Of a DNA stretch of 64,000 nucleotides, positions 1-64,000 are shown piece by piece. Position 1 is the first letter of the stretch, and every line of letters starts with the position of its first letter. Below the pieces are notes generated by a model that was not told where the DNA came from, ran no database searches, and was given only the letters and a program-made list of their open reading frames with translations. The stretch lies in contig NZ_LNDE01000003.1 of the NCBI RefSeq assembly GCF_002866025.1, positions 62,001-126,000 on the forward strand, read 5' to 3'. The position numbers and the translations under genes were made by a program. The DNA is from Thermotoga sp. KOL6 (GTDB taxonomy: Bacteria; Thermotogota; Thermotogae; Thermotogales; Thermotogaceae).

Positions 1-108
1 GAACTTTTGTATCTCGAAAAGCTCATGAAAGACGGGACTTTGAAGGTTCCTGAAACACAAGAAGAACTCGATGCGTTCGAAGTACCAGAGATTGAATTTC
101 CATTTTGA
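1..108 (+). CDS. C-terminal end of a substrate-binding lipoprotein (BMP family), partial
   Basis: Only the last 35 codons are in the window. The open frame from base 1 ends at a TGA at 106-108, and the tail is acidic (PEIEFPF at the end). It lies directly upstream of an ATPase and two permeases of the BMP/nucleoside ABC type. In that family the first gene normally encodes the basic membrane lipoprotein that binds purine nucleosides or related ligands. The identity is inferred from this context, because too little sequence is visible for a domain call. A GC-rich hairpin starts on the stop codon. Confidence 0.6.
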   Translation, partial: ELLYLEKLMKDGTLKVPETQEELDAFEVPEIEFPF

Positions 109-128
109 GGGGGCATGCCCCCTCTTTT
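107..128 (+). terminator. Intercistronic GC hairpin behind the binding-protein gene
   Basis: A perfect 18-bp palindrome spans 107-124. It can fold as a 7-bp stem (GAGGGGG/CCCCCTC) with a CATG loop, followed by TTTT at 125-128. It overlaps the stop codon of the upstream gene and sits 15 bases before the GTG start of the ATPase gene. I read it as a partial terminator or 3'-end protector that keeps the binding protein more abundant than the membrane components. Confidence 0.65.
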
Positions 129-143
129 CCCAGGGGTGATTCG

Positions 144-1667
144 GTGGAGTACGCAGTCGTAATGAAGGGGATAGTCAAGAGATTTCCTGGTGTTCTTGCG
201 AACGATCACGTCGATCTCTTCGTAGAAAAGGGGGAAATTCATGCTATAGTCGGTGAAAACGGTGCCGGTAAGACTACTCTCATGAAACAGCTTTATGGAT
301 TGCTGAAACCCGATGAAGGAGAAATATATATAAACGGTAAAAAAGTTGAATTTTCTGGCCCAAGAGATGCAATAAAGCATGGAATAGGTATGGTTCACCA
401 GCATTTTATGTTAGTTGATAATCTAACTGCTTTTGAGAACGTTATCATCGGTATGGAACCGAAGAAGGGTATCGTACTGAACAGAAAAGAAGCAAGAGAG
501 AAAGTCAAAAAGCTTTCCGAGGAGTACGGTTTGATAATTGACGTCGACATGAAAATCGAAGATATGCCAGTTGGACTCCAACAAAGGGTGGAGATTATAA
601 AGACACTTTACAGAGGAGCAGAGATCCTTATTCTCGACGAGCCCACCGCTGTTTTAACCCCGCAAGAAACGGAAGAACTCTTCGACGTTTTGAGGAGACT
701 CAAGAAGAGTGGGAAAACCATCATATTCATTTCACATAAATTGAACGAAGTCATGGCGATTTCGGATAGGATTACCGTTATGAGACAGGGAAAGGTAACA
801 GGAAATCTCATAACTTCCCAAACAACACCGCAAGAGATTGCAAGACTGATGGTGGGAAGAGATGTTGTCTTAACCGTCGAGAAAAAACCGAAAGAACCCG
901 GTGAAGTTCTTCTTGAAGTTGAGAACCTCTGGGTTAAAGACAACAGAGGGTTAAATGCAGTGAGAGGTGTTTCCTTTGCGGTTAGGAAAGGAGAAATAGT
1001 AGGAATAGCCGGAGTGGCAGGAAACGGGCAATCCGAACTGGTGGAAGCTATAACAGGTTTGAGAAAAGTAGAGGAAGGTAGAGTAATTTTCAAAGGAGAA
1101 AATATCACTGGTTACGACCCCAAAAGGCTGAGAGACATTGGAATTTACCACGTACCAGAAGATAGATTGAAAAGAGGTCTGATAGTGGACTTCCCAGCCT
1201 ATTTTAACATGATCCTCGGGAGACACATGGTGGAACCCTTTGTAAGAAATGGCTTCCTTAATATGAGAGAGATAAAAACTTTCTCAAAGCAACTTTTTGA
1301 ACGTTTCGATATAAGGCCTAGAAATATAGAGCTTCTAGCTGGAAATTTCTCGGGTGGAAATCAGCAAAAGATAATAGTCGCCCGCGAAATGAGTTTTTCT
1401 CCGGAATTTCTTGTTGTAGCGCAACCAACTCGAGGCCTTGACGTGGGAGCTATAGAGTTCATACACAGAACTCTCGTGTCAATGAGAGATAGAGATGTAG
1501 GGATTCTACTTGTTTCCATGGAATTAGACGAGATCTTCTCTTTGAGTGATCGTATTCTCGTGATGTACGAAGGTGAAATAATGGGAGAAGTGAGGCCTGA
1601 GGAAACCACCAGAGAGGAAGTGGGATTGATGATGGCTGGACATAGACTGGAGGAGATCAGAAAATGA
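144..1667 (+). CDS. ABC transporter ATP-binding protein, BMP/nucleoside type (two ABC domains)
   Basis: The protein has 507 residues and two fused ABC domains, as in the ATPases of sugar and nucleoside (NupA/YufO-like) importers. The first domain has a canonical Walker A (GENGAGKTTL). The second has a degenerate P-loop (GVAGNGQSELVE) but a good signature (SGGNQQK), which is normal for the family. I place the start at GTG 144, six bases after AGGGGTGAT. A longer frame opening at 105 would begin inside the terminator hairpin and has no SD. The stop overlaps the next gene by ATGA, so the genes are translationally coupled. The cytoplasmic protein should energise uptake through the two following permeases. 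Purine nucleosides are the usual ligands, but the substrate is not shown here. Confidence 0.9.
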   Translation: MEYAVVMKGIVKRFPGVLANDHVDLFVEKGEIHAIVGENGAGKTTLMKQLYGLLKPDEGEIYINGKKVEFSGPRDAIKHGIGMVHQHFMLVDNLTAFENVIIGMEPKKGIVLNRKEAREKVKKLSEEYGLIIDVDMKIEDMPVGLQQRVEIIKTLYRGAEILILDEPTAVLTPQETEELFDVLRRLKKSGKTIIFISHKLNEVMAISDRITVMRQGKVTGNLITSQTTPQEIARLMVGRDVVLTVEKKPKEPGEVLLEVENLWVKDNRGLNAVRGVSFAVRKGEIVGIAGVAGNGQSELVEAITGLRKVEEGRVIFKGENITGYDPKRLRDIGIYHVPEDRLKRGLIVDFPAYFNMILGRHMVEPFVRNGFLNMREIKTFSKQLFERFDIRPRNIELLAGNFSGGNQQKIIVAREMSFSPEFLVVAQPTRGLDVGAIEFIHRTLVSMRDRDVGILLVSMELDEIFSLSDRILVMYEGEIMGEVRPEETTREEVGLMMAGHRLEEIRK

Positions 1668-2698
1668 GTAGCAGGGTTTGGGCCTTTCTTGTACCATTTT
1701 TCTCTGTAATCATCGCTCTTCTTGTTGCCGCTGTTGTAATCATAGCGATAGGTCAAAATCCTTTCATAGCTTACAAAGCAATGATCGAAGGAGCTTTTGG
1801 CAATCTGCAAGCACTCGCAGATACAATTATAAAGACGACACCGCTCATATTAACAGGTCTCTCGGTCGGTTTCGGTTTCAGAGCAGGCCTTTTCAACATA
1901 GGAGCAGAAGGTCAAATGATTATTGGTGCCATCTTCGCAACGGTCGTAGGAATAAACATGAGAGGGATTCCTCCTACTCTTGCCATTCCCGTTACTATGC
2001 TTGCTGGTATGATCGGAGGAGCCCTGTGGGCCGCAATATCGGGATATTTGAAGGCAAAAACCGGTGCTCATGAAGTGGTAACAACGATCATGCTGAACTG
2101 GATCGCTACCTACATTTCTTCTTATCTCATAACCGGCCCGTTGGCTGTCGGTTCTGGTACCCCGAAAAGTCCAGAAATCGCTCCATCTGCGAAGCTTCCA
2201 CCTATTGTTACAGTCGGTGCTCTCGAGATGACATCGGGAATAGCTATATCGATCATCGCCGCTATTGTTATGTACATTATTCTTGAAAAAACAAAAACGG
2301 GGTATGAAGTTAAAGCAACAGGTTTCAATCCATACGCCGCGGAATACGGTGGAATAAACATCTCTAAAAACATAGTCATGTGTATGGCTATCAGTGGAGC
2401 ACTAGCAGGTCTTGCTGGAGCTTTGGAAGTCATGGGATTGCATCATAGATTTCTAGGAACGCTATCTGGAGGCAAAGGATTCGACGGTATATCCATCGCT
2501 CTCATCGGGCAAAATCATCCAATCGGGATCATCTTTGCTTCCTTCCTCATTGCCTCCTTGCGAACGGGTTCCAGTAACATGCAGTTTGTAGGCGTTCCCA
2601 AACACATCGTCACTATCATCCAAGGTATAGTGATATTCCTCGTAGCTGCTGATAGAATCGTTAAAACCCTTCTGAAAGCCAAGAAGGTGAGAAAATGA
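1664..2698 (+). CDS. ABC transporter permease, BmpB/NupB-like
   Basis: This 344-residue hydrophobic protein is a membrane permease of the branched-chain/ribose/nucleoside class. It has multiple membrane segments and the family's conserved NIGAEGQM stretch near residue 80. It starts at ATG 1664, overlapping the stop of the ATPase gene, and its own stop overlaps the next permease by four bases. The three genes therefore form a coupled unit. In this family the two permeases are different in length and make a heterodimeric channel, and this is the longer one. The class is clear, but the substrate is inferred only from family membership. Confidence 0.88.
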   Translation: MSSRVWAFLVPFFSVIIALLVAAVVIIAIGQNPFIAYKAMIEGAFGNLQALADTIIKTTPLILTGLSVGFGFRAGLFNIGAEGQMIIGAIFATVVGINMRGIPPTLAIPVTMLAGMIGGALWAAISGYLKAKTGAHEVVTTIMLNWIATYISSYLITGPLAVGSGTPKSPEIAPSAKLPPIVTVGALEMTSGIAISIIAAIVMYIILEKTKTGYEVKATGFNPYAAEYGGINISKNIVMCMAISGALAGLAGALEVMGLHHRFLGTLSGGKGFDGISIALIGQNHPIGIIFASFLIASLRTGSSNMQFVGVPKHIVTIIQGIVIFLVAADRIVKTLLKAKKVRK

Positions 2699-3654
2699 AA
2701 ATATTCGAGGTTCTGTGGAATATATTCACGAATCCTCTCTTCTACAAACTCACTCTCACAGCTTCGACTCCTCTTCTTTTTGCCTCTCTTGGAGGTGTGT
2801 TCAGTGAAATAACAGGAGTTGTGAATATTGCATTGGAAGGTATAATGCTCCTCGGTGCATTTTCTTCGGTTGTGATTACCTACTACACTGGCAGCGTTTG
2901 GCTCGGTTTTCTGCTTTCCATTCCCATTGGGATAGGGTTTTCTTGGTTTCATGCGTGGGCCAGTATCAAATGGAGAGGAAATCAAATAGTGAGTGCTACC
3001 GCTCTAATCCTCATAGCACAGGGTTTGACAGGATTTCTTATGGAACCGATATTTGGGCAACCAGGTCAAACACCTTACGTTGGAAGGATAAACGAGGTTA
3101 CAATTCCTGGATTGTCTAAAGTACCGTTCCTAGGAGAAGCAATTGGAACAATCAGTCCCATCGTTATTCTAGCGTTCGCAATGGTGCTTTTTGCTTGGTT
3201 TCTAATTTACAAGACTCCGCTCGGTTTGAGAATGAGGGCCGTTGGTGAAAACCCGGAAGCAGCGGATACTCTTGGGGTTAACGTTTTCAAGATAAGGTAT
3301 TTCGGGGTGCTCATGAGCGGTGCTTTGGCATCGATGGGTGGTGCCTTCCTTTCTATAGGAGAAGTGGGGAACTTTCGAGAACTCATGACAGGCGGTAGAG
3401 GTTTCATCGCTCTTGCTGCAATGATTCTCGGTAACTGGAACCCCGTAGGTGCCATGTGGGCGTGCTTACTTTTTGGCATGTCGGAGGCGCTCGCTAACCA
3501 GCTTCAAAGCAGTCCCTTGCTCAATGTATCAGCAACCGTTAAACCTCTGTTCAATCTGTTCCCGTTCGTCGTCACGCTCGTAGTGGTTGCCGGTCTTATT
3601 GGAAGGACAAGACCTCCTGCTGCCGATGGTATTCCTTACGAAAAAGAAGAATGA
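2695..3654 (+). CDS. ABC transporter permease, NupC/YufQ-like
   Basis: The second permease of the importer has 319 residues and many hydrophobic segments. It has the paired motifs NIALEGIMLLGAF near residue 43 and GRGFIALAAMILGNW near residue 235. The ATG start overlaps the TGA of the preceding permease. The 3' end overlaps the convergent nuclease gene by 19 bp, with no terminator hairpin between them, so opposing transcripts are antisense at their ends. It is expected in the cytoplasmic membrane with the preceding permease and ATPase. Confidence 0.88.
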   Translation: MKIFEVLWNIFTNPLFYKLTLTASTPLLFASLGGVFSEITGVVNIALEGIMLLGAFSSVVITYYTGSVWLGFLLSIPIGIGFSWFHAWASIKWRGNQIVSATALILIAQGLTGFLMEPIFGQPGQTPYVGRINEVTIPGLSKVPFLGEAIGTISPIVILAFAMVLFAWFLIYKTPLGLRMRAVGENPEAADTLGVNVFKIRYFGVLMSGALASMGGAFLSIGEVGNFRELMTGGRGFIALAAMILGNWNPVGAMWACLLFGMSEALANQLQSSPLLNVSATVKPLFNLFPFVVTLVVVAGLIGRTRPPAADGIPYEKEE

Positions 3655-4820
3655 GCTTTTAAAAAATCTAATACCTTTTTCGTTGCTCTTACATCATCTT
3701 CGTTGTAAAGAAGCATTTGTTGAAGAAGTTCTTCGTTTCTTGTTCTTTTCCATTTTTCATAGAGTGATAAGATTTCATAACCATTCAACGAAGTTCGCCA
3801 TTTGTAACCCAGATACTTGGCGATTCTTTTCAGGGAGTAAGACATAACAGGAAAGACGAAATGTTGTCTTAAAATGGAAAATACGTCAATGAAGTTGAAC
3901 TTTCTGTTTTTTCCAATGATTGATAGTATCTTTTTCTTCTCTGGACCATGATAATGATAGAAAGTTGCTCCATCTTCTAGAGAGTTCAAAAAATAGACTA
4001 GTGCATATTTCCCCTCTTCTAGCAGGAAATACTTGTATTCATCATCTACAAGGAACCCATAAAGAAAATCTCTCTCTTCAGATGGGTGGTATTCTATATC
4101 AACAACGATTCCCTCAGGGAGTACTCTTGGAGGAGTTATCATTATAACTCGATTTTCGAGGAAAGCTCTGGCCGCTATTATGAATCTTCTACTTTTTTCT
4201 TTCCCGAAAAACTTTTCCAATATCCTTGAATCGGCGTTTGCCAGATCGTCCAAAGTCTCTATCCCTATTTCATAAAACGTTCTGTAGGTCTCTTTCCCTA
4301 TTCCATTCACAAGCATAAGACTTTTCTTATCTAACAATGTCTTTTCACACTCTTCCAAAAAATCACAATATCTGCAGTGTTTACCCACCCTTGGTTCCGG
4401 GTCATCTTTCATATTTATCATGGCCGCTAGGATATCTTCTACGACTGGTATCAGGTTTTTCCAGTTTTCCATCCTTCGCGAAAAGTTATCGCTCACCACT
4501 TCTATTCCTGATATTTCCAAACCAGATCTCGTAAAAACCAAAGCGTGAAATGTGGCTTCCAAAGCATATTTTTCTTTAAATCTCTTAGCCTTTTTCCTCA
4601 AAATTATTTTCCATCCTTCACCTTCTTTTACGACCAGATCGGGCGTTGAAATTAATTTCGCTCCTTCAATCTCACACACGACAACGGGATTTTCCACCGA
4701 AAAACCCAACTTCAAGAAATTTTCGGAAATTGTGGAATAAACCGCTCCGTCTTTCCTGGTGAAATAGAATTTCCGCGGGCAAGTTAAAAAAGCTTCTACT
4801 TCGTCATATCCGATCACCAC
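3636..4820 (-). CDS. TM0106-family RecB-like/RNase H-like putative nuclease
   Basis: A 394-residue two-domain protein. Residues 1-160 resemble a Cas4/RecB-type nuclease domain, with Cys14 and the cluster Cys149, Cys152 and Cys158 that could bind an Fe-S cluster. A helix-hairpin-helix segment follows at about 168-193 (NGIGKETYRTFYEIG). Residues 237-390 form an RNase H-like DnaQ-type exonuclease domain, with DIEYH at 241-245, an Asp at 312 and YNEDDV at 372-377. I recognise the architecture as the family named after T. maritima TM0106 (from memory). The PD motif is present (TPD, Asp61), but the expected Asp/Glu-x-Lys strand reads LRK at 74-76, so the RecB-like site may be dead. The start is GTG 4820, close behind GAGGTGATAAA. 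It stands alone on this strand, divergent from the GGDEF-like gene. Confidence 0.75.
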   Translation of the reverse strand: MVIGYDEVEAFLTCPRKFYFTRKDGAVYSTISENFLKLGFSVENPVVVCEIEGAKLISTPDLVVKEGEGWKIILRKKAKRFKEKYALEATFHALVFTRSGLEISGIEVVSDNFSRRMENWKNLIPVVEDILAAMINMKDDPEPRVGKHCRYCDFLEECEKTLLDKKSLMLVNGIGKETYRTFYEIGIETLDDLANADSRILEKFFGKEKSRRFIIAARAFLENRVIMITPPRVLPEGIVVDIEYHPSEERDFLYGFLVDDEYKYFLLEEGKYALVYFLNSLEDGATFYHYHGPEKKKILSIIGKNRKFNFIDVFSILRQHFVFPVMSYSLKRIAKYLGYKWRTSLNGYEILSLYEKWKRTRNEELLQQMLLYNEDDVRATKKVLDFLKAHSSFS

Positions 4821-4905
4821 TTTATCACCTCGTTTGAGTTCGTGTGGTAGAATATCTTCTAAGCGTATTATAATATTTTCGAGAAACTACGTGGGGGTGT
4901 TGAAC

Positions 4906-5478
4906 ATGGATGATCGCGAAGAACTTATTAGAAAAATCAACGAACTCGAAGAAAAACTCAAGAGGTGCCAACAGAGACAGCAAGAACTTGAAAATCTCAT
5001 AGAAGAGTACAACGATGTATTGAAAAAACAATTTCAAGTTTTCGACGATTTTTTCGAAAAACTTGGAACGAAGAAAATGATAGATCCTTTGACAAGAGTA
5101 TATTCGAAAGATCATTTCTTGAAACTCCTTTCTTACCAGCATCAAAGGTCTTTTGAAGAAAACACACCTTACACGATCTTCTTTGTAAAAGTGAAACTCC
5201 CTGAAGAAGAAAAAGAAAGAATTTTGATGAGAGTAGGAAAGGTTCTGAAAGAGTGTGTGAGGGTCCCCCTTGACAGTGTGGGAAGATACTCCGATGATAC
5301 TTTTGCTCTGTTTGTAGTTGATGCCTCAAAAACCTTGGCACCGAAAATAAAAGAGAGAATCGAAAACTTTCTCAAGAATATTTCTGGGATTGATTACAAA
5401 GTCGTTTACAAATCTTATCCAGAAGATTTTATGGATTTGGATAAAATTCTTTCAGACCTGGAGAAGGCGGTGTCCTAA
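4906..5478 (+). CDS. Coiled-coil protein with degenerate GGDEF domain
   Basis: A 190-residue soluble protein. Residues 1-55 are a charged coiled coil rich in Glu, Lys and Gln. The remainder looks like a GGDEF fold, starting with DPLTRVYSKDHF. The active-site loop reads GRYSDDTFAL where diguanylate cyclases have GRYGGDEFAL, and the DxD/N metal segment is not recognisable, so I expect no cyclase activity. I start it at ATG 4906, because the longer frame from 4834 has no SD and extends into the divergent promoter region. The palindromic TATTATAATA at 4866-4875 offers a -10 element to both strands. The gene ends directly against murA, so it is probably cotranscribed with it. A structural or nucleotide-sensing role is possible but unproven. 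Confidence 0.7.
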   Translation: MDDREELIRKINELEEKLKRCQQRQQELENLIEEYNDVLKKQFQVFDDFFEKLGTKKMIDPLTRVYSKDHFLKLLSYQHQRSFEENTPYTIFFVKVKLPEEEKERILMRVGKVLKECVRVPLDSVGRYSDDTFALFVVDASKTLAPKIKERIENFLKNISGIDYKVVYKSYPEDFMDLDKILSDLEKAVS

Positions 5479-6762
5479 TTGGGAAAATTCGTGGTACAAG
5501 GAGATACTGTTCTCGAAGGTGAAGTAAAAATATCTGGAGCCAAAAATGCCGCCTTACCTATAATGGCGGCATCGATTTTGTGCGATGAAGAAGTGGTTCT
5601 CGAGAACGTACCCAGGCTTCAGGATGTCTTCGTAATGAAAGACATCTTGCTTTCGATTGGTTTCAACGTGATTTTTGATAAGAACACCCTCATAGTGAGT
5701 AGAGCGAAGGACATATCTTGTGAAGTGCCTTACGAATTGGTCAGGAAAATGAGGGCTTCTTTCAACGTTCTAGGGCCAATAGCTGCCAGAGCTGGAAAGG
5801 CGAGAGTTGCTCTCCCAGGAGGGTGTTCAATAGGTGTAAGACCTGTAGATTTTCATCTAGAAGGGTTGAAAAAGCTGGGTTTCTCCATAAAAGTGGAACA
5901 TGGTTTTGTGGAGGCAACCTTCGAGAAGAGAGTAGAGCATGCTACGATTACACTTCCTTTCCCCAGTGTTGGAGCAACAGAGCACCTGATGACAACTGCC
6001 TCGCTTTTGGAAGGTACCCACACCATTATAGAGAACGCTGCTATGGAGCCAGAAATCGTCGATCTACAAAATTTTTTGAACGCTATGGGTGGTAACGTTA
6101 AAGGAGCGGGAACGAGTCGCATAGAAGTCGAAGGTGTTAAAAAGATGAACAGTGTTCGATATAGGATCATCCCGGATCGCATAGAAGCAGGCACATATCT
6201 GATAGCAATCGCTGCAAGTGGAGGGATGGGTGCTGTTAAAAACGTGATCCCATCTCATCTTGCAAACCCTCTTGGAAAATTGGAACAGATAGGTGCAGAT
6301 TTGAGAATCTATAAGGATACCATAGAAATCTCCATGGAAAAAAGGCCAAAATCTGTCGATATTACAACGAACCCCTATCCTGGTTTTCCAACAGATCTTC
6401 AACCACAGATGATGGTTCTTCTCTCCATTGCTAATGGGGTATCCGTTATCACGGAGAACGTTTTCAAAACAAGATTTCTTCATGTTGACGAACTCAAAAG
6501 AATGGGGGCAGATATAGAAGTTTCTGGAAATGTTGCGATAGTAAGAGGAGTAAAAAAACTGAGCGGTGCTCCCGTCGAAGGGACCGATCTTAGAGCAACC
6601 GCCGCGCTTCTCATAGCGGGTATAATCGCCGAAGGTTCAACGGAGATAAGTAACGTGGAACATATATTCAGAGGATACGAGAACGTAGTGGAAAAATTTG
6701 AAAATCTGGGGGCAAGAATCGAATATGTGCCAGGAGAAACTGAAAAAAATAGAGAAAATTGA
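5479..6762 (+). CDS. murA: UDP-N-acetylglucosamine 1-carboxyvinyltransferase
   Basis: MurA transfers enolpyruvate from phosphoenolpyruvate to UDP-GlcNAc, the first committed step of peptidoglycan synthesis, in the cytoplasm. The 427-residue length is normal. The N-terminal phosphate-binding Lys-Asn pair is in GAKNAA (residues 20-25). The catalytic loop GGCSIGVRP carries Cys116, the residue that fosfomycin alkylates in sensitive enzymes. The start is a TTG at 5479, immediately after the TAA of the upstream gene, with the SD GGAGAAGG inside that gene. The N-terminal GKFVVQGDTVLEG aligns with family N-termini, which supports this start. Its 3' end overlaps the next gene. Confidence 0.95.
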   Translation: MGKFVVQGDTVLEGEVKISGAKNAALPIMAASILCDEEVVLENVPRLQDVFVMKDILLSIGFNVIFDKNTLIVSRAKDISCEVPYELVRKMRASFNVLGPIAARAGKARVALPGGCSIGVRPVDFHLEGLKKLGFSIKVEHGFVEATFEKRVEHATITLPFPSVGATEHLMTTASLLEGTHTIIENAAMEPEIVDLQNFLNAMGGNVKGAGTSRIEVEGVKKMNSVRYRIIPDRIEAGTYLIAIAASGGMGAVKNVIPSHLANPLGKLEQIGADLRIYKDTIEISMEKRPKSVDITTNPYPGFPTDLQPQMMVLLSIANGVSVITENVFKTRFLHVDELKRMGADIEVSGNVAIVRGVKKLSGAPVEGTDLRATAALLIAGIIAEGSTEISNVEHIFRGYENVVEKFENLGARIEYVPGETEKNREN

Positions 6763-7687
6763 AGAAACTCTATGGGAGAATCTTAAAAAGTGTACACTTT
6801 GTCCTAGAATGTGTGGCATAAATAGATATGAAAAAACGGGATTTTGTGGTTTGGGAGATAGGCCAAAAATCTCAAACGCAGTTTTGCACTTTGGGGAAGA
6901 ACCTCCTATTTCTGGCAAAGGTGGAGCAGGTACGATCTTCTTCAGCGGCTGCAACATGAAATGTGTCTACTGTCAAAACATGGGATTCAGTCAGATGGGC
7001 GTAGGAACAGAAATCGATGTTGAGGATCTGGCTGACATATTTCTCATCCTTCAAGAGCACGGAGCACAGACTTTAAATCTTGTAACACCAACACCACAAT
7101 TACCGTTCATAATTTCTGCATTGAGGATTTCACTTTCGAAAGGTTTGAAGATACCGATCGTTTACAACACGAGTGGATATGAAAATCCCGAAACTCTCAA
7201 ATTGTTGGATTCCATCGTAGATATCTATCTAGCTGATTTGAGATATTCGAATGATTTTTCTTCACAAAAATACTCAAAAACACCAAATTATTGGACAATT
7301 GCACAGAAAGCTGTGATTGAGATGTTCAGACAAGTAGGTGCTTTCAACGAAGAAAAGATGAAAGGTCTGATTGTGAGAATTCTTATTCTTCCAGGCAAAG
7401 TGGTCGATTACAGGGAATTTTTTTCCTTCCTCTCAACGCTCTCCACTCGTATTCCTCTCTCTCTAATGAGTCAATATCTTCCACATTTCGATGCAAAGAA
7501 ATTTCCAGAGATAAACAGAAGAGTTCATCAAACCGAATACGAGGAAGTTCTCGAAATGGCAGAAGAATTTGGATTTGTTGAAGGTTGGTATCAATCCGAA
7601 GAAAAAGAAAGGGTTACCGCAAGGGGTGTAAAAGAAATCTCCGAAAAATTAAAATCTCTCCAATTAAAAGCGTATAATTCTCTGTAA
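6725..7687 (+). CDS. PflA/PflX-like radical SAM protein
   Basis: A 320-residue radical SAM protein of the pyruvate formate-lyase activating-enzyme-like group (COG1313 type). The [4Fe-4S]/SAM motif CNMKCVYC lies at residues 76-83. An additional N-terminal cysteine group (Cys23, 26, 30 and 41) may bind a second metal or Fe-S centre and is typical of this subgroup. The start is the ATG at 6725, inside the end of murA (38-bp overlap). No strong SD precedes it, and a TTG at 6698 is an alternative. No pyruvate formate-lyase partner is visible nearby, so the substrate is unknown. It is probably cotranscribed with murA. Confidence 0.8.
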   Translation: MCQEKLKKIEKIEETLWENLKKCTLCPRMCGINRYEKTGFCGLGDRPKISNAVLHFGEEPPISGKGGAGTIFFSGCNMKCVYCQNMGFSQMGVGTEIDVEDLADIFLILQEHGAQTLNLVTPTPQLPFIISALRISLSKGLKIPIVYNTSGYENPETLKLLDSIVDIYLADLRYSNDFSSQKYSKTPNYWTIAQKAVIEMFRQVGAFNEEKMKGLIVRILILPGKVVDYREFFSFLSTLSTRIPLSLMSQYLPHFDAKKFPEINRRVHQTEYEEVLEMAEEFGFVEGWYQSEEKERVTARGVKEISEKLKSLQLKAYNSL

Positions 7688-7723
7688 ACACTCACAAGAG
7701 TCTGAAATGAGGCATTTTTGGCC

Positions 7724-7776
7724 TTGATTTTTAAATTACTTCCTGCATATAATTAATATGATACTCAACGATATCA
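7724..7776 (+). promoter_or_regulatory. Promoter and candidate operator of the xylose locus
   Basis: TTGATT (7724-7729) and TATAAT (7748-7753) are separated by 18 bases, a good sigma-70-type promoter ahead of the ROK gene. Two imperfect dyads overlap or follow the -10: CATAT-N5-ATATG at 7746-7760 and TGATA-N8-TATCA at 7759-7776. They are candidates for binding of the downstream ROK repressor, which would make the locus autoregulated. The promoter is directly visible. The operator role is inference. Confidence 0.6.
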
Positions 7777-7795
7777 AAAATCAAGAAAGGGGGTA

Positions 7796-8938
7796 TTGAC
7801 GCTGAAATACAACTCACCAAGGATAAAGATATTGAATAAAAAAAGCATTTTAAAAGTTATTCACGAAAATCACCCCATTTCTAGATCCGACATATCAGAG
7901 ATCACAGGCCTCACACCGAGTAGTGTGACAAGACTCACCAAAGAACTCATAGACGAAGGGTACATAAAAGAAACTGGGACAATTGGAAAAAACACCCCCG
8001 GAAGAAGGAGAGTTCTTCTAGATTTGAAAAAAGAAGCCTTTTTGAGCCTCGTTTTTGATGTGGGTGTAAACATCACCACTTATGGAATAGGTTTCTTCGA
8101 TGGTGAAGTTGAACCTAGAGGAACGTTCAATACTCCGAGAAATCCGGAAGATTTCTTCAAAACGATCAGAGAAATATATGAAAGAATCTCACGGTCTCAA
8201 AAGATCACGAGGATCTCCCTCTCTGTACCCGGTATGGTGGATATGAACGAAAGTAGAATATTACTCGCTCCGAATCTTGGGTGGGAGAATGTGGACATAC
8301 GCGATTTCCTTGACGTCGATGTTCCGGTCCTAGCTGACAACGAAGCGAATCTTTCTATGCTTGCAGAGAAATACCATTCAGAAGATTTGAGAGATATCAA
8401 GGAAGCAGTTTTCATAATAGTCAGAGAAGGAGTTGGTACCGGTCTCATGATAGACGGGAAGATCCACAGAGGCCCGTCTTTCACCGCTGGTGAAGCGGGA
8501 CATATGACGGTGAACATGTATTCCGATAGACAGTGTCACTGTTCGAATTGGGGCTGTTGGGAACTAGTTTCCTCCATTAACTGGGCGATCAGTCAATACG
8601 GAAAAGAACTTCAGGGAAAGAACGCCATAGAGAAGTTCCGTACATTGAAACAAAAAAACGACGCAAGAAGAATTTTGACAAAGCTAGCAGAGAACATCGC
8701 AGTAGGGATTGTCAATCTTGTGAATATTCTCAATCCAGAGATTGTGATTCTTGGGGGAGAAATAGCGGATCTCGGGGAGAGTTTCTTTTCTACAATAGAA
8801 GATTATGTGCATCAAAGAGCACTGAAAGCGGCTGTGAGCAAGTTGAAGATAAGACCAACTGTTTTTAGAAACATCAGCTCAAATCTTGTGGGAGCAGCCG
8901 TCCTCGCAGTGGAGGACATAATAGAAGAAGTTAAATGA
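7796..8938 (+). CDS. ROK-family transcriptional repressor, probable xylose regulator
   Basis: A 380-residue ROK repressor with an N-terminal winged helix-turn-helix (about residues 15-70, with ITGLTPSSVTRLTKELIDEG). The C-terminal half is a ROK sugar-kinase-like domain, with the zinc-binding group HCSNWGCWE after GEAGHMTV. It heads a cluster encoding an alcohol dehydrogenase, a xylose-type ABC transporter and xylulokinase, so xylose or xylulose is the likely effector. The T. maritima orthologue is, from memory, the predicted XylR (TM0110). The start shown is TTG 7796, just behind AAAGGGGG. The spacing is short, so the exact start is uncertain. Confidence 0.88.
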   Translation: MTLKYNSPRIKILNKKSILKVIHENHPISRSDISEITGLTPSSVTRLTKELIDEGYIKETGTIGKNTPGRRRVLLDLKKEAFLSLVFDVGVNITTYGIGFFDGEVEPRGTFNTPRNPEDFFKTIREIYERISRSQKITRISLSVPGMVDMNESRILLAPNLGWENVDIRDFLDVDVPVLADNEANLSMLAEKYHSEDLRDIKEAVFIIVREGVGTGLMIDGKIHRGPSFTAGEAGHMTVNMYSDRQCHCSNWGCWELVSSINWAISQYGKELQGKNAIEKFRTLKQKNDARRILTKLAENIAVGIVNLVNILNPEIVILGGEIADLGESFFSTIEDYVHQRALKAAVSKLKIRPTVFRNISSNLVGAAVLAVEDIIEEVK

Positions 8939-8951
8939 AGGAGGTGGCAAC

Positions 8952-10115
8952 ATGTTCAAGGTATCTTACTATCTTCCAACCGAAATCGTGTTCAAGATTG
9001 GGGCGTTAAACGAACTGCCCGAAAAGGCTAAAAGCCTTGGAAAGAAAGCTCTCATTGTCACTGGAAGGACTAGTACGAAGAAAACCGGTTTGCTTCAAAG
9101 GGTCCAAAATCTTCTTAAAGAAGCAGGAGTAGAGAGTATAGTGTACGATAAGATCATACCAAATCCCATTTCAGACCATGTAGATGAGGCCGCGGAAATA
9201 GTGAGAAAGGAAGGCGTGGATTTCATCGTTGGACTCGGTGGAGGAAGCCCCATAGACAGCGCAAAAGCGATCTCTATTACCGCTCCTAACGAAGGAAAAT
9301 TTTGGGACTACGTACCCGTTGGTGGTGGAAAGATTCCAGAGAAGTCCATTCCTGTAGTGGCCATTCCTACCACTCATGGAACAGGAACGGAAGCAGATCC
9401 TTTCGCAGTGATCACGAATCCAGAAACAAAGGAAAAGGTGGGAATTGGATATAGAAACACCTTTCCGGTTCTATCGATCGTAGATCCCGAGGTGATGAAG
9501 ACACTACCCAAAGACCAAACTGCTTACACCTCAATGGACGCTTTTTATCACGCTATAGAAGCATTTTTAAATATAAATGCCAACCCGTACTCTGATGTGC
9601 TCGCATTGGATTCCATGAAAAGAATCGTCACGTATCTCCCCATCGCGTATGAAAACGGAGAAGATATCGAAGCAAGAACGAATTTAGCATGGGCTAGTAC
9701 AGAGGCAGGGATCACTGAAACATTAACAGGGGTCATCGCAAATCATGCATTGGAACACGGATTGAGCGGATTTTATCCAGAGATCACCCACGGTCTTGGT
9801 CTCTGTATAACGGGACCATATCTTTTCGAGTACATATTCGATCACGCATACGAGAGATTGGCCATCGTCGGTAGAGAAGTTTTTGGAGTATATGAAACCA
9901 ACGACAAAAAGGCTGGAAGATTGGCTATTAAAAAACTCAGAGATTTCCAAGAAATGTTCGGACTCAACAAAAAACTCAGCGAACTTGGTGTGAAAAAAGA
10001 AGATATTCCAAAGATCGCAGAAACTGGATACAGAGTCTTGAATGGAGTAGTGGTAGTCACACCAGGAAACCTGACAGCGAAAGATATGGAGGAAATACTC
10101 TACAGATGCTATTGA
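8952..10115 (+). CDS. Iron-containing alcohol dehydrogenase
   Basis: A 387-residue group III (Fe-ADH) dehydrogenase. It has the nucleotide-binding GGGSPIDSAK near residue 97 and the metal ligand histidines in YHAIEAFLN, HALEHGLSG and EITHGLGL. This family catalyses NAD(P)-dependent alcohol/aldehyde interconversion in the cytoplasm. The ATG start has a strong SD (AAGGAGGTGG) 14 bases after the regulator's stop, so it is the second gene of the operon. Its place in a pentose locus suggests a role in disposing of an aldehyde or sugar alcohol. The substrate cannot be read from the sequence. Confidence 0.92.
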   Translation: MFKVSYYLPTEIVFKIGALNELPEKAKSLGKKALIVTGRTSTKKTGLLQRVQNLLKEAGVESIVYDKIIPNPISDHVDEAAEIVRKEGVDFIVGLGGGSPIDSAKAISITAPNEGKFWDYVPVGGGKIPEKSIPVVAIPTTHGTGTEADPFAVITNPETKEKVGIGYRNTFPVLSIVDPEVMKTLPKDQTAYTSMDAFYHAIEAFLNINANPYSDVLALDSMKRIVTYLPIAYENGEDIEARTNLAWASTEAGITETLTGVIANHALEHGLSGFYPEITHGLGLCITGPYLFEYIFDHAYERLAIVGREVFGVYETNDKKAGRLAIKKLRDFQEMFGLNKKLSELGVKKEDIPKIAETGYRVLNGVVVVTPGNLTAKDMEEILYRCY

Positions 10116-10128
10116 GGGGGAGGATAAT

Positions 10129-11082
10129 TTGTCAACCAAATTCACCCGAAAAAGCTTCAGAGAGCTCGGACCACTCGTTGCTTTGATTAGTTTGGCTGTG
10201 TTCACAGCTATTTTGAACCCTCGATTCTTAACAACCTTCAACCTTCAAGCGTTAGGAAGACAGATTGCCATTTTTGGATTGCTGGCAATAGGAGAAACAT
10301 TCGTAATCGTATCCGGGGGAGGTGCCATCGACCTCTCCCCGGGTTCAATGGTTGCTTTGACAGGTGTTATGGTTGCTTGGCTCATGACCCACGGTTTTCC
10401 TGTGTGGATATCCTTGATCCTAATTCTGATCTTTTCTATAGGAGTTGGAGCTTGGCATGGTTTATTCGTGACCAAACTCAAGGTTCCCGCATTCATTATC
10501 ACACTCGGTACATTGACGATAGCACGCGGCATGGCAGCCGTGATAACAAAAGGATGGCCTATTATAGGACTCCCGTCCTCGTTCTTGAAGATCGGACAGG
10601 GTGAAGTACTTAAAATACCTATCCCTGTTTGGATTCTTTTGGTGGTGGCTCTCATCGCAGACTTCTTTCTTAGGAAGACAGTCTATGGGAAGCATCTGAG
10701 AGCTTCAGGTGGAAACGAAGTTGCTGCGAGATTCTCAGGTGTAAACGTGGATAGAGTGAGAATGATTGCTTTCATGGTCTCTGGTTTCCTAGCAGGTGTT
10801 GTCGGAATCATCATAGCAGCACGCCTTTCCCAAGGACAACCGGGTGTTGGCAACATGTACGAACTTTATGCCATCGCTTCCACCGTTATTGGAGGAACAA
10901 GTCTGACCGGGGGAGAAGGAAGTGTCTTAGGAGCCATCATAGGTGCCAGTATCATCAGTTTACTTTGGAATGCACTCGTTTTGCTCAACGTTTCCACATA
11001 CTGGCACAACGTTGTTATAGGCATCGTGATAGTTGTAGCTGTGACCCTTGACATTTTGAGGAGGAGGCTTGCTAGTCGGTGA
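10129..11082 (+). CDS. Sugar ABC transporter permease (RbsC-like), probable xylose permease
   Basis: A 317-residue integral membrane protein of the ribose/xylose permease class with about eight hydrophobic segments. It has the family motif GGAIDLSPGSMVALTGV near residue 65 and GGTSLTGGEGSVLGAIIGA near residue 262. The start is TTG 10129 with SD GAGGGGGAGGAT. It follows the dehydrogenase gene by 13 bases and precedes the binding protein by 50 bases. With only one permease gene present, the channel should be a homodimer. In T. maritima the orthologue is TM0112 (from memory). Confidence 0.88.
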   Translation: MSTKFTRKSFRELGPLVALISLAVFTAILNPRFLTTFNLQALGRQIAIFGLLAIGETFVIVSGGGAIDLSPGSMVALTGVMVAWLMTHGFPVWISLILILIFSIGVGAWHGLFVTKLKVPAFIITLGTLTIARGMAAVITKGWPIIGLPSSFLKIGQGEVLKIPIPVWILLVVALIADFFLRKTVYGKHLRASGGNEVAARFSGVNVDRVRMIAFMVSGFLAGVVGIIIAARLSQGQPGVGNMYELYAIASTVIGGTSLTGGEGSVLGAIIGASIISLLWNALVLLNVSTYWHNVVIGIVIVVAVTLDILRRRLASR

Positions 11083-11132
11083 AAGTGTATGAATGCTTGG
11101 AATAAAACATCTTGTGAAGGGGGTGTTTTTCT

Positions 11133-12104
11133 ATGAAGAAACTCTTGTTCGTTCTTTCGATTCTTTTGATCACCAGTTTGTCACTTGCTATCACCATCGG
11201 AGTCATTGGAAAATCGGTTCATCCATACTGGTCGCAGGTTGAACAAGGTGTAAAAGCAGCTGGAAAGGCATTGGGAGTGGAAACGAAGTTCTTCGTTCCT
11301 CAAAAGGAGGATATCAATGCGCAGCTTCAAATGCTGGAATCCTTCATAGCAGAAGGAGTGGATGGTATCGCCATTGCTCCGTCTGATCCAACCGCCGTTA
11401 TTCCCACCATCAAGAAAGCCCTTGAACTGGGAATCCCCGTGGTCACACTCGATACAGATTCCCCAGACAGCGGAAGATACGTTTATATTGGAACAGATAA
11501 TTACCAAGCAGGTTACACAGCAGGATTGATCATGAAAAAACTCCTCGGTGGAAAAGGAAAAGTCGTCATAGGAACCGGATCACTAACTGCCATGAACTCG
11601 CTGCAAAGGATACAAGGGTTCAAAGACGCCATAGCGGATTCCGAAATTGAAATACTTGATATTCTCAACGATGAAGAGGATGGTGCAAGAGCGGTGTCAC
11701 TAGCTGAATCAGCATTGAACGCTCATCCAGATCTCGATGCATTCTTCGGTGTATACGCCTATAACGGTCCTAGTCAGGCTCTGGTTGTGAAAAACGCCGG
11801 GAAGGTAGGAAAGATAAAGATAGTATGTTTCGACACGACACCTGATATTCTTCAGTACGTTAAAGAAGGTGTCATCCAAGCAACTATGGGACAGAGACCA
11901 TATATGATGGGATATCTTTCTGTCACAGTACTCTACCTGATGAACAAAATAGGTGTTCAGAACACTTTGATGATGCTTCCGAAGGTCAAAGTTGATGGAA
12001 AAGTTGATTATGTGATCGACACTGGTGTAGACGTTGTGACACCAGAGAATCTCGACGAATACTTGAAAAAAATGGAAGAATTGGGTATCCCCATAAAATT
12101 CTGA
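11133..12104 (+). CDS. Periplasmic sugar-binding protein, probable xylose-binding
   Basis: A 323-residue periplasmic-binding-protein type 1 fold. The N-terminus is a signal peptide (Lys-Lys, then a hydrophobic stretch, ending near Ser-Leu-Ala at residues 17-19). There is no lipobox, so it should be free in the periplasm. Family features include VEGVDGIAIAPSDP-like and IGTDNYQAGYTAG segments. The orthologue TM0114 is reported, from memory, to bind xylose and glucose. The gene is followed after six bases by a GC-rich hairpin, so its mRNA may be more abundant than the rest of the operon. Confidence 0.9.
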   Translation: MKKLLFVLSILLITSLSLAITIGVIGKSVHPYWSQVEQGVKAAGKALGVETKFFVPQKEDINAQLQMLESFIAEGVDGIAIAPSDPTAVIPTIKKALELGIPVVTLDTDSPDSGRYVYIGTDNYQAGYTAGLIMKKLLGGKGKVVIGTGSLTAMNSLQRIQGFKDAIADSEIEILDILNDEEDGARAVSLAESALNAHPDLDAFFGVYAYNGPSQALVVKNAGKVGKIKIVCFDTTPDILQYVKEGVIQATMGQRPYMMGYLSVTVLYLMNKIGVQNTLMMLPKVKVDGKVDYVIDTGVDVVTPENLDEYLKKMEELGIPIKF

Positions 12105-12110
12105 AACAAC

Positions 12111-12136
12111 GGGAGGGGGGTCCCCCTCCCTTTATT
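12111..12136 (+). terminator. Intercistronic GC hairpin behind the sugar-binding protein gene
   Basis: GGGAGGGG (12111-12118) pairs with CCCCTCCC (12123-12130) around the loop GGTC, followed by TTTATT. It sits between the binding-protein and ATPase genes. The first ABC operon has the same arrangement at 107-128. It probably acts as a leaky terminator or a block to 3' exonucleases. Confidence 0.65.
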
Positions 12137-12149
12137 CGAGGTGATCAAG

Positions 12150-13679
12150 TTGGAAATCCTGAAAGCAAAGGGAATTGTGAAACGCTTTCCAGGAGTTGTG
12201 GCTGTCAACAATGTTGACTTCGAAATTTACGAAAACGAAATAGTATCTCTGATCGGTGAAAACGGTGCTGGAAAGTCCACTTTGATAAAGATCATAACAG
12301 GCGTCTTGAAACCAGATGCAGGAGAGATCTTGGTTAATGGCGAGAAAGTGGAATTTCATTCGCCAGTCGAGGCTTTTGAAAAAGGCATCAGCGTTATACA
12401 TCAAGAATTGAATCTCTGTGATAACTTAACAGTTGCAGAGAATATATTCCTCGCGTACGAAGTTGTCAACGGGAAAAAGAGAAATCTCTTTAGTAGGGTG
12501 AACGAATCGACAATGTATGAAAGATCGAAAGAACTATTGGAACTTATTGGCGCAAAATTTCCACCGGACGTTCTAGTTAGGGAGCTCACCACTGCTCAAA
12601 GGCAAATGGTGGAAATATGTAAAGCTTTGGTGAAAGAACCAAGGGTTATTCTCATGGATGAACCCACCTCTTCCCTTACGGTGGAAGAAGCAGAAAGACT
12701 TTTTGAAGTCATAAACATGCTTAAACAAAGAGGAATATCCATTGTTTTTGTATCACACAGATTAGACGAAGTCATGAGAATCAGCGATAGGATCGTTGTA
12801 ATGAGAGATGGAAAGAGAGTAGGCGAGCTTAAAAAGGGAGAATTCGACGTCGACACAATAATAAAACTCATGGTGGGAAGAGAAGTGGAGTTCTTTCCCC
12901 ATGGAATAGAAACGAAACCAGGAAAAGTTGCCCTTGAGGTTAGGAATCTGAGATGGAAAGACAGAGTGAAAAACGTGTCTTTTGAGGTTAGAAAAGGTGA
13001 AGTTTTAGGATTTGCAGGATTGGTGGGTGCAGGTAGAACGGAGACCATGCTTTTGATATTTGGAGTTAACAAAAAAGAATCGGGAGAGATATTCGTGAAT
13101 GGAAAAAAGGTTGAAATAGAAAGTCCCGAAGATGCCATAAAAATGGGAATCGGCCTCATCCCAGAAGATAGAAAAATACAAGGACTCGTTTTGAAAATGA
13201 CTGTGAAGGACAACATAGTCCTTCCTTCGCTGAAAGACATCAGCAAATGGCATCTCGTTTTGGATGAGGAAAAGGAGGAGAAAATATCTGAAGAATTCGT
13301 AGAAAGGTTGGCTATAAAAACTCCCTCCATTTACCAGATCACTGAAAATCTCTCAGGTGGGAACCAGCAGAAAGTGGTTCTCGCTAAATGGCTTGCAACG
13401 AAAGCAGATATACTGATCTTCGACGAACCCACTCGTGGCATAGATGTGGGTGCCAAAGCCGAAATACACAGAATTATTAGAGAACTGGCTGCTCAGGGAA
13501 AAGCCGTGATCATGATCTCCTCAGAACTTCCAGAGATCTTAAACCTCAGTGACAGAATTGTTGTTATGTGGGAGGGAGAAATTACAGCCGTCTTAGACAA
13601 TAAAGAGAAAAAAGTAACTCAGGAAGAAATCATGTACTATGCTTCTGGACAGCGAAAGCAAAATGGGAGGGTAGCGTAA
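12150..13679 (+). CDS. Sugar ABC transporter ATP-binding protein (two ABC domains)
   Basis: A 509-residue fusion of two ABC domains (XylG/RbsA class). Domain 1 has Walker [11 protein letters not shown] and Walker B ILMDEP. Domain 2 has the degenerate P-loop GLVGAGRTE, signature SGGNQQK and Walker B ILIFDEP. I set the start at TTG 12150, because GAGGTGATC (12138-12146) is a perfect SD for it. The in-frame GTG at 12141 lies inside that SD and is unlikely to be used. The stop overlaps the xylulokinase start by one base. It powers the preceding permease and binding protein. Confidence 0.92.
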
Positions 13680-15157
13680 TGGATCTGTACGTTGGATTGG
13701 ACGTAGGAACGACAGGAGTGAAAGGCATCCTAGTAGATGAAACAGGAAAGATCCTTTCGATTGCCACCGAAAGACTATCCATGATCACTCCCCAACCCGC
13801 CTGGGCAGAACAAGAGCCTTTTTCCTGGTGGGAAGCGGTACGAAAGATCTTGAAAAAGTTATCGCTGAAAGCAAAAGAACACAGCAGCAAAATAAGAGCT
13901 ATTTCCACCAGTGGTCAAATGCACAGTCTCGTGTTGATAGACAAAAATGGAGAAATTTTGAGGAACGCCATACTCTGGTGTGATCAAAGAACCCATAAAG
14001 AATGCGAAGAAGCAACGGAAAAGCTTGGTGGGGAAGGAAGTGTTCTCAATCTGGTTGGAAACCCTATCCTTCCTGGTTTTACACTGCCAAAACTACTTTG
14101 GATAAGAAATCATGAACCAGAGATATTCGAAAAAATAGAAAAGATCATGCTTCCAAAGGATTTCATAAACTACATGTTGACAGGAGAAGTGAAAACAGAG
14201 CATTCCGATGCATCCGGGACTGTGATGTACGATGTTTCCAAAATGGAATGGAACGACGAGGTTCTGAAAGAGCTCAACATCAGCAGAGATCTACTTCCTG
14301 AGATAATACCATCCAACGGCGTGGTTGGGAGATTAAAACCTGATGTGGCAAGAGATTTGGAACTCGAAGAAGATACGTTGGTGATCGCTGGAGGAGCGGA
14401 TAACGCTTGTGCAGCACTTGGTATCGCAGTGGTGGAACCCGGTGATGTGATGGTGAGCCTTGGAACTTCTGGGACTGTCTTGGCACCAACATTAGGAGAA
14501 AAACCAGATCCAAAGGGCAGGGTACACTTCTTTTCCCACACAGTTCCAGGTATGAGATATCATATGGGTGTTATGCTTTCCGCTGCTTTTTCTCTGGAAT
14601 GGTTCAAAGAAAAATTTCTGAGCGAAGATTATGAAACGATCAACGAAGAAGTGGAAAAAGTTCCCATAGGATCGAATGGAATCGTTTTTCTCCCTTACTT
14701 GAATGGGGAGAGAACGCCACATAGAGATCCATTCGCTAGAGGTGTATTCTTTGGTATTTCTTCGTACAACACCAAATGGGACATGGTACGCGCGATCTTC
14801 GAAGGCGTGGCATTCGGTATTAAAGATTCCTTTGATGTATTGAAGGAACTCGATGTGAAAATTACCAACGTGAGAATCACGGGAGGAGGTTCCAAAAGCA
14901 AAGTCTGGAACAAAATGCTTGCAGACATGATAAGTATGAAAATACAAAAGCCTGTTGTTGATGAAGGAGCATCCTACGGTGCCGCTATCCTTGCAGTATC
15001 AGGAGCCACAAGTGAAAACCCATCGAAAATATCAAAGAACTGGTTTAAGATCAAAAGTTCCACAGAACCAACAATTGAGAACACAAAAGTTTACGAAAGA
15101 CTACACCAAAAATTTGTGAAACTGTACAGCTCTTTGAAAAATGTGTTCAGAATGTGA
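13679..15157 (+). CDS. xylB: Xylulokinase (FGGY carbohydrate kinase)
   Basis: A 492-residue FGGY-family kinase that phosphorylates D-xylulose to xylulose 5-phosphate, the entry into the pentose phosphate pathway. The N-terminal phosphate loop GLDVGTTGVKGILVD is at residues 5-19. The substrate-side segment STSGQMHSLVL follows near residue 79, and the C-terminal FGGY signature region lies at about 395-410 (VRITGGGSKSKVWNKM). The ATG overlaps the stop of the ATPase gene, so it is the last gene of the coupled xylose operon. No separate xylose isomerase gene is in the window. The stop lies eight bases from the convergent radical SAM gene with no hairpin between. Confidence 0.93.
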   Translation: MDLYVGLDVGTTGVKGILVDETGKILSIATERLSMITPQPAWAEQEPFSWWEAVRKILKKLSLKAKEHSSKIRAISTSGQMHSLVLIDKNGEILRNAILWCDQRTHKECEEATEKLGGEGSVLNLVGNPILPGFTLPKLLWIRNHEPEIFEKIEKIMLPKDFINYMLTGEVKTEHSDASGTVMYDVSKMEWNDEVLKELNISRDLLPEIIPSNGVVGRLKPDVARDLELEEDTLVIAGGADNACAALGIAVVEPGDVMVSLGTSGTVLAPTLGEKPDPKGRVHFFSHTVPGMRYHMGVMLSAAFSLEWFKEKFLSEDYETINEEVEKVPIGSNGIVFLPYLNGERTPHRDPFARGVFFGISSYNTKWDMVRAIFEGVAFGIKDSFDVLKELDVKITNVRITGGGSKSKVWNKMLADMISMKIQKPVVDEGASYGAAILAVSGATSENPSKISKNWFKIKSSTEPTIENTKVYERLHQKFVKLYSSLKNVFRM

Positions 15158-15164
15158 GGATACA

Positions 15165-15896
15165 TCATTTTTTCAAGATCTCCAAAATCTTCTTTTTAGT
15201 GGATCTGAAGAAATCGTTCGTGAGTGCCCGGGAAAGACCATACCTCTTGTATAAATTTTCTACACGCCATTTGTAATGCATATCATCTATAAAAACACTA
15301 TCTGCGTATGGTTTTACCATTTTCGCTAACTTTTCTGGATTCATAGGAAGCATTGGACTGATAAAAACAGAGGTTTTCAGTCCGTTTTCTTTGAGGAACC
15401 GCAAAGTTTCTAAACGTTCTTCTATTGAACTCGCTCGAGGCTCGAAAAGTTTTCTTATTTCGTCATTGTCAGTCGTAATCGTGAGTCCAACAGAGATCTT
15501 TTTTAGCTTCTTGAAAAGATCTAAATCTCTTAGCACTAAAGACGACTTTGTGAGTATCATGATCTCTACTTCTAAGAGCGGAAATTCTAAGAAGACCTCC
15601 AAACATTTTCGTGAAAGTTTGTAAACCTCTTCGAGCTGCTGGTAAGGATCACACATGGTACTCATGAAAACGTATCTTGGCCTCCTTTTTATGATATCTC
15701 TCCTCAAGGTTTCGACAATATTGATTTTCACCAGAATTTCTTCTTTCCAATCTATCTTTCTGTAGCGACGCGCGTAATCTCTGGCGTAACAATAAATACA
15801 GGCATTTGAGCACCCTACATACGGATTGAGGGTGTATCTGCTCTTTGCCTCGGAATAGTTCAAAGCAGTCTTTGTTTCAATCTCCTTAATCTTCAT
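15165..15896 (-). CDS. SPL-like radical SAM protein (Rv2578c-type)
   Basis: A 243-residue radical SAM protein. The motif CSNACIYCYARDYARRY near residue 28 gives the CxxxCxxC Fe-S site followed by Tyr. It is similar to the spore-photoproduct-lyase-related group that includes Rv2578c-type proteins. The preceding NPYVGC is also typical. I choose ATG 15896 as start, seven bases after GAGGTGAT. A longer frame opening at 15929 runs through that SD. The substrate is unknown, and this bacterium does not form spores, so a true spore lyase is unlikely. It is convergent to xylB and divergent from nrdJ. Confidence 0.78.
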   Translation of the reverse strand: MKIKEIETKTALNYSEAKSRYTLNPYVGCSNACIYCYARDYARRYRKIDWKEEILVKINIVETLRRDIIKRRPRYVFMSTMCDPYQQLEEVYKLSRKCLEVFLEFPLLEVEIMILTKSSLVLRDLDLFKKLKKISVGLTITTDNDEIRKLFEPRASSIEERLETLRFLKENGLKTSVFISPMLPMNPEKLAKMVKPYADSVFIDDMHYKWRVENLYKRYGLSRALTNDFFRSTKKKILEILKK

Positions 15897-15986
15897 TTTA
15901 TACATCACCTCATCAAAAAAGGATAACATGGGAAACGCTTTAGAAATTTCCCACTATTGTTTCCGATATTTCACAAAGGAATGAGG

Positions 15987-16051
15987 TATAATCTTTCGGG
16001 AAACTCCACCACATATCGTTTCTCAGTGAAAAAAAGCACAATATGTTGTTG
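15987..16051 (+). promoter_or_regulatory. Promoter region of nrdJ with candidate NrdR boxes
   Basis: A -10 element TATAAT lies at 15987-15992; no good -35 is visible. Two NrdR-like sites follow, 30 bases apart. The first, CCACCACATATCGTTT at 16006-16021, matches 11 of 16 positions of the consensus ACACWATATATWGTGT. The second, GCACAATATGTTGTTG at 16036-16051, matches about 13. NrdR boxes are normally paired about three helical turns apart ahead of ribonucleotide reductase genes. The assignment rests on motif and spacing only. Confidence 0.4.
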
Positions 16052-16076
16052 AACAGAACAGGAGGGATAACTCTTT

Positions 16077-18560
16077 ATGAAACTTTCCAGTTTGATTTCA
16101 AAGTGGATCGATGTTGAACCTTCTAGAAACGCACAAACTATTTTGAAGGATCGCTATTTTATGAGAGATTTAAACGGGGATTTCCTTGAAACAAAGTGGG
16201 AGGATGTGGCAAGAAGAGTGGCAAGAGTTGTAGCAACGGCAGAATTGCTGAATCCTTCGTACAAGAAAGGGGAAAAACTCGATAGGATAAAAGAATGGGA
16301 AGAAACTTTTTTCAAAATTTTGAAAGCAAGATTGTTTATTCCAAACAGTCCGACACTCTTCAATGCAGGCCTCGGGGTAAAATATGATCTTCTTTGGAAA
16401 CCGATAGAACAAATGACTTTAGAGGATTATGAAGAAATATACAAAACAAGAAATCATTTACACATGCTTTCTGCCTGCTTCGTTGTTCCAGTGGAAGACA
16501 GTATAGAAGGTATTTTTGAAGCAGTCAAAGAATACGCACTCATAACGAAGGTTGGAGGTGGTGTGGGTAGTAACTTTTCAGAACTGAGACCCAAAGGTAG
16601 TTTTGTTGCGGGAACACACGGAAAAGCTTCAGGACCAGTATCTTTCATGCATGTTTTCAATACAGCCATTTCTGTTGTGAAACAGGGATACAGGAGACGG
16701 GGCGCCTTGATGGGTATTTTGAACATAAACCACCCAGACATAGAAGAATTTATAGATGCCAAGAGAGATAACACTGGTGAAGCTGTTTTGAACTTCTTCA
16801 ATCTTTCCGTTGGCTTTCCGATGGACAAAAAGGAAATATTGAAATTATACGAAAAAGATGGCGAATTAGAACTATCTCATCCACGAAGCACAATAAGGAA
16901 GAGGGTGAAAGTCAGAGAACTCTTTAGGAAAATTGCTGCTAACGCTTGGAAAAGTGGAGATCCTGGTCTCGCATTTCTTGGAGAGATGAACAAATACTAC
17001 CCTCTCTATCCCCACAAACAGATAAAATCGACAAATCCATGCGGAGAAATTGGTCTCTCCGACTACGAGGCTTGTAACCTTGGTTCCATAGATATTGCAA
17101 AATTTTACAACAATGGATTCGTCGATTTAGAATCTCTTCAAGAACTCGTCCAAATCGCTACTAGATTCTTGGACAACGTCATAGATGTGAACGTCTTTCC
17201 TATTGAAAAGATCACGAAAGCTGTTAAAGAAAGTAGGAGGCTAGGGCTTGGTATCATGGGCTTTGCCGATCTCCTTTACAAGTTGGAAATTCCTTATAAC
17301 TCCCAAGAAGCTCGCGATTTCGCCTCTAACCTTATGGCCTTCATAGCGCTCCACGCTCACAAAGCTTCCTACGACCTTGGGAAAGAGAAGGGAAACTTTC
17401 CTCTTCTCGAGATTTCAAGATATAGAACAGAAAAAGAATTCGTGCCTTTTGCCATGGGGGCAAGCAATTACGATGATGAAATAAAAGAAGTAATGAAGAT
17501 AACTAGGGAACACAGGAGAAATGTGGCATTACTCACAATTGCCCCGACTGGTTCCATTTCCAACATAGCTGACACATCGTCTGGGTTGGAGCCTAATTTC
17601 TTACTTGCATACACTCGATTTATCACAAAAGAAGATGGCTCCAAGGAACCTCTCCTTTACATAAATCAAGTTCTGAAAGAAAAATTGGATCCGGAAATCC
17701 TCAAAAGGATAGAAAAAGATCTCATAGAAAAAGGAAGTCTAAAAGATATACCAGATGTACCAGAGAAAATAAAAAGAGTATTTGTGGTCGCTTTGGACAT
17801 TGATCCCATGGACCACCTTCTCATGCAAGATGCGTTTCAGAGGTACGTGGATAACAACATCTCTAAAACTATAAATATGCCTCAAAGCACCACTGTAGAC
17901 GATGTACTCAACGTATACCTCGAAGCTTTGAAAACGAACGTCAGAGGGCTCACCATCTACAGAGATGGTTCACTTCAAACACAGGTTTTGACAAAAGCAC
18001 TTAAAACTTCGGAAGCTCCAAAAGTGCAGTTTTTTGTCGTAGACGAAAAAATGAAACTTCATCCCAAACCTAGGAAAGATACCTTGAGGAGTGTTACACG
18101 AAAGTACAAAAGGCCCGATGGGACAACTTACATTACCATTTCCTTTGACGATACGGGAGAAGCGGTGGAGATATTCATCTCGAACGGTAGTGAAATGGCA
18201 GAAGTGATAGGAAGGTTATCTTCGATTGCTTTGAGAGCAGGGGTTTCAATGGATGAAATCATAGAACAACTCTCTAAAGTGAAAGGAGATTACTGCAAAG
18301 GTCTTGCAGAGGAGATAAAGAAAGCTCTTGAGGATTTTGAAAAGCTGTGGTTCAGGACAGGCGAGGAAGACCTTGAGATAGCGGAAGAACCTGTTGAGAG
18401 AGAAAAGTTCATCGTGGCGAACAACCTCAAATGGCAAAGTGGATACTATGTAGACGACGAAGGAAACGTTTACTGCCCTGTCTGCCTTTCGAAAAACTCT
18501 CTGATAAAACAAGAAGGATGTGTAAGCTGTAAAAATTGTGGATGGTCAAAATGCGAATGA
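16077..18560 (+). CDS. nrdJ: Adenosylcobalamin-dependent (class II) ribonucleotide reductase
   Basis: This 827-residue enzyme reduces ribonucleotides to deoxyribonucleotides with a B12-derived radical, independently of oxygen. Residues 1 to about 590 form the catalytic barrel, with the first redox Cys in SACFVVPVEDS. NPCGEIGLSDYEACNLGSI holds the active-site Asn/Cys/Glu and the second redox Cys, and APTGSIS is the phosphate-binding stretch. The C-terminus is a zinc-ribbon-like tail (CPVC, then CVSCKNC, ending in Cys) that should re-reduce the active site. The start is ATG 16077 behind AGGAGGGATAA. No beta subunit is needed or seen. The orthologue is TM0118 (from memory). Confidence 0.96.
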   Translation: MKLSSLISKWIDVEPSRNAQTILKDRYFMRDLNGDFLETKWEDVARRVARVVATAELLNPSYKKGEKLDRIKEWEETFFKILKARLFIPNSPTLFNAGLGVKYDLLWKPIEQMTLEDYEEIYKTRNHLHMLSACFVVPVEDSIEGIFEAVKEYALITKVGGGVGSNFSELRPKGSFVAGTHGKASGPVSFMHVFNTAISVVKQGYRRRGALMGILNINHPDIEEFIDAKRDNTGEAVLNFFNLSVGFPMDKKEILKLYEKDGELELSHPRSTIRKRVKVRELFRKIAANAWKSGDPGLAFLGEMNKYYPLYPHKQIKSTNPCGEIGLSDYEACNLGSIDIAKFYNNGFVDLESLQELVQIATRFLDNVIDVNVFPIEKITKAVKESRRLGLGIMGFADLLYKLEIPYNSQEARDFASNLMAFIALHAHKASYDLGKEKGNFPLLEISRYRTEKEFVPFAMGASNYDDEIKEVMKITREHRRNVALLTIAPTGSISNIADTSSGLEPNFLLAYTRFITKEDGSKEPLLYINQVLKEKLDPEILKRIEKDLIEKGSLKDIPDVPEKIKRVFVVALDIDPMDHLLMQDAFQRYVDNNISKTINMPQSTTVDDVLNVYLEALKTNVRGLTIYRDGSLQTQVLTKALKTSEAPKVQFFVVDEKMKLHPKPRKDTLRSVTRKYKRPDGTTYITISFDDTGEAVEIFISNGSEMAEVIGRLSSIALRAGVSMDEIIEQLSKVKGDYCKGLAEEIKKALEDFEKLWFRTGEEDLEIAEEPVEREKFIVANNLKWQSGYYVDDEGNVYCPVCLSKNSLIKQEGCVSCKNCGWSKCE

Positions 18561-18572
18561 GGAGATGGGATA

Positions 18573-19430
18573 ATGAAAGTTATTTCCTCTCAGAAACATA
18601 TCTATTTTTTTTCGACTGAAATGAATCCCGTGGAAGAGGTGTATCCGGGAGAGAAAGTGGTATTTGAAACCATAGATGCGTTGGGGGGAAATTACGAGAA
18701 AATCGATTTCTCGAAAGTCAATCCTGCCACCGGTCCCGTTTATGTCAACGGTGCAAAACCTGGTGACACACTGGTAATCCGGATAGAAAGAATTAATCTT
18801 CCTGAAAAAGGGGTCATCGTAACCGGTAAAGGATTCGGCGTTCTCAGTGACGAAATCGAGGGATTCCACACAAAAGAATTGAAAATTGAGAAATGGGCGG
18901 TTTTTTTCGACAACATAAGAGTTCCAATTCATCCAATGGTAGGAGTTATAGGAGTTGCTCCCGAAGAGAGGGAATATCCAACAGGAACTGCCCACAAACA
19001 CGGTGGAAACATGGATACAAAGGAGATCACAGAGAAGTCAACAGTGTATCTTCCTGTTTTCCAAGACGGCGCTCTTCTTGCCCTTGGCGACGTTCACGCT
19101 ACAATGGGAGATGGGGAAGTGTGTGTCTCAGCATGTGAAGTTTCGGCCAAAGTGGTTGTGGAGGTTGATATCGCGAAAGAGGAAATCAAATGGCCCATGG
19201 TAGAGACAAACGACGCTTACTATCTTATCGTGTCGCTACCGAGCGTTGAGGATGCGCTTAAGGAAGTAACCAGGGAAGCAGTTTGGTTCATACAGAGAAG
19301 AAAAGTTATTCCCTTCAAAGAGGCGTACATGCTCACAAGCCTTTGTGTGGACATTGGAATTTCACAACTTGTGAACCCGAACAAAACTGTGAAAGCAAAG
19401 ATTCCAAAGTACATATTTTCGGAGGTTTGA
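18573..19430 (+). CDS. Acetamidase/formamidase family hydrolase
   Basis: A 285-residue member of the acetamidase/formamidase family (FmdA_AmdA), which hydrolyses short aliphatic amides to acid and ammonia. Family landmarks are [18 protein letters not shown] near residue 50 and the metal-site segment [16 protein letters not shown] near residue 170. The ATG start has a fair SD (GAGGAGATGGG) and follows nrdJ by 12 bases, so the two are probably cotranscribed. The T. maritima orthologue (TM0119) has a solved structure, from memory. The physiological substrate is unknown. Confidence 0.88.
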
Positions 19431-19432
19431 GT

Positions 19433-19987
19433 ATGTTGTACGAACTCGCAAAACGGCGAAAAACCGTTAGAAAGTTCAAAAAGGAAAAACCACCCATCGA
19501 AGATGTACTCTATTCAGTGAAAGTAGCCAACGAGGCACCGTCTGGTATGAATGCCCAACCCTGGCATTTTTTATTGATCGAAAGTCCTCAAAAGAAAAAG
19601 CAAATTAGGGAGGTTTGTGAAAAGGCGGAGAAATGTTTCTATGAAAAAGTAAGAGGAAAACTGAAAGAGTGGCTTTCTGAAAAGAATTTCAGCTGGAGAA
19701 AACCATTCCTTGAGGAGGCTCCTTATCTTCTTTTGGTCTTTTCACAGAAGGGAGCTCCCTATAGTAGGGAATCTGTTTGGCTTGCCATCGGATACCTTCT
19801 TCTTGCACTGGAGGAAAAGAAGCTTGGTAGTGTTCCGTACACCCCTCCTAATTTGAGCGAGGTAGCAAAGTTGGTGAATGCCCCAGAAAGCCTGAAATTA
19901 GAGGTGATTTTACCTATTGGCTATCCAGATGATCCAAAACCGAAGTATCCAAGAAATGAGTCCAATTTAAAAATAGACACTTTTTAG
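19433..19987 (+). CDS. Nitroreductase-family flavoprotein
   Basis: A 184-residue FMN-dependent nitroreductase-like protein. The N-terminal RRKTVRKFKKEKP and the following ANEAPSGMNAQPWHF are the usual FMN-contact segments of the family. I set the start at ATG 19433, seven bases behind GGAGGT. A longer frame in the same phase runs into the acetamidase gene and is not supported. It is the third gene of the nrdJ transcript and is followed by a strong bidirectional terminator. Substrate and electron donor cannot be predicted. Confidence 0.85.
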   Translation: MLYELAKRRKTVRKFKKEKPPIEDVLYSVKVANEAPSGMNAQPWHFLLIESPQKKKQIREVCEKAEKCFYEKVRGKLKEWLSEKNFSWRKPFLEEAPYLLLVFSQKGAPYSRESVWLAIGYLLLALEEKKLGSVPYTPPNLSEVAKLVNAPESLKLEVILPIGYPDDPKPKYPRNESNLKIDTF

Positions 19988-19990
19988 AAA

Positions 19991-20014
19991 GAAACACCCC
20001 TTACGGGGTGTTTC
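19991..20014. terminator. Bidirectional terminator between nitroreductase and KamA-family genes
   Basis: A perfect 10-bp stem, GAAACACCCC/GGGGTGTTTC, closes a TTAC loop. The flanking sequence supplies short T-rich runs on both strands (TTTCTAAAAA for the minus strand). It sits between convergent genes, two bases before the stop of the KamA-family gene. Confidence 0.85.
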
Positions 20015-20016
20015 CT

Positions 20017-21114
20017 TCAAACTGTGTATTCCTCCACCAATTCCGTGTAGTCATCGAACCAGAGTGCTTTAGGATTTCTTTTGTAAACCATCACCTTTCT
20101 CCTGTTTCTTTCATCATGTGCTCTGTGGTATTTAAAAATGATAAAATTCCTTGTAAGCGCTGCTATCTCTATCTTCCCTGTCCTATGAGACATTACGTAT
20201 CTGACCCTTTTGGCAACTCCGGATAGATTGCATACTGCCTTTGTAAAGATCTCATAACCTTTTTCCACAGGGACAGCAAATTTTTTGTTTCCCGAAACTG
20301 GTCTGTTTTGAAACACGTAGTAGGGAGTCACTCCCACAAATGAAAGCTTGTCCAAAAGGTCACCGAGCACTTCTGGATTGTCATTTATACCTCTCAAAAG
20401 AGGAGTCTGATTGCAGAGAACGGCACCTGCATTCTTCAACAGATTCACCGCTTTGATTGCTTCCCTAGTCAGTTCCTTGGGATGATTGAACTGTGTCATT
20501 ACGTATATCTTTTTTTCTTCGGTACTGTACTTCCTGATCACCCGCAGCAATTCATCATCTTCAATAATTCTGTAAGGATTAAACGCCGGTATCTTGCTCC
20601 CAATTCTTATTATTTGAACATGATCTATTTCTCTGAGTGAACAAATGATCTTTTCCAGCTTTTCGGTGGAGAGTAACAAAGGATCACCACCTGTGAGTAG
20701 AACGTTCGTTATCTCTTTGTGAGAACGAATATAATCGAGCTGAGGTGTGATATCACGTATCACTTCCGCGCCAACGTTTATAAACAACCTTTTTCTGAAA
20801 CAAAATCTACAGAATCCCCCGCAAACATCATTAACGAGGAAGAGAGCAGTATCGGGATATTTGTGTTGAAGCCCTTTTGCAACTGTGTAAGATTTTTCAT
20901 TGGATGCATCCAAGTCTCCCCATTCTTCAAGTTCATCCTCTTCAGGAATCACGATTTTTCTAATTGGATCGTCCGGATCTGACCAGTCTATTAAATCCAA
21001 ATAATAAGAATTTGCTCTGAATCGATATTTCTTTTCTACTTTCTTCAGTTTTTCTTTTTCTTCATCTGATAATTGTTTCACTTGGGAAACGCTAGTGTAG
21101 TATCTAACGTCCAA
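20017..21114 (-). CDS. KamA-family radical SAM aminomutase
   Basis: A 365-residue PLP/radical SAM aminomutase-like protein. The Fe-S motif CGGFCRFCFRKR lies at residues 98-109, with conserved LLTGGDPLLLS and RIGSKIPAF segments. The C-terminal YVMSHRTGKIEI holds the probable PLP lysine but differs from the PGGGGK loop of lysine 2,3-aminomutase. Lysine, glutamate or arginine could each be the substrate. The start is TTG 21114, three bases after GGAGGTGATT. The in-frame GTG at 21123 lies in that SD. Beta-amino acids made by such enzymes serve as compatible solutes in some thermophiles, which is only a suggestion here. A promoter and leader hairpin precede it. Confidence 0.82.
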   Translation of the reverse strand: MDVRYYTSVSQVKQLSDEEKEKLKKVEKKYRFRANSYYLDLIDWSDPDDPIRKIVIPEEDELEEWGDLDASNEKSYTVAKGLQHKYPDTALFLVNDVCGGFCRFCFRKRLFINVGAEVIRDITPQLDYIRSHKEITNVLLTGGDPLLLSTEKLEKIICSLREIDHVQIIRIGSKIPAFNPYRIIEDDELLRVIRKYSTEEKKIYVMTQFNHPKELTREAIKAVNLLKNAGAVLCNQTPLLRGINDNPEVLGDLLDKLSFVGVTPYYVFQNRPVSGNKKFAVPVEKGYEIFTKAVCNLSGVAKRVRYVMSHRTGKIEIAALTRNFIIFKYHRAHDERNRRKVMVYKRNPKALWFDDYTELVEEYTV

Positions 21115-21170
21115 TCGAATCACCTCCTATATTTATTTTTAACAAAGTTAGTTATTCAAAAACAACTCAG

Positions 21171-21253
21171 AAAAAAATCGAAGAATTGGCTTCGAGAAGT
21201 TTTACATATCTGCTTCCAGGATGGATTATACCATAATACAGCATAATCTCCAA
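21171..21253 (-). promoter_or_regulatory. Promoter and leader hairpin of the KamA-family gene
   Basis: On the minus strand TTGGAG (21253-21248) and TATAAT (21230-21225) are 17 bases apart. This implies a leader of about 105 nucleotides. Inside the leader, TCGAAG and CTTCGA (21178-21195) form a 6-bp stem with a six-base loop, followed by seven U residues (A-run at 21171-21177 on the plus strand). This looks like a weak intrinsic terminator placed before the start codon, which would allow attenuation. Confidence 0.5.
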
Positions 21254-21322
21254 AAAACATAAGACCTTTTAGGAAGCTAGTTGGATTATGTTTCAATAAA
21301 CACTATTTTATGGATTAAAGAA

Positions 21323-21377
21323 TTGACAAAAAAGATCTGTGATGATAGAATATTTTTGCAAATGATTTGCATTTGCA
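21323..21377 (+). promoter_or_regulatory. Promoter and Fur/Zur-type operator of the metal-uptake operon
   Basis: TTGACA (21323-21328) and TAGAAT (21346-21351) are exactly 17 bases apart, a near-consensus promoter. A perfect 15-bp palindrome, TGCAAATGATTTGCA, occupies 21357-21371 over the expected transcription start. A third half-site, ATTTGCA, follows at 21371-21377. Autoregulation by the Fur-family protein encoded ten bases downstream is the natural reading. Confidence 0.75.
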
Positions 21378-21386
21378 GGTGATAAA

Positions 21387-21755
21387 ATGAGAATGACAAA
21401 GAACAGAGCGAAGATTCTAAATATAATCGAATCTTCAAAAGCTCCCTTAACAGCCGAAGAGATATATCGAAAAGTGGAAATGAATCTCTCAACTGTTTAC
21501 AGAGCTCTGAAGTTTCTGGAACAACGAAAATTAATCGGTTCTTTCAGCATAGGTGGAGGAGCAAAATATTTTTTCAAAAAAGACAGGCACTATCATTTCA
21601 TGGTTTGTGAGAAATGTGGTGAAATTTTTCCCTTTCGAGAATGTGCCAACGATTTTATCGAATCTTTGCAGACGAAGTATGGTTTTTCAGAAAGGTACCA
21701 CTTGTTTTTAGTGTATGGAATCTGTGAAAAGTGTGGAAAGGAGGTTAAAAAATGA
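21387..21755 (+). CDS. Fur-family metal-dependent repressor (Zur-like)
   Basis: A 122-residue Fur-family regulator. The N-terminal winged helix covers residues 1-75 (TAEEIYRKVEMNLSTVYRALKFLE). The metal-binding part has the HYHFMVCEKCG segment and a second CEKCG pair near the C-terminus, giving a CxxC..CxxC structural zinc site. It starts at ATG 21387 behind AGGTGAT and overlaps the binding-protein gene by ATGA. It is the first gene of an operon for a ZnuABC/MntABC-type importer, so zinc, or possibly manganese, is the likely co-repressor. Its promoter carries a fitting palindrome. Confidence 0.88.
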   Translation: MRMTKNRAKILNIIESSKAPLTAEEIYRKVEMNLSTVYRALKFLEQRKLIGSFSIGGGAKYFFKKDRHYHFMVCEKCGEIFPFRECANDFIESLQTKYGFSERYHLFLVYGICEKCGKEVKK

Positions 21756-22561
21756 GAAAAATTTCTCTTCTTCTAATTCTTTTAATCTCCTCGTTTGTTT
21801 TAACAAAAACGATTGTTGTGACGATAAATCCATACTATTTGATCGTCTCACAAATGGTGGATGACGCTGTTGAAGTAAAACTTCTTGTTCCACCGAACGC
21901 GAATCCACACCTCTTTTCTTTGAAACCGTCCGACGCCAAACTATTGGAAAACTCGGATTTGATCATAGCTAATGGTATGCAATTGGAACCGTACCTTGAA
22001 AAATATCATGATAAGACAATTTATGTTTCTGATTTCATTCCTGACCTGTTCCTGGAAAAAGGTAATCAAAATCCTCACATTTGGCTCGACCCATTCTTCT
22101 TGAAGTATTACATAGTGCCCAACTTGTACCAGACACTATCAAAAAAGTTCCCAGAAATTTCAGACGAGATAAAGAAAAACACCTTTGAGATTCTCGAAGG
22201 ATTGGATGATGTGATAAAGGATGCCTTTATAGTTCTTCTTCCACACAGGGAAAAGCTGGTTGTAATGACACACCCAAGCTTTTTCTATTTTTTCAAAGAG
22301 TTCGGTTTAGATCTGATGCCTCTTGCCACCGGTCACGAACACGCAACCAGCTTCGCTACATTGAAGAAGATTCTGGAGAAAAAGGACAACGTCATTGGGC
22401 TGTTCAGAGAACCACAGCAGTCTAGTGATATGATGGCGATCCTCGAAAAAGAATTGAAAATGAAAAGTTTTGTTCTAGATCCGTTAGGAGTGGGTAACGA
22501 AAAAACCATTTTGGAACTACTGAGAAAAAATCTCGAAACACTTAAGGAGGCACTGAAATGA
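21752..22561 (+). CDS. Metal ABC transporter substrate-binding protein (ZnuA-like)
   Basis: A 269-residue cluster A-I metal-binding protein with an N-terminal signal sequence (residues 1 to about 18). Likely metal ligands are the His in NANPHLFSL, NPHIWLDP and MTHPSFFYF, and an acidic residue near the C-terminus (Glu in GLFREPQ). The His-rich loop seen in many ZnuA proteins is absent. The ATG overlaps the regulator's stop, and the stop overlaps the ATPase gene. With three His ligands, zinc is favoured, but manganese or iron cannot be excluded. Confidence 0.85.
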   Translation: MRKISLLLILLISSFVLTKTIVVTINPYYLIVSQMVDDAVEVKLLVPPNANPHLFSLKPSDAKLLENSDLIIANGMQLEPYLEKYHDKTIYVSDFIPDLFLEKGNQNPHIWLDPFFLKYYIVPNLYQTLSKKFPEISDEIKKNTFEILEGLDDVIKDAFIVLLPHREKLVVMTHPSFFYFFKEFGLDLMPLATGHEHATSFATLKKILEKKDNVIGLFREPQQSSDMMAILEKELKMKSFVLDPLGVGNEKTILELLRKNLETLKEALK

Positions 22562-23271
22562 AAATAGTTGAAGTCAAGAATCTGACTTACAGAGTCAATG
22601 GATTTGAGATATTAAGGAACGTTACATTTTTTGTAGAAGAAGGGGAATTCGTGGGAATAATAGGTCCTAACGGTGCTGGAAAGACCTCCCTAGTAAGAAT
22701 ACTGGTCGGCGAGATCAAGAACTATCAAGGAACGGTATCGGTGAGAGGTCAAATAGGTTATCTTCCTCAACATCAGGAAGTGCAGAGAGAATTCCCGATT
22801 ACTGCAAAAGAATTTGCCGCAATGGGAATGTATGGTCGTCACAAAAAAATCGATTGGAAAAAGATTTCTTCTACTCTAAAAGATGTTGGTATTTCCCATA
22901 AAGAGAACGATCTGATAAGGAATCTATCCGGTGGCGAATTTCAAAGACTTTCCTTAGCAAGAGCGTTATTATCAGATCCGGATATTCTCATACTCGATGA
23001 ACCGGAAGCTGGTGTAGATGAAATGGGAAAAGCTTCTTTTTATGAGCTTTTGAATCGTTTGAGAGAAGAAAAAAAGATAACGATTATCATGGTCAGCCAC
23101 GATATTGGGATGGTTTTCAAAGAATGTACCACGGTTATGTGCCTCAACAAAACGCTCCATTGTCACGGTCCAACGGAAGAAATATCCCCGGAAGATTTGA
23201 AAAAAGTGTTCAGCGATTTCGACATCTGGATCAGGGGGACAAAACACTACGAAATGTTCCACAAGGAGTGA
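22558..23271 (+). CDS. Metal ABC transporter ATP-binding protein (ZnuC-like)
   Basis: A 237-residue single ABC domain. Walker A is GPNGAGKTSL near residue 37, the Q-loop is GYLPQHQEV, the signature is LSGGEFQR and Walker B is ILILDEPEAG. It belongs with the preceding binding protein and the following permease. Both gene junctions are tight (ATGA overlap upstream, five-base gap downstream). It acts on the cytoplasmic face of the membrane. Confidence 0.92.
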   Translation: MKIVEVKNLTYRVNGFEILRNVTFFVEEGEFVGIIGPNGAGKTSLVRILVGEIKNYQGTVSVRGQIGYLPQHQEVQREFPITAKEFAAMGMYGRHKKIDWKKISSTLKDVGISHKENDLIRNLSGGEFQRLSLARALLSDPDILILDEPEAGVDEMGKASFYELLNRLREEKKITIIMVSHDIGMVFKECTTVMCLNKTLHCHGPTEEISPEDLKKVFSDFDIWIRGTKHYEMFHKE

Positions 23272-23276
23272 GAAAA

Positions 23277-24074
23277 TTGGGTTTTCTCAGGGATCTCTAT
23301 CAATACGAGTTCCTCAGAACAGCCTTCTTAGGAGGAATCCTTGTATCGATTTTGTCAGGAGTTGTTTCACCGATCGTGGTTTTCAAGAGAATGGAATTTA
23401 TAGGAGACGGAACCGCTCATGCTGTCTTTGCGGGGCTCGCAATCGCAGCCTTGGCGGATGGTGATCCCAGATTAATGGCTTTTGCCACCTCGTTACTCTT
23501 TGCCTTCGCGGTGAGTACTTTTTCAAAATCAAAACTCAGTGAAAACAGTGCTATAGGTATACTTCTTCCATTTTTCATGGCCGTAGGTATCGTATTGTTT
23601 TCACTATCGGGAAAATATCAATCAGACGTGATGAGTTTTTTGTTCGGAGACATACTTCTTGTGAATCGAACAGATGTTCTAATAACTCTGTTCATTTTGA
23701 TGACGAGCATGATCTTGATACTTATTTTCAGATGGGAGATGAAGTTCTTCATAGTCGATGAGAAAATGGCTCTGTTTTATGGTATAAAGACGAATCTCAT
23801 TCGATTTCTAATCACCGCCTTCATTTCAATAACTGTTGTTACCACTGTCAAAGTGGTAGGGGTGGTTCTCAGCGGAGCTCTGCTTATCCTTCCCGGATTG
23901 GTTTCGAAAATCTTCAGCAAGTCTTTTGGATCACTCTTCACAATATCCGTGACTTTCAACCTATTGAGTTTTATCTTCGGTTTTCTAGTAGCTTACATTC
24001 TTAATCTCCCACCTGGTCCTGTTATTGTGATAATAGCTTTTCTTTTATTCCTACCGATGTTAAAATTCTCATGA
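23277..24074 (+). CDS. Metal ABC transporter permease (ZnuB-like)
   Basis: A 265-residue ABC-3 family permease with about seven to eight membrane segments. The RMEFIGDGTAHAVFAGLA stretch near residue 37 and LSGALLILPGL near residue 200 are family hallmarks. I place the start at TTG 23277, with AAGGAG eight bases upstream. A longer frame reaching back into the ATPase gene is not credible, and GTG 23268 is a possible alternative. The stop overlaps the response-regulator gene by four bases, which ties the two-component genes to this operon. Confidence 0.88.
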   Translation: MGFLRDLYQYEFLRTAFLGGILVSILSGVVSPIVVFKRMEFIGDGTAHAVFAGLAIAALADGDPRLMAFATSLLFAFAVSTFSKSKLSENSAIGILLPFFMAVGIVLFSLSGKYQSDVMSFLFGDILLVNRTDVLITLFILMTSMILILIFRWEMKFFIVDEKMALFYGIKTNLIRFLITAFISITVVTTVKVVGVVLSGALLILPGLVSKIFSKSFGSLFTISVTFNLLSFIFGFLVAYILNLPPGPVIVIIAFLLFLPMLKFS

Positions 24075-24733
24075 TGTGGAAAATTGCCGTTGTTGACGAT
24101 GACAAAAAAATTCTTGAGATGCTTGAAAAAGAACTGTCTAAACTCGGGCAGGTGAGGACTTTCCTCACCGGTGAGGATTTTTTGGACTGTAATGAGTCAT
24201 TCCATGTTGTAGTTTTAGATGTGATGCTTCCAGATTATAACGGTTACGAAATTTGCCGAACAATAAAAGAAATATATCCAGAGACGTGGGTAATACTTCT
24301 GACCCTTCTCTCGGACGATGAAAGCGTTTTGAGGGGGTTCGAAGTGGGAGCGGATGACTACGTGACAAAGCCATTCAATCCAGAAATTCTCGTCGCTAGA
24401 GTGAGAAGATTCTTAGAACGACAGAAAAAAAGTCTTTACGACTTTGGCGATCTCAAAATAGATGCGAGTGCCCGTACAGTGTATCTAAAGGGAAAAAAAG
24501 TGTATCTCCCAAAAAGAGAGTTCGAAGTTCTTCTTTTCTTGGTAGAAAATGCTGGTAGAGTTGTCACACGCGAGAGACTCCTAGAAACATTTTGGGAAAG
24601 AGACGTTTCACCCAGAGCAGTGGATACCGTGGTAAAAAGGATAAGAAAAGCCATAGAAGATGATCCAAATAAACCGAAATACATCAAGACCGTTTGGGGA
24701 ATAGGATACACGTTCATGGAGGGAAAAACATGA
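24071..24733 (+). CDS. OmpR-family response regulator
   Basis: A 220-residue response regulator. The receiver domain (1-118) has the acidic pocket VVDDD (7-11), the phospho-acceptor Asp50 in VVLDVMLPD, Thr in LLTLLSDDE and Lys in YVTKPF. The DNA-binding domain (about 125-217) is a winged helix with VDTVVKRIRKAI and IKTVWGIGY. It begins at ATG 24071 (or 24074), overlapping the permease stop, and is coupled by ATGA to the kinase gene. The shared transcript suggests a response to metals or the envelope, though the target genes are unknown. Confidence 0.9.
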   Translation: MMWKIAVVDDDKKILEMLEKELSKLGQVRTFLTGEDFLDCNESFHVVVLDVMLPDYNGYEICRTIKEIYPETWVILLTLLSDDESVLRGFEVGADDYVTKPFNPEILVARVRRFLERQKKSLYDFGDLKIDASARTVYLKGKKVYLPKREFEVLLFLVENAGRVVTRERLLETFWERDVSPRAVDTVVKRIRKAIEDDPNKPKYIKTVWGIGYTFMEGKT

Positions 24734-25587
24734 TTTCTCTTAGAACCTTTCTCTTTACTTTTCTCGTGAACGCCATACTCCTCAGCTTGTTTTGGGGAAA
24801 CAAAATGGACTTCATCGATGTTACTATCTTTTCCTTCTTTTCAGCGTTCTTGATGGGAATTGCCACACAGATTCTCGTGGCGAAGAGACTTCAAAAACTC
24901 AAAGAAGCGGTATCGAAAAGACAACCGTTCGATGACTTCTTGAACGATGAAATAACAAAACTCTCAGAGGAGATAAACGTGCTAGTTCAAAGCAATATTT
25001 TACAGGAAAAAGAGACAGAAAAGCTAAAAGATGCTGTAACGGGCTTCATGCACGATATAAAATCTCTCCTTTGGAGTGAGATAAGCGATGAAAACATTCA
25101 GAAGATAATAGAGGAGTTCTACGAATTCGCAAAATTAGAAGCAGGTCTTGAGAGGTTGAGAAAAGAACCTGTTAATCTTGTGGAACTTATAAACGACGTG
25201 ATAGAAAGGTTCCCGAATAGGATACACTTCGAATACAAAGATGAGATAACGATCGAGGCGGATCCTGTGAAACTTTTCAGAGCATTTTACAACATCATCG
25301 AGAATGCTATCAAGTACTCCACGGGTTCCGTCTTAGTTCTCGTGTCGGAAGAAAAAATAACTGTAAAAAGTAAAGGCTCCGAGATCCCTTACGAAGTGAG
25401 AGCGAATCTCTTCGAGAAGAAGAAAAAAAGCAAGGGTACAGGAGTTGGATTGTACCTTGCCAGAGAGTTTTTAGAAATGCATGGTTTCAGGATTTCTTAC
25501 CGACGAGAAGGTGAATACAACGTGTTCGAAATTCAAATAGGATATACGGGCATTTCATCGGTAAAATCTGACAAAGATTCCAAATAA
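24730..25587 (+). CDS. Membrane sensor histidine kinase with atypical ATP site
   Basis: A 285-residue kinase. Two membrane helices (about 5-22 and 30-50) with almost no extracytoplasmic loop suggest intramembrane sensing. The phosphorylation site is His108 in FMHDIKS. The N box is NIIENAIKYS (188-197) and the G2 box is KGTGVGLYLA (235-244). The G1 box, normally DxGxG, reads VKSKGSEIP (212-220), so the adenine-contacting Asp is missing. The enzyme may be weak or act mainly as a phosphatase. The start is ATG 24730 within the overlap with the response regulator. The 3' end overlaps the convergent carboxyltransferase gene by 55 bp. Confidence 0.85.
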   Translation: MISLRTFLFTFLVNAILLSLFWGNKMDFIDVTIFSFFSAFLMGIATQILVAKRLQKLKEAVSKRQPFDDFLNDEITKLSEEINVLVQSNILQEKETEKLKDAVTGFMHDIKSLLWSEISDENIQKIIEEFYEFAKLEAGLERLRKEPVNLVELINDVIERFPNRIHFEYKDEITIEADPVKLFRAFYNIIENAIKYSTGSVLVLVSEEKITVKSKGSEIPYEVRANLFEKKKKSKGTGVGLYLAREFLEMHGFRISYRREGEYNVFEIQIGYTGISSVKSDKDSK

Positions 25588-26921
25588 TTGAAATCCACGC
25601 CTATTTTTTCCTCGTATTTCTTCCTCAAGAATTTCTTTCCAACTTCTCCAAGAATTATCGCTATGAGAAGATCTTCTTCGCTTTCACACAAAACTCCGAG
25701 CTCTTCTTTTGCTTTCTCCACTTCTGGTTCCAATAAATCTGCGGGTCTGCAACTTATTGGTTTCTCGTCCCCAAGAATTTTCTTCACCAGTTCTGGATCC
25801 ATAGGAGCGGGTGGTCTGCCGTAAAGCCCCTTTACGTAATTTTTCGTTTCGTTTGTCACCCTTTCATACCTTCCATAGACAACGTTCAAAAACGCTTGAA
25901 CTCCTACTATCTGACTGGTTGGTGTCACGAGTGGTGGATATCCAAGATCTTTTTGAACCCTTGGTACTTCTTCGAGGACCTTTTCTAACAGATTCTCCAT
26001 CCTTTGCTCTTTAAGTTGCTTGAGAAGATTGGAATACATACCTCCGGGTATTTGAGAAAAGATGATTCTGGAATCCGGATACTTCATCCCAACATCGTAT
26101 TCCACGTACTTCACCCTCACCTTGGTAAAGTGATCAACCAAAAATTTCAACGCTTCCCTGTCGAAATCCTCCTTTCCATTTCCTTTGAAAGCGTAGTACA
26201 TCGACTCAAAGGTAGGTTGTGAAGTTCCCATGGAAAAAGGAGAAATTGCCGTGTCGAAAAAGTCGGCTCCCGCTTCAAAAGCCGCTTGATACGCTAAGGG
26301 AGCAAATCCCGTTGTACAGTGCGAGTGAATTTCTACAGGAATGGAGAACTTCTCCTTCAATGCCTTCACAAGTTCGTATGCCCTTTTCGGGGTGAGAAGT
26401 CCCGCCATGTCTTTTATACAAATGGAATCCACGCCCATTTCTACAAGCTTTTTAGCAAAGCCAAGATAATATTCTAACGTATGAACCGGACTTACTGTGT
26501 AACTGATCGCTCCTTGGACGTGTAAACCATGTTTTTTGGAAACTTCCACTGATTTCTGAAGATTTCTTTCATCGTTCAAAGCATCGAAGATTCTAATGAT
26601 ATCGAGGCCATATTCGGCAACTTTCTTTATGAAAAGTTCCACCACATCGTCTGCATAATGTCTGTAACCAACCAGATTTTGTCCCCTCAAAAGCATCTGT
26701 ATCTGGGTATTTTTCAGACCCTCTCTTATTTTCCGCAATCTCTCCCAAGGATCTTCGTTCAAAAATCTTACTGCAACATCGAAAGTGGCTCCACCCCAAA
26801 CTTCCATTGAATGAAAACCCATTTTATCAAACGCCTCAAGAGCGGGAATCATATCTGCTGTTCTCATCCTCGTTGCTATGAGAGATTGATGACCATCCCT
26901 CAAAGTAGTGTCAACGAACAT
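25533..26921 (-). CDS. Oxaloacetate decarboxylase/pyruvate carboxylase-type carboxyltransferase subunit
   Basis: A 462-residue HMGL-like carboxyltransferase. It begins directly with the catalytic-barrel motif DTTLRDGHQSLIATRMR, and the metal ligands are in EIHSHCTTG near residue 197. The C-terminal part (about 300-460) is the conserved carboxylase domain. There is no biotin-attachment domain (no AMKM motif), so the biotin carrier must be encoded elsewhere. This is the architecture of oxaloacetate decarboxylase alpha or pyruvate carboxylase subunit B. The start is ATG 26921 behind GGGAGGTG, overlapping the end of the peptidase gene. The direction of the reaction (decarboxylation or carboxylation) cannot be read here. 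Confidence 0.85.
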   Translation of the reverse strand: MFVDTTLRDGHQSLIATRMRTADMIPALEAFDKMGFHSMEVWGGATFDVAVRFLNEDPWERLRKIREGLKNTQIQMLLRGQNLVGYRHYADDVVELFIKKVAEYGLDIIRIFDALNDERNLQKSVEVSKKHGLHVQGAISYTVSPVHTLEYYLGFAKKLVEMGVDSICIKDMAGLLTPKRAYELVKALKEKFSIPVEIHSHCTTGFAPLAYQAAFEAGADFFDTAISPFSMGTSQPTFESMYYAFKGNGKEDFDREALKFLVDHFTKVRVKYVEYDVGMKYPDSRIIFSQIPGGMYSNLLKQLKEQRMENLLEKVLEEVPRVQKDLGYPPLVTPTSQIVGVQAFLNVVYGRYERVTNETKNYVKGLYGRPPAPMDPELVKKILGDEKPISCRPADLLEPEVEKAKEELGVLCESEEDLLIAIILGEVGKKFLRKKYEEKIGVDFNYLESLSDFTDEMPVYPI

Positions 26922-27987
26922 TCCTTACACCTCCCAATCTTTTCAAGAGCTGAACCACAAGCTCAACTCTTTTCTCGAATTGATCAAGCCTGGCATACTC
27001 TTCCTCTGAATGCATTCTACCTCCTGGTATCCCGAGTCCATCCATCGATGGAACATCTTTTTGGGAGAAGAATGCAACATCCCCCCCACCTGTGGCTCTT
27101 ACAAACTTCGGCTCCATCTTCATCTCCTTGGCCACAGATCTCACAAGCTCAACAAGGATCCTGCTTTCTTTCATAGGTAACCTTCGTATTTTCATCCTGT
27201 AAGAAAAAGTCGAGTCAGGATGTATGGTGGACAAATTGTCGAGCATTTTGTTCAAAAAGTCATATTCTTTATCCTCGTAAAATCGCACATCGAAGTAAAC
27301 TTCCGCAAGATCGGGAGTAACGTTACTTTCCAAACCACCTTTAACTATGGTAGGATTCAAGGTTAAGTTTTCAAATCTACCGTTCAAAGAGAAGATTTCC
27401 ATGATCTTATATGACAACTCAATAATTGCGTTTACACCTTCGTCGAGTCTGGAGGCGTGTCCTTTTTTCCCATGAACAAACACTGACAACGCCAGAATAC
27501 CTTTTCTAGATGAAACAAACTCCCCATTCTCTCTACCGGGTTCAAAAGAGAGACAATAAGATGTTTTTTCAGCTATTTTTTCAAAGGTAGATTGACTGAA
27601 AGGAGAACCGATTTCCTCGTCTACATTCAAAACGATACAGAGGTTAGCATCGTCCCCTTCCAGGAATCTCTTGATAGACTCGAGGAGAACAACTATTCCA
27701 CCTTTCATATCACAAACACCCGGACCTTTCGCTATGTTTCCCTCCACTTTGAAAGGTCTCTTTTTCGATTCACCTTCTGGAAAAACTGTATCGAGGTGAC
27801 CTATGAGAGTGATATACGGAGGATGCCCATGAAAGGCAACATAAGCAGCATCTTCCCTTTCAACTTTGAAACCGAGTTCCTCAAGGATTTCTGCTAAGAA
27901 AAACGTTCTATTCAGCTTTTCATCTATCGAAATATCGGGTCCCGTATCTGTGTTTACCAATCTTTCGTAAATTTTCATCCATTCCAT
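26911..27987 (-). CDS. M20-family metallopeptidase/deacylase (ArgE/DapE/CPG2-like)
   Basis: A 358-residue M20 hydrolase. Metal-site segments are LIGHLDTVFPEG near residue 77, GVCDMKGGIVVL near residue 110 and the catalytic/metal Glu pair in NVDEEIGSP near residue 140. The dimerisation insert lies in the middle. Such enzymes remove acyl groups or C-terminal residues from amino acids or peptides. The start is ATG 27987 behind AAAGGAGG, and TATAAT at 28010-28005 on the minus strand is a likely -10 element. It is the first gene of a two-gene unit with the carboxyltransferase (11-bp overlap). The substrate is unknown. Confidence 0.85.
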   Translation of the reverse strand: MEWMKIYERLVNTDTGPDISIDEKLNRTFFLAEILEELGFKVEREDAAYVAFHGHPPYITLIGHLDTVFPEGESKKRPFKVEGNIAKGPGVCDMKGGIVVLLESIKRFLEGDDANLCIVLNVDEEIGSPFSQSTFEKIAEKTSYCLSFEPGRENGEFVSSRKGILALSVFVHGKKGHASRLDEGVNAIIELSYKIMEIFSLNGRFENLTLNPTIVKGGLESNVTPDLAEVYFDVRFYEDKEYDFLNKMLDNLSTIHPDSTFSYRMKIRRLPMKESRILVELVRSVAKEMKMEPKFVRATGGGDVAFFSQKDVPSMDGLGIPGGRMHSEEEYARLDQFEKRVELVVQLLKRLGGVRNVR

Positions 27988-28053
27988 TTTCTCGCCTCCT
28001 TTACATTATAACACTTCGAATCTTAAAATTAATCTCAGGAAGGAGGTGTGCCT

Positions 28054-29202
28054 ATGTCAAAGAAGCAGGCTCTTTTGTTTATCGTATTGTTAGGACTGGT
28101 TAGTCTCTTTGCGGATGTCACTTACGAAGGTGCCAGAAGTATCATAGGACCTTTCATGAAAACACTCGGTGCAAGTGCCGCGGTCCTTGGCTTCGCAGTG
28201 GGGTTCGGAGAGTTAATCGGGTACGCTTTCAGGCTCGTCTCTGGAATAATGAGCGACAGGACAAGAAAATATTGGCTTTTCACCATTCTGGGATACACAA
28301 TAAATTTATTGGCAGTTCCTCTGCTTGCATTTGCCGGTAGTTGGCAGTTAGCCCTCACCCTCATAATAGCAGAAAGGTTTGGAAAAGCTCTGAGAACACC
28401 GGCAAGAGATACTCTTCTCTCTTTTGCATCCGAGGAAATAGGAGCAGGGAAAAGTTTTGGAATACATGAAGCCCTCGACCAAATAGGTGCCATTTCTGGC
28501 CCTTTAATCCTCACCTTTGCTCTCGCATACGGCAAAAGTTACAGATTTTGCTTTTTCATACTTTTCGTTCCGGCTCTTGCTGCGTTGTCATTTCTTCTTA
28601 CGGCAAGAATAGTATTCCCAACACCAAGAGAATTCCAAAAAAGGAAGAAAATTGATAAAAGCGATTTTGGAAGAACCTATTGGTTTTATCTTTTGATCGT
28701 TTCAATGATTGCATTTGGGTTTGCAGACTTTCCCCTGATTGCATACCACATGAAAAATATCAGTGTAACAAAGGATTTCATAGTCCCTGCTACCTACTCA
28801 TTGGCCATGGCTGTTGACGCGGTGAGTGCTCTCATTTTCGGTTACATGTTCGATAAGAAAGGATTTAAAGCTCTGTTTTACGCCACGCTCTTAGCCGCAT
28901 TTTTCCCCATTTTCTCTTTCTCAATCCACTTTCCCTTCATTTTTCTCGGTGTGATTCTCTGGGGTATTGGGATGGGTGCCCAGGAGTCTATCATGAGAGC
29001 CGTTATCGCAAGGATTGTTGGTCCAGAGAAGCGCGGCTCCGCTTATGGCGTATTCTTCACCGGATACGGAATCTCCTGGTTTTTCGGATCCTGGATCATG
29101 GGTTTTCTCTATGACATCAATCGTCTTTATTTGATTCTTGTTTCCTTCTCAATGCAATTTCTAGCTAGTTTACTTCTTCTCAAACTCAAGGTGAAAGGAT
29201 AG
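28054..29202 (+). CDS. MFS transporter
   Basis: A 382-residue major facilitator protein with about twelve membrane helices. The loop 2-3 motif is RLVSGIMSDRTRKYW near residue 63, matching the MFS signature G-x-x-x-D-R. I start at ATG 28054, five bases after AGGAGGTG. The GTG at 28048 lies in that SD. It opens a five-gene operon (MFS, cysteine hydrolase, FAD protein, metallo-beta-lactamase fold, radical SAM) with very short or negative spacing. The transported compound is unknown. Confidence 0.85.
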   Translation: MSKKQALLFIVLLGLVSLFADVTYEGARSIIGPFMKTLGASAAVLGFAVGFGELIGYAFRLVSGIMSDRTRKYWLFTILGYTINLLAVPLLAFAGSWQLALTLIIAERFGKALRTPARDTLLSFASEEIGAGKSFGIHEALDQIGAISGPLILTFALAYGKSYRFCFFILFVPALAALSFLLTARIVFPTPREFQKRKKIDKSDFGRTYWFYLLIVSMIAFGFADFPLIAYHMKNISVTKDFIVPATYSLAMAVDAVSALIFGYMFDKKGFKALFYATLLAAFFPIFSFSIHFPFIFLGVILWGIGMGAQESIMRAVIARIVGPEKRGSAYGVFFTGYGISWFFGSWIMGFLYDINRLYLILVSFSMQFLASLLLLKLKVKG

Positions 29203-29212
29203 GAGGGAAATT

Positions 29213-29797
29213 GTGTTCTACTTTCCAGAAAGAGAAAAGAAACATTTCAAATTGATTGCTCCTGCCCTTCTCATAATCGATCTACAGAACTATTTCACCT
29301 CTCCCTTCTCACCAGCGTACCTAGAAGGAGTAGAATTCGCCATTGAAAACACGAAAAAGCTGAAAGAAAAATTTAGAACGTTGAATCTACCAGTGGTATC
29401 AACCGTTCACGTGGGAGCCTCTCGAACGATGATGAAGTGGTGGAGGAATGCAATAGGTGAAGAATGGTCTATCCCTACTTTTCCCGATACAGTAATTTTG
29501 AAAAAAGATACTTACGATGCGTTCTATTCGACAAATCTGGAGAGAATCCTCAGAAATTCTGATGTTGAACAGGTGATTATAACCGGAGTGATGACACATC
29601 TCTGTTGTGAAACAACAGCAAGAAGCGCCTTTGTTAGAGGATTCGAAGTTGTTATGGTAGAAGATGCTCTCTGGGACAAAAATGAATGGTATCATTTTTC
29701 CTCCTTGAAGAATTTGGCGCACGGAGTCGCTTATATCGCCAAAACGGAGGAGATCTTATGCGCGTTGGAATCGTTGGAGCAGGGCCAGCAGGTGTAG
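29213..29797 (+). CDS. Isochorismatase-like cysteine hydrolase
   Basis: A 194-residue isochorismatase-superfamily hydrolase. The catalytic triad is visible: Asp in LLIIDLQNYF (about residue 23), Lys in LKKDTYDAF and the nucleophilic Cys in GVMTHLCCETTAR. Members hydrolyse nicotinamide, ureidoacrylate, N-carbamoyl compounds or isochorismate. The start is GTG 29213 with SD AGGAGGGAAAT, ten bases after the MFS gene. The 3' end overlaps the next gene by 40 bp. The neighbours do not identify the substrate. Confidence 0.88.
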   Translation: MFYFPEREKKHFKLIAPALLIIDLQNYFTSPFSPAYLEGVEFAIENTKKLKEKFRTLNLPVVSTVHVGASRTMMKWWRNAIGEEWSIPTFPDTVILKKDTYDAFYSTNLERILRNSDVEQVIITGVMTHLCCETTARSAFVRGFEVVMVEDALWDKNEWYHFSSLKNLAHGVAYIAKTEEILCALESLEQGQQV

Positions 29798-30552
29798 CGT
29801 CGGCTGTTTTCTTGAGGAGATATAATGTCGATGTTGTGGTGTTTGAAAAAGAAAGAGTTGGTGGCTTACTCTACAACGCTTACTTGGTGGAGAATTTTCC
29901 CGTGTTCAAACCGCTTCCTGGAAAAGAGATATGTCACATTTTGAAAGAAAGATTGATAAATTCTGGTGCCATTCTTTCAAGGGATGAAGTTATTAAGGTA
30001 AAAGGTCGGATGGTTTTCACACGAGATGAATCTTTTACTTTCGACTATGTGATAGTTGCAAGTGGTACGCTTCCAAAAAGAATACCTGACTTTGAGGTTT
30101 CCGAGAGAGTAGCTTACGAATTTTCCAAACTGCCAGACTTCGAGAAGCTTGCTATTTATGGAGCAGGGGATATTGCTTTCGATGGAGCCTTGAACGCTTT
30201 GATCAAAAACAAGGAGGTTCACGTTTTTAACAGAAGTAACAGAATCAGAGCAGTACCACTCTTAGTGAAAAGAACTGAGAAATTTGCAAAATTCTTTTAT
30301 CATGAAAATTGCCCTATTTTTAAGGTAAAAGCAGAAATTGATGGGGTAAAATTATTCACAAAGTGTGGAACGTATCTTTTCAACGCTCTTCTAATCTGCA
30401 TTGGTCGAATACCAAACGTTTCTTTCATAGAAAAAAGCGAAAATACGTTCGTTGTGGGAGACGCCAGGGGTGGTTTCAGGCAAACCTCAATCGCTATGGG
30501 CAGTGCTGTAGAAGCGGCTATGGAAATTTTAAAGAGAGAGGGAAAAGTGTGA
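29758..30552 (+). CDS. FAD-dependent oxidoreductase, thioredoxin-reductase-like, without CxxC
   Basis: A 264-residue flavoprotein. The N-terminal FAD-binding GAGPAGVASAVFLRR is at residues 7-21. VASGTLPKRIP lies mid-protein, a second dinucleotide motif is GAGDIAFDGAL near residue 131, and VGDARGG is near the C-terminus. The fold is that of thioredoxin reductases, but the redox CxxC is absent and the protein is about 40 residues shorter. The ATG at 29758 is preceded by GGAGGAGATC and lies within the end of the hydrolase gene, which makes coupling likely. The electron acceptor is unknown. Confidence 0.8.
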   Translation: MRVGIVGAGPAGVASAVFLRRYNVDVVVFEKERVGGLLYNAYLVENFPVFKPLPGKEICHILKERLINSGAILSRDEVIKVKGRMVFTRDESFTFDYVIVASGTLPKRIPDFEVSERVAYEFSKLPDFEKLAIYGAGDIAFDGALNALIKNKEVHVFNRSNRIRAVPLLVKRTEKFAKFFYHENCPIFKVKAEIDGVKLFTKCGTYLFNALLICIGRIPNVSFIEKSENTFVVGDARGGFRQTSIAMGSAVEAAMEILKREGKV

Positions 30553-31133
30553 AGGAAGTGAAAAGATTCATAACTTCCTCTCCTTTTAACGTGAATACGT
30601 ACGTCTTCGAAATGGACGGAGAATTGTGTGTGATAGATCCTGGTGAGGATATATCGCGTTTTATCAAAGATCCCGTGGTTGTCCTCGTTACACACGGTCA
30701 TTGCGATCATATATCTGGAATTCCGGAGCTTAAGGTGAAAAAACTCTACATTTCTGCAGAGGACGTTCCCATGCTGACCGATCCCGTTGCGAATCTCTCT
30801 CGAGATCTTATGGACCACCCCGTGAAAATAGAGTTACCTTGGGAAGACATAGACAAACACTTCAGAACATTAAAAGCTCCTGGTCACACCTTAGGGTCTC
30901 GTTTCATCGTTTTTGATGGGGTAGTTTTCACAGGAGATACCGTTTTTGTGGACACAATTGGACGAACAGATCTTGGCGGATCGAAAGAAAAAATGAAGGA
31001 AACATTGATAAAGGTGAAAGAGTTCTTCGAAAAGATTCCAAAAGAGTGGATCGTGTTCCCTGGACACGGTGAACCAGCAACAGTAAAAGATGTTTTGAGG
31101 AGAAACATTTTTCTGAGGGGGAATCTACTGTGA
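30549..31133 (+). CDS. Metallo-beta-lactamase-fold hydrolase
   Basis: A 194-residue glyoxalase II-like metallo-hydrolase. Metal ligands are in VTHGHCDHISG (THxHxDH, about residue 50), APGHTLGS, FTGDTVF and FPGHGEP. The start is GTG 30549, sharing GTGA with the stop of the FAD gene. A longer frame in the same phase overlaps that gene and is not supported. Thioester hydrolysis is a common activity of this subgroup, but the substrate is unknown. It is the fourth gene of the operon. Confidence 0.88.
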   Translation: MKEVKRFITSSPFNVNTYVFEMDGELCVIDPGEDISRFIKDPVVVLVTHGHCDHISGIPELKVKKLYISAEDVPMLTDPVANLSRDLMDHPVKIELPWEDIDKHFRTLKAPGHTLGSRFIVFDGVVFTGDTVFVDTIGRTDLGGSKEKMKETLIKVKEFFEKIPKEWIVFPGHGEPATVKDVLRRNIFLRGNLL

Positions 31134-32065
31134 AGATCATTAAGAAAATAGGAAAAGAAGAGATCGCGTATGTCTACCTTGGCGAAACATCTAGAGGGAA
31201 TCTCGTAGAGTTCGTGGAATCCGTACAACCACCCATTCCCAGAGAGGAAAAGTGGGTTCTCATCGTATCAACACTTGTCGGATGTCCCATAGGATGTCTT
31301 ATGTGCGATGCAGGAGGGTTCTACAAAGGAAAACTTTCTTCTTCAGAAATATTCGAGCAGATCGATTATCTTGTGAAAAGCAGATATCAAGACAAAAAAA
31401 TCCCTGCGAAGAAATTCAAAATACAGTTTGCAAGAATGGGAGAACCCTCTTTAAACGAATCCGTAATCGAAGTTCTCGAAGAACTACCGGCTAGGTATCA
31501 TGCTCCTGGTCTTCTGCCTTCTCTTTCAACTGTCGCCCCAAAAGGAACGGATGCGTTTTTTGAAAAACTACTATCTATTAAGAGAAAGCATTACACAGGA
31601 AGATTCCAGTTGCAATTTTCTATCCATTCCACCGACGAAAAAGAAAGAGATAGAATCATTCCTGTGAGAAAGTGGTCACTCGAAAAAATAGCAGAATATG
31701 GAGAAGAGTTCGTAGAGGAAACGGACAGAAAAATAACGTTGAATTTTGCTGTAGCACAGAGTTATTCCTTGGACGCAAAGGTGATCATCGATAGATTCGA
31801 TCCAAGAAAATTTCTTGTAAAGATAACGCCTGTGAACCCTACGTACAGATCTAAGGAAAACAAACTCAAATCGGACGTTGATGTTGAAAGACACTCTCTT
31901 ATGAATCATCAAAGATTCGTAGATGAGTTGAGAAAGGCCGGTTTCGAGGTAATATTGAGTATAGGAGAACTCGAAGAGAACAAAATAGGAAGCAACTGTG
32001 GCCAATACGTCCAAAGACACCTAATAAGTGAGAAAAGATTGGAAGAAGGTTACGAATACGTTTGA
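31130..32065 (+). CDS. RlmN/Cfr-like radical SAM protein
   Basis: A 311-residue radical SAM protein with the Fe-S motif CPIGCLMC near residue 52. Several segments recall the 23S/tRNA methyltransferases RlmN and Cfr: ARMGEPSLN, LQFSIHSTD, RIIPVRKW, and a C-terminal Cys in GSNCGQY that matches the methyl-carrying Cys of that family. The RlmN N-terminal accessory domain is absent. It is therefore either a shortened RNA methyltransferase or a relative with another substrate. The start is GTG 31130, overlapping the preceding stop. It is the last gene of the operon and is followed by a terminator. Confidence 0.75.
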   Translation: MKIIKKIGKEEIAYVYLGETSRGNLVEFVESVQPPIPREEKWVLIVSTLVGCPIGCLMCDAGGFYKGKLSSSEIFEQIDYLVKSRYQDKKIPAKKFKIQFARMGEPSLNESVIEVLEELPARYHAPGLLPSLSTVAPKGTDAFFEKLLSIKRKHYTGRFQLQFSIHSTDEKERDRIIPVRKWSLEKIAEYGEEFVEETDRKITLNFAVAQSYSLDAKVIIDRFDPRKFLVKITPVNPTYRSKENKLKSDVDVERHSLMNHQRFVDELRKAGFEVILSIGELEENKIGSNCGQYVQRHLISEKRLEEGYEYV

Positions 32066-32070
32066 AAAAC

Positions 32071-32097
32071 CCCCGCCAACGCGGGGTCATTTTTTTC
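32071..32097. terminator. Bidirectional terminator between radical SAM operon and trp operon
   Basis: CCCCGC/GCGGGG form a 6-bp GC stem with a CAAC loop (32071-32086), followed on the plus strand by TCA and seven T. On the minus strand the stem is followed by GTTTTTC. It overlaps the region just after the trpA stop codon and ends both convergent operons. Confidence 0.85.
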
Positions 32098-32809
32098 CCA
32101 ACAATTCTTTGATTTTCTTTACAATCTTTTGAGGTATCTCTTCCTTTTCGCTCTCTTCCATGATCCTAACTAAGGCACTTCCCACGATCACACCATCTGC
32201 TATCTCCCAAATCTTTCTTACTTGTTCGTATTTAGAAATACCAAAACCCACAAAAAGTGGTAATCTTACTTTTTTCTTCACTTTCTTTATGTGATCAGCA
32301 AACGGCAGATCTTCTCTTTCCCCTGTTACACCGTACCTGGAAATGTAGTACACGAACGGAGCTCTCACACTGTTTATCAATTCGATTTCCTCATCCTTCG
32401 TGTTCGGAGCCACGAAAGGAACTATGGGAAAGTCGATGTCAACGTTTTTAACCTCTCTCAAAGGAAGATCTGGTATGATTAATCCTTTCACATCCAAACT
32501 CTTAAGTTCACCGAGAAGTTTCTCCTTTCCTTCGGGATAATTCACAAGGGGATTCAAATAACTCATGATATAAAGATCGTACCTCACAGGAATCCTGCGC
32601 AACATCTCCAGGATCTTCTTCAAATTGATTCCATTGTCTAGTGCCACTTTATGAGCGTTCTGTATCACAGGACCATCCGCCACCGGATCCGAGAATGGAA
32701 CACCTATCTCCACTCCCGTTATATCCAACTCATCCAGGGCGAAAAGTATTTTCCTTGTGGTATCGAGATCTGGAAACCCAGCAGGAATGTATGCAATGAA
32801 TCCTTTCAT
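32087..32809 (-). CDS. trpA: Tryptophan synthase alpha chain
   Basis: TrpA splits indole-3-glycerol phosphate into indole and glyceraldehyde 3-phosphate, and indole passes through a tunnel to TrpB. The 240-residue TIM barrel has the catalytic Glu and Asp in [19 protein letters not shown] (near residues 36 and 47) and the phosphate-binding FGISK and IVGSALV segments. It is somewhat shorter than E. coli TrpA (268), as is usual in Thermotoga. It is the last gene of the operon, and its start overlaps the trpB stop by ATGA. The stop lies against the terminator hairpin. Confidence 0.95.
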
Positions 32810-33981
32810 TTTATCCTCTCCTTGATATAAGGATGATTCAACACGGATTCGAGATCCTTATCGCCCCTACCGGAAAGGTTAACCACTACTATCTTCCCTT
32901 TTAAATCGAGTTTCCTCAGATACGCTAAAGCATGCGAACTTTCAAGAGCCGGAATAATTCCTTCCGATCTAGAAAGTTCTAGAAAAGCTTCCAAGGCTTC
33001 TTCATCTGTCACGACGTCGTAGAGAACTTTCCCTGTTTCCTTCCAATAAGCATGTTCCGGTCCCACTCCAGAATAATCGAGACCAGCAGAGACAGAATGA
33101 GTAATCTGAACCTGTCCCCATTCGTCCTGAAGCACAAAAGTTTTGCTACCGTGGAGGTAGCCCATTTTACCTTTGAGAAGTGAAGCAGCGTGTTTCCCTG
33201 TTTCCAATCCGTGTCCACCCGCTTCAACTCCCACTAACGCTACCCCAGAATCGATGAAAGGGTAGAACATTCCTGCCGCATTGCTCCCACCACCCACACA
33301 CGCAACGATGTAATCTGGTAATCTACCTTCGCACTCCAATATTTGTCTTTTCGTCTCTTCACCAATCACCTTTTGAAAGTTTCTCACAATTAGTGGATAA
33401 GGATGAGGTCCGACAACAGATCCAATGACATAATAAGTGTTTTGAAGATTCGTTATCCAGTCACGTAAAGCCTCGTTTATTGCGTCTTTTAAAGTTCTAC
33501 TACCACTCTTTACGGGTACTACTTTTGCACCCAATAGCTTCATACGTTCAACGTTGGGCTTTTGTCTGATGATATCCTCCTCTCCCATGTATATGACGCA
33601 CTCCATTCCGAAAAGAGCAGCGGCAGTAGCCGTGGCCACACCGTGTTGTCCCGCTCCCGTCTCCGCGATAATCCTAGTCTTTCCCATCCTTTTTGCGAGC
33701 AAGACCTGACCGATCGCGTTGTTTATTTTGTGGGCTCCTGTATGAAGGAGGTCTTCACGTTTCAAATACACTTTTGCGTTGTACCTTTCACTCATCCTCC
33801 TCGCTAAATATAAAGGAGTGGGCCTCCCCGCGTAATTCCTCAGAAGATCATTGAATTCCTCCCAAAAACGTTCATCTTCAGCAACTTCTTCATAAGCTTT
33901 TTCCAACTCTTCCAAAGCGGGCATGAGTATTTCCGGAACATACTGTCCTCCATAAGTTCCAAAGTATCCTTTCATTTCCAC
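32806..33981 (-). CDS. trpB: Tryptophan synthase beta chain
   Basis: TrpB condenses indole with serine using pyridoxal phosphate. The 391-residue protein has the PLP lysine in [13 protein letters not shown] (about residue 84), the catalytic Glu in AETGAGQHG (Glu107 region) and the phosphate-binding GGGSNA near residue 225. This is the TrpB1 type that pairs with TrpA. The gene lies between trpF (10-bp overlap) and trpA (4-bp overlap), so translation of the operon is coupled. Confidence 0.97.
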
Positions 33982-34595
33982 AACCCCTTTGCCTTTTTTA
34001 TGAACTCTTCGACCTTCCTGTGGTCTTTCTTTCCTGGAAACACTTCCACACCAGAAGAAACGTCAACCGCAAAAGGTTTCACCTTCCTCACAGCTTCTTC
34101 CACATTGTCAGGATTCAAACCGCCGGATAGAATGAGATATCGAAATTCCTTCCTGAAAGGCAATATCAAGGACCAATCGAACGTCTTGCCACTTCCACCG
34201 TAGGTATCTGTTTTTGTATCAAGAAGGATTGGAAATTTTTTATATTCAATGGCACGTTCGATATCAGAAACGTTCGAAACGCCGAAGGCCTTTATTACAG
34301 TAACCTTCTCGTTTATCTTTTCACAAAAACGCACATCTTCGCTTCCGTGAAGTTGTACAGCACTCAATTTCACAAATGAGGCAACTTTCAAGACCTTTTC
34401 TGGAGGTTCGTTTACAAAGACCCCCACTCGAGAGACGAAAGGGGGTAAATTGAAAGAGATTTCACGAGCTATTTCAGGGGGAATGTACCGTTTGCTTTTT
34501 GAATAAAATACAAACCCAATTGCGTCTGCTCCAGACTTCACGGCAAACAGAGCATCTTCCAAATTTGTTACACCGCATATTTTCACTCTGACCAT
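33972..34595 (-). CDS. trpF: Phosphoribosylanthranilate isomerase
   Basis: TrpF performs the Amadori rearrangement of phosphoribosylanthranilate. The 207-residue barrel starts with VKICGVTN, which contains the catalytic Cys7. The general acid Asp sits in LLDTKTD near residue 126. [10 protein letters not shown] and AVDVSSGVE form the phosphate site. The start is ATG 34595, overlapping trpC by 13 bp. T. maritima TrpF is a well-studied dimer (from memory) and this sequence has its length. Confidence 0.96.
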
Positions 34596-35344
34596 GCTCT
34601 CATCTCTTCCAAAAATTTCCTAGGATTTTCAGCTTTCATAATGGATGTCCCCACAAGCACCGCGTTTACCTTTCCCTTTAAATCTCTCAACTCCACAGGT
34701 TCTTTTATTCCGCTCTCTGCTACAATCACGGTATCATCTGGTATCAAAGGAAGGAGATTGTACAATACATCCTTTTTTATCTCGAAAGTATCCAAATCTC
34801 GCGTATTTATTCCTAAAATCTTGGGCTTTATAACATCTAATACTTTCTCCAGATCTTCTCTAGAATGGATTTCTACAAGACAATCCATTCCTAAGCTTTC
34901 TGAAAGATCGTAAAGTGCTTTTATTTGATCCCTCGTGAGAATACGTGCGATTATGAGTATAGCGTCCGCTTCCACACTGGAGGCTAATTTCACTTGGATT
35001 GGATCTATGTAAAAATCTTTGGCAAGGATGGGCTTCTTCGTTAATCTTCTTGCGATTTTTATGAAACCAACATCACCTTTAAAAAAATGACGTTCAGTGA
35101 GGATACTGATCGCATCCACAAGTTCGTCGTAAAGTTTCACATATTCCTCTAGATTCGCCTTGGAGTTTATATCTCCAGCAGAAGGCGAAGCTTTTTTGAA
35201 TTCCGCTATGATCTTCACTCTTTCCTTTCCAGAAAGAGCTCTAAGAAAGCCGTGGCTTCCTTTTTTGAGCAACAATTCCTCCTCTTTCAAGTCCAAAAGA
35301 TCCTTTTTCTTCCTTTCAACTATTTCCCAAAGTTTTCTGATAAT
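34583..35344 (-). CDS. trpC: Indole-3-glycerol phosphate synthase, probable ATT start
   Basis: TrpC closes the indole ring. Catalytic Glu and Lys are in [11 protein letters not shown], with a second Lys in ILAKDFYID. The first ordinary start codon in frame is TTG 35296, which gives 237 residues and cuts off the N-terminal helix. Upstream in frame the sequence reads [18 protein letters not shown], which matches the N-terminus I remember for T. maritima TrpC (MRRLWEIVEAKKKDILEID). An in-frame TAA lies two codons before it. The only codon at the right place is ATT (35344-35342), five bases after a perfect GGAGGT. I therefore annotate 253 residues from ATT, overlapping trpGD by 29 bp. ATC, the next codon, is an alternative start. 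Confidence 0.85.
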
Positions 35345-36953
35345 CCATTACCTCCTTTAATTTTTTATACGCCGAACCACTCAAGATCAAATCTATTGCT
35401 CGCTCTACACCATCTCTCATGGTATCACTCTCACCAATCAACCAGAATAGAACACCTGCATTGAGTGCGACCGTTTCTATCTGCGTTCTAAGAGCTTCAC
35501 CTTTGAGCACTCTTTCCAAGAGGCGGTAAGCTTCTTTCGGCTTAGAAGGGCCTTTCAGATCATCTGGATTTCCTTTTTTCAATCCCAGATCCTGAGGATC
35601 TATCACAATTGGTACAATCTCGTTTTGTGTCACTAAGAGGACATTGTTCTCTCTGCAAGTGGTGAGTTCATCGGTGAATCCTCCCGACACAACTGCTGAT
35701 CGCTTAGTTCCGAGTTTTTGAAGGGCTTGTGCGAGTTTGGGTGCAAATGAAAAATCGAACACACCAACGATTTGGTATTTTACACGAGCAGGGTTCGTGA
35801 TGGGACCGAGAAGATTAAAAGCCGTTCTGATTTTGAGTTGTCTTCTAGCTGACATGACATGCTTCATCGCTGGATGAAGAAGTGGGGCGAAAAGAAAAGA
35901 AAAGTTCAGCTCCGCGAGTTCCTTTTCCATCTCTTTCGGTGACTTCTCCAGTTTGTAGCCTCCCGCTTCCAAAACATCGGCACTTCCAACTTTGCTCGAA
36001 ACGGATCTGTTACCATGTTTGGCAACAGGAACTCCTGCGGCAGCAACCACAAACGCCGTTGCGGTGGAAATGTTGAACGTCCCAAATCCGTCTCCGCCTG
36101 TTCCACAGGTATCAACCGTTTGGGAAGATGGGGGAGAAACGAAAACAGCTTTCTCTTGCATAACAGAAGCCATACCACCGAGCTCATCACCGGTTTCTCC
36201 TTTCATCCTGAGAGAAACCAGAAAGCCGGCTATTTGAGCATCTGTAGCATCACCAGACATGATGTGTTCCATTACAAGGCGACTTTCTTCAAATGACAGA
36301 TCTTTGTACTCTATGAGTTTTTTCACAGCGGAGACCACATCTATTTTTTCTGCACTTGATGAGTGCGCAACCATCTTCTCAAAATTCAAGAAATTCTTTA
36401 TAATCTTTTTACCCTCTTCAGTCAAAATCGATTCCGGATGGAATTGTACTCCGAAGGTTGGATGTTCTTTATGTCTCAAACCCATGATTTCCCCGTCTTC
36501 GCTTTTTGCGGTGATTTCCAAGCACTCAGGTAGAGATCGTTCATTCACTACCAGGGAATGGTAACGTGTTGCAACAATAGGATTTTTGAGGCCATAAAAG
36601 ATATCCCTTCCGTTGTGGACGATCTTGGATGTTTTACCATGAAGGATCCTTTTCGCGTGTACAATCTCTCCGCCAAAAGCGTATCCTATTACCTGATGTC
36701 CCAAGCACACTCCCAGTATAGGGACCTTCCCACTGAAATATTTCACAACTTCGGTCGAAATACCTGCTTCCTCCGGCCTTCCTGGCCCCGGAGAAATCAC
36801 AATATGTGTGGGATTCTCTCTTTCGATTTCTTCAATGGTTATTTCGTCGTTCCTGAAGACTTCGATTTTACAATTTGGTTCAACTTCGCCCGTATACTGG
36901 ACTATGTTGTAGACAAACGAATCGTAGTTATCTATTACTATCACCTTTTTCAA
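35316..36953 (-). CDS. trpGD: Fused anthranilate synthase glutaminase / anthranilate phosphoribosyltransferase
   Basis: A 545-residue bifunctional protein. Residues 1-190 are the class I glutamine amidotransferase, with the nucleophile Cys in LGVCLGHQ and the His in GVQFHPES. It supplies ammonia to TrpE. Residues 205-540 are TrpD, which joins anthranilate to PRPP, with [14 protein letters not shown] for PRPP and the [15 protein letters not shown] loop. The G-D fusion is known from enterobacteria and Thermotoga. The start is ATG 36953, overlapping the trpE stop by ATGA. The end overlaps the trpC coding region. Confidence 0.96.
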
Positions 36954-38323
36954 AATAATCCCCCCTGAATTCTTTGGGCAATTTCAAGACTTCTGAAAAG
37001 TGCACGGAGCTTGTTCAAAGTCTCTTGGTACTCACGTTCGGGTACGGAATCGTAAACGATCCCCGCCCCGGCTTGAATCCATCCTTGTTTTCCCTTGAAA
37101 AAGAAAGATCTGATAGTGATAGCAGAATCCATATTCATTCTCCCGAGTTCATCAGGGAACGAAAAGTATCCAACAGCACCTGCATAGGGTCCTCGTGGAG
37201 TTGGTTCCAATTCCTCTATGATTTCCATCGCTCTAACTTTCGGAGCACCTGAAACGGTACCCGCAGGAAAAGTAGCTTCAAAAACGTCTATAGCATCCTT
37301 ACCCTCTTTAACTTCACCACTTACTTGAGAAACTATGTGCATAACGTGTGAATATCTTTCTATAACCATCTTTTTCTCTACTCGAACACTTCCTTCTTTG
37401 CACACTCTTCCAAGATCATTCCGGCCGAGATCGACAAGCATCACGTGTTCTGCTATCTCCTTTTCGTCATGGAGGAGTTCTTCTTCTAGTTTCAAATCTT
37501 CCTCTACGGTTCTTCCACGTGGTCTGGTTCCAGCAATCGGTTTCACTGTCGCTTTATTCTTTTCTACTTTTGCCATCGTTTCAGGAGAAGACCCAAGGAC
37601 CACGATGTCACCAAATTTAAGGTAGAACATGTAGGGAGATGGATTTATCATTCTCAAAGCTCTGTAGATGCAAAATGGATCCAAAGTCGTTTTAAAAGTG
37701 AAACTCTGTGAAAGCACCACCTGAAATATATCTCCATCTACTATATACCTTTTTGCTTTTTCAACAGCTCTGTAGAATTGTTCTCGATCGAAATTTGATT
37801 CTGGTTCAGTTACGAAGGCGTTCTCCTTTGAAAATTTCTCAAGCGGCGTCATAATCTTTGCTGCCAGTTCCTCTGGGGTTTCGCTAACGATGAAGACATT
37901 GTTTTTTAAATGATCGAATATTATAAGGTGCTCGGGTATGATGAAATAAAAAGTAGGAAAAATAGATTCTCTAACACCTATTTTCTCTATGTACTTTATG
38001 TAATCGTAACTGACGAAACCAACAGCTCCTCCCCTAAAAGAAGGAAGTTCCTCGTGTTTTACATCGTATTTAAAAATTTCAAGCCAGTCCTTAATGACCT
38101 TTAGGGGGGAAGAAGAATACTCAAAGTTTCGACTCGAGGATTTCAAAACACCTTTTTCAAGAAAAAACACATCTTTCTTTCCAATACCTATGAAGGAATG
38201 CCTCCCAAAGGTAGATCCCAGCTCAACACTTTCCAACAAAAATGCGAAGTCCTCATTTTTGGAAACTTTCATGAAAGTTGAAACTGGTGTTTCAAGATCG
38301 GAAACCAGTTTCAATACATGCAT
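36950..38323 (-). CDS. trpE: Anthranilate synthase component I
   Basis: TrpE converts chorismate to anthranilate with ammonia from TrpG. The protein has 457 residues. The feedback site for tryptophan is in the N-terminal part. The chorismate-binding domain (about 190-445) includes [46 protein letters not shown] and GAGIVYDS. I choose ATG 38323, directly behind AGGTGGGAAG. The upstream ATG at 38338 has no SD. It is the first trp gene. A -10 element sits in the stop of the preceding diguanylate cyclase gene, and the short leader leaves no room for a leader peptide or attenuator. Confidence 0.95.
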
Positions 38324-38349
38324 CTTCCCACCTGCCATATTTTTTCAGT

Positions 38350-38355
38350 ATTATA
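38350..38355 (-). promoter_or_regulatory. Candidate -10 element of the trp operon
   Basis: On the minus strand the sequence reads GATATAATAC, giving a consensus TATAAT whose bases include the TAA stop of the upstream diguanylate cyclase gene. The region 17-18 bases upstream (TTCCGG or GTTCCG) is a poor -35. If used, the mRNA would begin about 20 bases before the trpE start. Read-through from the cyclase gene is also possible, since there is no terminator between them. Confidence 0.4.
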
Positions 38356-39703
38356 TCACGAAGCGATCTTTTCCGGAACGCTTGGCAATGTAAAGCTTCT
38401 TGTCCGCCTCCTCTACCAAAGCAGCTGGGGAGATCGTCCCATTGGAAAAAGCTACTCCACCACTCAAGGTGACTTTTCTTTCAACTCCGAAAATCTTTTT
38501 CCAGTCGAAACTCCTAACTTTCCCCATTATTTCGTTCATTGTTTCCTCCACTGAATTACGATCGTTGGTTTCGAACACTATTATGAATTCTTCTCCACCG
38601 TACCTTCCTACTTTGCCGTTCATCACAGATTCTTTCAAAATTTTACCCACTATCTTCAAGACCTCATCTCCAACTGGATGACCAAAAACATCGTTTATCT
38701 TCTTGAAATCGTCGATGTCCATCATAGCAATTGCCACATCTGTGTTCTTTTTCAAAGAATCTTCTAAAACTTTTGTGATCGCTCTTTTATTCAACAAACC
38801 TGTGAGAGCGTCCGTCTCAGAGGCAACCATATAGTCTCGAAAATCGTTCAGATTTCTGAAAAGGATTCTCAAACTGGAAGCAGCTTCCTCGATAACAGAC
38901 TTCAAAAGATAGCGGTTTTCTATTTCCTCAAACAGGAGAACCCCGAGTTCTTCTCCTTCGTCTTTCACAACCATGTGAAGAGCTTCCTCAGAGGGTACAT
39001 TGTCACCAAAAACACCATGGAATGACCATAGGGAAGGAGAAATCGGTTTCTCCATCTTAGCGAGGAAAAACTGCTTCAGAGTCTCTCTTCTTACAGGCTT
39101 CCCAAAAGAATATATTCTTCCCTCACTTGTTGAAAGAAGAAGTACTCTGAATGAAGTGAACTTGGAAAAGTATCTGAAGAGAATCCCGAGCAGCGATACA
39201 ACATATCTCTCGTCCCGGGTGAATCTCAGGTAAGATAGAATCTCCTTTTCCAAGATTTCTCTTTTCAATCTTTTTTCAACTATCTGAAAAATATTACCTC
39301 CTTCACTTTCGACTTCACTCTTAGACGTTTTATGAGGTGATTCCAGAAAAGATCTGATGTTTTTTTCAATTTCTTCTTTCTTTTCCTTTCTTATAAATAC
39401 GTTCGCCCCACTTCTCTCCGCCCAAAGTTGATTCACCACGTCCGAAGACGCGGTCAAAATAGCTATACCAGTGTCTTTGAATTCATCCATTTCACGCAGA
39501 ACAACAGAGAGATACAAACCCGAAAGATCGGGCATGTTGTAGTCAACGATAAGGTAATCAGGTTTGTATTTCAGAGCTTTTTGAAATCCATCAGTACCAC
39601 TTTCCGCAAAAACGATCTCTATGTTACTTTCAATTTCCCTAACAATATCTCCAATCACCAGTCGCCAAAACTTGCTATCATCAACGATGAGAACTTTCTT
39701 CAC
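38351..39703 (-). CDS. Response regulator with GGDEF output (diguanylate cyclase)
   Basis: A 450-residue signalling protein. The receiver domain (1-118) has Asp8-Asp9 and the phospho-acceptor Asp54 in LIVDYNMPD. A linker of about 160 residues without a recognised motif may be GAF-like. The GGDEF domain (about 285-450) starts with DALTGLLNKRAI, has MDIDDFKKINDVFGH and the active loop RYGGEEFIIV, and ends with the usual EADKKLYIAKRSGKDR. It therefore looks catalytically competent for c-di-GMP synthesis, in contrast to the degenerate copy at 4906. The start is GTG 39703 behind GGAGGGAAG. It lies 27 bases ahead of trpE. Confidence 0.9.
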   Translation of the reverse strand: MKKVLIVDDSKFWRLVIGDIVREIESNIEIVFAESGTDGFQKALKYKPDYLIVDYNMPDLSGLYLSVVLREMDEFKDTGIAILTASSDVVNQLWAERSGANVFIRKEKKEEIEKNIRSFLESPHKTSKSEVESEGGNIFQIVEKRLKREILEKEILSYLRFTRDERYVVSLLGILFRYFSKFTSFRVLLLSTSEGRIYSFGKPVRRETLKQFFLAKMEKPISPSLWSFHGVFGDNVPSEEALHMVVKDEGEELGVLLFEEIENRYLLKSVIEEAASSLRILFRNLNDFRDYMVASETDALTGLLNKRAITKVLEDSLKKNTDVAIAMMDIDDFKKINDVFGHPVGDEVLKIVGKILKESVMNGKVGRYGGEEFIIVFETNDRNSVEETMNEIMGKVRSFDWKKIFGVERKVTLSGGVAFSNGTISPAALVEEADKKLYIAKRSGKDRFVI

Positions 39704-39897
39704 ATATCTTCCCTCCGTAATTTTTTTGTTCGAAAATTTTCACAGTTGGATTCCTTTCGATTTTTTCACTAGCTATTGTATCATTGTTATTCACACTAAG
39801 GCAGGTTCGATTCCTCCGCAAAAGATGTCTTATAGAAACGATTATGGAAATGAAATATTATAGAAATGTTTTTGTAGTCAATATTTCAAAGAAACTC

Positions 39898-39927
39898 TTC
39901 AATAACGGAAATCAAAAATTTTATAAT
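39898..39927 (+). promoter_or_regulatory. Candidate promoter of the SPW-repeat gene
   Basis: TTCAAT (39898-39903) and TATAAT (39922-39927) are separated by 18 bases. The -10 is consensus and the -35 is weak. The rest of the 248-base gap (39704-39951) is AT-rich, and I see no gene or strong hairpin in it. Confidence 0.45.
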
Positions 39928-39951
39928 TCTGGGTTAGGGAGGTGATATCTC

Positions 39952-40278
39952 ATGAGCGGAAAGGGATGGGTCACGCTTATCGTTGCAATTTGGTTGATCG
40001 TTTCTGTGTTGATACCTGGCATTTCCGGATCCAAAGGAGCGAACCTATGGAATTTCTTGATAGTTGGTGCCATCTTTCTGATAACAGGTTTGGCAGCTTT
40101 AAAGGAAACGAGGATTTCGTGGATAGTTCTGTTATCAGGTATTTGGCTTGTTGTATCCTCGTTTATTTCGGGAATTACTGGTTCAAAAGGGGCTGCTATA
40201 GCCAATGGTCTCATCTTCGGTATTCTTAATTTGATCATGGCTTTCTACATGAGAAAGAAAAAGGAACAGACCAGTTGA
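39952..40278 (+). CDS. Small SPW-repeat membrane protein
   Basis: A 108-residue protein with four hydrophobic segments that fall into two similar halves. Each half runs from a Trp-rich helix (WVTLIVAIWLIV; WIVLLSGIWLVV) through PGISGSKGA or SGITGSKGA to a second helix. This is the pattern of the SPW repeat family, whose function is unknown. The start is ATG 39952 with a strong SD (GGGAGGTGATAT). It stands alone in front of the tRNA gene. The C-terminus is basic (RKKKEQ), so it probably faces the cytoplasm. Confidence 0.75.
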   Translation: MSGKGWVTLIVAIWLIVSVLIPGISGSKGANLWNFLIVGAIFLITGLAALKETRISWIVLLSGIWLVVSSFISGITGSKGAAIANGLIFGILNLIMAFYMRKKKEQTS

Positions 40279-40303
40279 ACTGAACATGATTTGATGATAT
40301 CAT
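40275..40303 (+). promoter_or_regulatory. Promoter of tRNA-Pro
   Basis: TTGAAC (40275-40280) and TATCAT (40298-40303) are exactly 17 bases apart. Transcription would begin a few bases before the mature tRNA end at 40316. The -35 overlaps the stop of the preceding gene. Confidence 0.55.
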
Positions 40304-40315
40304 TTATAGATGGAT

Positions 40316-40392
40316 CGGGGCGTAGCGCAGGCGGCTAGCGCGCCTGCCTTGGGAGCAGGAGGTCGCTGGTTCAAGTCCAGTCGCCCCGACCA
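40316..40392 (+). tRNA. tRNA-Pro (anticodon TGG)
   Basis: A complete 77-base tRNA. The acceptor stem CGGGGCG (40316-40322) pairs with CGCCCCG (40382-40388), and CCA is encoded after the discriminator A. The anticodon stem CCTGC/GCAGG encloses CTTGGGA, giving anticodon TGG. The T arm is GCTGG-TTCAAGT-CCAGT (one G-T closing pair). It reads proline CCN codons. Confidence 0.97.
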
Positions 40393-40430
40393 TCTTTTTA
40401 TGTAGACCCATACTCAAGGAGGTGAAAAAC

Positions 40431-42855
<2,425 letters not shown>

Positions 42856-42868
42856 CCTCTCATCCTCC

Positions 42869-43201
42869 TCAAATGCTGATCCTATCCGCGTCTATCCAAA
42901 GACCTTCCAAATCGTAAAAATCTCTGCCTTTCTCAGTGAAAATATGTATCACCACACTACCAGCATCTATGATCAACCATTCGTATTGTTCACCTTTGTC
43001 GTAGTATATAAGCGGTAGCGACGTCTCTTTTATCAAATCGACCAGTTCATCCCTCAAAGCCTTCATATGTGTGTAAGAATTGGCCGTAACGATTACGAAG
43101 TATTCCGTCGGAACAGGTGTCCTTCTCATGTCCAAAATAACGGGGTTCTCTCCTCCCTTTTCCGATATTTTCTCAAGTAACTTTCTCAGTATTTCGATCA
43201 C
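42869..43201 (-). CDS. rsfS: Ribosomal silencing factor RsfS
   Basis: A 110-residue member of the RsfS/Iojap family, which binds L14 and blocks joining of ribosomal subunits in starvation. Typical features are [20 protein letters not shown] near residue 21, the [18 protein letters not shown] strand pair and the C-terminal YDLEGLW. The start is GTG 43201 behind GGAGGTGAAAACGG. It lies between glmS and clpX on the same operon. Confidence 0.93.
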
Positions 43202-43219
43202 CCGTTTTCACCTCCGGTT

Positions 43220-45040
43220 CTACTCAACCGTTACACTCTTTGCAAGATTCCTCGGCTTATCAGGATCGAGCCCTCTCAAATCGGCTATGTGATAGGCAAA
43301 CAATTGTATAACAGGTGCCATCATCAATGGATAAAGACTTTCGTGGGTAGGAGGAACATAAATGATATCCTCTGTTATTTCTTCGAGACTTTTGTTTCCT
43401 TCGGTGCCGAGAATGATGATCTTCGCATTTCTAGACTTTGACTCTATCACGTTACTTTTGGTTTTGAAGAACAAGGAATCGTCGGGCATCACAGCGAAAA
43501 CCGGAAAATTGGGATCCAATAAAGCTATAGGGCCATGTTTCAACTCTCCTGCCTGATAGGCTGTTGCATGGATGTAAGTGATTTCCTTTAGTTTCAGTGC
43601 ACCCTCTAAAGCCGTTGGATATCCATAACCTCTTCCAATATACATGAAATGTTTGTAGTCTTTGTACTTCTCTGCTAGTTTCCTTATTTGATCATCTTTC
43701 CTCAACACGTTTTCAAGAAGTTCAGGTATACGAACAAGTTTGTCCAAGATCTCCTCTGCTTCCTTACTCCAATAACCGTTCAATTCCATGATCCTGAGTC
43801 CCAAAAGATAAAGAACGGACAACTCCGCAACGTACGTTTTCGTAGCAGCAACTCCTATTTCCGGACCTGCGTTCATGAAAAGAGACACGTCGGACTCTCT
43901 GTCTAATGTAGATCCCACTACATTAACTATGGAAATAATCTTCGCACCATGTTTTTTCGCTAGTCGAACAGATTCAAGAGTATCAGCTGTCTCCCCAGAT
44001 TGGGAAATCGCTATAAGAATATCGTTCTCTTTTATATGGGGCCTTTTGTAGCGAAACTCTGAAGACACTTCAACGTCAACATCAACGTCCGTGTGATTCT
44101 CTACGAAGTACTTGAAAACAAGTCCCGCATAATAGCTAGTCCCACAAGATACCACGCGAATTCTGTCTATACCCTTGAGAAATTCTTCAAAGTGCTCGAG
44201 CTCTTCGAAAAAGGGACGACCGTTCTTTACTCTTCCAACAAGAGCATTCACGAGGGCCAAGGGATCTTCCATTATTTCTTTGTACATGAAGTGTTTGTAT
44301 CCGCCCTTTTCAGCGGATTTTTCATCCCAATCTATATGATACATTTTCCGATTTTGCTTGACACCATCCAAATTGTAAATTTCAAAACCATCCTTTCTTA
44401 ACACCATTACATCACCATCTTCTAGAAAAACTACATCCTTTGTGAACTTTAAAAGTGGAGTTACATCCGAAGCCAGTATGCCAACCCCATTGCCGGTTCC
44501 AGCAACGAGGGGGCTCCCTTTCCGAGCCGCGACTATCATATCGGGCACATTCTTATGAACGATTGCTATCGCATAAGCTCCTTTCAATTTCCTGACGGCC
44601 TTTAAGACAGCGTTGAGAAGATTTCCATCGAATTCCTCTTCCACAAGATGAGCGACAACTTCCGTGTCTGTTTCCGAAGAAAAAACATGTCCTCTGTGTT
44701 CCAAAAAATCTCTTATCTCCTTGTAATTCTCAATTATTCCATTGTGGACCACAGCGATTTCCTTCTTACAATCCATATGTGGATGTGCATTCGCATCACT
44801 TGGCTCTCCATGGGTTGCCCATCTGGTGTGGGCAATTCCCACAAAGAATTTCTCATTCATCCTTTGTTTGAGACCGTTTTTCAAAACATCTATTCTTCCT
44901 TTTCTCTTGTAAACGTCAAATTGTTTTCCAATATAGGCGATTCCAGCTGAGTCGTATCCTCTATATTCAAGTTTCTGAAGGGATGATACCAAGTCCTCCA
45001 CTTTCAAATTTTCACCGACCATCCCCACTATTCCGCACAC
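43220..45040 (-). CDS. glmS: Glutamine-fructose-6-phosphate aminotransferase (isomerizing)
   Basis: GlmS makes glucosamine 6-phosphate, the precursor of UDP-GlcNAc. The 606-residue protein has an N-terminal class II glutaminase with Cys as residue 2 (VCGIVGMVG), then two SIS domains with SCGTSYYAG, SQSGETADT and the C-terminal KSVTVE. The start must be GTG 45040, because the nucleophilic Cys has to follow the initiator. AAGGGGGATC is the SD. A frame extension to 45067 would bury this Cys. I see no glmS ribozyme upstream, where plsX coding sequence overlaps by 29 bp. Confidence 0.97.
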   Translation of the reverse strand: MCGIVGMVGENLKVEDLVSSLQKLEYRGYDSAGIAYIGKQFDVYKRKGRIDVLKNGLKQRMNEKFFVGIAHTRWATHGEPSDANAHPHMDCKKEIAVVHNGIIENYKEIRDFLEHRGHVFSSETDTEVVAHLVEEEFDGNLLNAVLKAVRKLKGAYAIAIVHKNVPDMIVAARKGSPLVAGTGNGVGILASDVTPLLKFTKDVVFLEDGDVMVLRKDGFEIYNLDGVKQNRKMYHIDWDEKSAEKGGYKHFMYKEIMEDPLALVNALVGRVKNGRPFFEELEHFEEFLKGIDRIRVVSCGTSYYAGLVFKYFVENHTDVDVDVEVSSEFRYKRPHIKENDILIAISQSGETADTLESVRLAKKHGAKIISIVNVVGSTLDRESDVSLFMNAGPEIGVAATKTYVAELSVLYLLGLRIMELNGYWSKEAEEILDKLVRIPELLENVLRKDDQIRKLAEKYKDYKHFMYIGRGYGYPTALEGALKLKEITYIHATAYQAGELKHGPIALLDPNFPVFAVMPDDSLFFKTKSNVIESKSRNAKIIILGTEGNKSLEEITEDIIYVPPTHESLYPLMMAPVIQLFAYHIADLRGLDPDKPRNLAKSVTVE

Positions 45041-45995
45041 TGTTGATCCCCCTTCCAATCTCTTCAACGATTCTCATCTTGATGCCTTTTTCAGCAACCT
45101 TTATTGCATGCATAATTGCTTTCGCGTCTGAAGAACCGTGAGCTTTGACGACGATTCCTCTTACTCCTAGAATAAAAGTGCCGCCGTAAGATCTAGGATC
45201 GAGTCTTTCTTTAAGCTTATTCAGACTTCTTTTCATCAGAAGTGCTCCTAATAAAGATAAGATTCCACCTTCTTTTATGACTTTCTTCAGGGTGGTAGTG
45301 ATCAACTTTGCCGTTCCTTCCATGGTTTTCAATGCAACATTTCCAGAAAAACCATCACTCACAACCACATCAACGGTTCCCGAGTTTATATCGTGTCCCT
45401 CGACGTTTCCATAGAAAACATCGCCAAGATTTTCTTTCAAAAGTGAAAAAGCCTTTTTGAGATCTTCATGCCCTTTTGTTTCTTCAGATCCGATGTTCAA
45501 AAGTCCCACTTTTGGATCCTCTACCCCAAGTACTTTCGCATAGGCAATTCCCATGAAAGCAAAATCAAGTAAATGTTCTGGTCGAACTTTAGCGTTGGCA
45601 CCGGCATCTATCAATATTGTGACTCCTTTCAAAGAAGGAACAGCCACACCAAGGGCTGGCCTTTCAACCCCTTCCAGTTTTTTCACTATCGACGTAGCTC
45701 CAAGAAACAACGGACCTGTTGCCCCAGCACTCACAAAAGCGTCAACTTTTCCCTCCGAAACAAGTCTCAGTCCAATGTGCATAGAGGAATTCTTTTTTCT
45801 CAAAACTTCAAGAGGTGAGTCATCCATCTTCACAACCTCTGAGGATGGAACAAATTGAAGCCCCGTTTCTCCAACTATTCTTTCAGGACCTATCAATACG
45901 ATTTCACTCTCAATCTCCTTTGAAGCCAAAAGAGCGCCCTTTAAAATTTCATTGGGCGCTCTGTCACCACCCATCACATCGATCGCTATCTTCAC
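45012..45995 (-). CDS. plsX: Phosphate acyltransferase PlsX
   Basis: PlsX makes acyl-phosphate from acyl-ACP for phospholipid synthesis. The 327-residue protein starts with the hallmark IAIDVMGGDRAPNE and contains GATGPLFLGA, DAGANAKVRPEHLLDFAFMG (Asp/Ala/Asn site) and VSDGFSGNVALK. The start is GTG 45995 with SD GGAGTGAT inside the end of rpmF. The order rpmF-plsX is widespread in bacteria. There is no fabH downstream; glmS follows instead. Confidence 0.95.
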   Translation of the reverse strand: MKIAIDVMGGDRAPNEILKGALLASKEIESEIVLIGPERIVGETGLQFVPSSEVVKMDDSPLEVLRKKNSSMHIGLRLVSEGKVDAFVSAGATGPLFLGATSIVKKLEGVERPALGVAVPSLKGVTILIDAGANAKVRPEHLLDFAFMGIAYAKVLGVEDPKVGLLNIGSEETKGHEDLKKAFSLLKENLGDVFYGNVEGHDINSGTVDVVVSDGFSGNVALKTMEGTAKLITTTLKKVIKEGGILSLLGALLMKRSLNKLKERLDPRSYGGTFILGVRGIVVKAHGSSDAKAIMHAIKVAEKGIKMRIVEEIGRGINSVRNSGDGR

Positions 45996-45999
45996 CGCA

Positions 46000-46182
46000 T
46001 CACTCCGAAATCTCTAAAACCTGTTTTCCCTTGTAATAACCACAATGGAGACATATCCTGTGAGGCATTTTATACTCTCCACAGTTTGGGCATCTTTCTA
46101 AAGGAACACTTATGGCTCTGTAAATCTTTGCCCTTTTGTGATGCGTTCTCGACCTAGACCTTTTTTGCTTTGGAACCGCCAT
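46000..46182 (-). CDS. rpmF: 50S ribosomal protein L32
   Basis: A 60-residue ribosomal protein. The N-terminus AVPKQKRSRSRTHHKRA is typical for L32, and a zinc ribbon is formed by CPNCG and CLHCG near residues 31 and 44. The cysteine-containing form does not need the zinc-independent paralogue. It lies between the DUF177 and plsX genes, a common arrangement. Confidence 0.97.
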   Translation of the reverse strand: MAVPKQKRSRSRTHHKRAKIYRAISVPLERCPNCGEYKMPHRICLHCGYYKGKQVLEISE

Positions 46183-46187
46183 CTCAC

Positions 46188-46736
46188 CTATACCTCCTTG
46201 CTTTCAAGATTCTTTTTCAGCTTTTCTAAGATCTCGAATCTACTGTCGACCACAGGAATTTTATCACACCGATGATCGGGTTCTTCGTTCAGATTCACCC
46301 CACAATATGGACAGAGACCTTTACAATCCGGACTACACAAAACCTTGTCTGGAACGGCTACAACTATAGCTTCAATTATTCTCTCACTCAGATCGAATTC
46401 CGTCTCATGATAGTATATTATGTTCTTCAAAGATTCAAGTTTCTCCTCCTTTACATTTTTCCGCATACTTTCTGGAAGATAAAGTGCCTCTATCACTCCG
46501 TTTATTTCTACTCGTGTTGGTTCTAAGCATCTGTCACAAGGATGTTCTATCACTGTTCTCACATAACCACCAACTGTAAAGCCATCTTTTGTTTTAGCTA
46601 CTACCATTTTCACTTTTACAGGTTCTAAAAATTTACAGTATCCAATGTCGAGGTCGATTCCATCTTGCTCGAACTCTCCCTCTAAAAAGAAGCGTTTCTT
46701 TTTTTCTATCTCTGCTAGTTCGACTTTCCAATTCAT
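46188..46736 (-). CDS. DUF177 (YceD-like) protein
   Basis: A 182-residue DUF177/YceD-type protein. Bacteria commonly encode it directly upstream of rpmF, and it is linked to 23S rRNA accumulation in some species. The two Cys pairs (CDRC near residue 68; CSPDCKGLCPYCG near residue 142) are typical. I start at ATG 46736, after GAGGTGAT and four bases. The GTG at 46745 belongs to the SD. It is the first gene of the operon that runs leftward from the replication origin. Confidence 0.9.
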   Translation of the reverse strand: MNWKVELAEIEKKKRFFLEGEFEQDGIDLDIGYCKFLEPVKVKMVVAKTKDGFTVGGYVRTVIEHPCDRCLEPTRVEINGVIEALYLPESMRKNVKEEKLESLKNIIYYHETEFDLSERIIEAIVVAVPDKVLCSPDCKGLCPYCGVNLNEEPDHRCDKIPVVDSRFEILEKLKKNLESKEV

Positions 46737-46759
46737 TTTCATCACCTCTTTTCGAAACT

Positions 46760-46787
46760 ATTATACTCTTAGTAGTAGTAGTAATAA
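46760..46787 (-). promoter_or_regulatory. Promoter of the DUF177-tsaD operon
   Basis: On the minus strand TATAAT (46765-46760) is preceded at 16 bases by TTATTA (46787-46782), a weak -35. The promoter lies in the trinucleotide-repeat edge of the origin, so initiation proteins bound there could affect it. Confidence 0.5.
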
Positions 46788-46790
46788 TAA
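46770..46790 (+). repeat. Trinucleotide run (TAG)4(TAA)3, candidate DnaA-trios
   Basis: Seven consecutive triplets read TAG four times, then TAA three times. Read 3' to 5', the strand gives the pattern [G/A]AT repeated, which matches the DnaA-trio element known from other bacteria. It begins 11 bases from the nearest DnaA box and extends away from it in the 3' to 5' direction, the expected geometry. The role is inferred. Confidence 0.55.
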
Positions 46791-46801
46791 TACCATTGCA
46801 A

Positions 46802-46956
46802 AGTGGTAGGTTTAGAGATATGAAAATTTCTATTGTGCATCAGAAAAGGGATAGAATTGATACTGCAACTTACCACCCAGGTGGTAGGTCAGTGGTAGGT
46901 TAGTGGTAAGTTATTCTGAAATCGTCTTCAATAGAGCGATTTAGGGTGGTAGGTTT
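46802..46956. repeat. Left DnaA-box group (six boxes)
   Basis: Boxes by position, with matches to AAACCTACCACC or its complement: 46802-46813 (minus, 11/12), 46866-46877 (plus, 10/12), 46880-46891 (minus, 10/12), 46891-46902 (minus, 10/12), 46902-46913 (minus, 9/12) and 46945-46956 (minus, 12/12). The third to fifth boxes repeat at exactly 11 bp. The second and third face each other as TACCACC-CA-GGTGGTA. Confidence 0.88.
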
Positions 46957-47051
46957 TCTGAAAAAGCCTTTTGATGAAGGTTTTAGAGTCTAAAAAATTC
47001 AGTGAAAGATTATTTTTAATGACTAAAGGTATCATCAAAAGCTTAAGATAA

Positions 47052-47224
47052 AAACCTACCACTCGTAAAGACCTTTATAAAGGTATTTTCAGAAAATGGT
47101 GGTAGGTTTCTTGTGAAAATATTCACTTTCTGGTTTTTTTTCGGAAACTTATACATCATGTTGTATGATATTCATGCCTAGTAACTACAAATTGTGTTCA
47201 TAACTTACCACTAAACTTACCACT
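47052..47224. repeat. Right DnaA-box group (four boxes)
   Basis: Boxes lie at 47052-47063 (plus, 11/12), 47098-47109 (minus, 12/12), 47201-47212 (plus, 9/12) and 47213-47224 (plus, 10/12). The last two follow each other at 12-bp spacing. They point opposite to most of the left group. Confidence 0.82.
47071..47084. repeat. 14-bp perfect palindrome within the origin
   Basis: ACCTTTATAAAGGT is its own complement. It sits between two DnaA boxes of opposite orientation (47052-47063 and 47098-47109). It may be a binding site for another origin protein or a cruciform-prone element. The function is unknown. Confidence 0.6.
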
Positions 47225-47291
47225 TGATTTTCCCAGAGGATCACTTTCAAAATTAATTTCATAATATCGACGGAAAAGGAGGTGTGATATT

Positions 47292-47939
47292 GTGAGCTTA
47301 AGGAACGAACTTTGGATGTGGAAAAAAGAAAAAGTTGCAGAGGTAGTCTCTAACAATTTAAAACGCAAAAAACATGAAGTTTGGATTCTTCAAGACGTAA
47401 AGGATATTCTCGAAAAAGTAAAAGAGCTTATCCCCGAAGGTTCAACTGTTGCGGTTGGTGGTTCTCTCACTCTATTGGATACCGGTATCTTAGATATTCT
47501 AAGAAGAGGGAAATACAACTTTCTTGACAGATACAGCGCAAAGACTCGGGAGGAGATAGAGGAGATCTATAGAAAAAGTTTTTGGGCAGATTACTACTTA
47601 ACCAGTGCCAACGCTGTGACAGAGGATGGAAAGTTAGTCTTCCTTGATGGGAACGGAAACAGAGTAGCTGCTGTTGTTTACGGTCCACGGAACGTGATAG
47701 TGGTGGTGAGTGTGAACAAAGTTGTAAAAAATGTCGAAGAGGCAAGAGAAAGATTGAGATATATCTCTCCTATGAATTCGAAACGATTGAACCTCGAAAC
47801 ACCTTGCGCCAAAACAGGTTTTTGTGCAGATTGTTCTTCCCCCCAGAGGATATGTGATTACTTCATGGTGGTAGAGTCTGGTGTGAGACAGCCGGGAAGA
47901 TTCAAGATATTGTTGACTTTGGAAGACTTTGGACTTTAA
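47292..47939 (+). CDS. LUD-domain protein (LutC-like, DUF162)
   Basis: A 215-residue protein with the lactate-utilisation (LUD) fold. Recognisable parts are VAVGGSLTLLDTGIL near residue 53, YYLTSANAVTEDGKLVFLDG near 101 and a Cys group at 172, 178, 181 and 188 that could hold an Fe-S cluster or zinc. No lutA or lutB partner is adjacent, so a role in lactate oxidation is not supported by context. The start is GTG 47292 with a strong SD (AAAGGAGGTGTGAT). It is the first gene to the right of the origin and ends at a bidirectional terminator. Confidence 0.8.
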   Translation: MSLRNELWMWKKEKVAEVVSNNLKRKKHEVWILQDVKDILEKVKELIPEGSTVAVGGSLTLLDTGILDILRRGKYNFLDRYSAKTREEIEEIYRKSFWADYYLTSANAVTEDGKLVFLDGNGNRVAAVVYGPRNVIVVVSVNKVVKNVEEARERLRYISPMNSKRLNLETPCAKTGFCADCSSPQRICDYFMVVESGVRQPGRFKILLTLEDFGL

Positions 47940-47963
47940 AAAGCGGGGAATTCTCCCCGCTTT
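47940..47963. terminator. Bidirectional terminator between LUD and DUF4914 genes
   Basis: AAAGCGGGGA/TCCCCGCTTT form a perfect 10-bp stem with an ATTC loop. The stem's own A and T runs give short U-tracts in both directions. It lies between convergent genes and slightly overlaps the end of the DUF4914-like gene. Confidence 0.85.
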
Positions 47964-49833
47964 AAAAGTTCATCGGTATGATTTTTAAATAATCTTCCAG
48001 TGAACCGTCGTCTAAGCAGCATTGTATAATTTCTCTTCCAACTGGGTTCAAATCATCGGTGAGGAATTTTTTTAGTTGTTTTTTGAAAAACTCTTTGAGT
48101 TCTTGAGAGCCTTTTTCAAATGCTTTTTCGCCAACCTCCGGTTGAAGATGTGGTTGTAAAAGCTCTTTTGGAATCATAATTCCTTCTATTTTCATCTCTT
48201 TCAACGAAAAACCAAGAAGTGTACACTTTGCCGGAACTAGCTGATTCGGTCTGAATCTTACACCACCTCTTCTTGAGAGATACTCTCTTGCAATCCATTC
48301 CGGCATAAATCCAACCTTGTAAGCACCAATATGCTGGTTGGGGACAAGAATGTATCTCGTTCCAGGTGTATCGATGATTTGTTCGAGCAGTATGTTAGCC
48401 AACCTTACCATTTTCCCGGAAGAAAAAGGCCAAAAGGTTCCTACTCCCTCACTTGTCATGCCTTTGGTGCTGACGATACTTGGATTGGCGAATCCCCTTG
48501 GCGCTGCCAGTCGCCAGAGCCATGCTATAGCTGGAGGTAGCACTTGCATGAGGCCTACGATCCCATACGTTGGCTTCTCTTTGGTACATGGAGGTGTCCT
48601 CACTCCAAAACTTCTAACGTCCACCTCTACAGGATCAGATATCGCGTCTTTCATGAAACGTTTTGGAAGAATAACTCGTGGGTTTGGACAAGGTTTCCCA
48701 GGTTCATCTTCTATGTGTTCCCAAATCAAAGCCGTTGAATTGGGGACAGCGTATATGTTGAAGAAAATAAGTGGTTCGGGCGGGTGAATGGTTAATCTTT
48801 CAAGATCTGGTGCACTTCCATAGTTAGTTATGTGATCCACTCTGATGAACCAACCAGCTTCTGCATCTTTCGCCACGAGTTTTTTTCCAGTTTGAAGTTT
48901 TGGATGACACATGAACATATCGTCTGCCACAGGTTGTAGCTTACAAGTTTCCTTGAGATCTATGTAGAAAACCTCTCCGGTTAGTATGTTTTCTGCCAAT
49001 TTTATTCTTCCGTCTGGTTCTCTGTGGATTTCTTCGAGAATTTCACTTTTTCCACCGCCACTGGCACCCTCGTGCATGATCACGAGCTCGTTCTCGTAAG
49101 GAGTGATTACTTTCACTGCTGAAGCGTGTGCAGTAACCCATTTTTCTTTTTCCCCTATGTGAAGCAAGAAACCATAGACGCCCTTTTTCGCACTGGGACC
49201 AGGATAGAGGTTGTAAGAGAAGATTTCGTAATGAGAGTTGTGTCTGTAATGTACCACCACCTGCTTGCCTTCGAAGTGAGTATGTCTGAAAGGAGGGGCA
49301 AGAAACATGTACAACTTCGGTTTGAAATTTTCGGGGACTTCGTCTGCCGGGATAAAAAATTGTAGATCAGCAAGTCCCCCTACGAAGAATCCTGCGTTTT
49401 TCGGTGCTACTAGTACGGCAGGATATCCATAATCGTATCCTCCAGCCATGAAAGGCATGATGATCAGCTCTTGTCTTTTTAGCCATTCAAAGGTTTCCTC
49501 TCTCACGGGCTCAAAATCCATTCCAAATCTTTCTTTGAACCTTGGTTTATCTGTTTCCATATTGTCACCAACTACGAGTGCATTTGGATCTCTCCTTCTC
49601 ATATACGGTTCTGGATAGTTTATCACCAATCCGTTTTTGCACCGTGTGACAATAGCTTCTACTACGAACCCTTTTCCAGGAACTTCGTAGCCCACCTCGA
49701 ACAAATCCTTATCGGCTATTGCAATTTCAAGAATTTCTTTTCTACTTTCTGGTATTATTATTTCAGGAGCATTCTCTACAATATCTCTAACTTCTTCTGA
49801 AAATACAAATCTTTCTAAAATGCTTGTTTTCAC
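47962..49833 (-). CDS. DUF4914-like protein with P-loop (PEPCK-like)
   Basis: A 623-residue protein that I recognise, with moderate confidence, as the DUF4914 family. A P-loop-like GASGGGKS is at residues 256-263, preceded by a strand (ELVIMHE), as in the PEP carboxykinase/HPr kinase fold. The GTP-PEPCK loop ACGKTN is absent, so I do not call it a carboxykinase. Other conserved-looking stretches are FRHTHFEGKQVVVHYRHNSH near residue 182 and HIGAYKVGFMPEW near 500. There is no signal peptide. The start is GTG 49833 behind GGGGTGATAAT. It is monocistronic. Nucleotide-dependent kinase or carboxykinase activity is possible but untested. Confidence 0.65.
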   Translation of the reverse strand: MKTSILERFVFSEEVRDIVENAPEIIIPESRKEILEIAIADKDLFEVGYEVPGKGFVVEAIVTRCKNGLVINYPEPYMRRRDPNALVVGDNMETDKPRFKERFGMDFEPVREETFEWLKRQELIIMPFMAGGYDYGYPAVLVAPKNAGFFVGGLADLQFFIPADEVPENFKPKLYMFLAPPFRHTHFEGKQVVVHYRHNSHYEIFSYNLYPGPSAKKGVYGFLLHIGEKEKWVTAHASAVKVITPYENELVIMHEGASGGGKSEILEEIHREPDGRIKLAENILTGEVFYIDLKETCKLQPVADDMFMCHPKLQTGKKLVAKDAEAGWFIRVDHITNYGSAPDLERLTIHPPEPLIFFNIYAVPNSTALIWEHIEDEPGKPCPNPRVILPKRFMKDAISDPVEVDVRSFGVRTPPCTKEKPTYGIVGLMQVLPPAIAWLWRLAAPRGFANPSIVSTKGMTSEGVGTFWPFSSGKMVRLANILLEQIIDTPGTRYILVPNQHIGAYKVGFMPEWIAREYLSRRGGVRFRPNQLVPAKCTLLGFSLKEMKIEGIMIPKELLQPHLQPEVGEKAFEKGSQELKEFFKKQLKKFLTDDLNPVGREIIQCCLDDGSLEDYLKIIPMNF

Positions 49834-49970
49834 ATTATCACCCCTTTAAGATATGGTTTTCAAGGCAAATTATATCATGCACTGTTTTGCAATTTTATGC
49901 ATGTGGTTAATGTTTTTTTTCTTCTTGTAGAAAAGCTACCGAATTTTGAGATAGATCAAGGAGGTTCAAG

Positions 49971-51632
49971 ATGTTGAGAGTTTACGTGCACGGCGAGGGG
50001 AATTTGGTAAACGCTTTAATGAAAATCTTCGAAGATGTGGGCTGGGAACTCGCAGACTCGATTGACGAAGCACAAATAGTGGTGGCCAAAGACCTGTTGG
50101 AAGGAGATTGTTTCGAAAAGCCTTTGATAGACCTTTATCCTTTGAAAAAGAAGTCTACGTATCTGTACAAAGATCGTATAAACTCTTTTACCAGTATTTT
50201 TCCTGTTTTCTATGGAGAATTTGCTTTTTCTGAATTTTATATTCTTGAAGAAGGTGATGATGATTACACGAAGGCTTTCTTAGATTTAATGGCGAATCTA
50301 GGTGTGATCTTGAAGAGGATTTCGTGGAGTGAATACGTTGATATTTTTAACAAATATTGTTCTGTGCTTCTTCTTGCAAAAGTGTTTAAAGATCCATTGC
50401 TCATGGGGTATGTATCCCATCTTGTGGATTGGAAAGATGAAATCGAAACTTTCTTGAATCACGCAAAAAGGAGCATTTTGGAACTTCAAGTACATAACGC
50501 ATCGATAGAGTCTGATCCGTTGGTAGGAGAAATCGCTCATATTCTCAAGGTGCCCACAAATTTGAATGAGATGAGGCAAAAAATCAGATTGATAGACTTC
50601 ATCATTTTACGATTGATAGAAGAAAGGATGAAAGTGGCTGGTAGTATTGCTGTGGAAAAGAAGAGAACGGATTCCCCGATAGATCTCAGAGATGTTGAAG
50701 AACAGAAAATAAAAGAGATTCTCGATCGTTCCTATTTGAACCCTGTAAGAATGAGGCGAATATTCGAAGAAATCATGAAGCTTGCGAAAGAAGAAGAATA
50801 CAGGCTCCTTGGAATATCGAGAACTGTGGGGGTACTGGGACCCATGGGCAGTTTTAGTGATGAGATGGCGTTAAAGCTGATCGGTTCAAGAATACCCATA
50901 AAGTACTGTGTTTCGACGGATGAGATTATAAAGATGGTGGAGGCAGGAGAGATGGATTATGGAATCGTTCCGATAGAAAATTCCACATATGGAACTGTCA
51001 TTCCTGTTCTGGATGCTCTCTTAAATCACAATGTAGAAGTGTTTGGAGAAGCTAAACTCGAAGTACATCATTGTCTTGTTGCGAAAAAAAGGATGGATTT
51101 GAAGGAAATAAAGAGGGTGTATTCCCATCCACAGGCTATATCACAATCTCTTGGATTTTTGAACACCTACCTACCCCATGCAGAAATTCGTTACACTTCT
51201 TCAACGAGTGATGCTGTAAACCTTTTGGACGATGAATCGGCTGCTATAATGTCTGAAACGGCGGCGAAAATGTACGGTTTGTTCATATTGAGGAAGAGCA
51301 TCCAGGATTTGAGAGAAAAAAATATAACGAGATTCTACATTATAAGACGAAGAACGGGAAAGATGGAGGGGAAATACACCTCCCTGTTTTTTGGTGTTCA
51401 GGACAAGCCTGGAGCTTTGAAATCGGTTTTAGATGTTTTTGCTAGCAGGGGAATCAATTTACGAAAATTGGAATCGAGACCTGCCAGGACTTTTCTAGGT
51501 GACTATGTGTTTTTCGTAGAGGTAGAAGCACCATTGAGAGAAAAGGATTTGAAAGATTTAGAAAAGGTAACCGCTTTTTACAAAATCATAGGAGTGTTCG
51601 ATGAAATAAAAGAGTTGAATGTGTTTGAATGA
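49971..51632 (+). CDS. pheA: Chorismate mutase/prephenate dehydratase with extra N-terminal domain
   Basis: A 553-residue protein for phenylalanine synthesis. Residues 200-280 form an AroQ-type chorismate mutase (MRQKIRLIDFIILRLIEERM). Residues 285-460 form prephenate dehydratase (LGPMGSFSDEMAL, VPIENSTYGTV, and the TRF motif in NITRFYII). Residues 468-545 form an ACT domain with GALKSVL and ESRP for feedback by phenylalanine. The first 200 residues are unusual; their helical second half recalls prephenate dehydrogenase (TyrA), but no intact NAD motif remains. The start is ATG 49971 behind AAGGAGGTT. A terminator follows, overlapping the stop. Confidence 0.9.
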   Translation: MLRVYVHGEGNLVNALMKIFEDVGWELADSIDEAQIVVAKDLLEGDCFEKPLIDLYPLKKKSTYLYKDRINSFTSIFPVFYGEFAFSEFYILEEGDDDYTKAFLDLMANLGVILKRISWSEYVDIFNKYCSVLLLAKVFKDPLLMGYVSHLVDWKDEIETFLNHAKRSILELQVHNASIESDPLVGEIAHILKVPTNLNEMRQKIRLIDFIILRLIEERMKVAGSIAVEKKRTDSPIDLRDVEEQKIKEILDRSYLNPVRMRRIFEEIMKLAKEEEYRLLGISRTVGVLGPMGSFSDEMALKLIGSRIPIKYCVSTDEIIKMVEAGEMDYGIVPIENSTYGTVIPVLDALLNHNVEVFGEAKLEVHHCLVAKKRMDLKEIKRVYSHPQAISQSLGFLNTYLPHAEIRYTSSTSDAVNLLDDESAAIMSETAAKMYGLFILRKSIQDLREKNITRFYIIRRRTGKMEGKYTSLFFGVQDKPGALKSVLDVFASRGINLRKLESRPARTFLGDYVFFVEVEAPLREKDLKDLEKVTAFYKIIGVFDEIKELNVFE

Positions 51633-51659
51633 GGGGGCGAAGCCCCCTCGTTTCATTTT
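51631..51659. terminator. Bidirectional terminator between pheA and alkaline phosphatase genes
   Basis: GAGGGGGC (51631-51638) pairs with GCCCCCTC (51642-51649) around GAA, followed by GTTTCATTTT. It overlaps the pheA stop codon and lies four bases beyond the end of the convergent phosphatase gene. Confidence 0.8.
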
Positions 51660-52960
51660 ATAGTAGGCTCTTTCACAAGGGGATATTGGAGTGTGTAGCC
51701 TGTGAGTCTCATGATGATCCTTGGAATTTCCGTGTTGTCCAAAAATCCTGTGAAGTTTTCCGCTCCAGGGCCAAAAGCATAAACGGGTACAGGGACACCG
51801 GAATGTGATGTGGTAGTCCATCCGACGTTTACTTTTTCGCTTAGAATTTTACCGAGCTCTGCACTTGGTTTTTTAGAAGCACTGATCCTCTCAAGATCTT
51901 CATCGGAAAGGGTCAAACCAAAGTACTCTTTAATAGCTTCTTTGAAACTTTCTTTATCTGCAGTTGAATAGTTTGCCATGATCCAATCTGCGGTTTTTGT
52001 GAATCCTCTGATTTTCTCCACGTCCACCATGTAATCTCCTGCAGAGAGACCAAGTCCTCCCGTTTCATGATCCGCTGTCACAACAACGAGGGTATCTCCT
52101 CTCCTCAAAGCAAAATCGAGCGCAACTTGAACTGCTTTGTCGAACTCGAGAACTTCTTTCCAAACACCGTAAACATCGTTGCCATGTGCTTCCCAGTCTA
52201 TTTGTGAACCCTCAACCATGAGGAAGAAGGGTTCATTATCTTTTGAGAGTATCTCAAGAGCCTTTTCTACCATTTCGTAAAGCATGGGTTGGTCACCACT
52301 TCTCTCGCTTGCAGGAGCGAGATGACTCGGTGCGAAAAGTGCCAAAACTTTTTCTGCATCCGCTGGTAGTTGCATTAGATCAGATTTCGTTGTCACGTAG
52401 GCGTATCCTTTTTCCCTTGCTATCTCGATCAAATCGAGTTCGTCGTTTCTCTTTCCACCGAGGCTTTTCGGCAAGAAATTCGCCCATCCACCGCCCATGA
52501 CCACGTCTATGGTTTCGCTTTCGATAAGTTGTTTTGCTATTTCATTTTCTTCACCACGACTTTTCACGTGTGCGTAAAAAGCGGCAGGTGTGGCATGGGT
52601 TACTCTACAGGTAACGATGATCCCTGTTTTGACACCGTAAGCTTTTGCCACCTCAAAAATTGTGGGAACTATGGTTCCATCGGGGAGAATGTTTATCATC
52701 CCGTTGTTGGTTTTGAATCCTGAAGCAAGAGCTGTTCCGGCCGCGGCAGAATCAGTTACCCAGCTGTTTGCAGAGTGTGTTTTCACAAGACCAACGTAAG
52801 GAGTTTTCATGAAGGATAGTGGACGACCCTCGATCATGCTTGTGAGATAGGCATGCGCTAACCCCATACCATCTCCGATGAAGTAGATAACGTTTTTCAC
52901 CTGTGAGAAGGAAAGGGCGATCGCGAGAATCACAAAAAATAGGACGAACAATCTTCTCAT
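51653..52960 (-). CDS. Alkaline phosphatase, secreted
   Basis: A 435-residue alkaline phosphatase. The N-terminus (MRRLFVLFFVILAIALSFSQ) is a signal peptide. The nucleophile Ser is in TDSAAAGTALASG. The metal ligands are in YFIGDGMGLAH, SQIDWEAHGND and VTADHETGG, and a late His in TSHSGVPVP. It should release phosphate from monoesters in the periplasm. The start is ATG 52960 behind AGGAGGTGGTT. The GTG at 52969 lies inside that SD. The orthologue is TM0156 (from memory). No Pho box is evident. Confidence 0.94.
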   Translation of the reverse strand: MRRLFVLFFVILAIALSFSQVKNVIYFIGDGMGLAHAYLTSMIEGRPLSFMKTPYVGLVKTHSANSWVTDSAAAGTALASGFKTNNGMINILPDGTIVPTIFEVAKAYGVKTGIIVTCRVTHATPAAFYAHVKSRGEENEIAKQLIESETIDVVMGGGWANFLPKSLGGKRNDELDLIEIAREKGYAYVTTKSDLMQLPADAEKVLALFAPSHLAPASERSGDQPMLYEMVEKALEILSKDNEPFFLMVEGSQIDWEAHGNDVYGVWKEVLEFDKAVQVALDFALRRGDTLVVVTADHETGGLGLSAGDYMVDVEKIRGFTKTADWIMANYSTADKESFKEAIKEYFGLTLSDEDLERISASKKPSAELGKILSEKVNVGWTTTSHSGVPVPVYAFGPGAENFTGFLDNTEIPRIIMRLTGYTLQYPLVKEPTIK

Positions 52961-53014
52961 ACCAACCACCTCCTATCCCCAAGGATAGAAACAACATGTT
53001 CAGCGTATTTTAAG

Positions 53015-53473
53015 TTATTTTAAGATCATTAGCGTATGTTCTCCGAAAATAAGAGGTTTTTCATCTTTCAGGACCTTTTGTCTTCTGATGTTTCCAATGT
53101 ACACTATGTGATCTCCTGCTTCGAAACTACCAGATTTCTCGCATTCGAGGTATGCGATAGTCCCTTCCGGAATTGGAAGGTTCCCTTCACTCATGGTGTA
53201 GGGAAACTTCTTGAACTTATCAACATTCCGCCCTGACACTGTTCCAAAGTATTCTGCAATATCTTTCGCTTCTTTTCCGAGAACACAAATGGCGAAGGAA
53301 TCTGTTTTGTCCAACAATTCTCTAGTGTATCTGGTTTTCCCTATTGAAACTGCCACCATCGGAGGTTGCCACGAGACTCTTGTAACCCATGCTACCGTTA
53401 TTCCATTGAGTTTACCTTCCACGTTGACAGTGACGATAACCGTTGATGTATAGAATTTCCCCAACGCATCCAT
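53015..53473 (-). CDS. Flavoredoxin-like flavin reductase
   Basis: A 152-residue FMN-binding split-barrel protein of the flavin reductase/flavoredoxin type. Family segments are GKLNGITVAWVTRVSWQPP near residue 23 and MVAVSIGKTRYTRELL near residue 42. I start at ATG 53473, six bases after the G-run SD. The GTG at 53482 lies within that SD. It is divergent from the RemA-like gene, and the two starts are only 52 bases apart, with TATAAT (minus, 53504-53499) as a candidate -10. The electron partners are unknown. Confidence 0.85.
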   Translation of the reverse strand: MDALGKFYTSTVIVTVNVEGKLNGITVAWVTRVSWQPPMVAVSIGKTRYTRELLDKTDSFAICVLGKEAKDIAEYFGTVSGRNVDKFKKFPYTMSEGNLPIPEGTIAYLECEKSGSFEAGDHIVYIGNIRRQKVLKDEKPLIFGEHTLMILK

Positions 53474-53525
53474 TTCTTTCACCCCCCCTGAAGATGGTAT
53501 TATACACCATAGTGGAGGTGGGACA

Positions 53526-53771
53526 ATGAGTTTTGTCTCTTTTGGAAGAAAAGTATTCCTTCCCAGGGAAAGAGTGATGGCGGTGATGCCTGTCAGTGCT
53601 GTTGTGGCGAAAAAGATAAAAGATGTGGATTTCTATGCAAATAAAATAATAAATGCAACGTTTGGTAAACAGGCGAAGACGGCCGTTGTGATGGACAGTG
53701 GTCATGTAATTCTCATACCTACGAGATACAAAATAGCAGTTCGTGCCATATGGGGGCGGAGAAAGAAATGA
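53526..53771 (+). CDS. RemA/RemB-like (DUF370) protein
   Basis: An 81-residue protein with the DUF370 pattern NATFGKQAKTAVVMDSGHV near residue 44. That is close to the ATYGRRTRAVIIMDS segment of Bacillus RemA, a DNA-binding regulator of matrix genes. The C-terminus is basic (WGRRKK). The start is ATG 53526 behind GGAGGTGGG. Its stop overlaps lgt by ATGA, so the pair is translationally coupled. A DNA-binding role is inferred from the family, and targets are unknown. Confidence 0.85.
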   Translation: MSFVSFGRKVFLPRERVMAVMPVSAVVAKKIKDVDFYANKIINATFGKQAKTAVVMDSGHVILIPTRYKIAVRAIWGRRKK

Positions 53772-54637
53772 GAAAAATACTTATTTCGCTTGTTGTACTT
53801 TTCGGAGTCGTTTTTTTGTCGATTTTCCTAGCGAAAGTTTTCAGTGGTGAGATCTTGGTAAAACGGTACATTTTTAGGATAGGAAATTTCGAACTTCGTT
53901 GGTATTCAACTTTGATTCTCTCTGGTTTTCTGATCAGCTATTTCGTCGCTAGAAGAAGGGCTAGCAGAGAAGGTATCAACGTTGAAGAGTTCGATGAACT
54001 CGTTTTTTACGGTGTGATCTTCGGAATTATAGGTGCACGGCTTTATTATGTTCTTTTCAATCTAAGGTATTACAGAGATTTTTGGAGTGTTCTGAAAGTC
54101 TGGGAAGGCGGGCTCGCTATACACGGTGCAATAATTGGTGCTTTGCTGACAGGATTTCTTTATGTTCTCTTAAAGAAACCGTCTTTTTCTTTTCTCCAGG
54201 CAACTGATCTTTTCACATCCGTTCTTCCGTTAGGGCAAGCTATAGGAAGGTGGGGAAATTTCTTCAACTATGAGGCTTTTGGGGTACCGACGAATCTTCC
54301 TTGGAAAATGTTCGTTCCGGAACCCTATAGACCTCTTGTATACAAAGATTACGCATTTTTTCATCCAACGTTCCTGTACGAATCTTTGTGGGATCTCGCA
54401 GTGTTTTTTATTTTAAGTGCTTTCTACAGAAAATATCGCGAAAAGCCAGGGGAGGTCACTTGTCTCTACTTTGTTCTCTATTCTCTCGGTAGGATCGCTG
54501 TGGAAAGATTGAGAGTAGATAGTTTGATGCTGGGAGATATAAAGGCCGCCCAGCTTTTGAGTGCGATATTGATATTGCTCGGTTTCATGGGATTTATACT
54601 TCTAAGACTTTCGAAAGTATCAAAAACAGCTTTTTGA
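53768..54637 (+). CDS. lgt: Prolipoprotein diacylglyceryl transferase
   Basis: Lgt adds diacylglycerol to the lipobox Cys of lipoproteins in the cytoplasmic membrane. The 289-residue protein has about seven membrane helices. The signature [16 protein letters not shown] is near residue 158, an Arg-containing [13 protein letters not shown] loop is near 85, and HGAIIGA is near 118. The start is ATG 53768, seven bases after GGAG and within the stop of the upstream gene. The 3' end overlaps the convergent rdgB-type gene by 44 bp. Confidence 0.95.
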
Positions 54638-55172
54638 AAGCTTGTGCCCTATGACTTAGTTTTTTCTTGAGATGAGGAATTTCTCCAAACGTTCTGTCGA
54701 AACCATCCGGAACGAAAAATGGGTCGTATCCAAATCCTCCATTTCCCCTTATTTCTTCGGCAATCTTTCCTTCTACCCTACCTTCTACAGAAACGAGAAT
54801 GTTTTTCAAAGGGTCGAAGAAAGTTGCACTGCAGACGAAAGCAGCTCTTCTGTCTTTTCCTTCTAACATCCTTAAGATGGTCTTCATTTTATCCTTGTAT
54901 GAATAGTCTTCCATGAATCTAGCGGACATAACTCCCGGGAAATTTCCTAGTGAATATATCACCAGTCCTGAATCATCAGCAATCACAGGTTGCTTGAGTT
55001 TTTTTCCATAAACGATAGCTTTTTTCACAGAATTTTCCAGAAATGTTTCTCCGTCTTCCACTACCTCGATTTTCTCTGGGGAAGGAAGTAAATCTATCCA
55101 CTCTGGAGCGATTTCTTTTATTTCCTCAACCTTGTGAGTGTTTGTGGTAGCAATATAAACAAGCGTTTTCAC
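54594..55172 (-). CDS. rdgB: XTP/dITP pyrophosphatase (non-canonical purine NTPase)
   Basis: A 192-residue HAM1/RdgB enzyme that removes deaminated purine nucleotides from the pool. It has [12 protein letters not shown] at the N-terminus, the catalytic Asp pair in [17 protein letters not shown], and [13 protein letters not shown]. The start is GTG 55172 behind AAAGGAGGAAAAG. A much longer frame upstream in phase crosses the divergent promoter region and is not real. The orthologue TM0159 has a solved structure, from memory. Confidence 0.95.
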
Positions 55173-55221
55173 GGCAGCTTTTCCTCCTTTCGACTTTGAT
55201 CTTATTTTACCTGAAAAAATT

Positions 55222-55250
55222 TTCGACCTTTGGAAAATTGGTTGTAGAAT
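55222..55250 (+). promoter_or_regulatory. Promoter of the DUF151-DUF368 operon
   Basis: TTCGAC (55222-55227) and TAGAAT (55245-55250) are 17 bases apart. This gives a leader of about 30 bases before the TTG start at 55287. Confidence 0.6.
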
Positions 55251-55286
55251 ATGTTTTGGATCGGAAACGGAAAGGAGGGAAGAATT

Positions 55287-55835
55287 TTGAAAAAGGCCTG
55301 GGTGAAGGCGTTGGTGTTGGACAGGATCAGCAACACACCAGTAGTTGTCCTTGGTATAGAAGGGACAAACAAAGTGCTTCCCATATGGATAGGTGCTTGT
55401 GAAGCGCACGCTCTGGCATTGGCTTTAGAAAAAATGGATTTTCCTCGTCCTTTAACCCACGATCTCTTGCTTAGTGTTTTGGAATCACTCGAGGCACGAG
55501 CAGAGAAAGTGATAATTCACTCTTTGAAAGATAACACCTTCTACGCCACCTTGGTTTTGAGAGATCTCACATACACCGATGAAGAAGACGAAGAAGCAGC
55601 ACTCATTGAAATCGATTCTCGACCTTCCGACGCGATAGTTTTGGCAGTTAAAACGGGAGTACCCATTTTCATCTCTGATAACTTGGTGGAAAAACATGCG
55701 ATCGAACTGGAGATAGGAGAGGACCAGGATGAAGAGGAAGAATTCAAAAAGTTCGTTGAAAATCTAAACATTGATGCCTTCAAGCAGATGATAGAGAAGA
55801 AGAGGGAAGAAGATGAAGAAGAAAATGACGATTGA
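55287..55835 (+). CDS. Bifunctional nuclease family (DUF151) protein
   Basis: A 182-residue DUF151 protein. Conserved parts are [22 protein letters not shown]-type strands near residue 19 and [20 protein letters not shown] near 113. The C-terminal 40 residues are strongly acidic. Plant members act as nucleases, but the bacterial role is not established. The start is TTG 55287 behind AAAGGAGGG. A frame extension to 55251 precedes the SD. The T. maritima orthologue TM0160 has a known structure, from memory. It is the first gene of a five-gene operon and overlaps the next by 23 bp. Confidence 0.88.
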
Positions 55836-56634
55836 ATCTAAAATAAAAGAAGCTTTGCACCCTCATTGGAACCTACTCACAGAAGAAGCGATGCTTTATT
55901 CAGCAACTGCTGGTGGAAAGAGAATTCGTCCTCTCCTCCTCCTAACCGTTGGTGAAGATATTGGTGTGGATGAAAAAGAACTACTGGATGTGGCAGTAGC
56001 TGTGGAACTCTTTCATACAGCTTCTCTCATACACGATGATCTCCCACCGATAGATAACGCGAATTTTCGCAGAGGAAAGCCTACTTGTCACAGGGTGTAC
56101 GGTGAAGGTATAGCACTACTTGCGGGCGACGGGCTTTTCTTCTTGGCCTTTTCTCGAATAGCAAAAGTTGGTATACCAAAGCTTTTTGAAGAGTTCTCGG
56201 AGATGGCTTACAAGCTTCTCCTTGGAGAAGCTATGGATGTTGAATTCGAAAGAGGTGAAAGAGAAATCTCTACAGAGATTGTGGAGAAAATGTACTCTTT
56301 TAAAACAGGGGCTTTGTTCGCCTTTTGTTTTTCGGCTCCGTTCATTTTGAAGAAACACGAGTATTCTCTTATGAAAGAGATGGGCGAGAAATTCGGAGTA
56401 GCTTTTCAAATATACGACGACTTGAAGGATGTGTTGGGTTCCTTCGAAAAATTGGGAAAAGATGTTGGAAAGGATGTGAAAAAGGTTACGCTCGTCAAAA
56501 AGATGGGAATTCAGAAGGCTCGATCGCTTGCCGATAAATATTACGACGAGGTTCTGGAATTTGTGAAATCAGAAGGATTACATAAGACGCTCAGGCTTCT
56601 GAAAGATCTAAAGAAAGTGGTGGAGGAGAGATGA
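55813..56634 (+). CDS. Short-chain polyprenyl diphosphate synthase (IspA-like)
   Basis: A 273-residue trans-prenyltransferase. GGKRIRPLLLL is near residue 35. The first Asp-rich motif is HDDLPPIDN near residue 76 with the following RRGKPT. The second is YDDLKD near residue 202. The four-residue spacing in the first motif fits type II farnesyl/geranylgeranyl synthases. It supplies isoprenoid precursors for lipid carriers or quinone-like tails. The start at ATG 55813 overlaps the DUF151 gene; ATG 55825 is an alternative. The stop overlaps the next start by ATGA. Confidence 0.92.
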   Translation: MKKKMTIESKIKEALHPHWNLLTEEAMLYSATAGGKRIRPLLLLTVGEDIGVDEKELLDVAVAVELFHTASLIHDDLPPIDNANFRRGKPTCHRVYGEGIALLAGDGLFFLAFSRIAKVGIPKLFEEFSEMAYKLLLGEAMDVEFERGEREISTEIVEKMYSFKTGALFAFCFSAPFILKKHEYSLMKEMGEKFGVAFQIYDDLKDVLGSFEKLGKDVGKDVKKVTLVKKMGIQKARSLADKYYDEVLEFVKSEGLHKTLRLLKDLKKVVEER

Positions 56635-58952
56635 ATTTTCTGAAAAGATTGTTGAGTACATTATTGAAGCGAAGAGTTCTTCTTTTCTCGCTTGTGGGCA
56701 TCTTAGTAGCGGTGATTGTTTTTGTTGTTCTCTTTCGGGAAGAAAGCTCCTTGAAAGTGGGAAAGGAAGGGGCAGAATCTGGTTTTGTCAACCTGAGGGT
56801 AGAAATTCCACGCGGGGCATTCGGGAAGCAAAAATTACTGAAAATAACACGAATATCCAGTGAGGAAAGAAAAAAATATCCTGATGTTTTTATTGGGGAT
56901 CTTTACAAGGTTGAATTTGCAGATGGTGTTAACGAATTTGCTTTGAAACCTATCCGTCTAAAGTATTACTTCGATTCCAGATACTTCAGAGGGGAGAATT
57001 ACAACAATCTTGCTCTTGCCTACGTAACAGAAGATGGCGGTTACAGAATCATACCGGGTTCAATGATAGGAAAGGATGAAAGGGGTTATTTTGTAGAAGC
57101 TTTCACTTATCACCTATCTGTCTTCGGCTTGATTATGAAAGTTGCTGGTTTTCAAAAACATGGAATAGAACTTCTGAGAGAGGCTGTGAGTAGCTATGCG
57201 CCAGCTGTTCTTGTCGTGCCAGGAGAGGATCCCACATTTAGAGGGAATGTTGGGGATAGCAATATTTGGGAAGCGATTTTTCCGGACAGAACGCTCATGG
57301 CCTATAATTATGCTTTGTACGATTCTAGGTCTTTTTCTTACAGTGAGATGTACAGAGAATTCATCAGAAAGGAAGGACGAAGGTGTTTCATCGATTTCGA
57401 AGCAGATTTTCTCTCGCAAGAGTTGACCAAATATTCACAGTATGAGTTTGATATTCTCGCCCATGGAACTGGTGGCTTAATAGTTCTAAGGATGTTACAA
57501 CGTCATCCTGAAGTGAGGAATGTTAGAAAGATAGTTCTTCTTTCCACACCAGTGCAGGGTACTAATGTTGTGAATCCTCTCTATTTTTCTTCGATGTTTT
57601 TCGGAAAGGATCCGGAGGTGCTCAGTGATATTTTAGGAGTTGAGTGGACAAAACTAAAAATGATGATTTTGCACATAAAGAATCTGATAGACACTCTTGG
57701 TGAAGTAGCATTGGATATTCTGCCAGATTCTTCCTTAATAAAGGAGCTAGAAAACTTCAAAAGAGACGATGTGGAGATATTTTCAATATGTGGTGATACC
57801 CCTCCTTATGAAGTTGATGTTTCAGGAACGGAGTTGGAAAAGTTCTATCCTGAGTTCGTGAAAGGAAAAGGAGACGGTTTCGTTTCCGCTCGATCCTGTG
57901 AGATTGGTGAGTCTTTCCAACTGAAGGGTAGCTTCTACGACCTTTATTCGCGGGAAGAAAACATATCTCAACTGAAAAGGTTGTTGGGTTACGAAAAGCG
58001 GGCTTTTCCTGGTTTCAAAGACGATACTTATGTTGAGTATCTTCCCGTACAGAATCCGGAACGCTTTCCAGAGAGTGAAGAGTCAAAGAGTTCAGAGGGC
58101 AAGATTATGAAACCGAAAGGTGAGGAATCGATATTTCCAGGAACGTTCCAGGTGTCGATGTTTCTGAAAAAGCTCAAATCCTTGCAACTTCCGTCTTATA
58201 CAACAGGAATTACACTTGGAAGCGAGGCGTACATCGTAGCGGGTCATGCGATTCTGAAGTGGGACAAGGAGATGTTCAGGGGAGAAATCATGTTTTTCAA
58301 GAAAGTGAGTGACTTTGCATCTTTTCTGAGTGACGGCGATATTTTCTTGATAGACACGGTGGGAATAAAGAAATTTGCTCCCTTTCCTTTGGATAGAGAT
58401 ATAGAGGATGCCATGATGATCAAGGATAAGATCCTCTACGCGAGAATGGTTCCGAGTGGTGTGAGGTATTATCTTTTCGAGAATGGCAAAGAAACTCTCC
58501 TAGCCACATCTCCTGGTTTTAAAACGAAGATAAAATCGGAAAATGGAAAATTCTTTCTTTTGACGGATAAAGAAGTTATAGTGTTGGACAGCGATTTCAG
58601 TGAAAAAGAGAGAATTCTGAGCTCACTGCTCAGTGAAAATGAGGAAATAGTTGATGCAACGTTTGTGAGTGATTCAGTCTATGTTCTTTCGAGTGGTGGA
58701 ACGATAGCTCGTGTCTCCAATGAGAATTTTGAAATAAGGCATCTGAGAGTCCACACTCCAAAGAAGATTCTCAACTTTGGAAACGATATCCTGGTTGTGG
58801 GAGAACATGCTTTGATAGATGTAACGAATGGTATCGTTCAGCCTTTCGAGAGGAAAATTTTGGATGCCTTTACGGGTAACGATAGCCTTTTTATCGTGTT
58901 TGAAGAGAGGGTGGGAGTATCGGTGGAAGAGTGGAGAAGAACAGGAATTTAG
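56631..58952 (+). CDS. Membrane-anchored alpha/beta-hydrolase-like protein, function unknown
   Basis: A 773-residue protein with one N-terminal membrane helix (about 16-35) and a large, probably extracytoplasmic part. Residues 45-170 start with VNLRVEIPRGAFGKQKLLKI and may be a ZU5-like beta domain. Residues 195-450 look like an alpha/beta hydrolase of the lipase/PGAP1 type, with FDILAHGTGGLIVLRMLQ at about 273-290. The nucleophile elbow GxSxG reads HGTGG, with Thr280 in place of Ser. The C-terminal third is rich in beta strands and could be a propeller. The ATG overlaps the synthase stop. I cannot assign an activity. Confidence 0.75.
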   Translation: MNFLKRLLSTLLKRRVLLFSLVGILVAVIVFVVLFREESSLKVGKEGAESGFVNLRVEIPRGAFGKQKLLKITRISSEERKKYPDVFIGDLYKVEFADGVNEFALKPIRLKYYFDSRYFRGENYNNLALAYVTEDGGYRIIPGSMIGKDERGYFVEAFTYHLSVFGLIMKVAGFQKHGIELLREAVSSYAPAVLVVPGEDPTFRGNVGDSNIWEAIFPDRTLMAYNYALYDSRSFSYSEMYREFIRKEGRRCFIDFEADFLSQELTKYSQYEFDILAHGTGGLIVLRMLQRHPEVRNVRKIVLLSTPVQGTNVVNPLYFSSMFFGKDPEVLSDILGVEWTKLKMMILHIKNLIDTLGEVALDILPDSSLIKELENFKRDDVEIFSICGDTPPYEVDVSGTELEKFYPEFVKGKGDGFVSARSCEIGESFQLKGSFYDLYSREENISQLKRLLGYEKRAFPGFKDDTYVEYLPVQNPERFPESEESKSSEGKIMKPKGEESIFPGTFQVSMFLKKLKSLQLPSYTTGITLGSEAYIVAGHAILKWDKEMFRGEIMFFKKVSDFASFLSDGDIFLIDTVGIKKFAPFPLDRDIEDAMMIKDKILYARMVPSGVRYYLFENGKETLLATSPGFKTKIKSENGKFFLLTDKEVIVLDSDFSEKERILSSLLSENEEIVDATFVSDSVYVLSSGGTIARVSNENFEIRHLRVHTPKKILNFGNDILVVGEHALIDVTNGIVQPFERKILDAFTGNDSLFIVFEERVGVSVEEWRRTGI

Positions 58953-59779
58953 TGACCTTAATATTGTTATTATTTTCTCTCATAGTATTGGCCAGCGATC
59001 TTTACACAAACGCTTTGGGAGCTTATATCAGCGGGGATTATAAAAGAGCTCTTGAGCTTTTCGAGGAAGCCCTTCAGGAAGACCCCACTATTGAAGAGAG
59101 AGATCCATTTGTAAAACTAAAAATGGGAATATGCGCTTATGCGATAGGTGATTACGAGAAAGCAAGAGCGTATTTGTCGAGTTTCCCAGATAACGTAATA
59201 GCCCAAGAGATTCTCAAAAAACTAAACGTGACTGAAGAGGAGTGGGAAAAGTATGTAAAAGCCAAAGCTCCTATCGAGAAACAGGAAAGTGAGAAAACCT
59301 CCATAAAACCTTCAATATGGATGCTCGTCGTAGTTTCAGGGGGAACTTTTGTTGTGGTTTACTTCTTGCAACGGTTGATTGTTACTCGTTTGTTGAAAAA
59401 ACCTAAAGTTGAAGAAGTCATTGAAGAAAGGCATGAGGAGATCGAGGAAGAACCAGAGGCAGTTTTGAAAGAGCCTCCCCTTTCAAAAGGTGAAGAAAAG
59501 CTAGAGGAAAAATTGGACGTTCTCGAAGAACTTCTCGGAGGGATTGAAGAGAAAAGAGGGAAGGCAACCGAGGGAGAAGATGTAGACGTAGATGAAGTTC
59601 TGAAGAAAGCTAAAGCGATTCTTGAAAGTTCAGAAGAAGTGCCAGATGATAAAACAGCCGAGGAGATCAATTTGGATGTAGACGAGGTTCTCAAGGAACT
59701 TGAATCGAAGGAACAATACGATGAGGAAGATGCTAAAAAATTAGTCCTTGTTCTGAAGAAAAAACTCGAGGAGGAATAG
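58931..59779 (+). CDS. TPR-containing membrane protein with acidic tail
   Basis: A 282-residue protein. It has an N-terminal signal or membrane helix (8-21), two TPR-like repeats (22-85, e.g. YISGDYKRALELFEEALQ and AYAIGDYEKARAYL), a second membrane helix (129-149), and a long acidic cytoplasmic tail. The tail holds two similar stretches (DVDVDEVLKKA and NLDVDEVLKEL). The start is GTG 58931, inside the end of the hydrolase-like gene (22-bp overlap). Its position in the operon suggests it works with the hydrolase-like protein, perhaps as a scaffold. The function is unknown. Confidence 0.75.
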   Translation: MEKNRNLVTLILLLFSLIVLASDLYTNALGAYISGDYKRALELFEEALQEDPTIEERDPFVKLKMGICAYAIGDYEKARAYLSSFPDNVIAQEILKKLNVTEEEWEKYVKAKAPIEKQESEKTSIKPSIWMLVVVSGGTFVVVYFLQRLIVTRLLKKPKVEEVIEERHEEIEEEPEAVLKEPPLSKGEEKLEEKLDVLEELLGGIEEKRGKATEGEDVDVDEVLKKAKAILESSEEVPDDKTAEEINLDVDEVLKELESKEQYDEEDAKKLVLVLKKKLEEE

Positions 59780-59781
59780 AG

Positions 59782-60561
59782 GTGTGGTACCTCCTTTCCG
59801 GGATCCTCATGGGGATAGCAAACGTCGTTCCTGGTGTGAGTGGGGGAACGATAGCAGTTTTGATGGGAATATACGATAAGCTTATAGAGGCGGTTGATTC
59901 TCTTGTCTCCAGAGATTTCAAATCTTTGAGAATACTTCTTCCCGTTGGATTTGGCATTCTTGGAGGGATCTTTGGTTTCGCCAGTTTTCTCGAATATTCT
60001 TTAAGTAATTACCCTGTTCCCACACGCTTTTTCTTTGTTGGGCTTGTCGTTGTAAGTTTCATAAAAGCAAAGGGGTTCTTCCGTTTTAATAGGAAGAATT
60101 TGATACTCGTTCTCATCGGGATTGTGTGTGTTCTGCTACTTAATTTGATGAACAAGGGGGAGAGCAAAGAAAATCTCCTTTTCCTGTTGTTGGGTGGGTT
60201 TGTAGCAGCGATAGCTATGGTGATACCCGGTATAAGTGGATCCTTGATCCTACTGATACTGGGTGTTTATGATTCTGTTCTTTCAATGGTTTCTCATCTT
60301 ATTGTGGGAAAATTACTGATTTTTTCTTTGGGGGCAGCTTTGGGGTTGATAGTTTCTATAAAAGTCATGAAATTCTTTCTGAAAAATTTCAAGGAAGAAA
60401 CGTACAGTTTCATAGGAGGGATGATTGTAGCATCTCTTTACGAGGTGTTGCCAAAAAACATGGTTTCGGGAGATATTCCTTTCTCAATCCTGAGTTTTAT
60501 CCTATCTCTAATTTTGGGGATTGGTCTTTTGAAAGTGGAAAAAAAGCTATCTGCGACTTAA
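59782..60561 (+). CDS. DUF368 membrane protein, probable polyprenyl-phosphate transporter
   Basis: A 259-residue polytopic membrane protein. The DUF368 repeat motifs are NVVPGVSGGTIAVLMGIYDK near residue 12 and MVIPGISGSLILLILGVYDS near 146, an inverted-repeat pattern. Recent work, from memory, identifies DUF368 proteins as flippases returning undecaprenyl phosphate across the membrane. The start is GTG 59782, two bases after the TPR gene. It is the last gene of the operon that also encodes a polyprenyl synthase. The 3' end overlaps ruvA by 15 bp. Confidence 0.88.
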   Translation: MWYLLSGILMGIANVVPGVSGGTIAVLMGIYDKLIEAVDSLVSRDFKSLRILLPVGFGILGGIFGFASFLEYSLSNYPVPTRFFFVGLVVVSFIKAKGFFRFNRKNLILVLIGIVCVLLLNLMNKGESKENLLFLLLGGFVAAIAMVIPGISGSLILLILGVYDSVLSMVSHLIVGKLLIFSLGAALGLIVSIKVMKFFLKNFKEETYSFIGGMIVASLYEVLPKNMVSGDIPFSILSFILSLILGIGLLKVEKKLSAT

Positions 60562-61113
60562 GATTTTCAAGGCTTTTTTTATCACTTCGGAAGTAGTCAT
60601 TCCTTCTTTGAGAACCTCTTTCACAACTTCCCTTGCCAACCTTTCTGGATATCCAAGCGACACCAACGCTTCTAAGGATTCATGATAAACTTTCATATCT
60701 TTGATATCTACGTTCTCAAACTCTCCTTTCAATTCCATGACGATGCGTTCGGCAGTTTTTTTGCTGATTCCAGGTAATTTCGAAAGACCTTCGATATCCT
60801 GGGAAGCAATCATTGTGATCAGATTGTCTACATCTTCACTCGAAAGTAACTTCAAAGCTGTCTTTGGACCGAGCCTTGAGACCTTTATGAGTGAAAGAAA
60901 GAGATTTTTCTTTTTTTCATCCGAAAAACCATACAGTGTTACTCCCTCTTGAGAGATTATCATGAACGTATGGAGATAACAGTCTTTTCCCTCTTCCAAC
61001 TCTTCGCTTGTTTGCATATCGCATACGATCTCAAATACAATTCCCGAGTTTGTTGACAGATGTATCGTGTTCCCACTCTTTTGTACCACCTTCCCCACGA
61101 TGCCTGCAATCAT
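60547..61113 (-). CDS. ruvA: Holliday junction branch migration protein RuvA
   Basis: A 188-residue RuvA that binds Holliday junctions and loads RuvB. The N-terminal OB fold starts with MIAGIVGKVV. Two helix-hairpin-helix motifs lie at about 70-90 (KVSRLGPKTALKLLSS) and 105-125 (LSKLPGISKKTAERIV). Domain III is at the C-terminus (ALVSLGYPERLAREVV). I start at ATG 61113, behind GAGGAGTGG; an ATG at 61122 sits too close to that SD. It overlaps the folC stop by four bases. ruvB is not in the window. Confidence 0.95.
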   Translation of the reverse strand: MIAGIVGKVVQKSGNTIHLSTNSGIVFEIVCDMQTSEELEEGKDCYLHTFMIISQEGVTLYGFSDEKKKNLFLSLIKVSRLGPKTALKLLSSEDVDNLITMIASQDIEGLSKLPGISKKTAERIVMELKGEFENVDIKDMKVYHESLEALVSLGYPERLAREVVKEVLKEGMTTSEVIKKALKILSRR

Positions 61114-62408
61114 ACATTCCACTCCTCGCTGATCTTTCCTTCTACAAGATATTCTCTGACGTATCCAACAAGAAAAAGAGAGCCAGTTACAACGGTTACA
61201 GAGTCCTCATTCGTTTCTTCCAAAGCTTCAAAAGGATCTTCGATTATTTCTGGGTTGTTAAAAATTTTTTTTGCAATTTCCACCAGACCGTCAAAATCCT
61301 TCATTCTGGATGAAGGAACGCGGGTGAGGATAACTTTTCTGAAAATCCCAGTGTAATTTTTCAAAATACCTTCTCTATCCTTGTCATCGAGGATACCAAC
61401 TATCAAATCCAAAGGCCTTCCTTTGAAATACATCTTCAAACTTTCTACAAGACTTTTCGCGCCGTGTGGATTGTGAGCTCCATCGAGGACGAATGTCTTA
61501 CCATCTTTCTCTAAGACTTCAAATCTCCCTATATTTTTTGCCTTTTTCAAACCCTCACGAACGGCTCTTTCGCTCACTGATATTCCACTCGCTTCCAGTG
61601 CCTTCAAAGCAACTGCTGCATTTTTTATCTGATGATATCCGTTCATTTTCAGAATCAGATCCTTCATTTCTTTATCGCCAAAATAATCGAACTTGTTTTC
61701 AAAGATTTTCAACTGTTTTACTTTCACAGAGAAATCTTTGTTCAAAACGTACAATTTCGACCTTTTATTTCTTGCGATATCTTCTATCACTTTTAGAGCT
61801 TCTTCTTTATTTTCCCCGGTGACAGTGGGAATATATTCCTTTATTATCCCAGATTTTTCCCACGCAATTTGCTCCATAGTTTTTCCTAAAACTTTTTCAT
61901 GATCCTTATCTACTGTGACAATAACAGAACACAATGGTTTTACCACATTTGTGGCATCCAAACGACCTCCAAGCCCAACTTCTAGAACGGCAAAATCCAC
62001 ACTCTTTTTTGCAAAATAGAGAAAGGCCATCGCTGTTACGGTTTCGAAAAAACTGGGGGAGAATATTTCATCCCTGTCCAGTTCATTCAACACAGGTTCT
62101 ATCTCTTGAAAAATCTCTACAACGTCCTTTTCGGAGATGTAGCCTTCATTCAATCTTATTCTTTCTCTAAAGGTGCTGAGATGTGGAGAGTAATATGCAC
62201 CCACCCTATAACCTTGAGCCGTTAGTACATGGCTGATCATGTTGGTGACTGATCCTTTTCCATTTGTCCCGGCGACGTGTATGGTTTCATAATTCAAGTG
62301 GGGATTTCCAAGGCGCGAGAGAAGAAGGCGAATCCTTTCGAGGCCAGGCTTTATCCTACCCATTGGCTTTTTATGATACAAGTATCTCAACACATCCAAG
62401 TATTCCAT
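61110..62408 (-). CDS. folC: Folylpolyglutamate/dihydrofolate synthase
   Basis: A 432-residue Mur-ligase-type enzyme that adds glutamate to folates. The P-loop is VAGTNGKGSVTNM near residue 46. The ATP/Mg site includes the Ser in YYSPHLSTFRERI, EVGLGGRLDATNVV is near 141, and the C-terminal VLDGAHNPHGA is near 307. The start is ATG 62408, directly after the deoB stop. The overlap with ruvA places it in a deoB-folC-ruvA operon. Confidence 0.93.
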   Translation of the reverse strand: MEYLDVLRYLYHKKPMGRIKPGLERIRLLLSRLGNPHLNYETIHVAGTNGKGSVTNMISHVLTAQGYRVGAYYSPHLSTFRERIRLNEGYISEKDVVEIFQEIEPVLNELDRDEIFSPSFFETVTAMAFLYFAKKSVDFAVLEVGLGGRLDATNVVKPLCSVIVTVDKDHEKVLGKTMEQIAWEKSGIIKEYIPTVTGENKEEALKVIEDIARNKRSKLYVLNKDFSVKVKQLKIFENKFDYFGDKEMKDLILKMNGYHQIKNAAVALKALEASGISVSERAVREGLKKAKNIGRFEVLEKDGKTFVLDGAHNPHGAKSLVESLKMYFKGRPLDLIVGILDDKDREGILKNYTGIFRKVILTRVPSSRMKDFDGLVEIAKKIFNNPEIIEDPFEALEETNEDSVTVVTGSLFLVGYVREYLVEGKISEEWNV

Positions 62409-63590
62409 TTACTCGCTGTCACCCCATATGAGATTCTTGAAGGAAGTTCCGTTTTCTAATGGAGGAACGCCGAAGATATCTGCTATTGTTTGTCCAAGAT
62501 CAGCGAAAGTCTCCCTGACACCTATATTCACATCTCTTTTCAGTTTTTTTCCGTATCCTAAAACAGGTACCATCTCACGTGAATGATCCGTTGAGGGAGT
62601 TGTGGGATCACAACCGTGATCAGCCGTTATGAAAAGAATATCATCCTCTGTCATAAATTGAAGAATTTCAGGAAGTCTTCTATCGAATTCCTCCAGAGCT
62701 TCAGCATAAGCAACGTAATTGTTTCTGTGACCGTACTTTGTATCGAAATCTACTAAGTTTGTGAATATCAAACAATCGTGTTTTTTCTCTTTTAAAAGGA
62801 AAACGGTTTTGTCAACACCATCGTTGTTGTCTTTCGTTTTGTAATTTTCTGTTATTCCTCTTCCCGCAAATATGTCGGCTATTTTTCCTACTCCGTAAAC
62901 AGGGATGTTGTTTTTCGTGAGGATGTCTAATAGCGTTTCCCCTTCCGGTTCGAGCGAAAAATCCTTTCTTTCGGGCGTTCGAACGTAGTTCGGCCATTCT
63001 CCTGTGAACGGTCTGGCTATGACTCTTGCAACTTTGTAACCCATTTCATCGAGTAGTTCTCTGGCGATTCTGCAGTACTCATAGAGTTGTTCTAGTGGAA
63101 CGATTTCTTTTTTCGCGGCAATTTGAAAGACACTATCCGCTGAGGTGTAGACTATCAGAGCACCTGTTTTCTCGTGAATAGGCCCTAATTCCTTTATTAT
63201 CTCTGTTCCTGAAGCAGGTTTGTTTCCTATCACTTTTCTCCCTGTTCTTCTTTCGAATTCTTCTATCAATTCTTTTGGAAAGCCGTTCGGGAAAAGATCA
63301 AACGGTTTTTTAAGGATTATACCGGCTATTTCCCAATGACCGGTAGTTGTATCTTTTCCAGGACTCTTCTCCATCATCTTTCCATAAATACCTTCCGCCG
63401 GTTTCACGGGTTTAACTCCCGGTATATCTTCAAGGTTTCCTAGCCCCAATCTTTCCATATTTGGAAGATGCAGCCCTCCAACTGCTTTGGCGGTATTAAC
63501 GAGTGTGTTACTTCCTTCATCACCATATAAGTGAGCATCTGGCATTTCACCAATTCCCACGCTATCGAGAACGATCAAAGTCACTCTCAT
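62409..63590 (-). CDS. deoB: Phosphopentomutase
   Basis: DeoB interconverts ribose or deoxyribose 1- and 5-phosphates in nucleoside salvage. The 393-residue alkaline-phosphatase-superfamily protein has [13 protein letters not shown] at residues 7-19, the phospho-acceptor Thr in [10 protein letters not shown] near 85 and metal ligands in [14 protein letters not shown] and [10 protein letters not shown] start at ATG 63590 (MRVTLIVLD), as the longer frame to 63611 precedes the SD-like GGGGCTGATAAGG. It is divergent from leuS. A -10-like TAGAAT lies at 63620-63615 on the minus strand. Confidence 0.94.
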
Positions 63591-63687
63591 CCTTATCAGC
63601 CCCTTTTCCAAAAAATTCTACCATGAAAGCGCGAAAATCTGCTATTATTAAGTTAAGAGAAATACAGGAGACTCAGGAGGTGTAGAT

Positions 63688-64000
63688 ATGAAAGAGTATA
63701 GGCCACAAGAAATAGAGAAAAAATGGCAAAAAGTTTGGGAAGAGAAGAAGGTTTTCTACACACCGCAAAGATCTGAAAAACCCAAGTATTACGCCCTCGT
63801 GATGTTCCCCTATCCTTCGGGAACGCTACATGTGGGTCACGTGAAGAACTACGTTATCGGCGATATTGTCGCCAGATACAAGAGAATGAGAGGCTACAAT
63901 GTTCTCCATCCTTTCGGTTACGATGCTTTCGGTCTTCCAGCGGAAAACGCTGCCATAGAAAAGGGTATCCATCCAGAAGAATGGACCAAAAGAAACATTT
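63688..64000 (+). CDS. leuS: Leucyl-tRNA synthetase, N-terminal part
   Basis: The first 104 codons are present and the gene runs off the window. The protein starts [19 protein letters not shown] and carries the class I HIGH motif as [16 protein letters not shown], then [13 protein letters not shown], typical of LeuRS. The start is ATG 63688 behind CAGGAGGTGTAGAT. The 97-base divergent region with deoB shows no T-box features. Confidence 0.96.

Follow-up and report, generated by a model that had tools for sequence, protein, structure and literature searches.

The replication origin of Thermotoga maritima (tma-oriC) has been characterised biochemically (Ozaki et al. 2006; Lu et al. 2023, PMC10316083). 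Its DnaA box has been published as AAACCTACCACC, of which the origin holds ten copies (PMC4285127, PMC10316083), and an oligomer of ATP-DnaA assembles on boxes 1-5 (PMC10316083). Unwinding requires the TAG repeats, which the DnaA on boxes 3-5 binds in single-stranded form. It is impaired when 5 bp are inserted next to box 1 or box 2, whereas an insertion of 10 bp has no such effect; box 2 functions in either orientation, the reversed version having unwound like the wild type in vitro; and a minimal origin of 149 bp that keeps boxes 1-5 and lacks boxes 6-10 can still be unwound in vitro (PMC10316083).

The window analysed here is a stretch of 64,000 nucleotides, positions 62001-126000 of contig C3 in a genome of 1,708,152 bp assembled as six contigs. 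We consider it almost certain, judging from the sequence, that in this Thermotoga, which is not T. maritima, chromosome replication starts in the region at 46746-47291 (no strand assigned), between a yceD gene and a LUD-domain gene, and that this region corresponds to tma-oriC. The features that mark it are its length free of open reading frames, the GC3 skew minimum that it holds, and its share of the ACYTACCAC cores of the genome. This type of origin is already known; it is present here in another species. At 546 bp the gap is the longest stretch in the window without an open reading frame of at least 60 amino acids, and the runner-up, among stretches not touching the window end, is 162 bp. 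Its A+T content is 67.4% against 58.4% window-wide, and its sequence occurs once in the genome.

Between 46802 and 47224 there are ten near-copies of AAACCTACCACC with zero to three mismatches (six on the minus strand, four on the plus strand), and in all ten the core 9-mer ACYTACCAC is free of mismatches. Two are exact, box 6 (46945-46956) and box 8 (47098-47109), both on the minus strand. Box 1 (AAACCTACCACT, 46802-46813), box 3 (TGACCTACCACC, 46880-46891), box 4 (TAACCTACCACT, 46891-46902) and box 5 (TAACTTACCACT, 46902-46913) are also on the minus strand; box 2 (CAACTTACCACC, 46866-46877) is on the plus strand, inverted with respect to boxes 1 and 3-5, as are, on that strand, box 7 (AAACCTACCACT, 47052-47063), box 9 (TAACTTACCACT, 47201-47212) and box 10 (AAACTTACCACT, 47213-47224). 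The core occurs 28 times genome-wide: ten of these copies are packed into 421 bp of the gap, and the remaining 18 are scattered without clustering. A Poisson estimate puts the chance of such a cluster at about 2e-24. A search across the whole genome for a second box cluster, of the datA or DARS kind, found none. A lone exact AAACCTACCACC lies elsewhere (G000:C2:252399-252410), in a 4-kb stretch without open reading frames longer than 190 amino acids. The first-pass annotation of this DNA had described the largest gene-free stretch of the window, carrying ten near-copies of a 12-mer in both orientations together with AT-rich spacers, and had taken that 12-mer for the Thermotoga DnaA box; each of these statements agrees with the counts above, and the 12-mer is the same as the published T. 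maritima box (PMC4285127, PMC10316083).

To the left of box 1 lies a predicted DNA unwinding element (DUE; 46759-46795, plus strand), recognised by its stability and by alignment. It is AT-rich and comprises TATTAT (46759), then, where at least three tandem TAG triplets would be expected beside box 1, four of them (46770-46781, an eTrio), and after these TAATAATAATA. It aligns with the tmaDUE, TATTATTAGTAGTAGTAAATAATAGG, and the least stable 30 bp in the 64 kb, a 30-mer at 46763, falls inside it. Seven Thermotoga genomes share, without change, a minus-strand TATAAT (46765-46760) that precedes yceD and abuts the TAG repeats; the yceD-rpmF-plsX promoter may therefore overlap with the DUE. Since a promoter scan of the region gave no excess over shuffles, we offer this overlap as a suggestion only. 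An Rfam search of the region returned no RNA family.

The correspondence with tma-oriC extends to each element. The genome of 1,860,725 bp that we take to be that of T. maritima MSB8 (G036) has the same structure upstream of yceD. The oligonucleotides of the tested origin (Lu et al. 2023, PMC10316083) match the DUE and boxes 2-5 of G036, and the same elements of the origin described here align with them. Both loci have ten boxes of the same sequence, with core ACCTACCAC or ACTTACCAC, whose order and orientation agree and whose spacing nearly does: box 2 is inverted, 13 bp separate it from box 3, and boxes 3-5 follow at 11-bp steps. The distances of the minimal origin (65, 13, 11 and 11 bp) are identical here, in G036 and in five further Thermotoga genomes. 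A TAG-repeat DUE, the neighbouring yceD and a distant dnaA are likewise common to both. The differences are small. Our DUE has four TAG and then three TAA, against three TAG and then AAATAATA in T. maritima; the last TAG lies 21 bp from the core of box 1 rather than 19 bp; the sequence leading up to box 1 lacks the GC-richness seen in T. maritima (CCATTGCAAA vs GGGGACGCAG); boxes 5, 9 and 10 have ACTTACCAC; and box 5 is 43 bp from box 6 instead of 42 bp.

The left neighbour is a yceD/DUF177 gene (46188-46745, minus strand; PF02620, 107 bits), which occupies this position in each of the seven Thermotoga genomes and also in the sister genus (G035). Its true start is probably the ATG at 46736, with a ribosome-binding-site-like AGAGGTG ahead of it at 46749-46743, and the gap may therefore begin about 10 bp further left. 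From yceD/DUF177 through rpmF, plsX and glmS on to clpX, the genes left of the gap run leftwards. The right neighbour is a LUD-domain gene (47292-47939, plus strand; PF02589, 194.6 bits) that runs rightwards, away from the gap, and adjoins the origin in the sister genus too. Next but one to the origin is a gene for a DUF4914 protein (47962-49833, 623 aa; PF16260, 1072.7 bits), as it is in the sister genus. The dnaA gene lies on another contig (C1, region G000:C1:6635-6835), and in G036 also it is far from the origin (944 kb vs 157 kb). Its product retains V176 and K209 of tmaDnaA, which bind the single-stranded DUE, and the arginine finger R251, and its helix-turn-helix is near-identical to that of tmaDnaA. 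The YceD and DnaA proteins are about 85% and 84.5% identical to those of T. maritima, so the genome is not that of T. maritima but of another Thermotoga species.

Replication-strand composition switches at the same site. Gene orientation made the raw GC skew noisy, its minimum on the contig being at 112 kb, 3 kb right of the gap, and we therefore used a strand-corrected measure, GC3 skew, in which G minus C at third codon positions is summed after removal of the mean of each gene strand. Along the whole of contig C3 (157,373 bp; 132 genes), the cumulative minimum falls between a gene end at 108745 and a gene start at 109291, which is this gap. None of 5000 permutations within strands was as low, and the sign of the GC3 skew flips across the gap for both gene strands. 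For the other two large contigs, skew was read from sampled 20-kb stretches, and six contigs give no closed curve. The C2 samples are positive throughout for plus-strand genes and the C1 samples go from weakly positive to mostly negative, a pattern compatible with one origin in C3 and a terminus in C1, given an inferred contig order. The first-pass annotation had noted that the left flank mostly runs away from the region, had called an origin and had proposed a skew check. The leftward genes from yceD through clpX accord with the first remark, and the check, run on the whole of contig C3, places the strand-corrected minimum in this gap. The origin call is thus supported by the skew and by the agreement, one element after another, with the tested origin of T. 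maritima; this agreement makes the call firmer than box counting alone would.

Comparison across genomes adds a constraint on spacing. The ten boxes, their order and their orientation are identical in the seven Thermotoga genomes, as are seven of the nine box-to-box distances (65, 13, 11, 11, 108, 45 and 12 bp); only the intervals between boxes 5 and 6 (42-43 bp) and between boxes 8 and 9 (104-107 bp) vary. Invariant columns number 74 of 81 in the boxes and 99 of 329 in the spacers, and in the long fixed intervals 1-2, 6-7 and 7-8 the identity of the spacers between species drops to 54%, 49% and 42%. In alignment, then, the right half, boxes 6-8 above all, appears as constrained in spacing as the left, and it is omitted from the 149-bp minimal origin.

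Beyond the genus, a second family that includes Pseudothermotoga (f2) has a cluster of TATCTACCAC-type boxes beside a gene for a CBS/ACT-domain protein, with glnA on the other side where this could be read; the cluster is clear in nine of the ten f2 genomes where the CBS/ACT-domain gene was located and weaker in the tenth (G006). In five genomes (G009, G011, G010, G008 and G002) the box positions coincide with the Thermotoga slots, of which 1-8 are kept within 1-4 bp: five to six boxes agree within 1 bp and seven to eight, of eight to nine, within 4 bp. Random placements did equally well at most 24 times in 2000 at the 1-bp tolerance and at most 5 times in 2000 at the 4-bp tolerance, and never for G011, G008 and G002. 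Boxes 2 and 8 are reversed in f2 relative to Thermotoga. As the T. maritima origin with box 2 reversed unwound like the wild type in vitro, this reversal can be regarded as a similar experiment performed by nature. In G009 the GC3 skew minimum lies one gene from the cluster. Tandems of at least three boxes at 11-bp spacing were found, in 1.18 Mb of 20-kb stretches, only at three origins, those of the present genome, G036 and G009.

In the sister genus and in some genomes of the Fervidobacterium family, three or four boxes on the plus strand follow one another at 11-bp steps in the right half, mirroring boxes 3-5. In one member of that family (G017; G017:C18:112001-312000), the cluster at about 212.8 kb lies 12 kb from a GC3 skew maximum at 200.7 kb, not at a minimum, which counts against the origin reading; genes tend to run away from the cluster, as they would from an origin. 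The neighbours differ by family: yceD and the LUD-domain gene in Thermotoga, the CBS-ACT gene and glnA in the relatives of Pseudothermotoga, and the vicinity of a DUF4416 gene in the Fervidobacterium family. Searches around the genes bordering the origins of relatives gave no comparable cluster in genera g2, g3 and g5, which belong to the same family (G032-G034, G042-G044), or in genera g12-g14 of family f3 (G023-G031). As far as the aligned loci indicate, the chromosomal address of the origin shifts between families and its inner geometry stays.

A cluster of DnaA boxes need not be an origin. It could serve as a locus for titration or reactivation of DnaA, like datA or DARS of E. coli, or it could mark promoters through which DnaA regulates yceD and the LUD-domain gene. 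These two genes diverge from the region, so that both of their promoters must lie within it, and the TATAAT before yceD is invariant. Set against this are the TAG-repeat unwinding element at the right distance from box 1, a skew that switches exactly at the gap, a genome without a second cluster that could be the origin instead, and promoter predictions no better than in shuffled sequence, and we regard a purely regulatory role as very improbable. Less probable again, to the point of being negligible, is an iteron origin left by an integrated plasmid or other mobile element. Iteron origins, too, have short repeated boxes next to an AT-rich stretch, but the boxes here are of mixed orientation, not uniform direct repeats, and match the chromosomal DnaA box, the neighbours are conserved housekeeping genes (YceD, L32 and PlsX) along with LUD and DUF4914 with no adjacent Rep gene, and the layout is kept in all Thermotoga genomes examined.

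A third possibility accepts the origin and confines function to its left half, the DUE with boxes 1-5, leaving boxes 6-10 as remnants or as sites for transcription of the neighbours. The in vitro unwinding of the 149-bp minimal T. maritima origin on boxes 1-5 (PMC10316083) is what such a view would predict, as is the variable interval between boxes 8 and 9 (104 to 107 bp). Remnants would hardly be expected to hold the 6-7 and 7-8 distances (108 and 45 bp) identical in seven species over spacers down to 49% and 42% identical, or to keep slots 6, 7 and 8 within 1-4 bp in a family with different flanking genes. We think this view unlikely, although it deserves more weight than the other two. What we propose in its place is tentative, and we would give it slightly under an even chance: the Thermotogales origin would be a scaffold of fixed positions, in which the distances between slots are conserved across families and box sequence, orientation and address change, and slots 6-10 would be a second site of DnaA binding that cells need in order to initiate normally, for instance to load the second helicase. 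We infer such a role for boxes 6-10 in cells, as an additional place of DnaA binding, from their conserved spacing.

Given that the gap is an origin of the T. maritima type, the same mechanism can be suggested for it, because every T. maritima element recurs here with little or no change in distance. ATP-bound DnaA would occupy the ACYTACCAC cores and form a head-to-tail oligomer over boxes 1-5; the interval between boxes 1 and 2 would bend, probably with the help of HU; the AT-rich unwinding element left of box 1 would melt; and the TAG repeats would be kept single-stranded by the DnaA on boxes 3-5 (single-stranded-DUE recruitment), leading to helicase loading. Binding, melting and loading at this locus are thus presumed by analogy with the published T. 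maritima biochemistry. Alignment of origins from seven Thermotoga genomes, from a sister genus and from two more families makes a comparative system of what was a single-species origin. The comparison supplies a natural counterpart of the in vitro reversal of box 2, and it marks boxes 6-10, absent from the minimal origin, as a constrained part. The wider comparison of fixed slots may have been noticed earlier in the literature.

Set beside better-known bacterial origins, the locus shares with E. coli oriC a single DUE next to a region of DnaA boxes, boxes in both orientations and, by analogy here, recruitment of the single-stranded DUE by an ATP-DnaA oligomer (PMC10316083). The E. coli origin differs in its box (TTATCCACA), in having an IHF site, in left-half boxes that all point one way, and in a single-stranded DUE motif of TTGT/TTATT where the motif here is TAG. 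The DnaA-trio origin of B. subtilis likewise places TAG-type trinucleotide repeats beside a DnaA box (PMC10316083); unlike the present origin, whose dnaA is on another contig, that of B. subtilis is split by dnaA and uses the canonical box.
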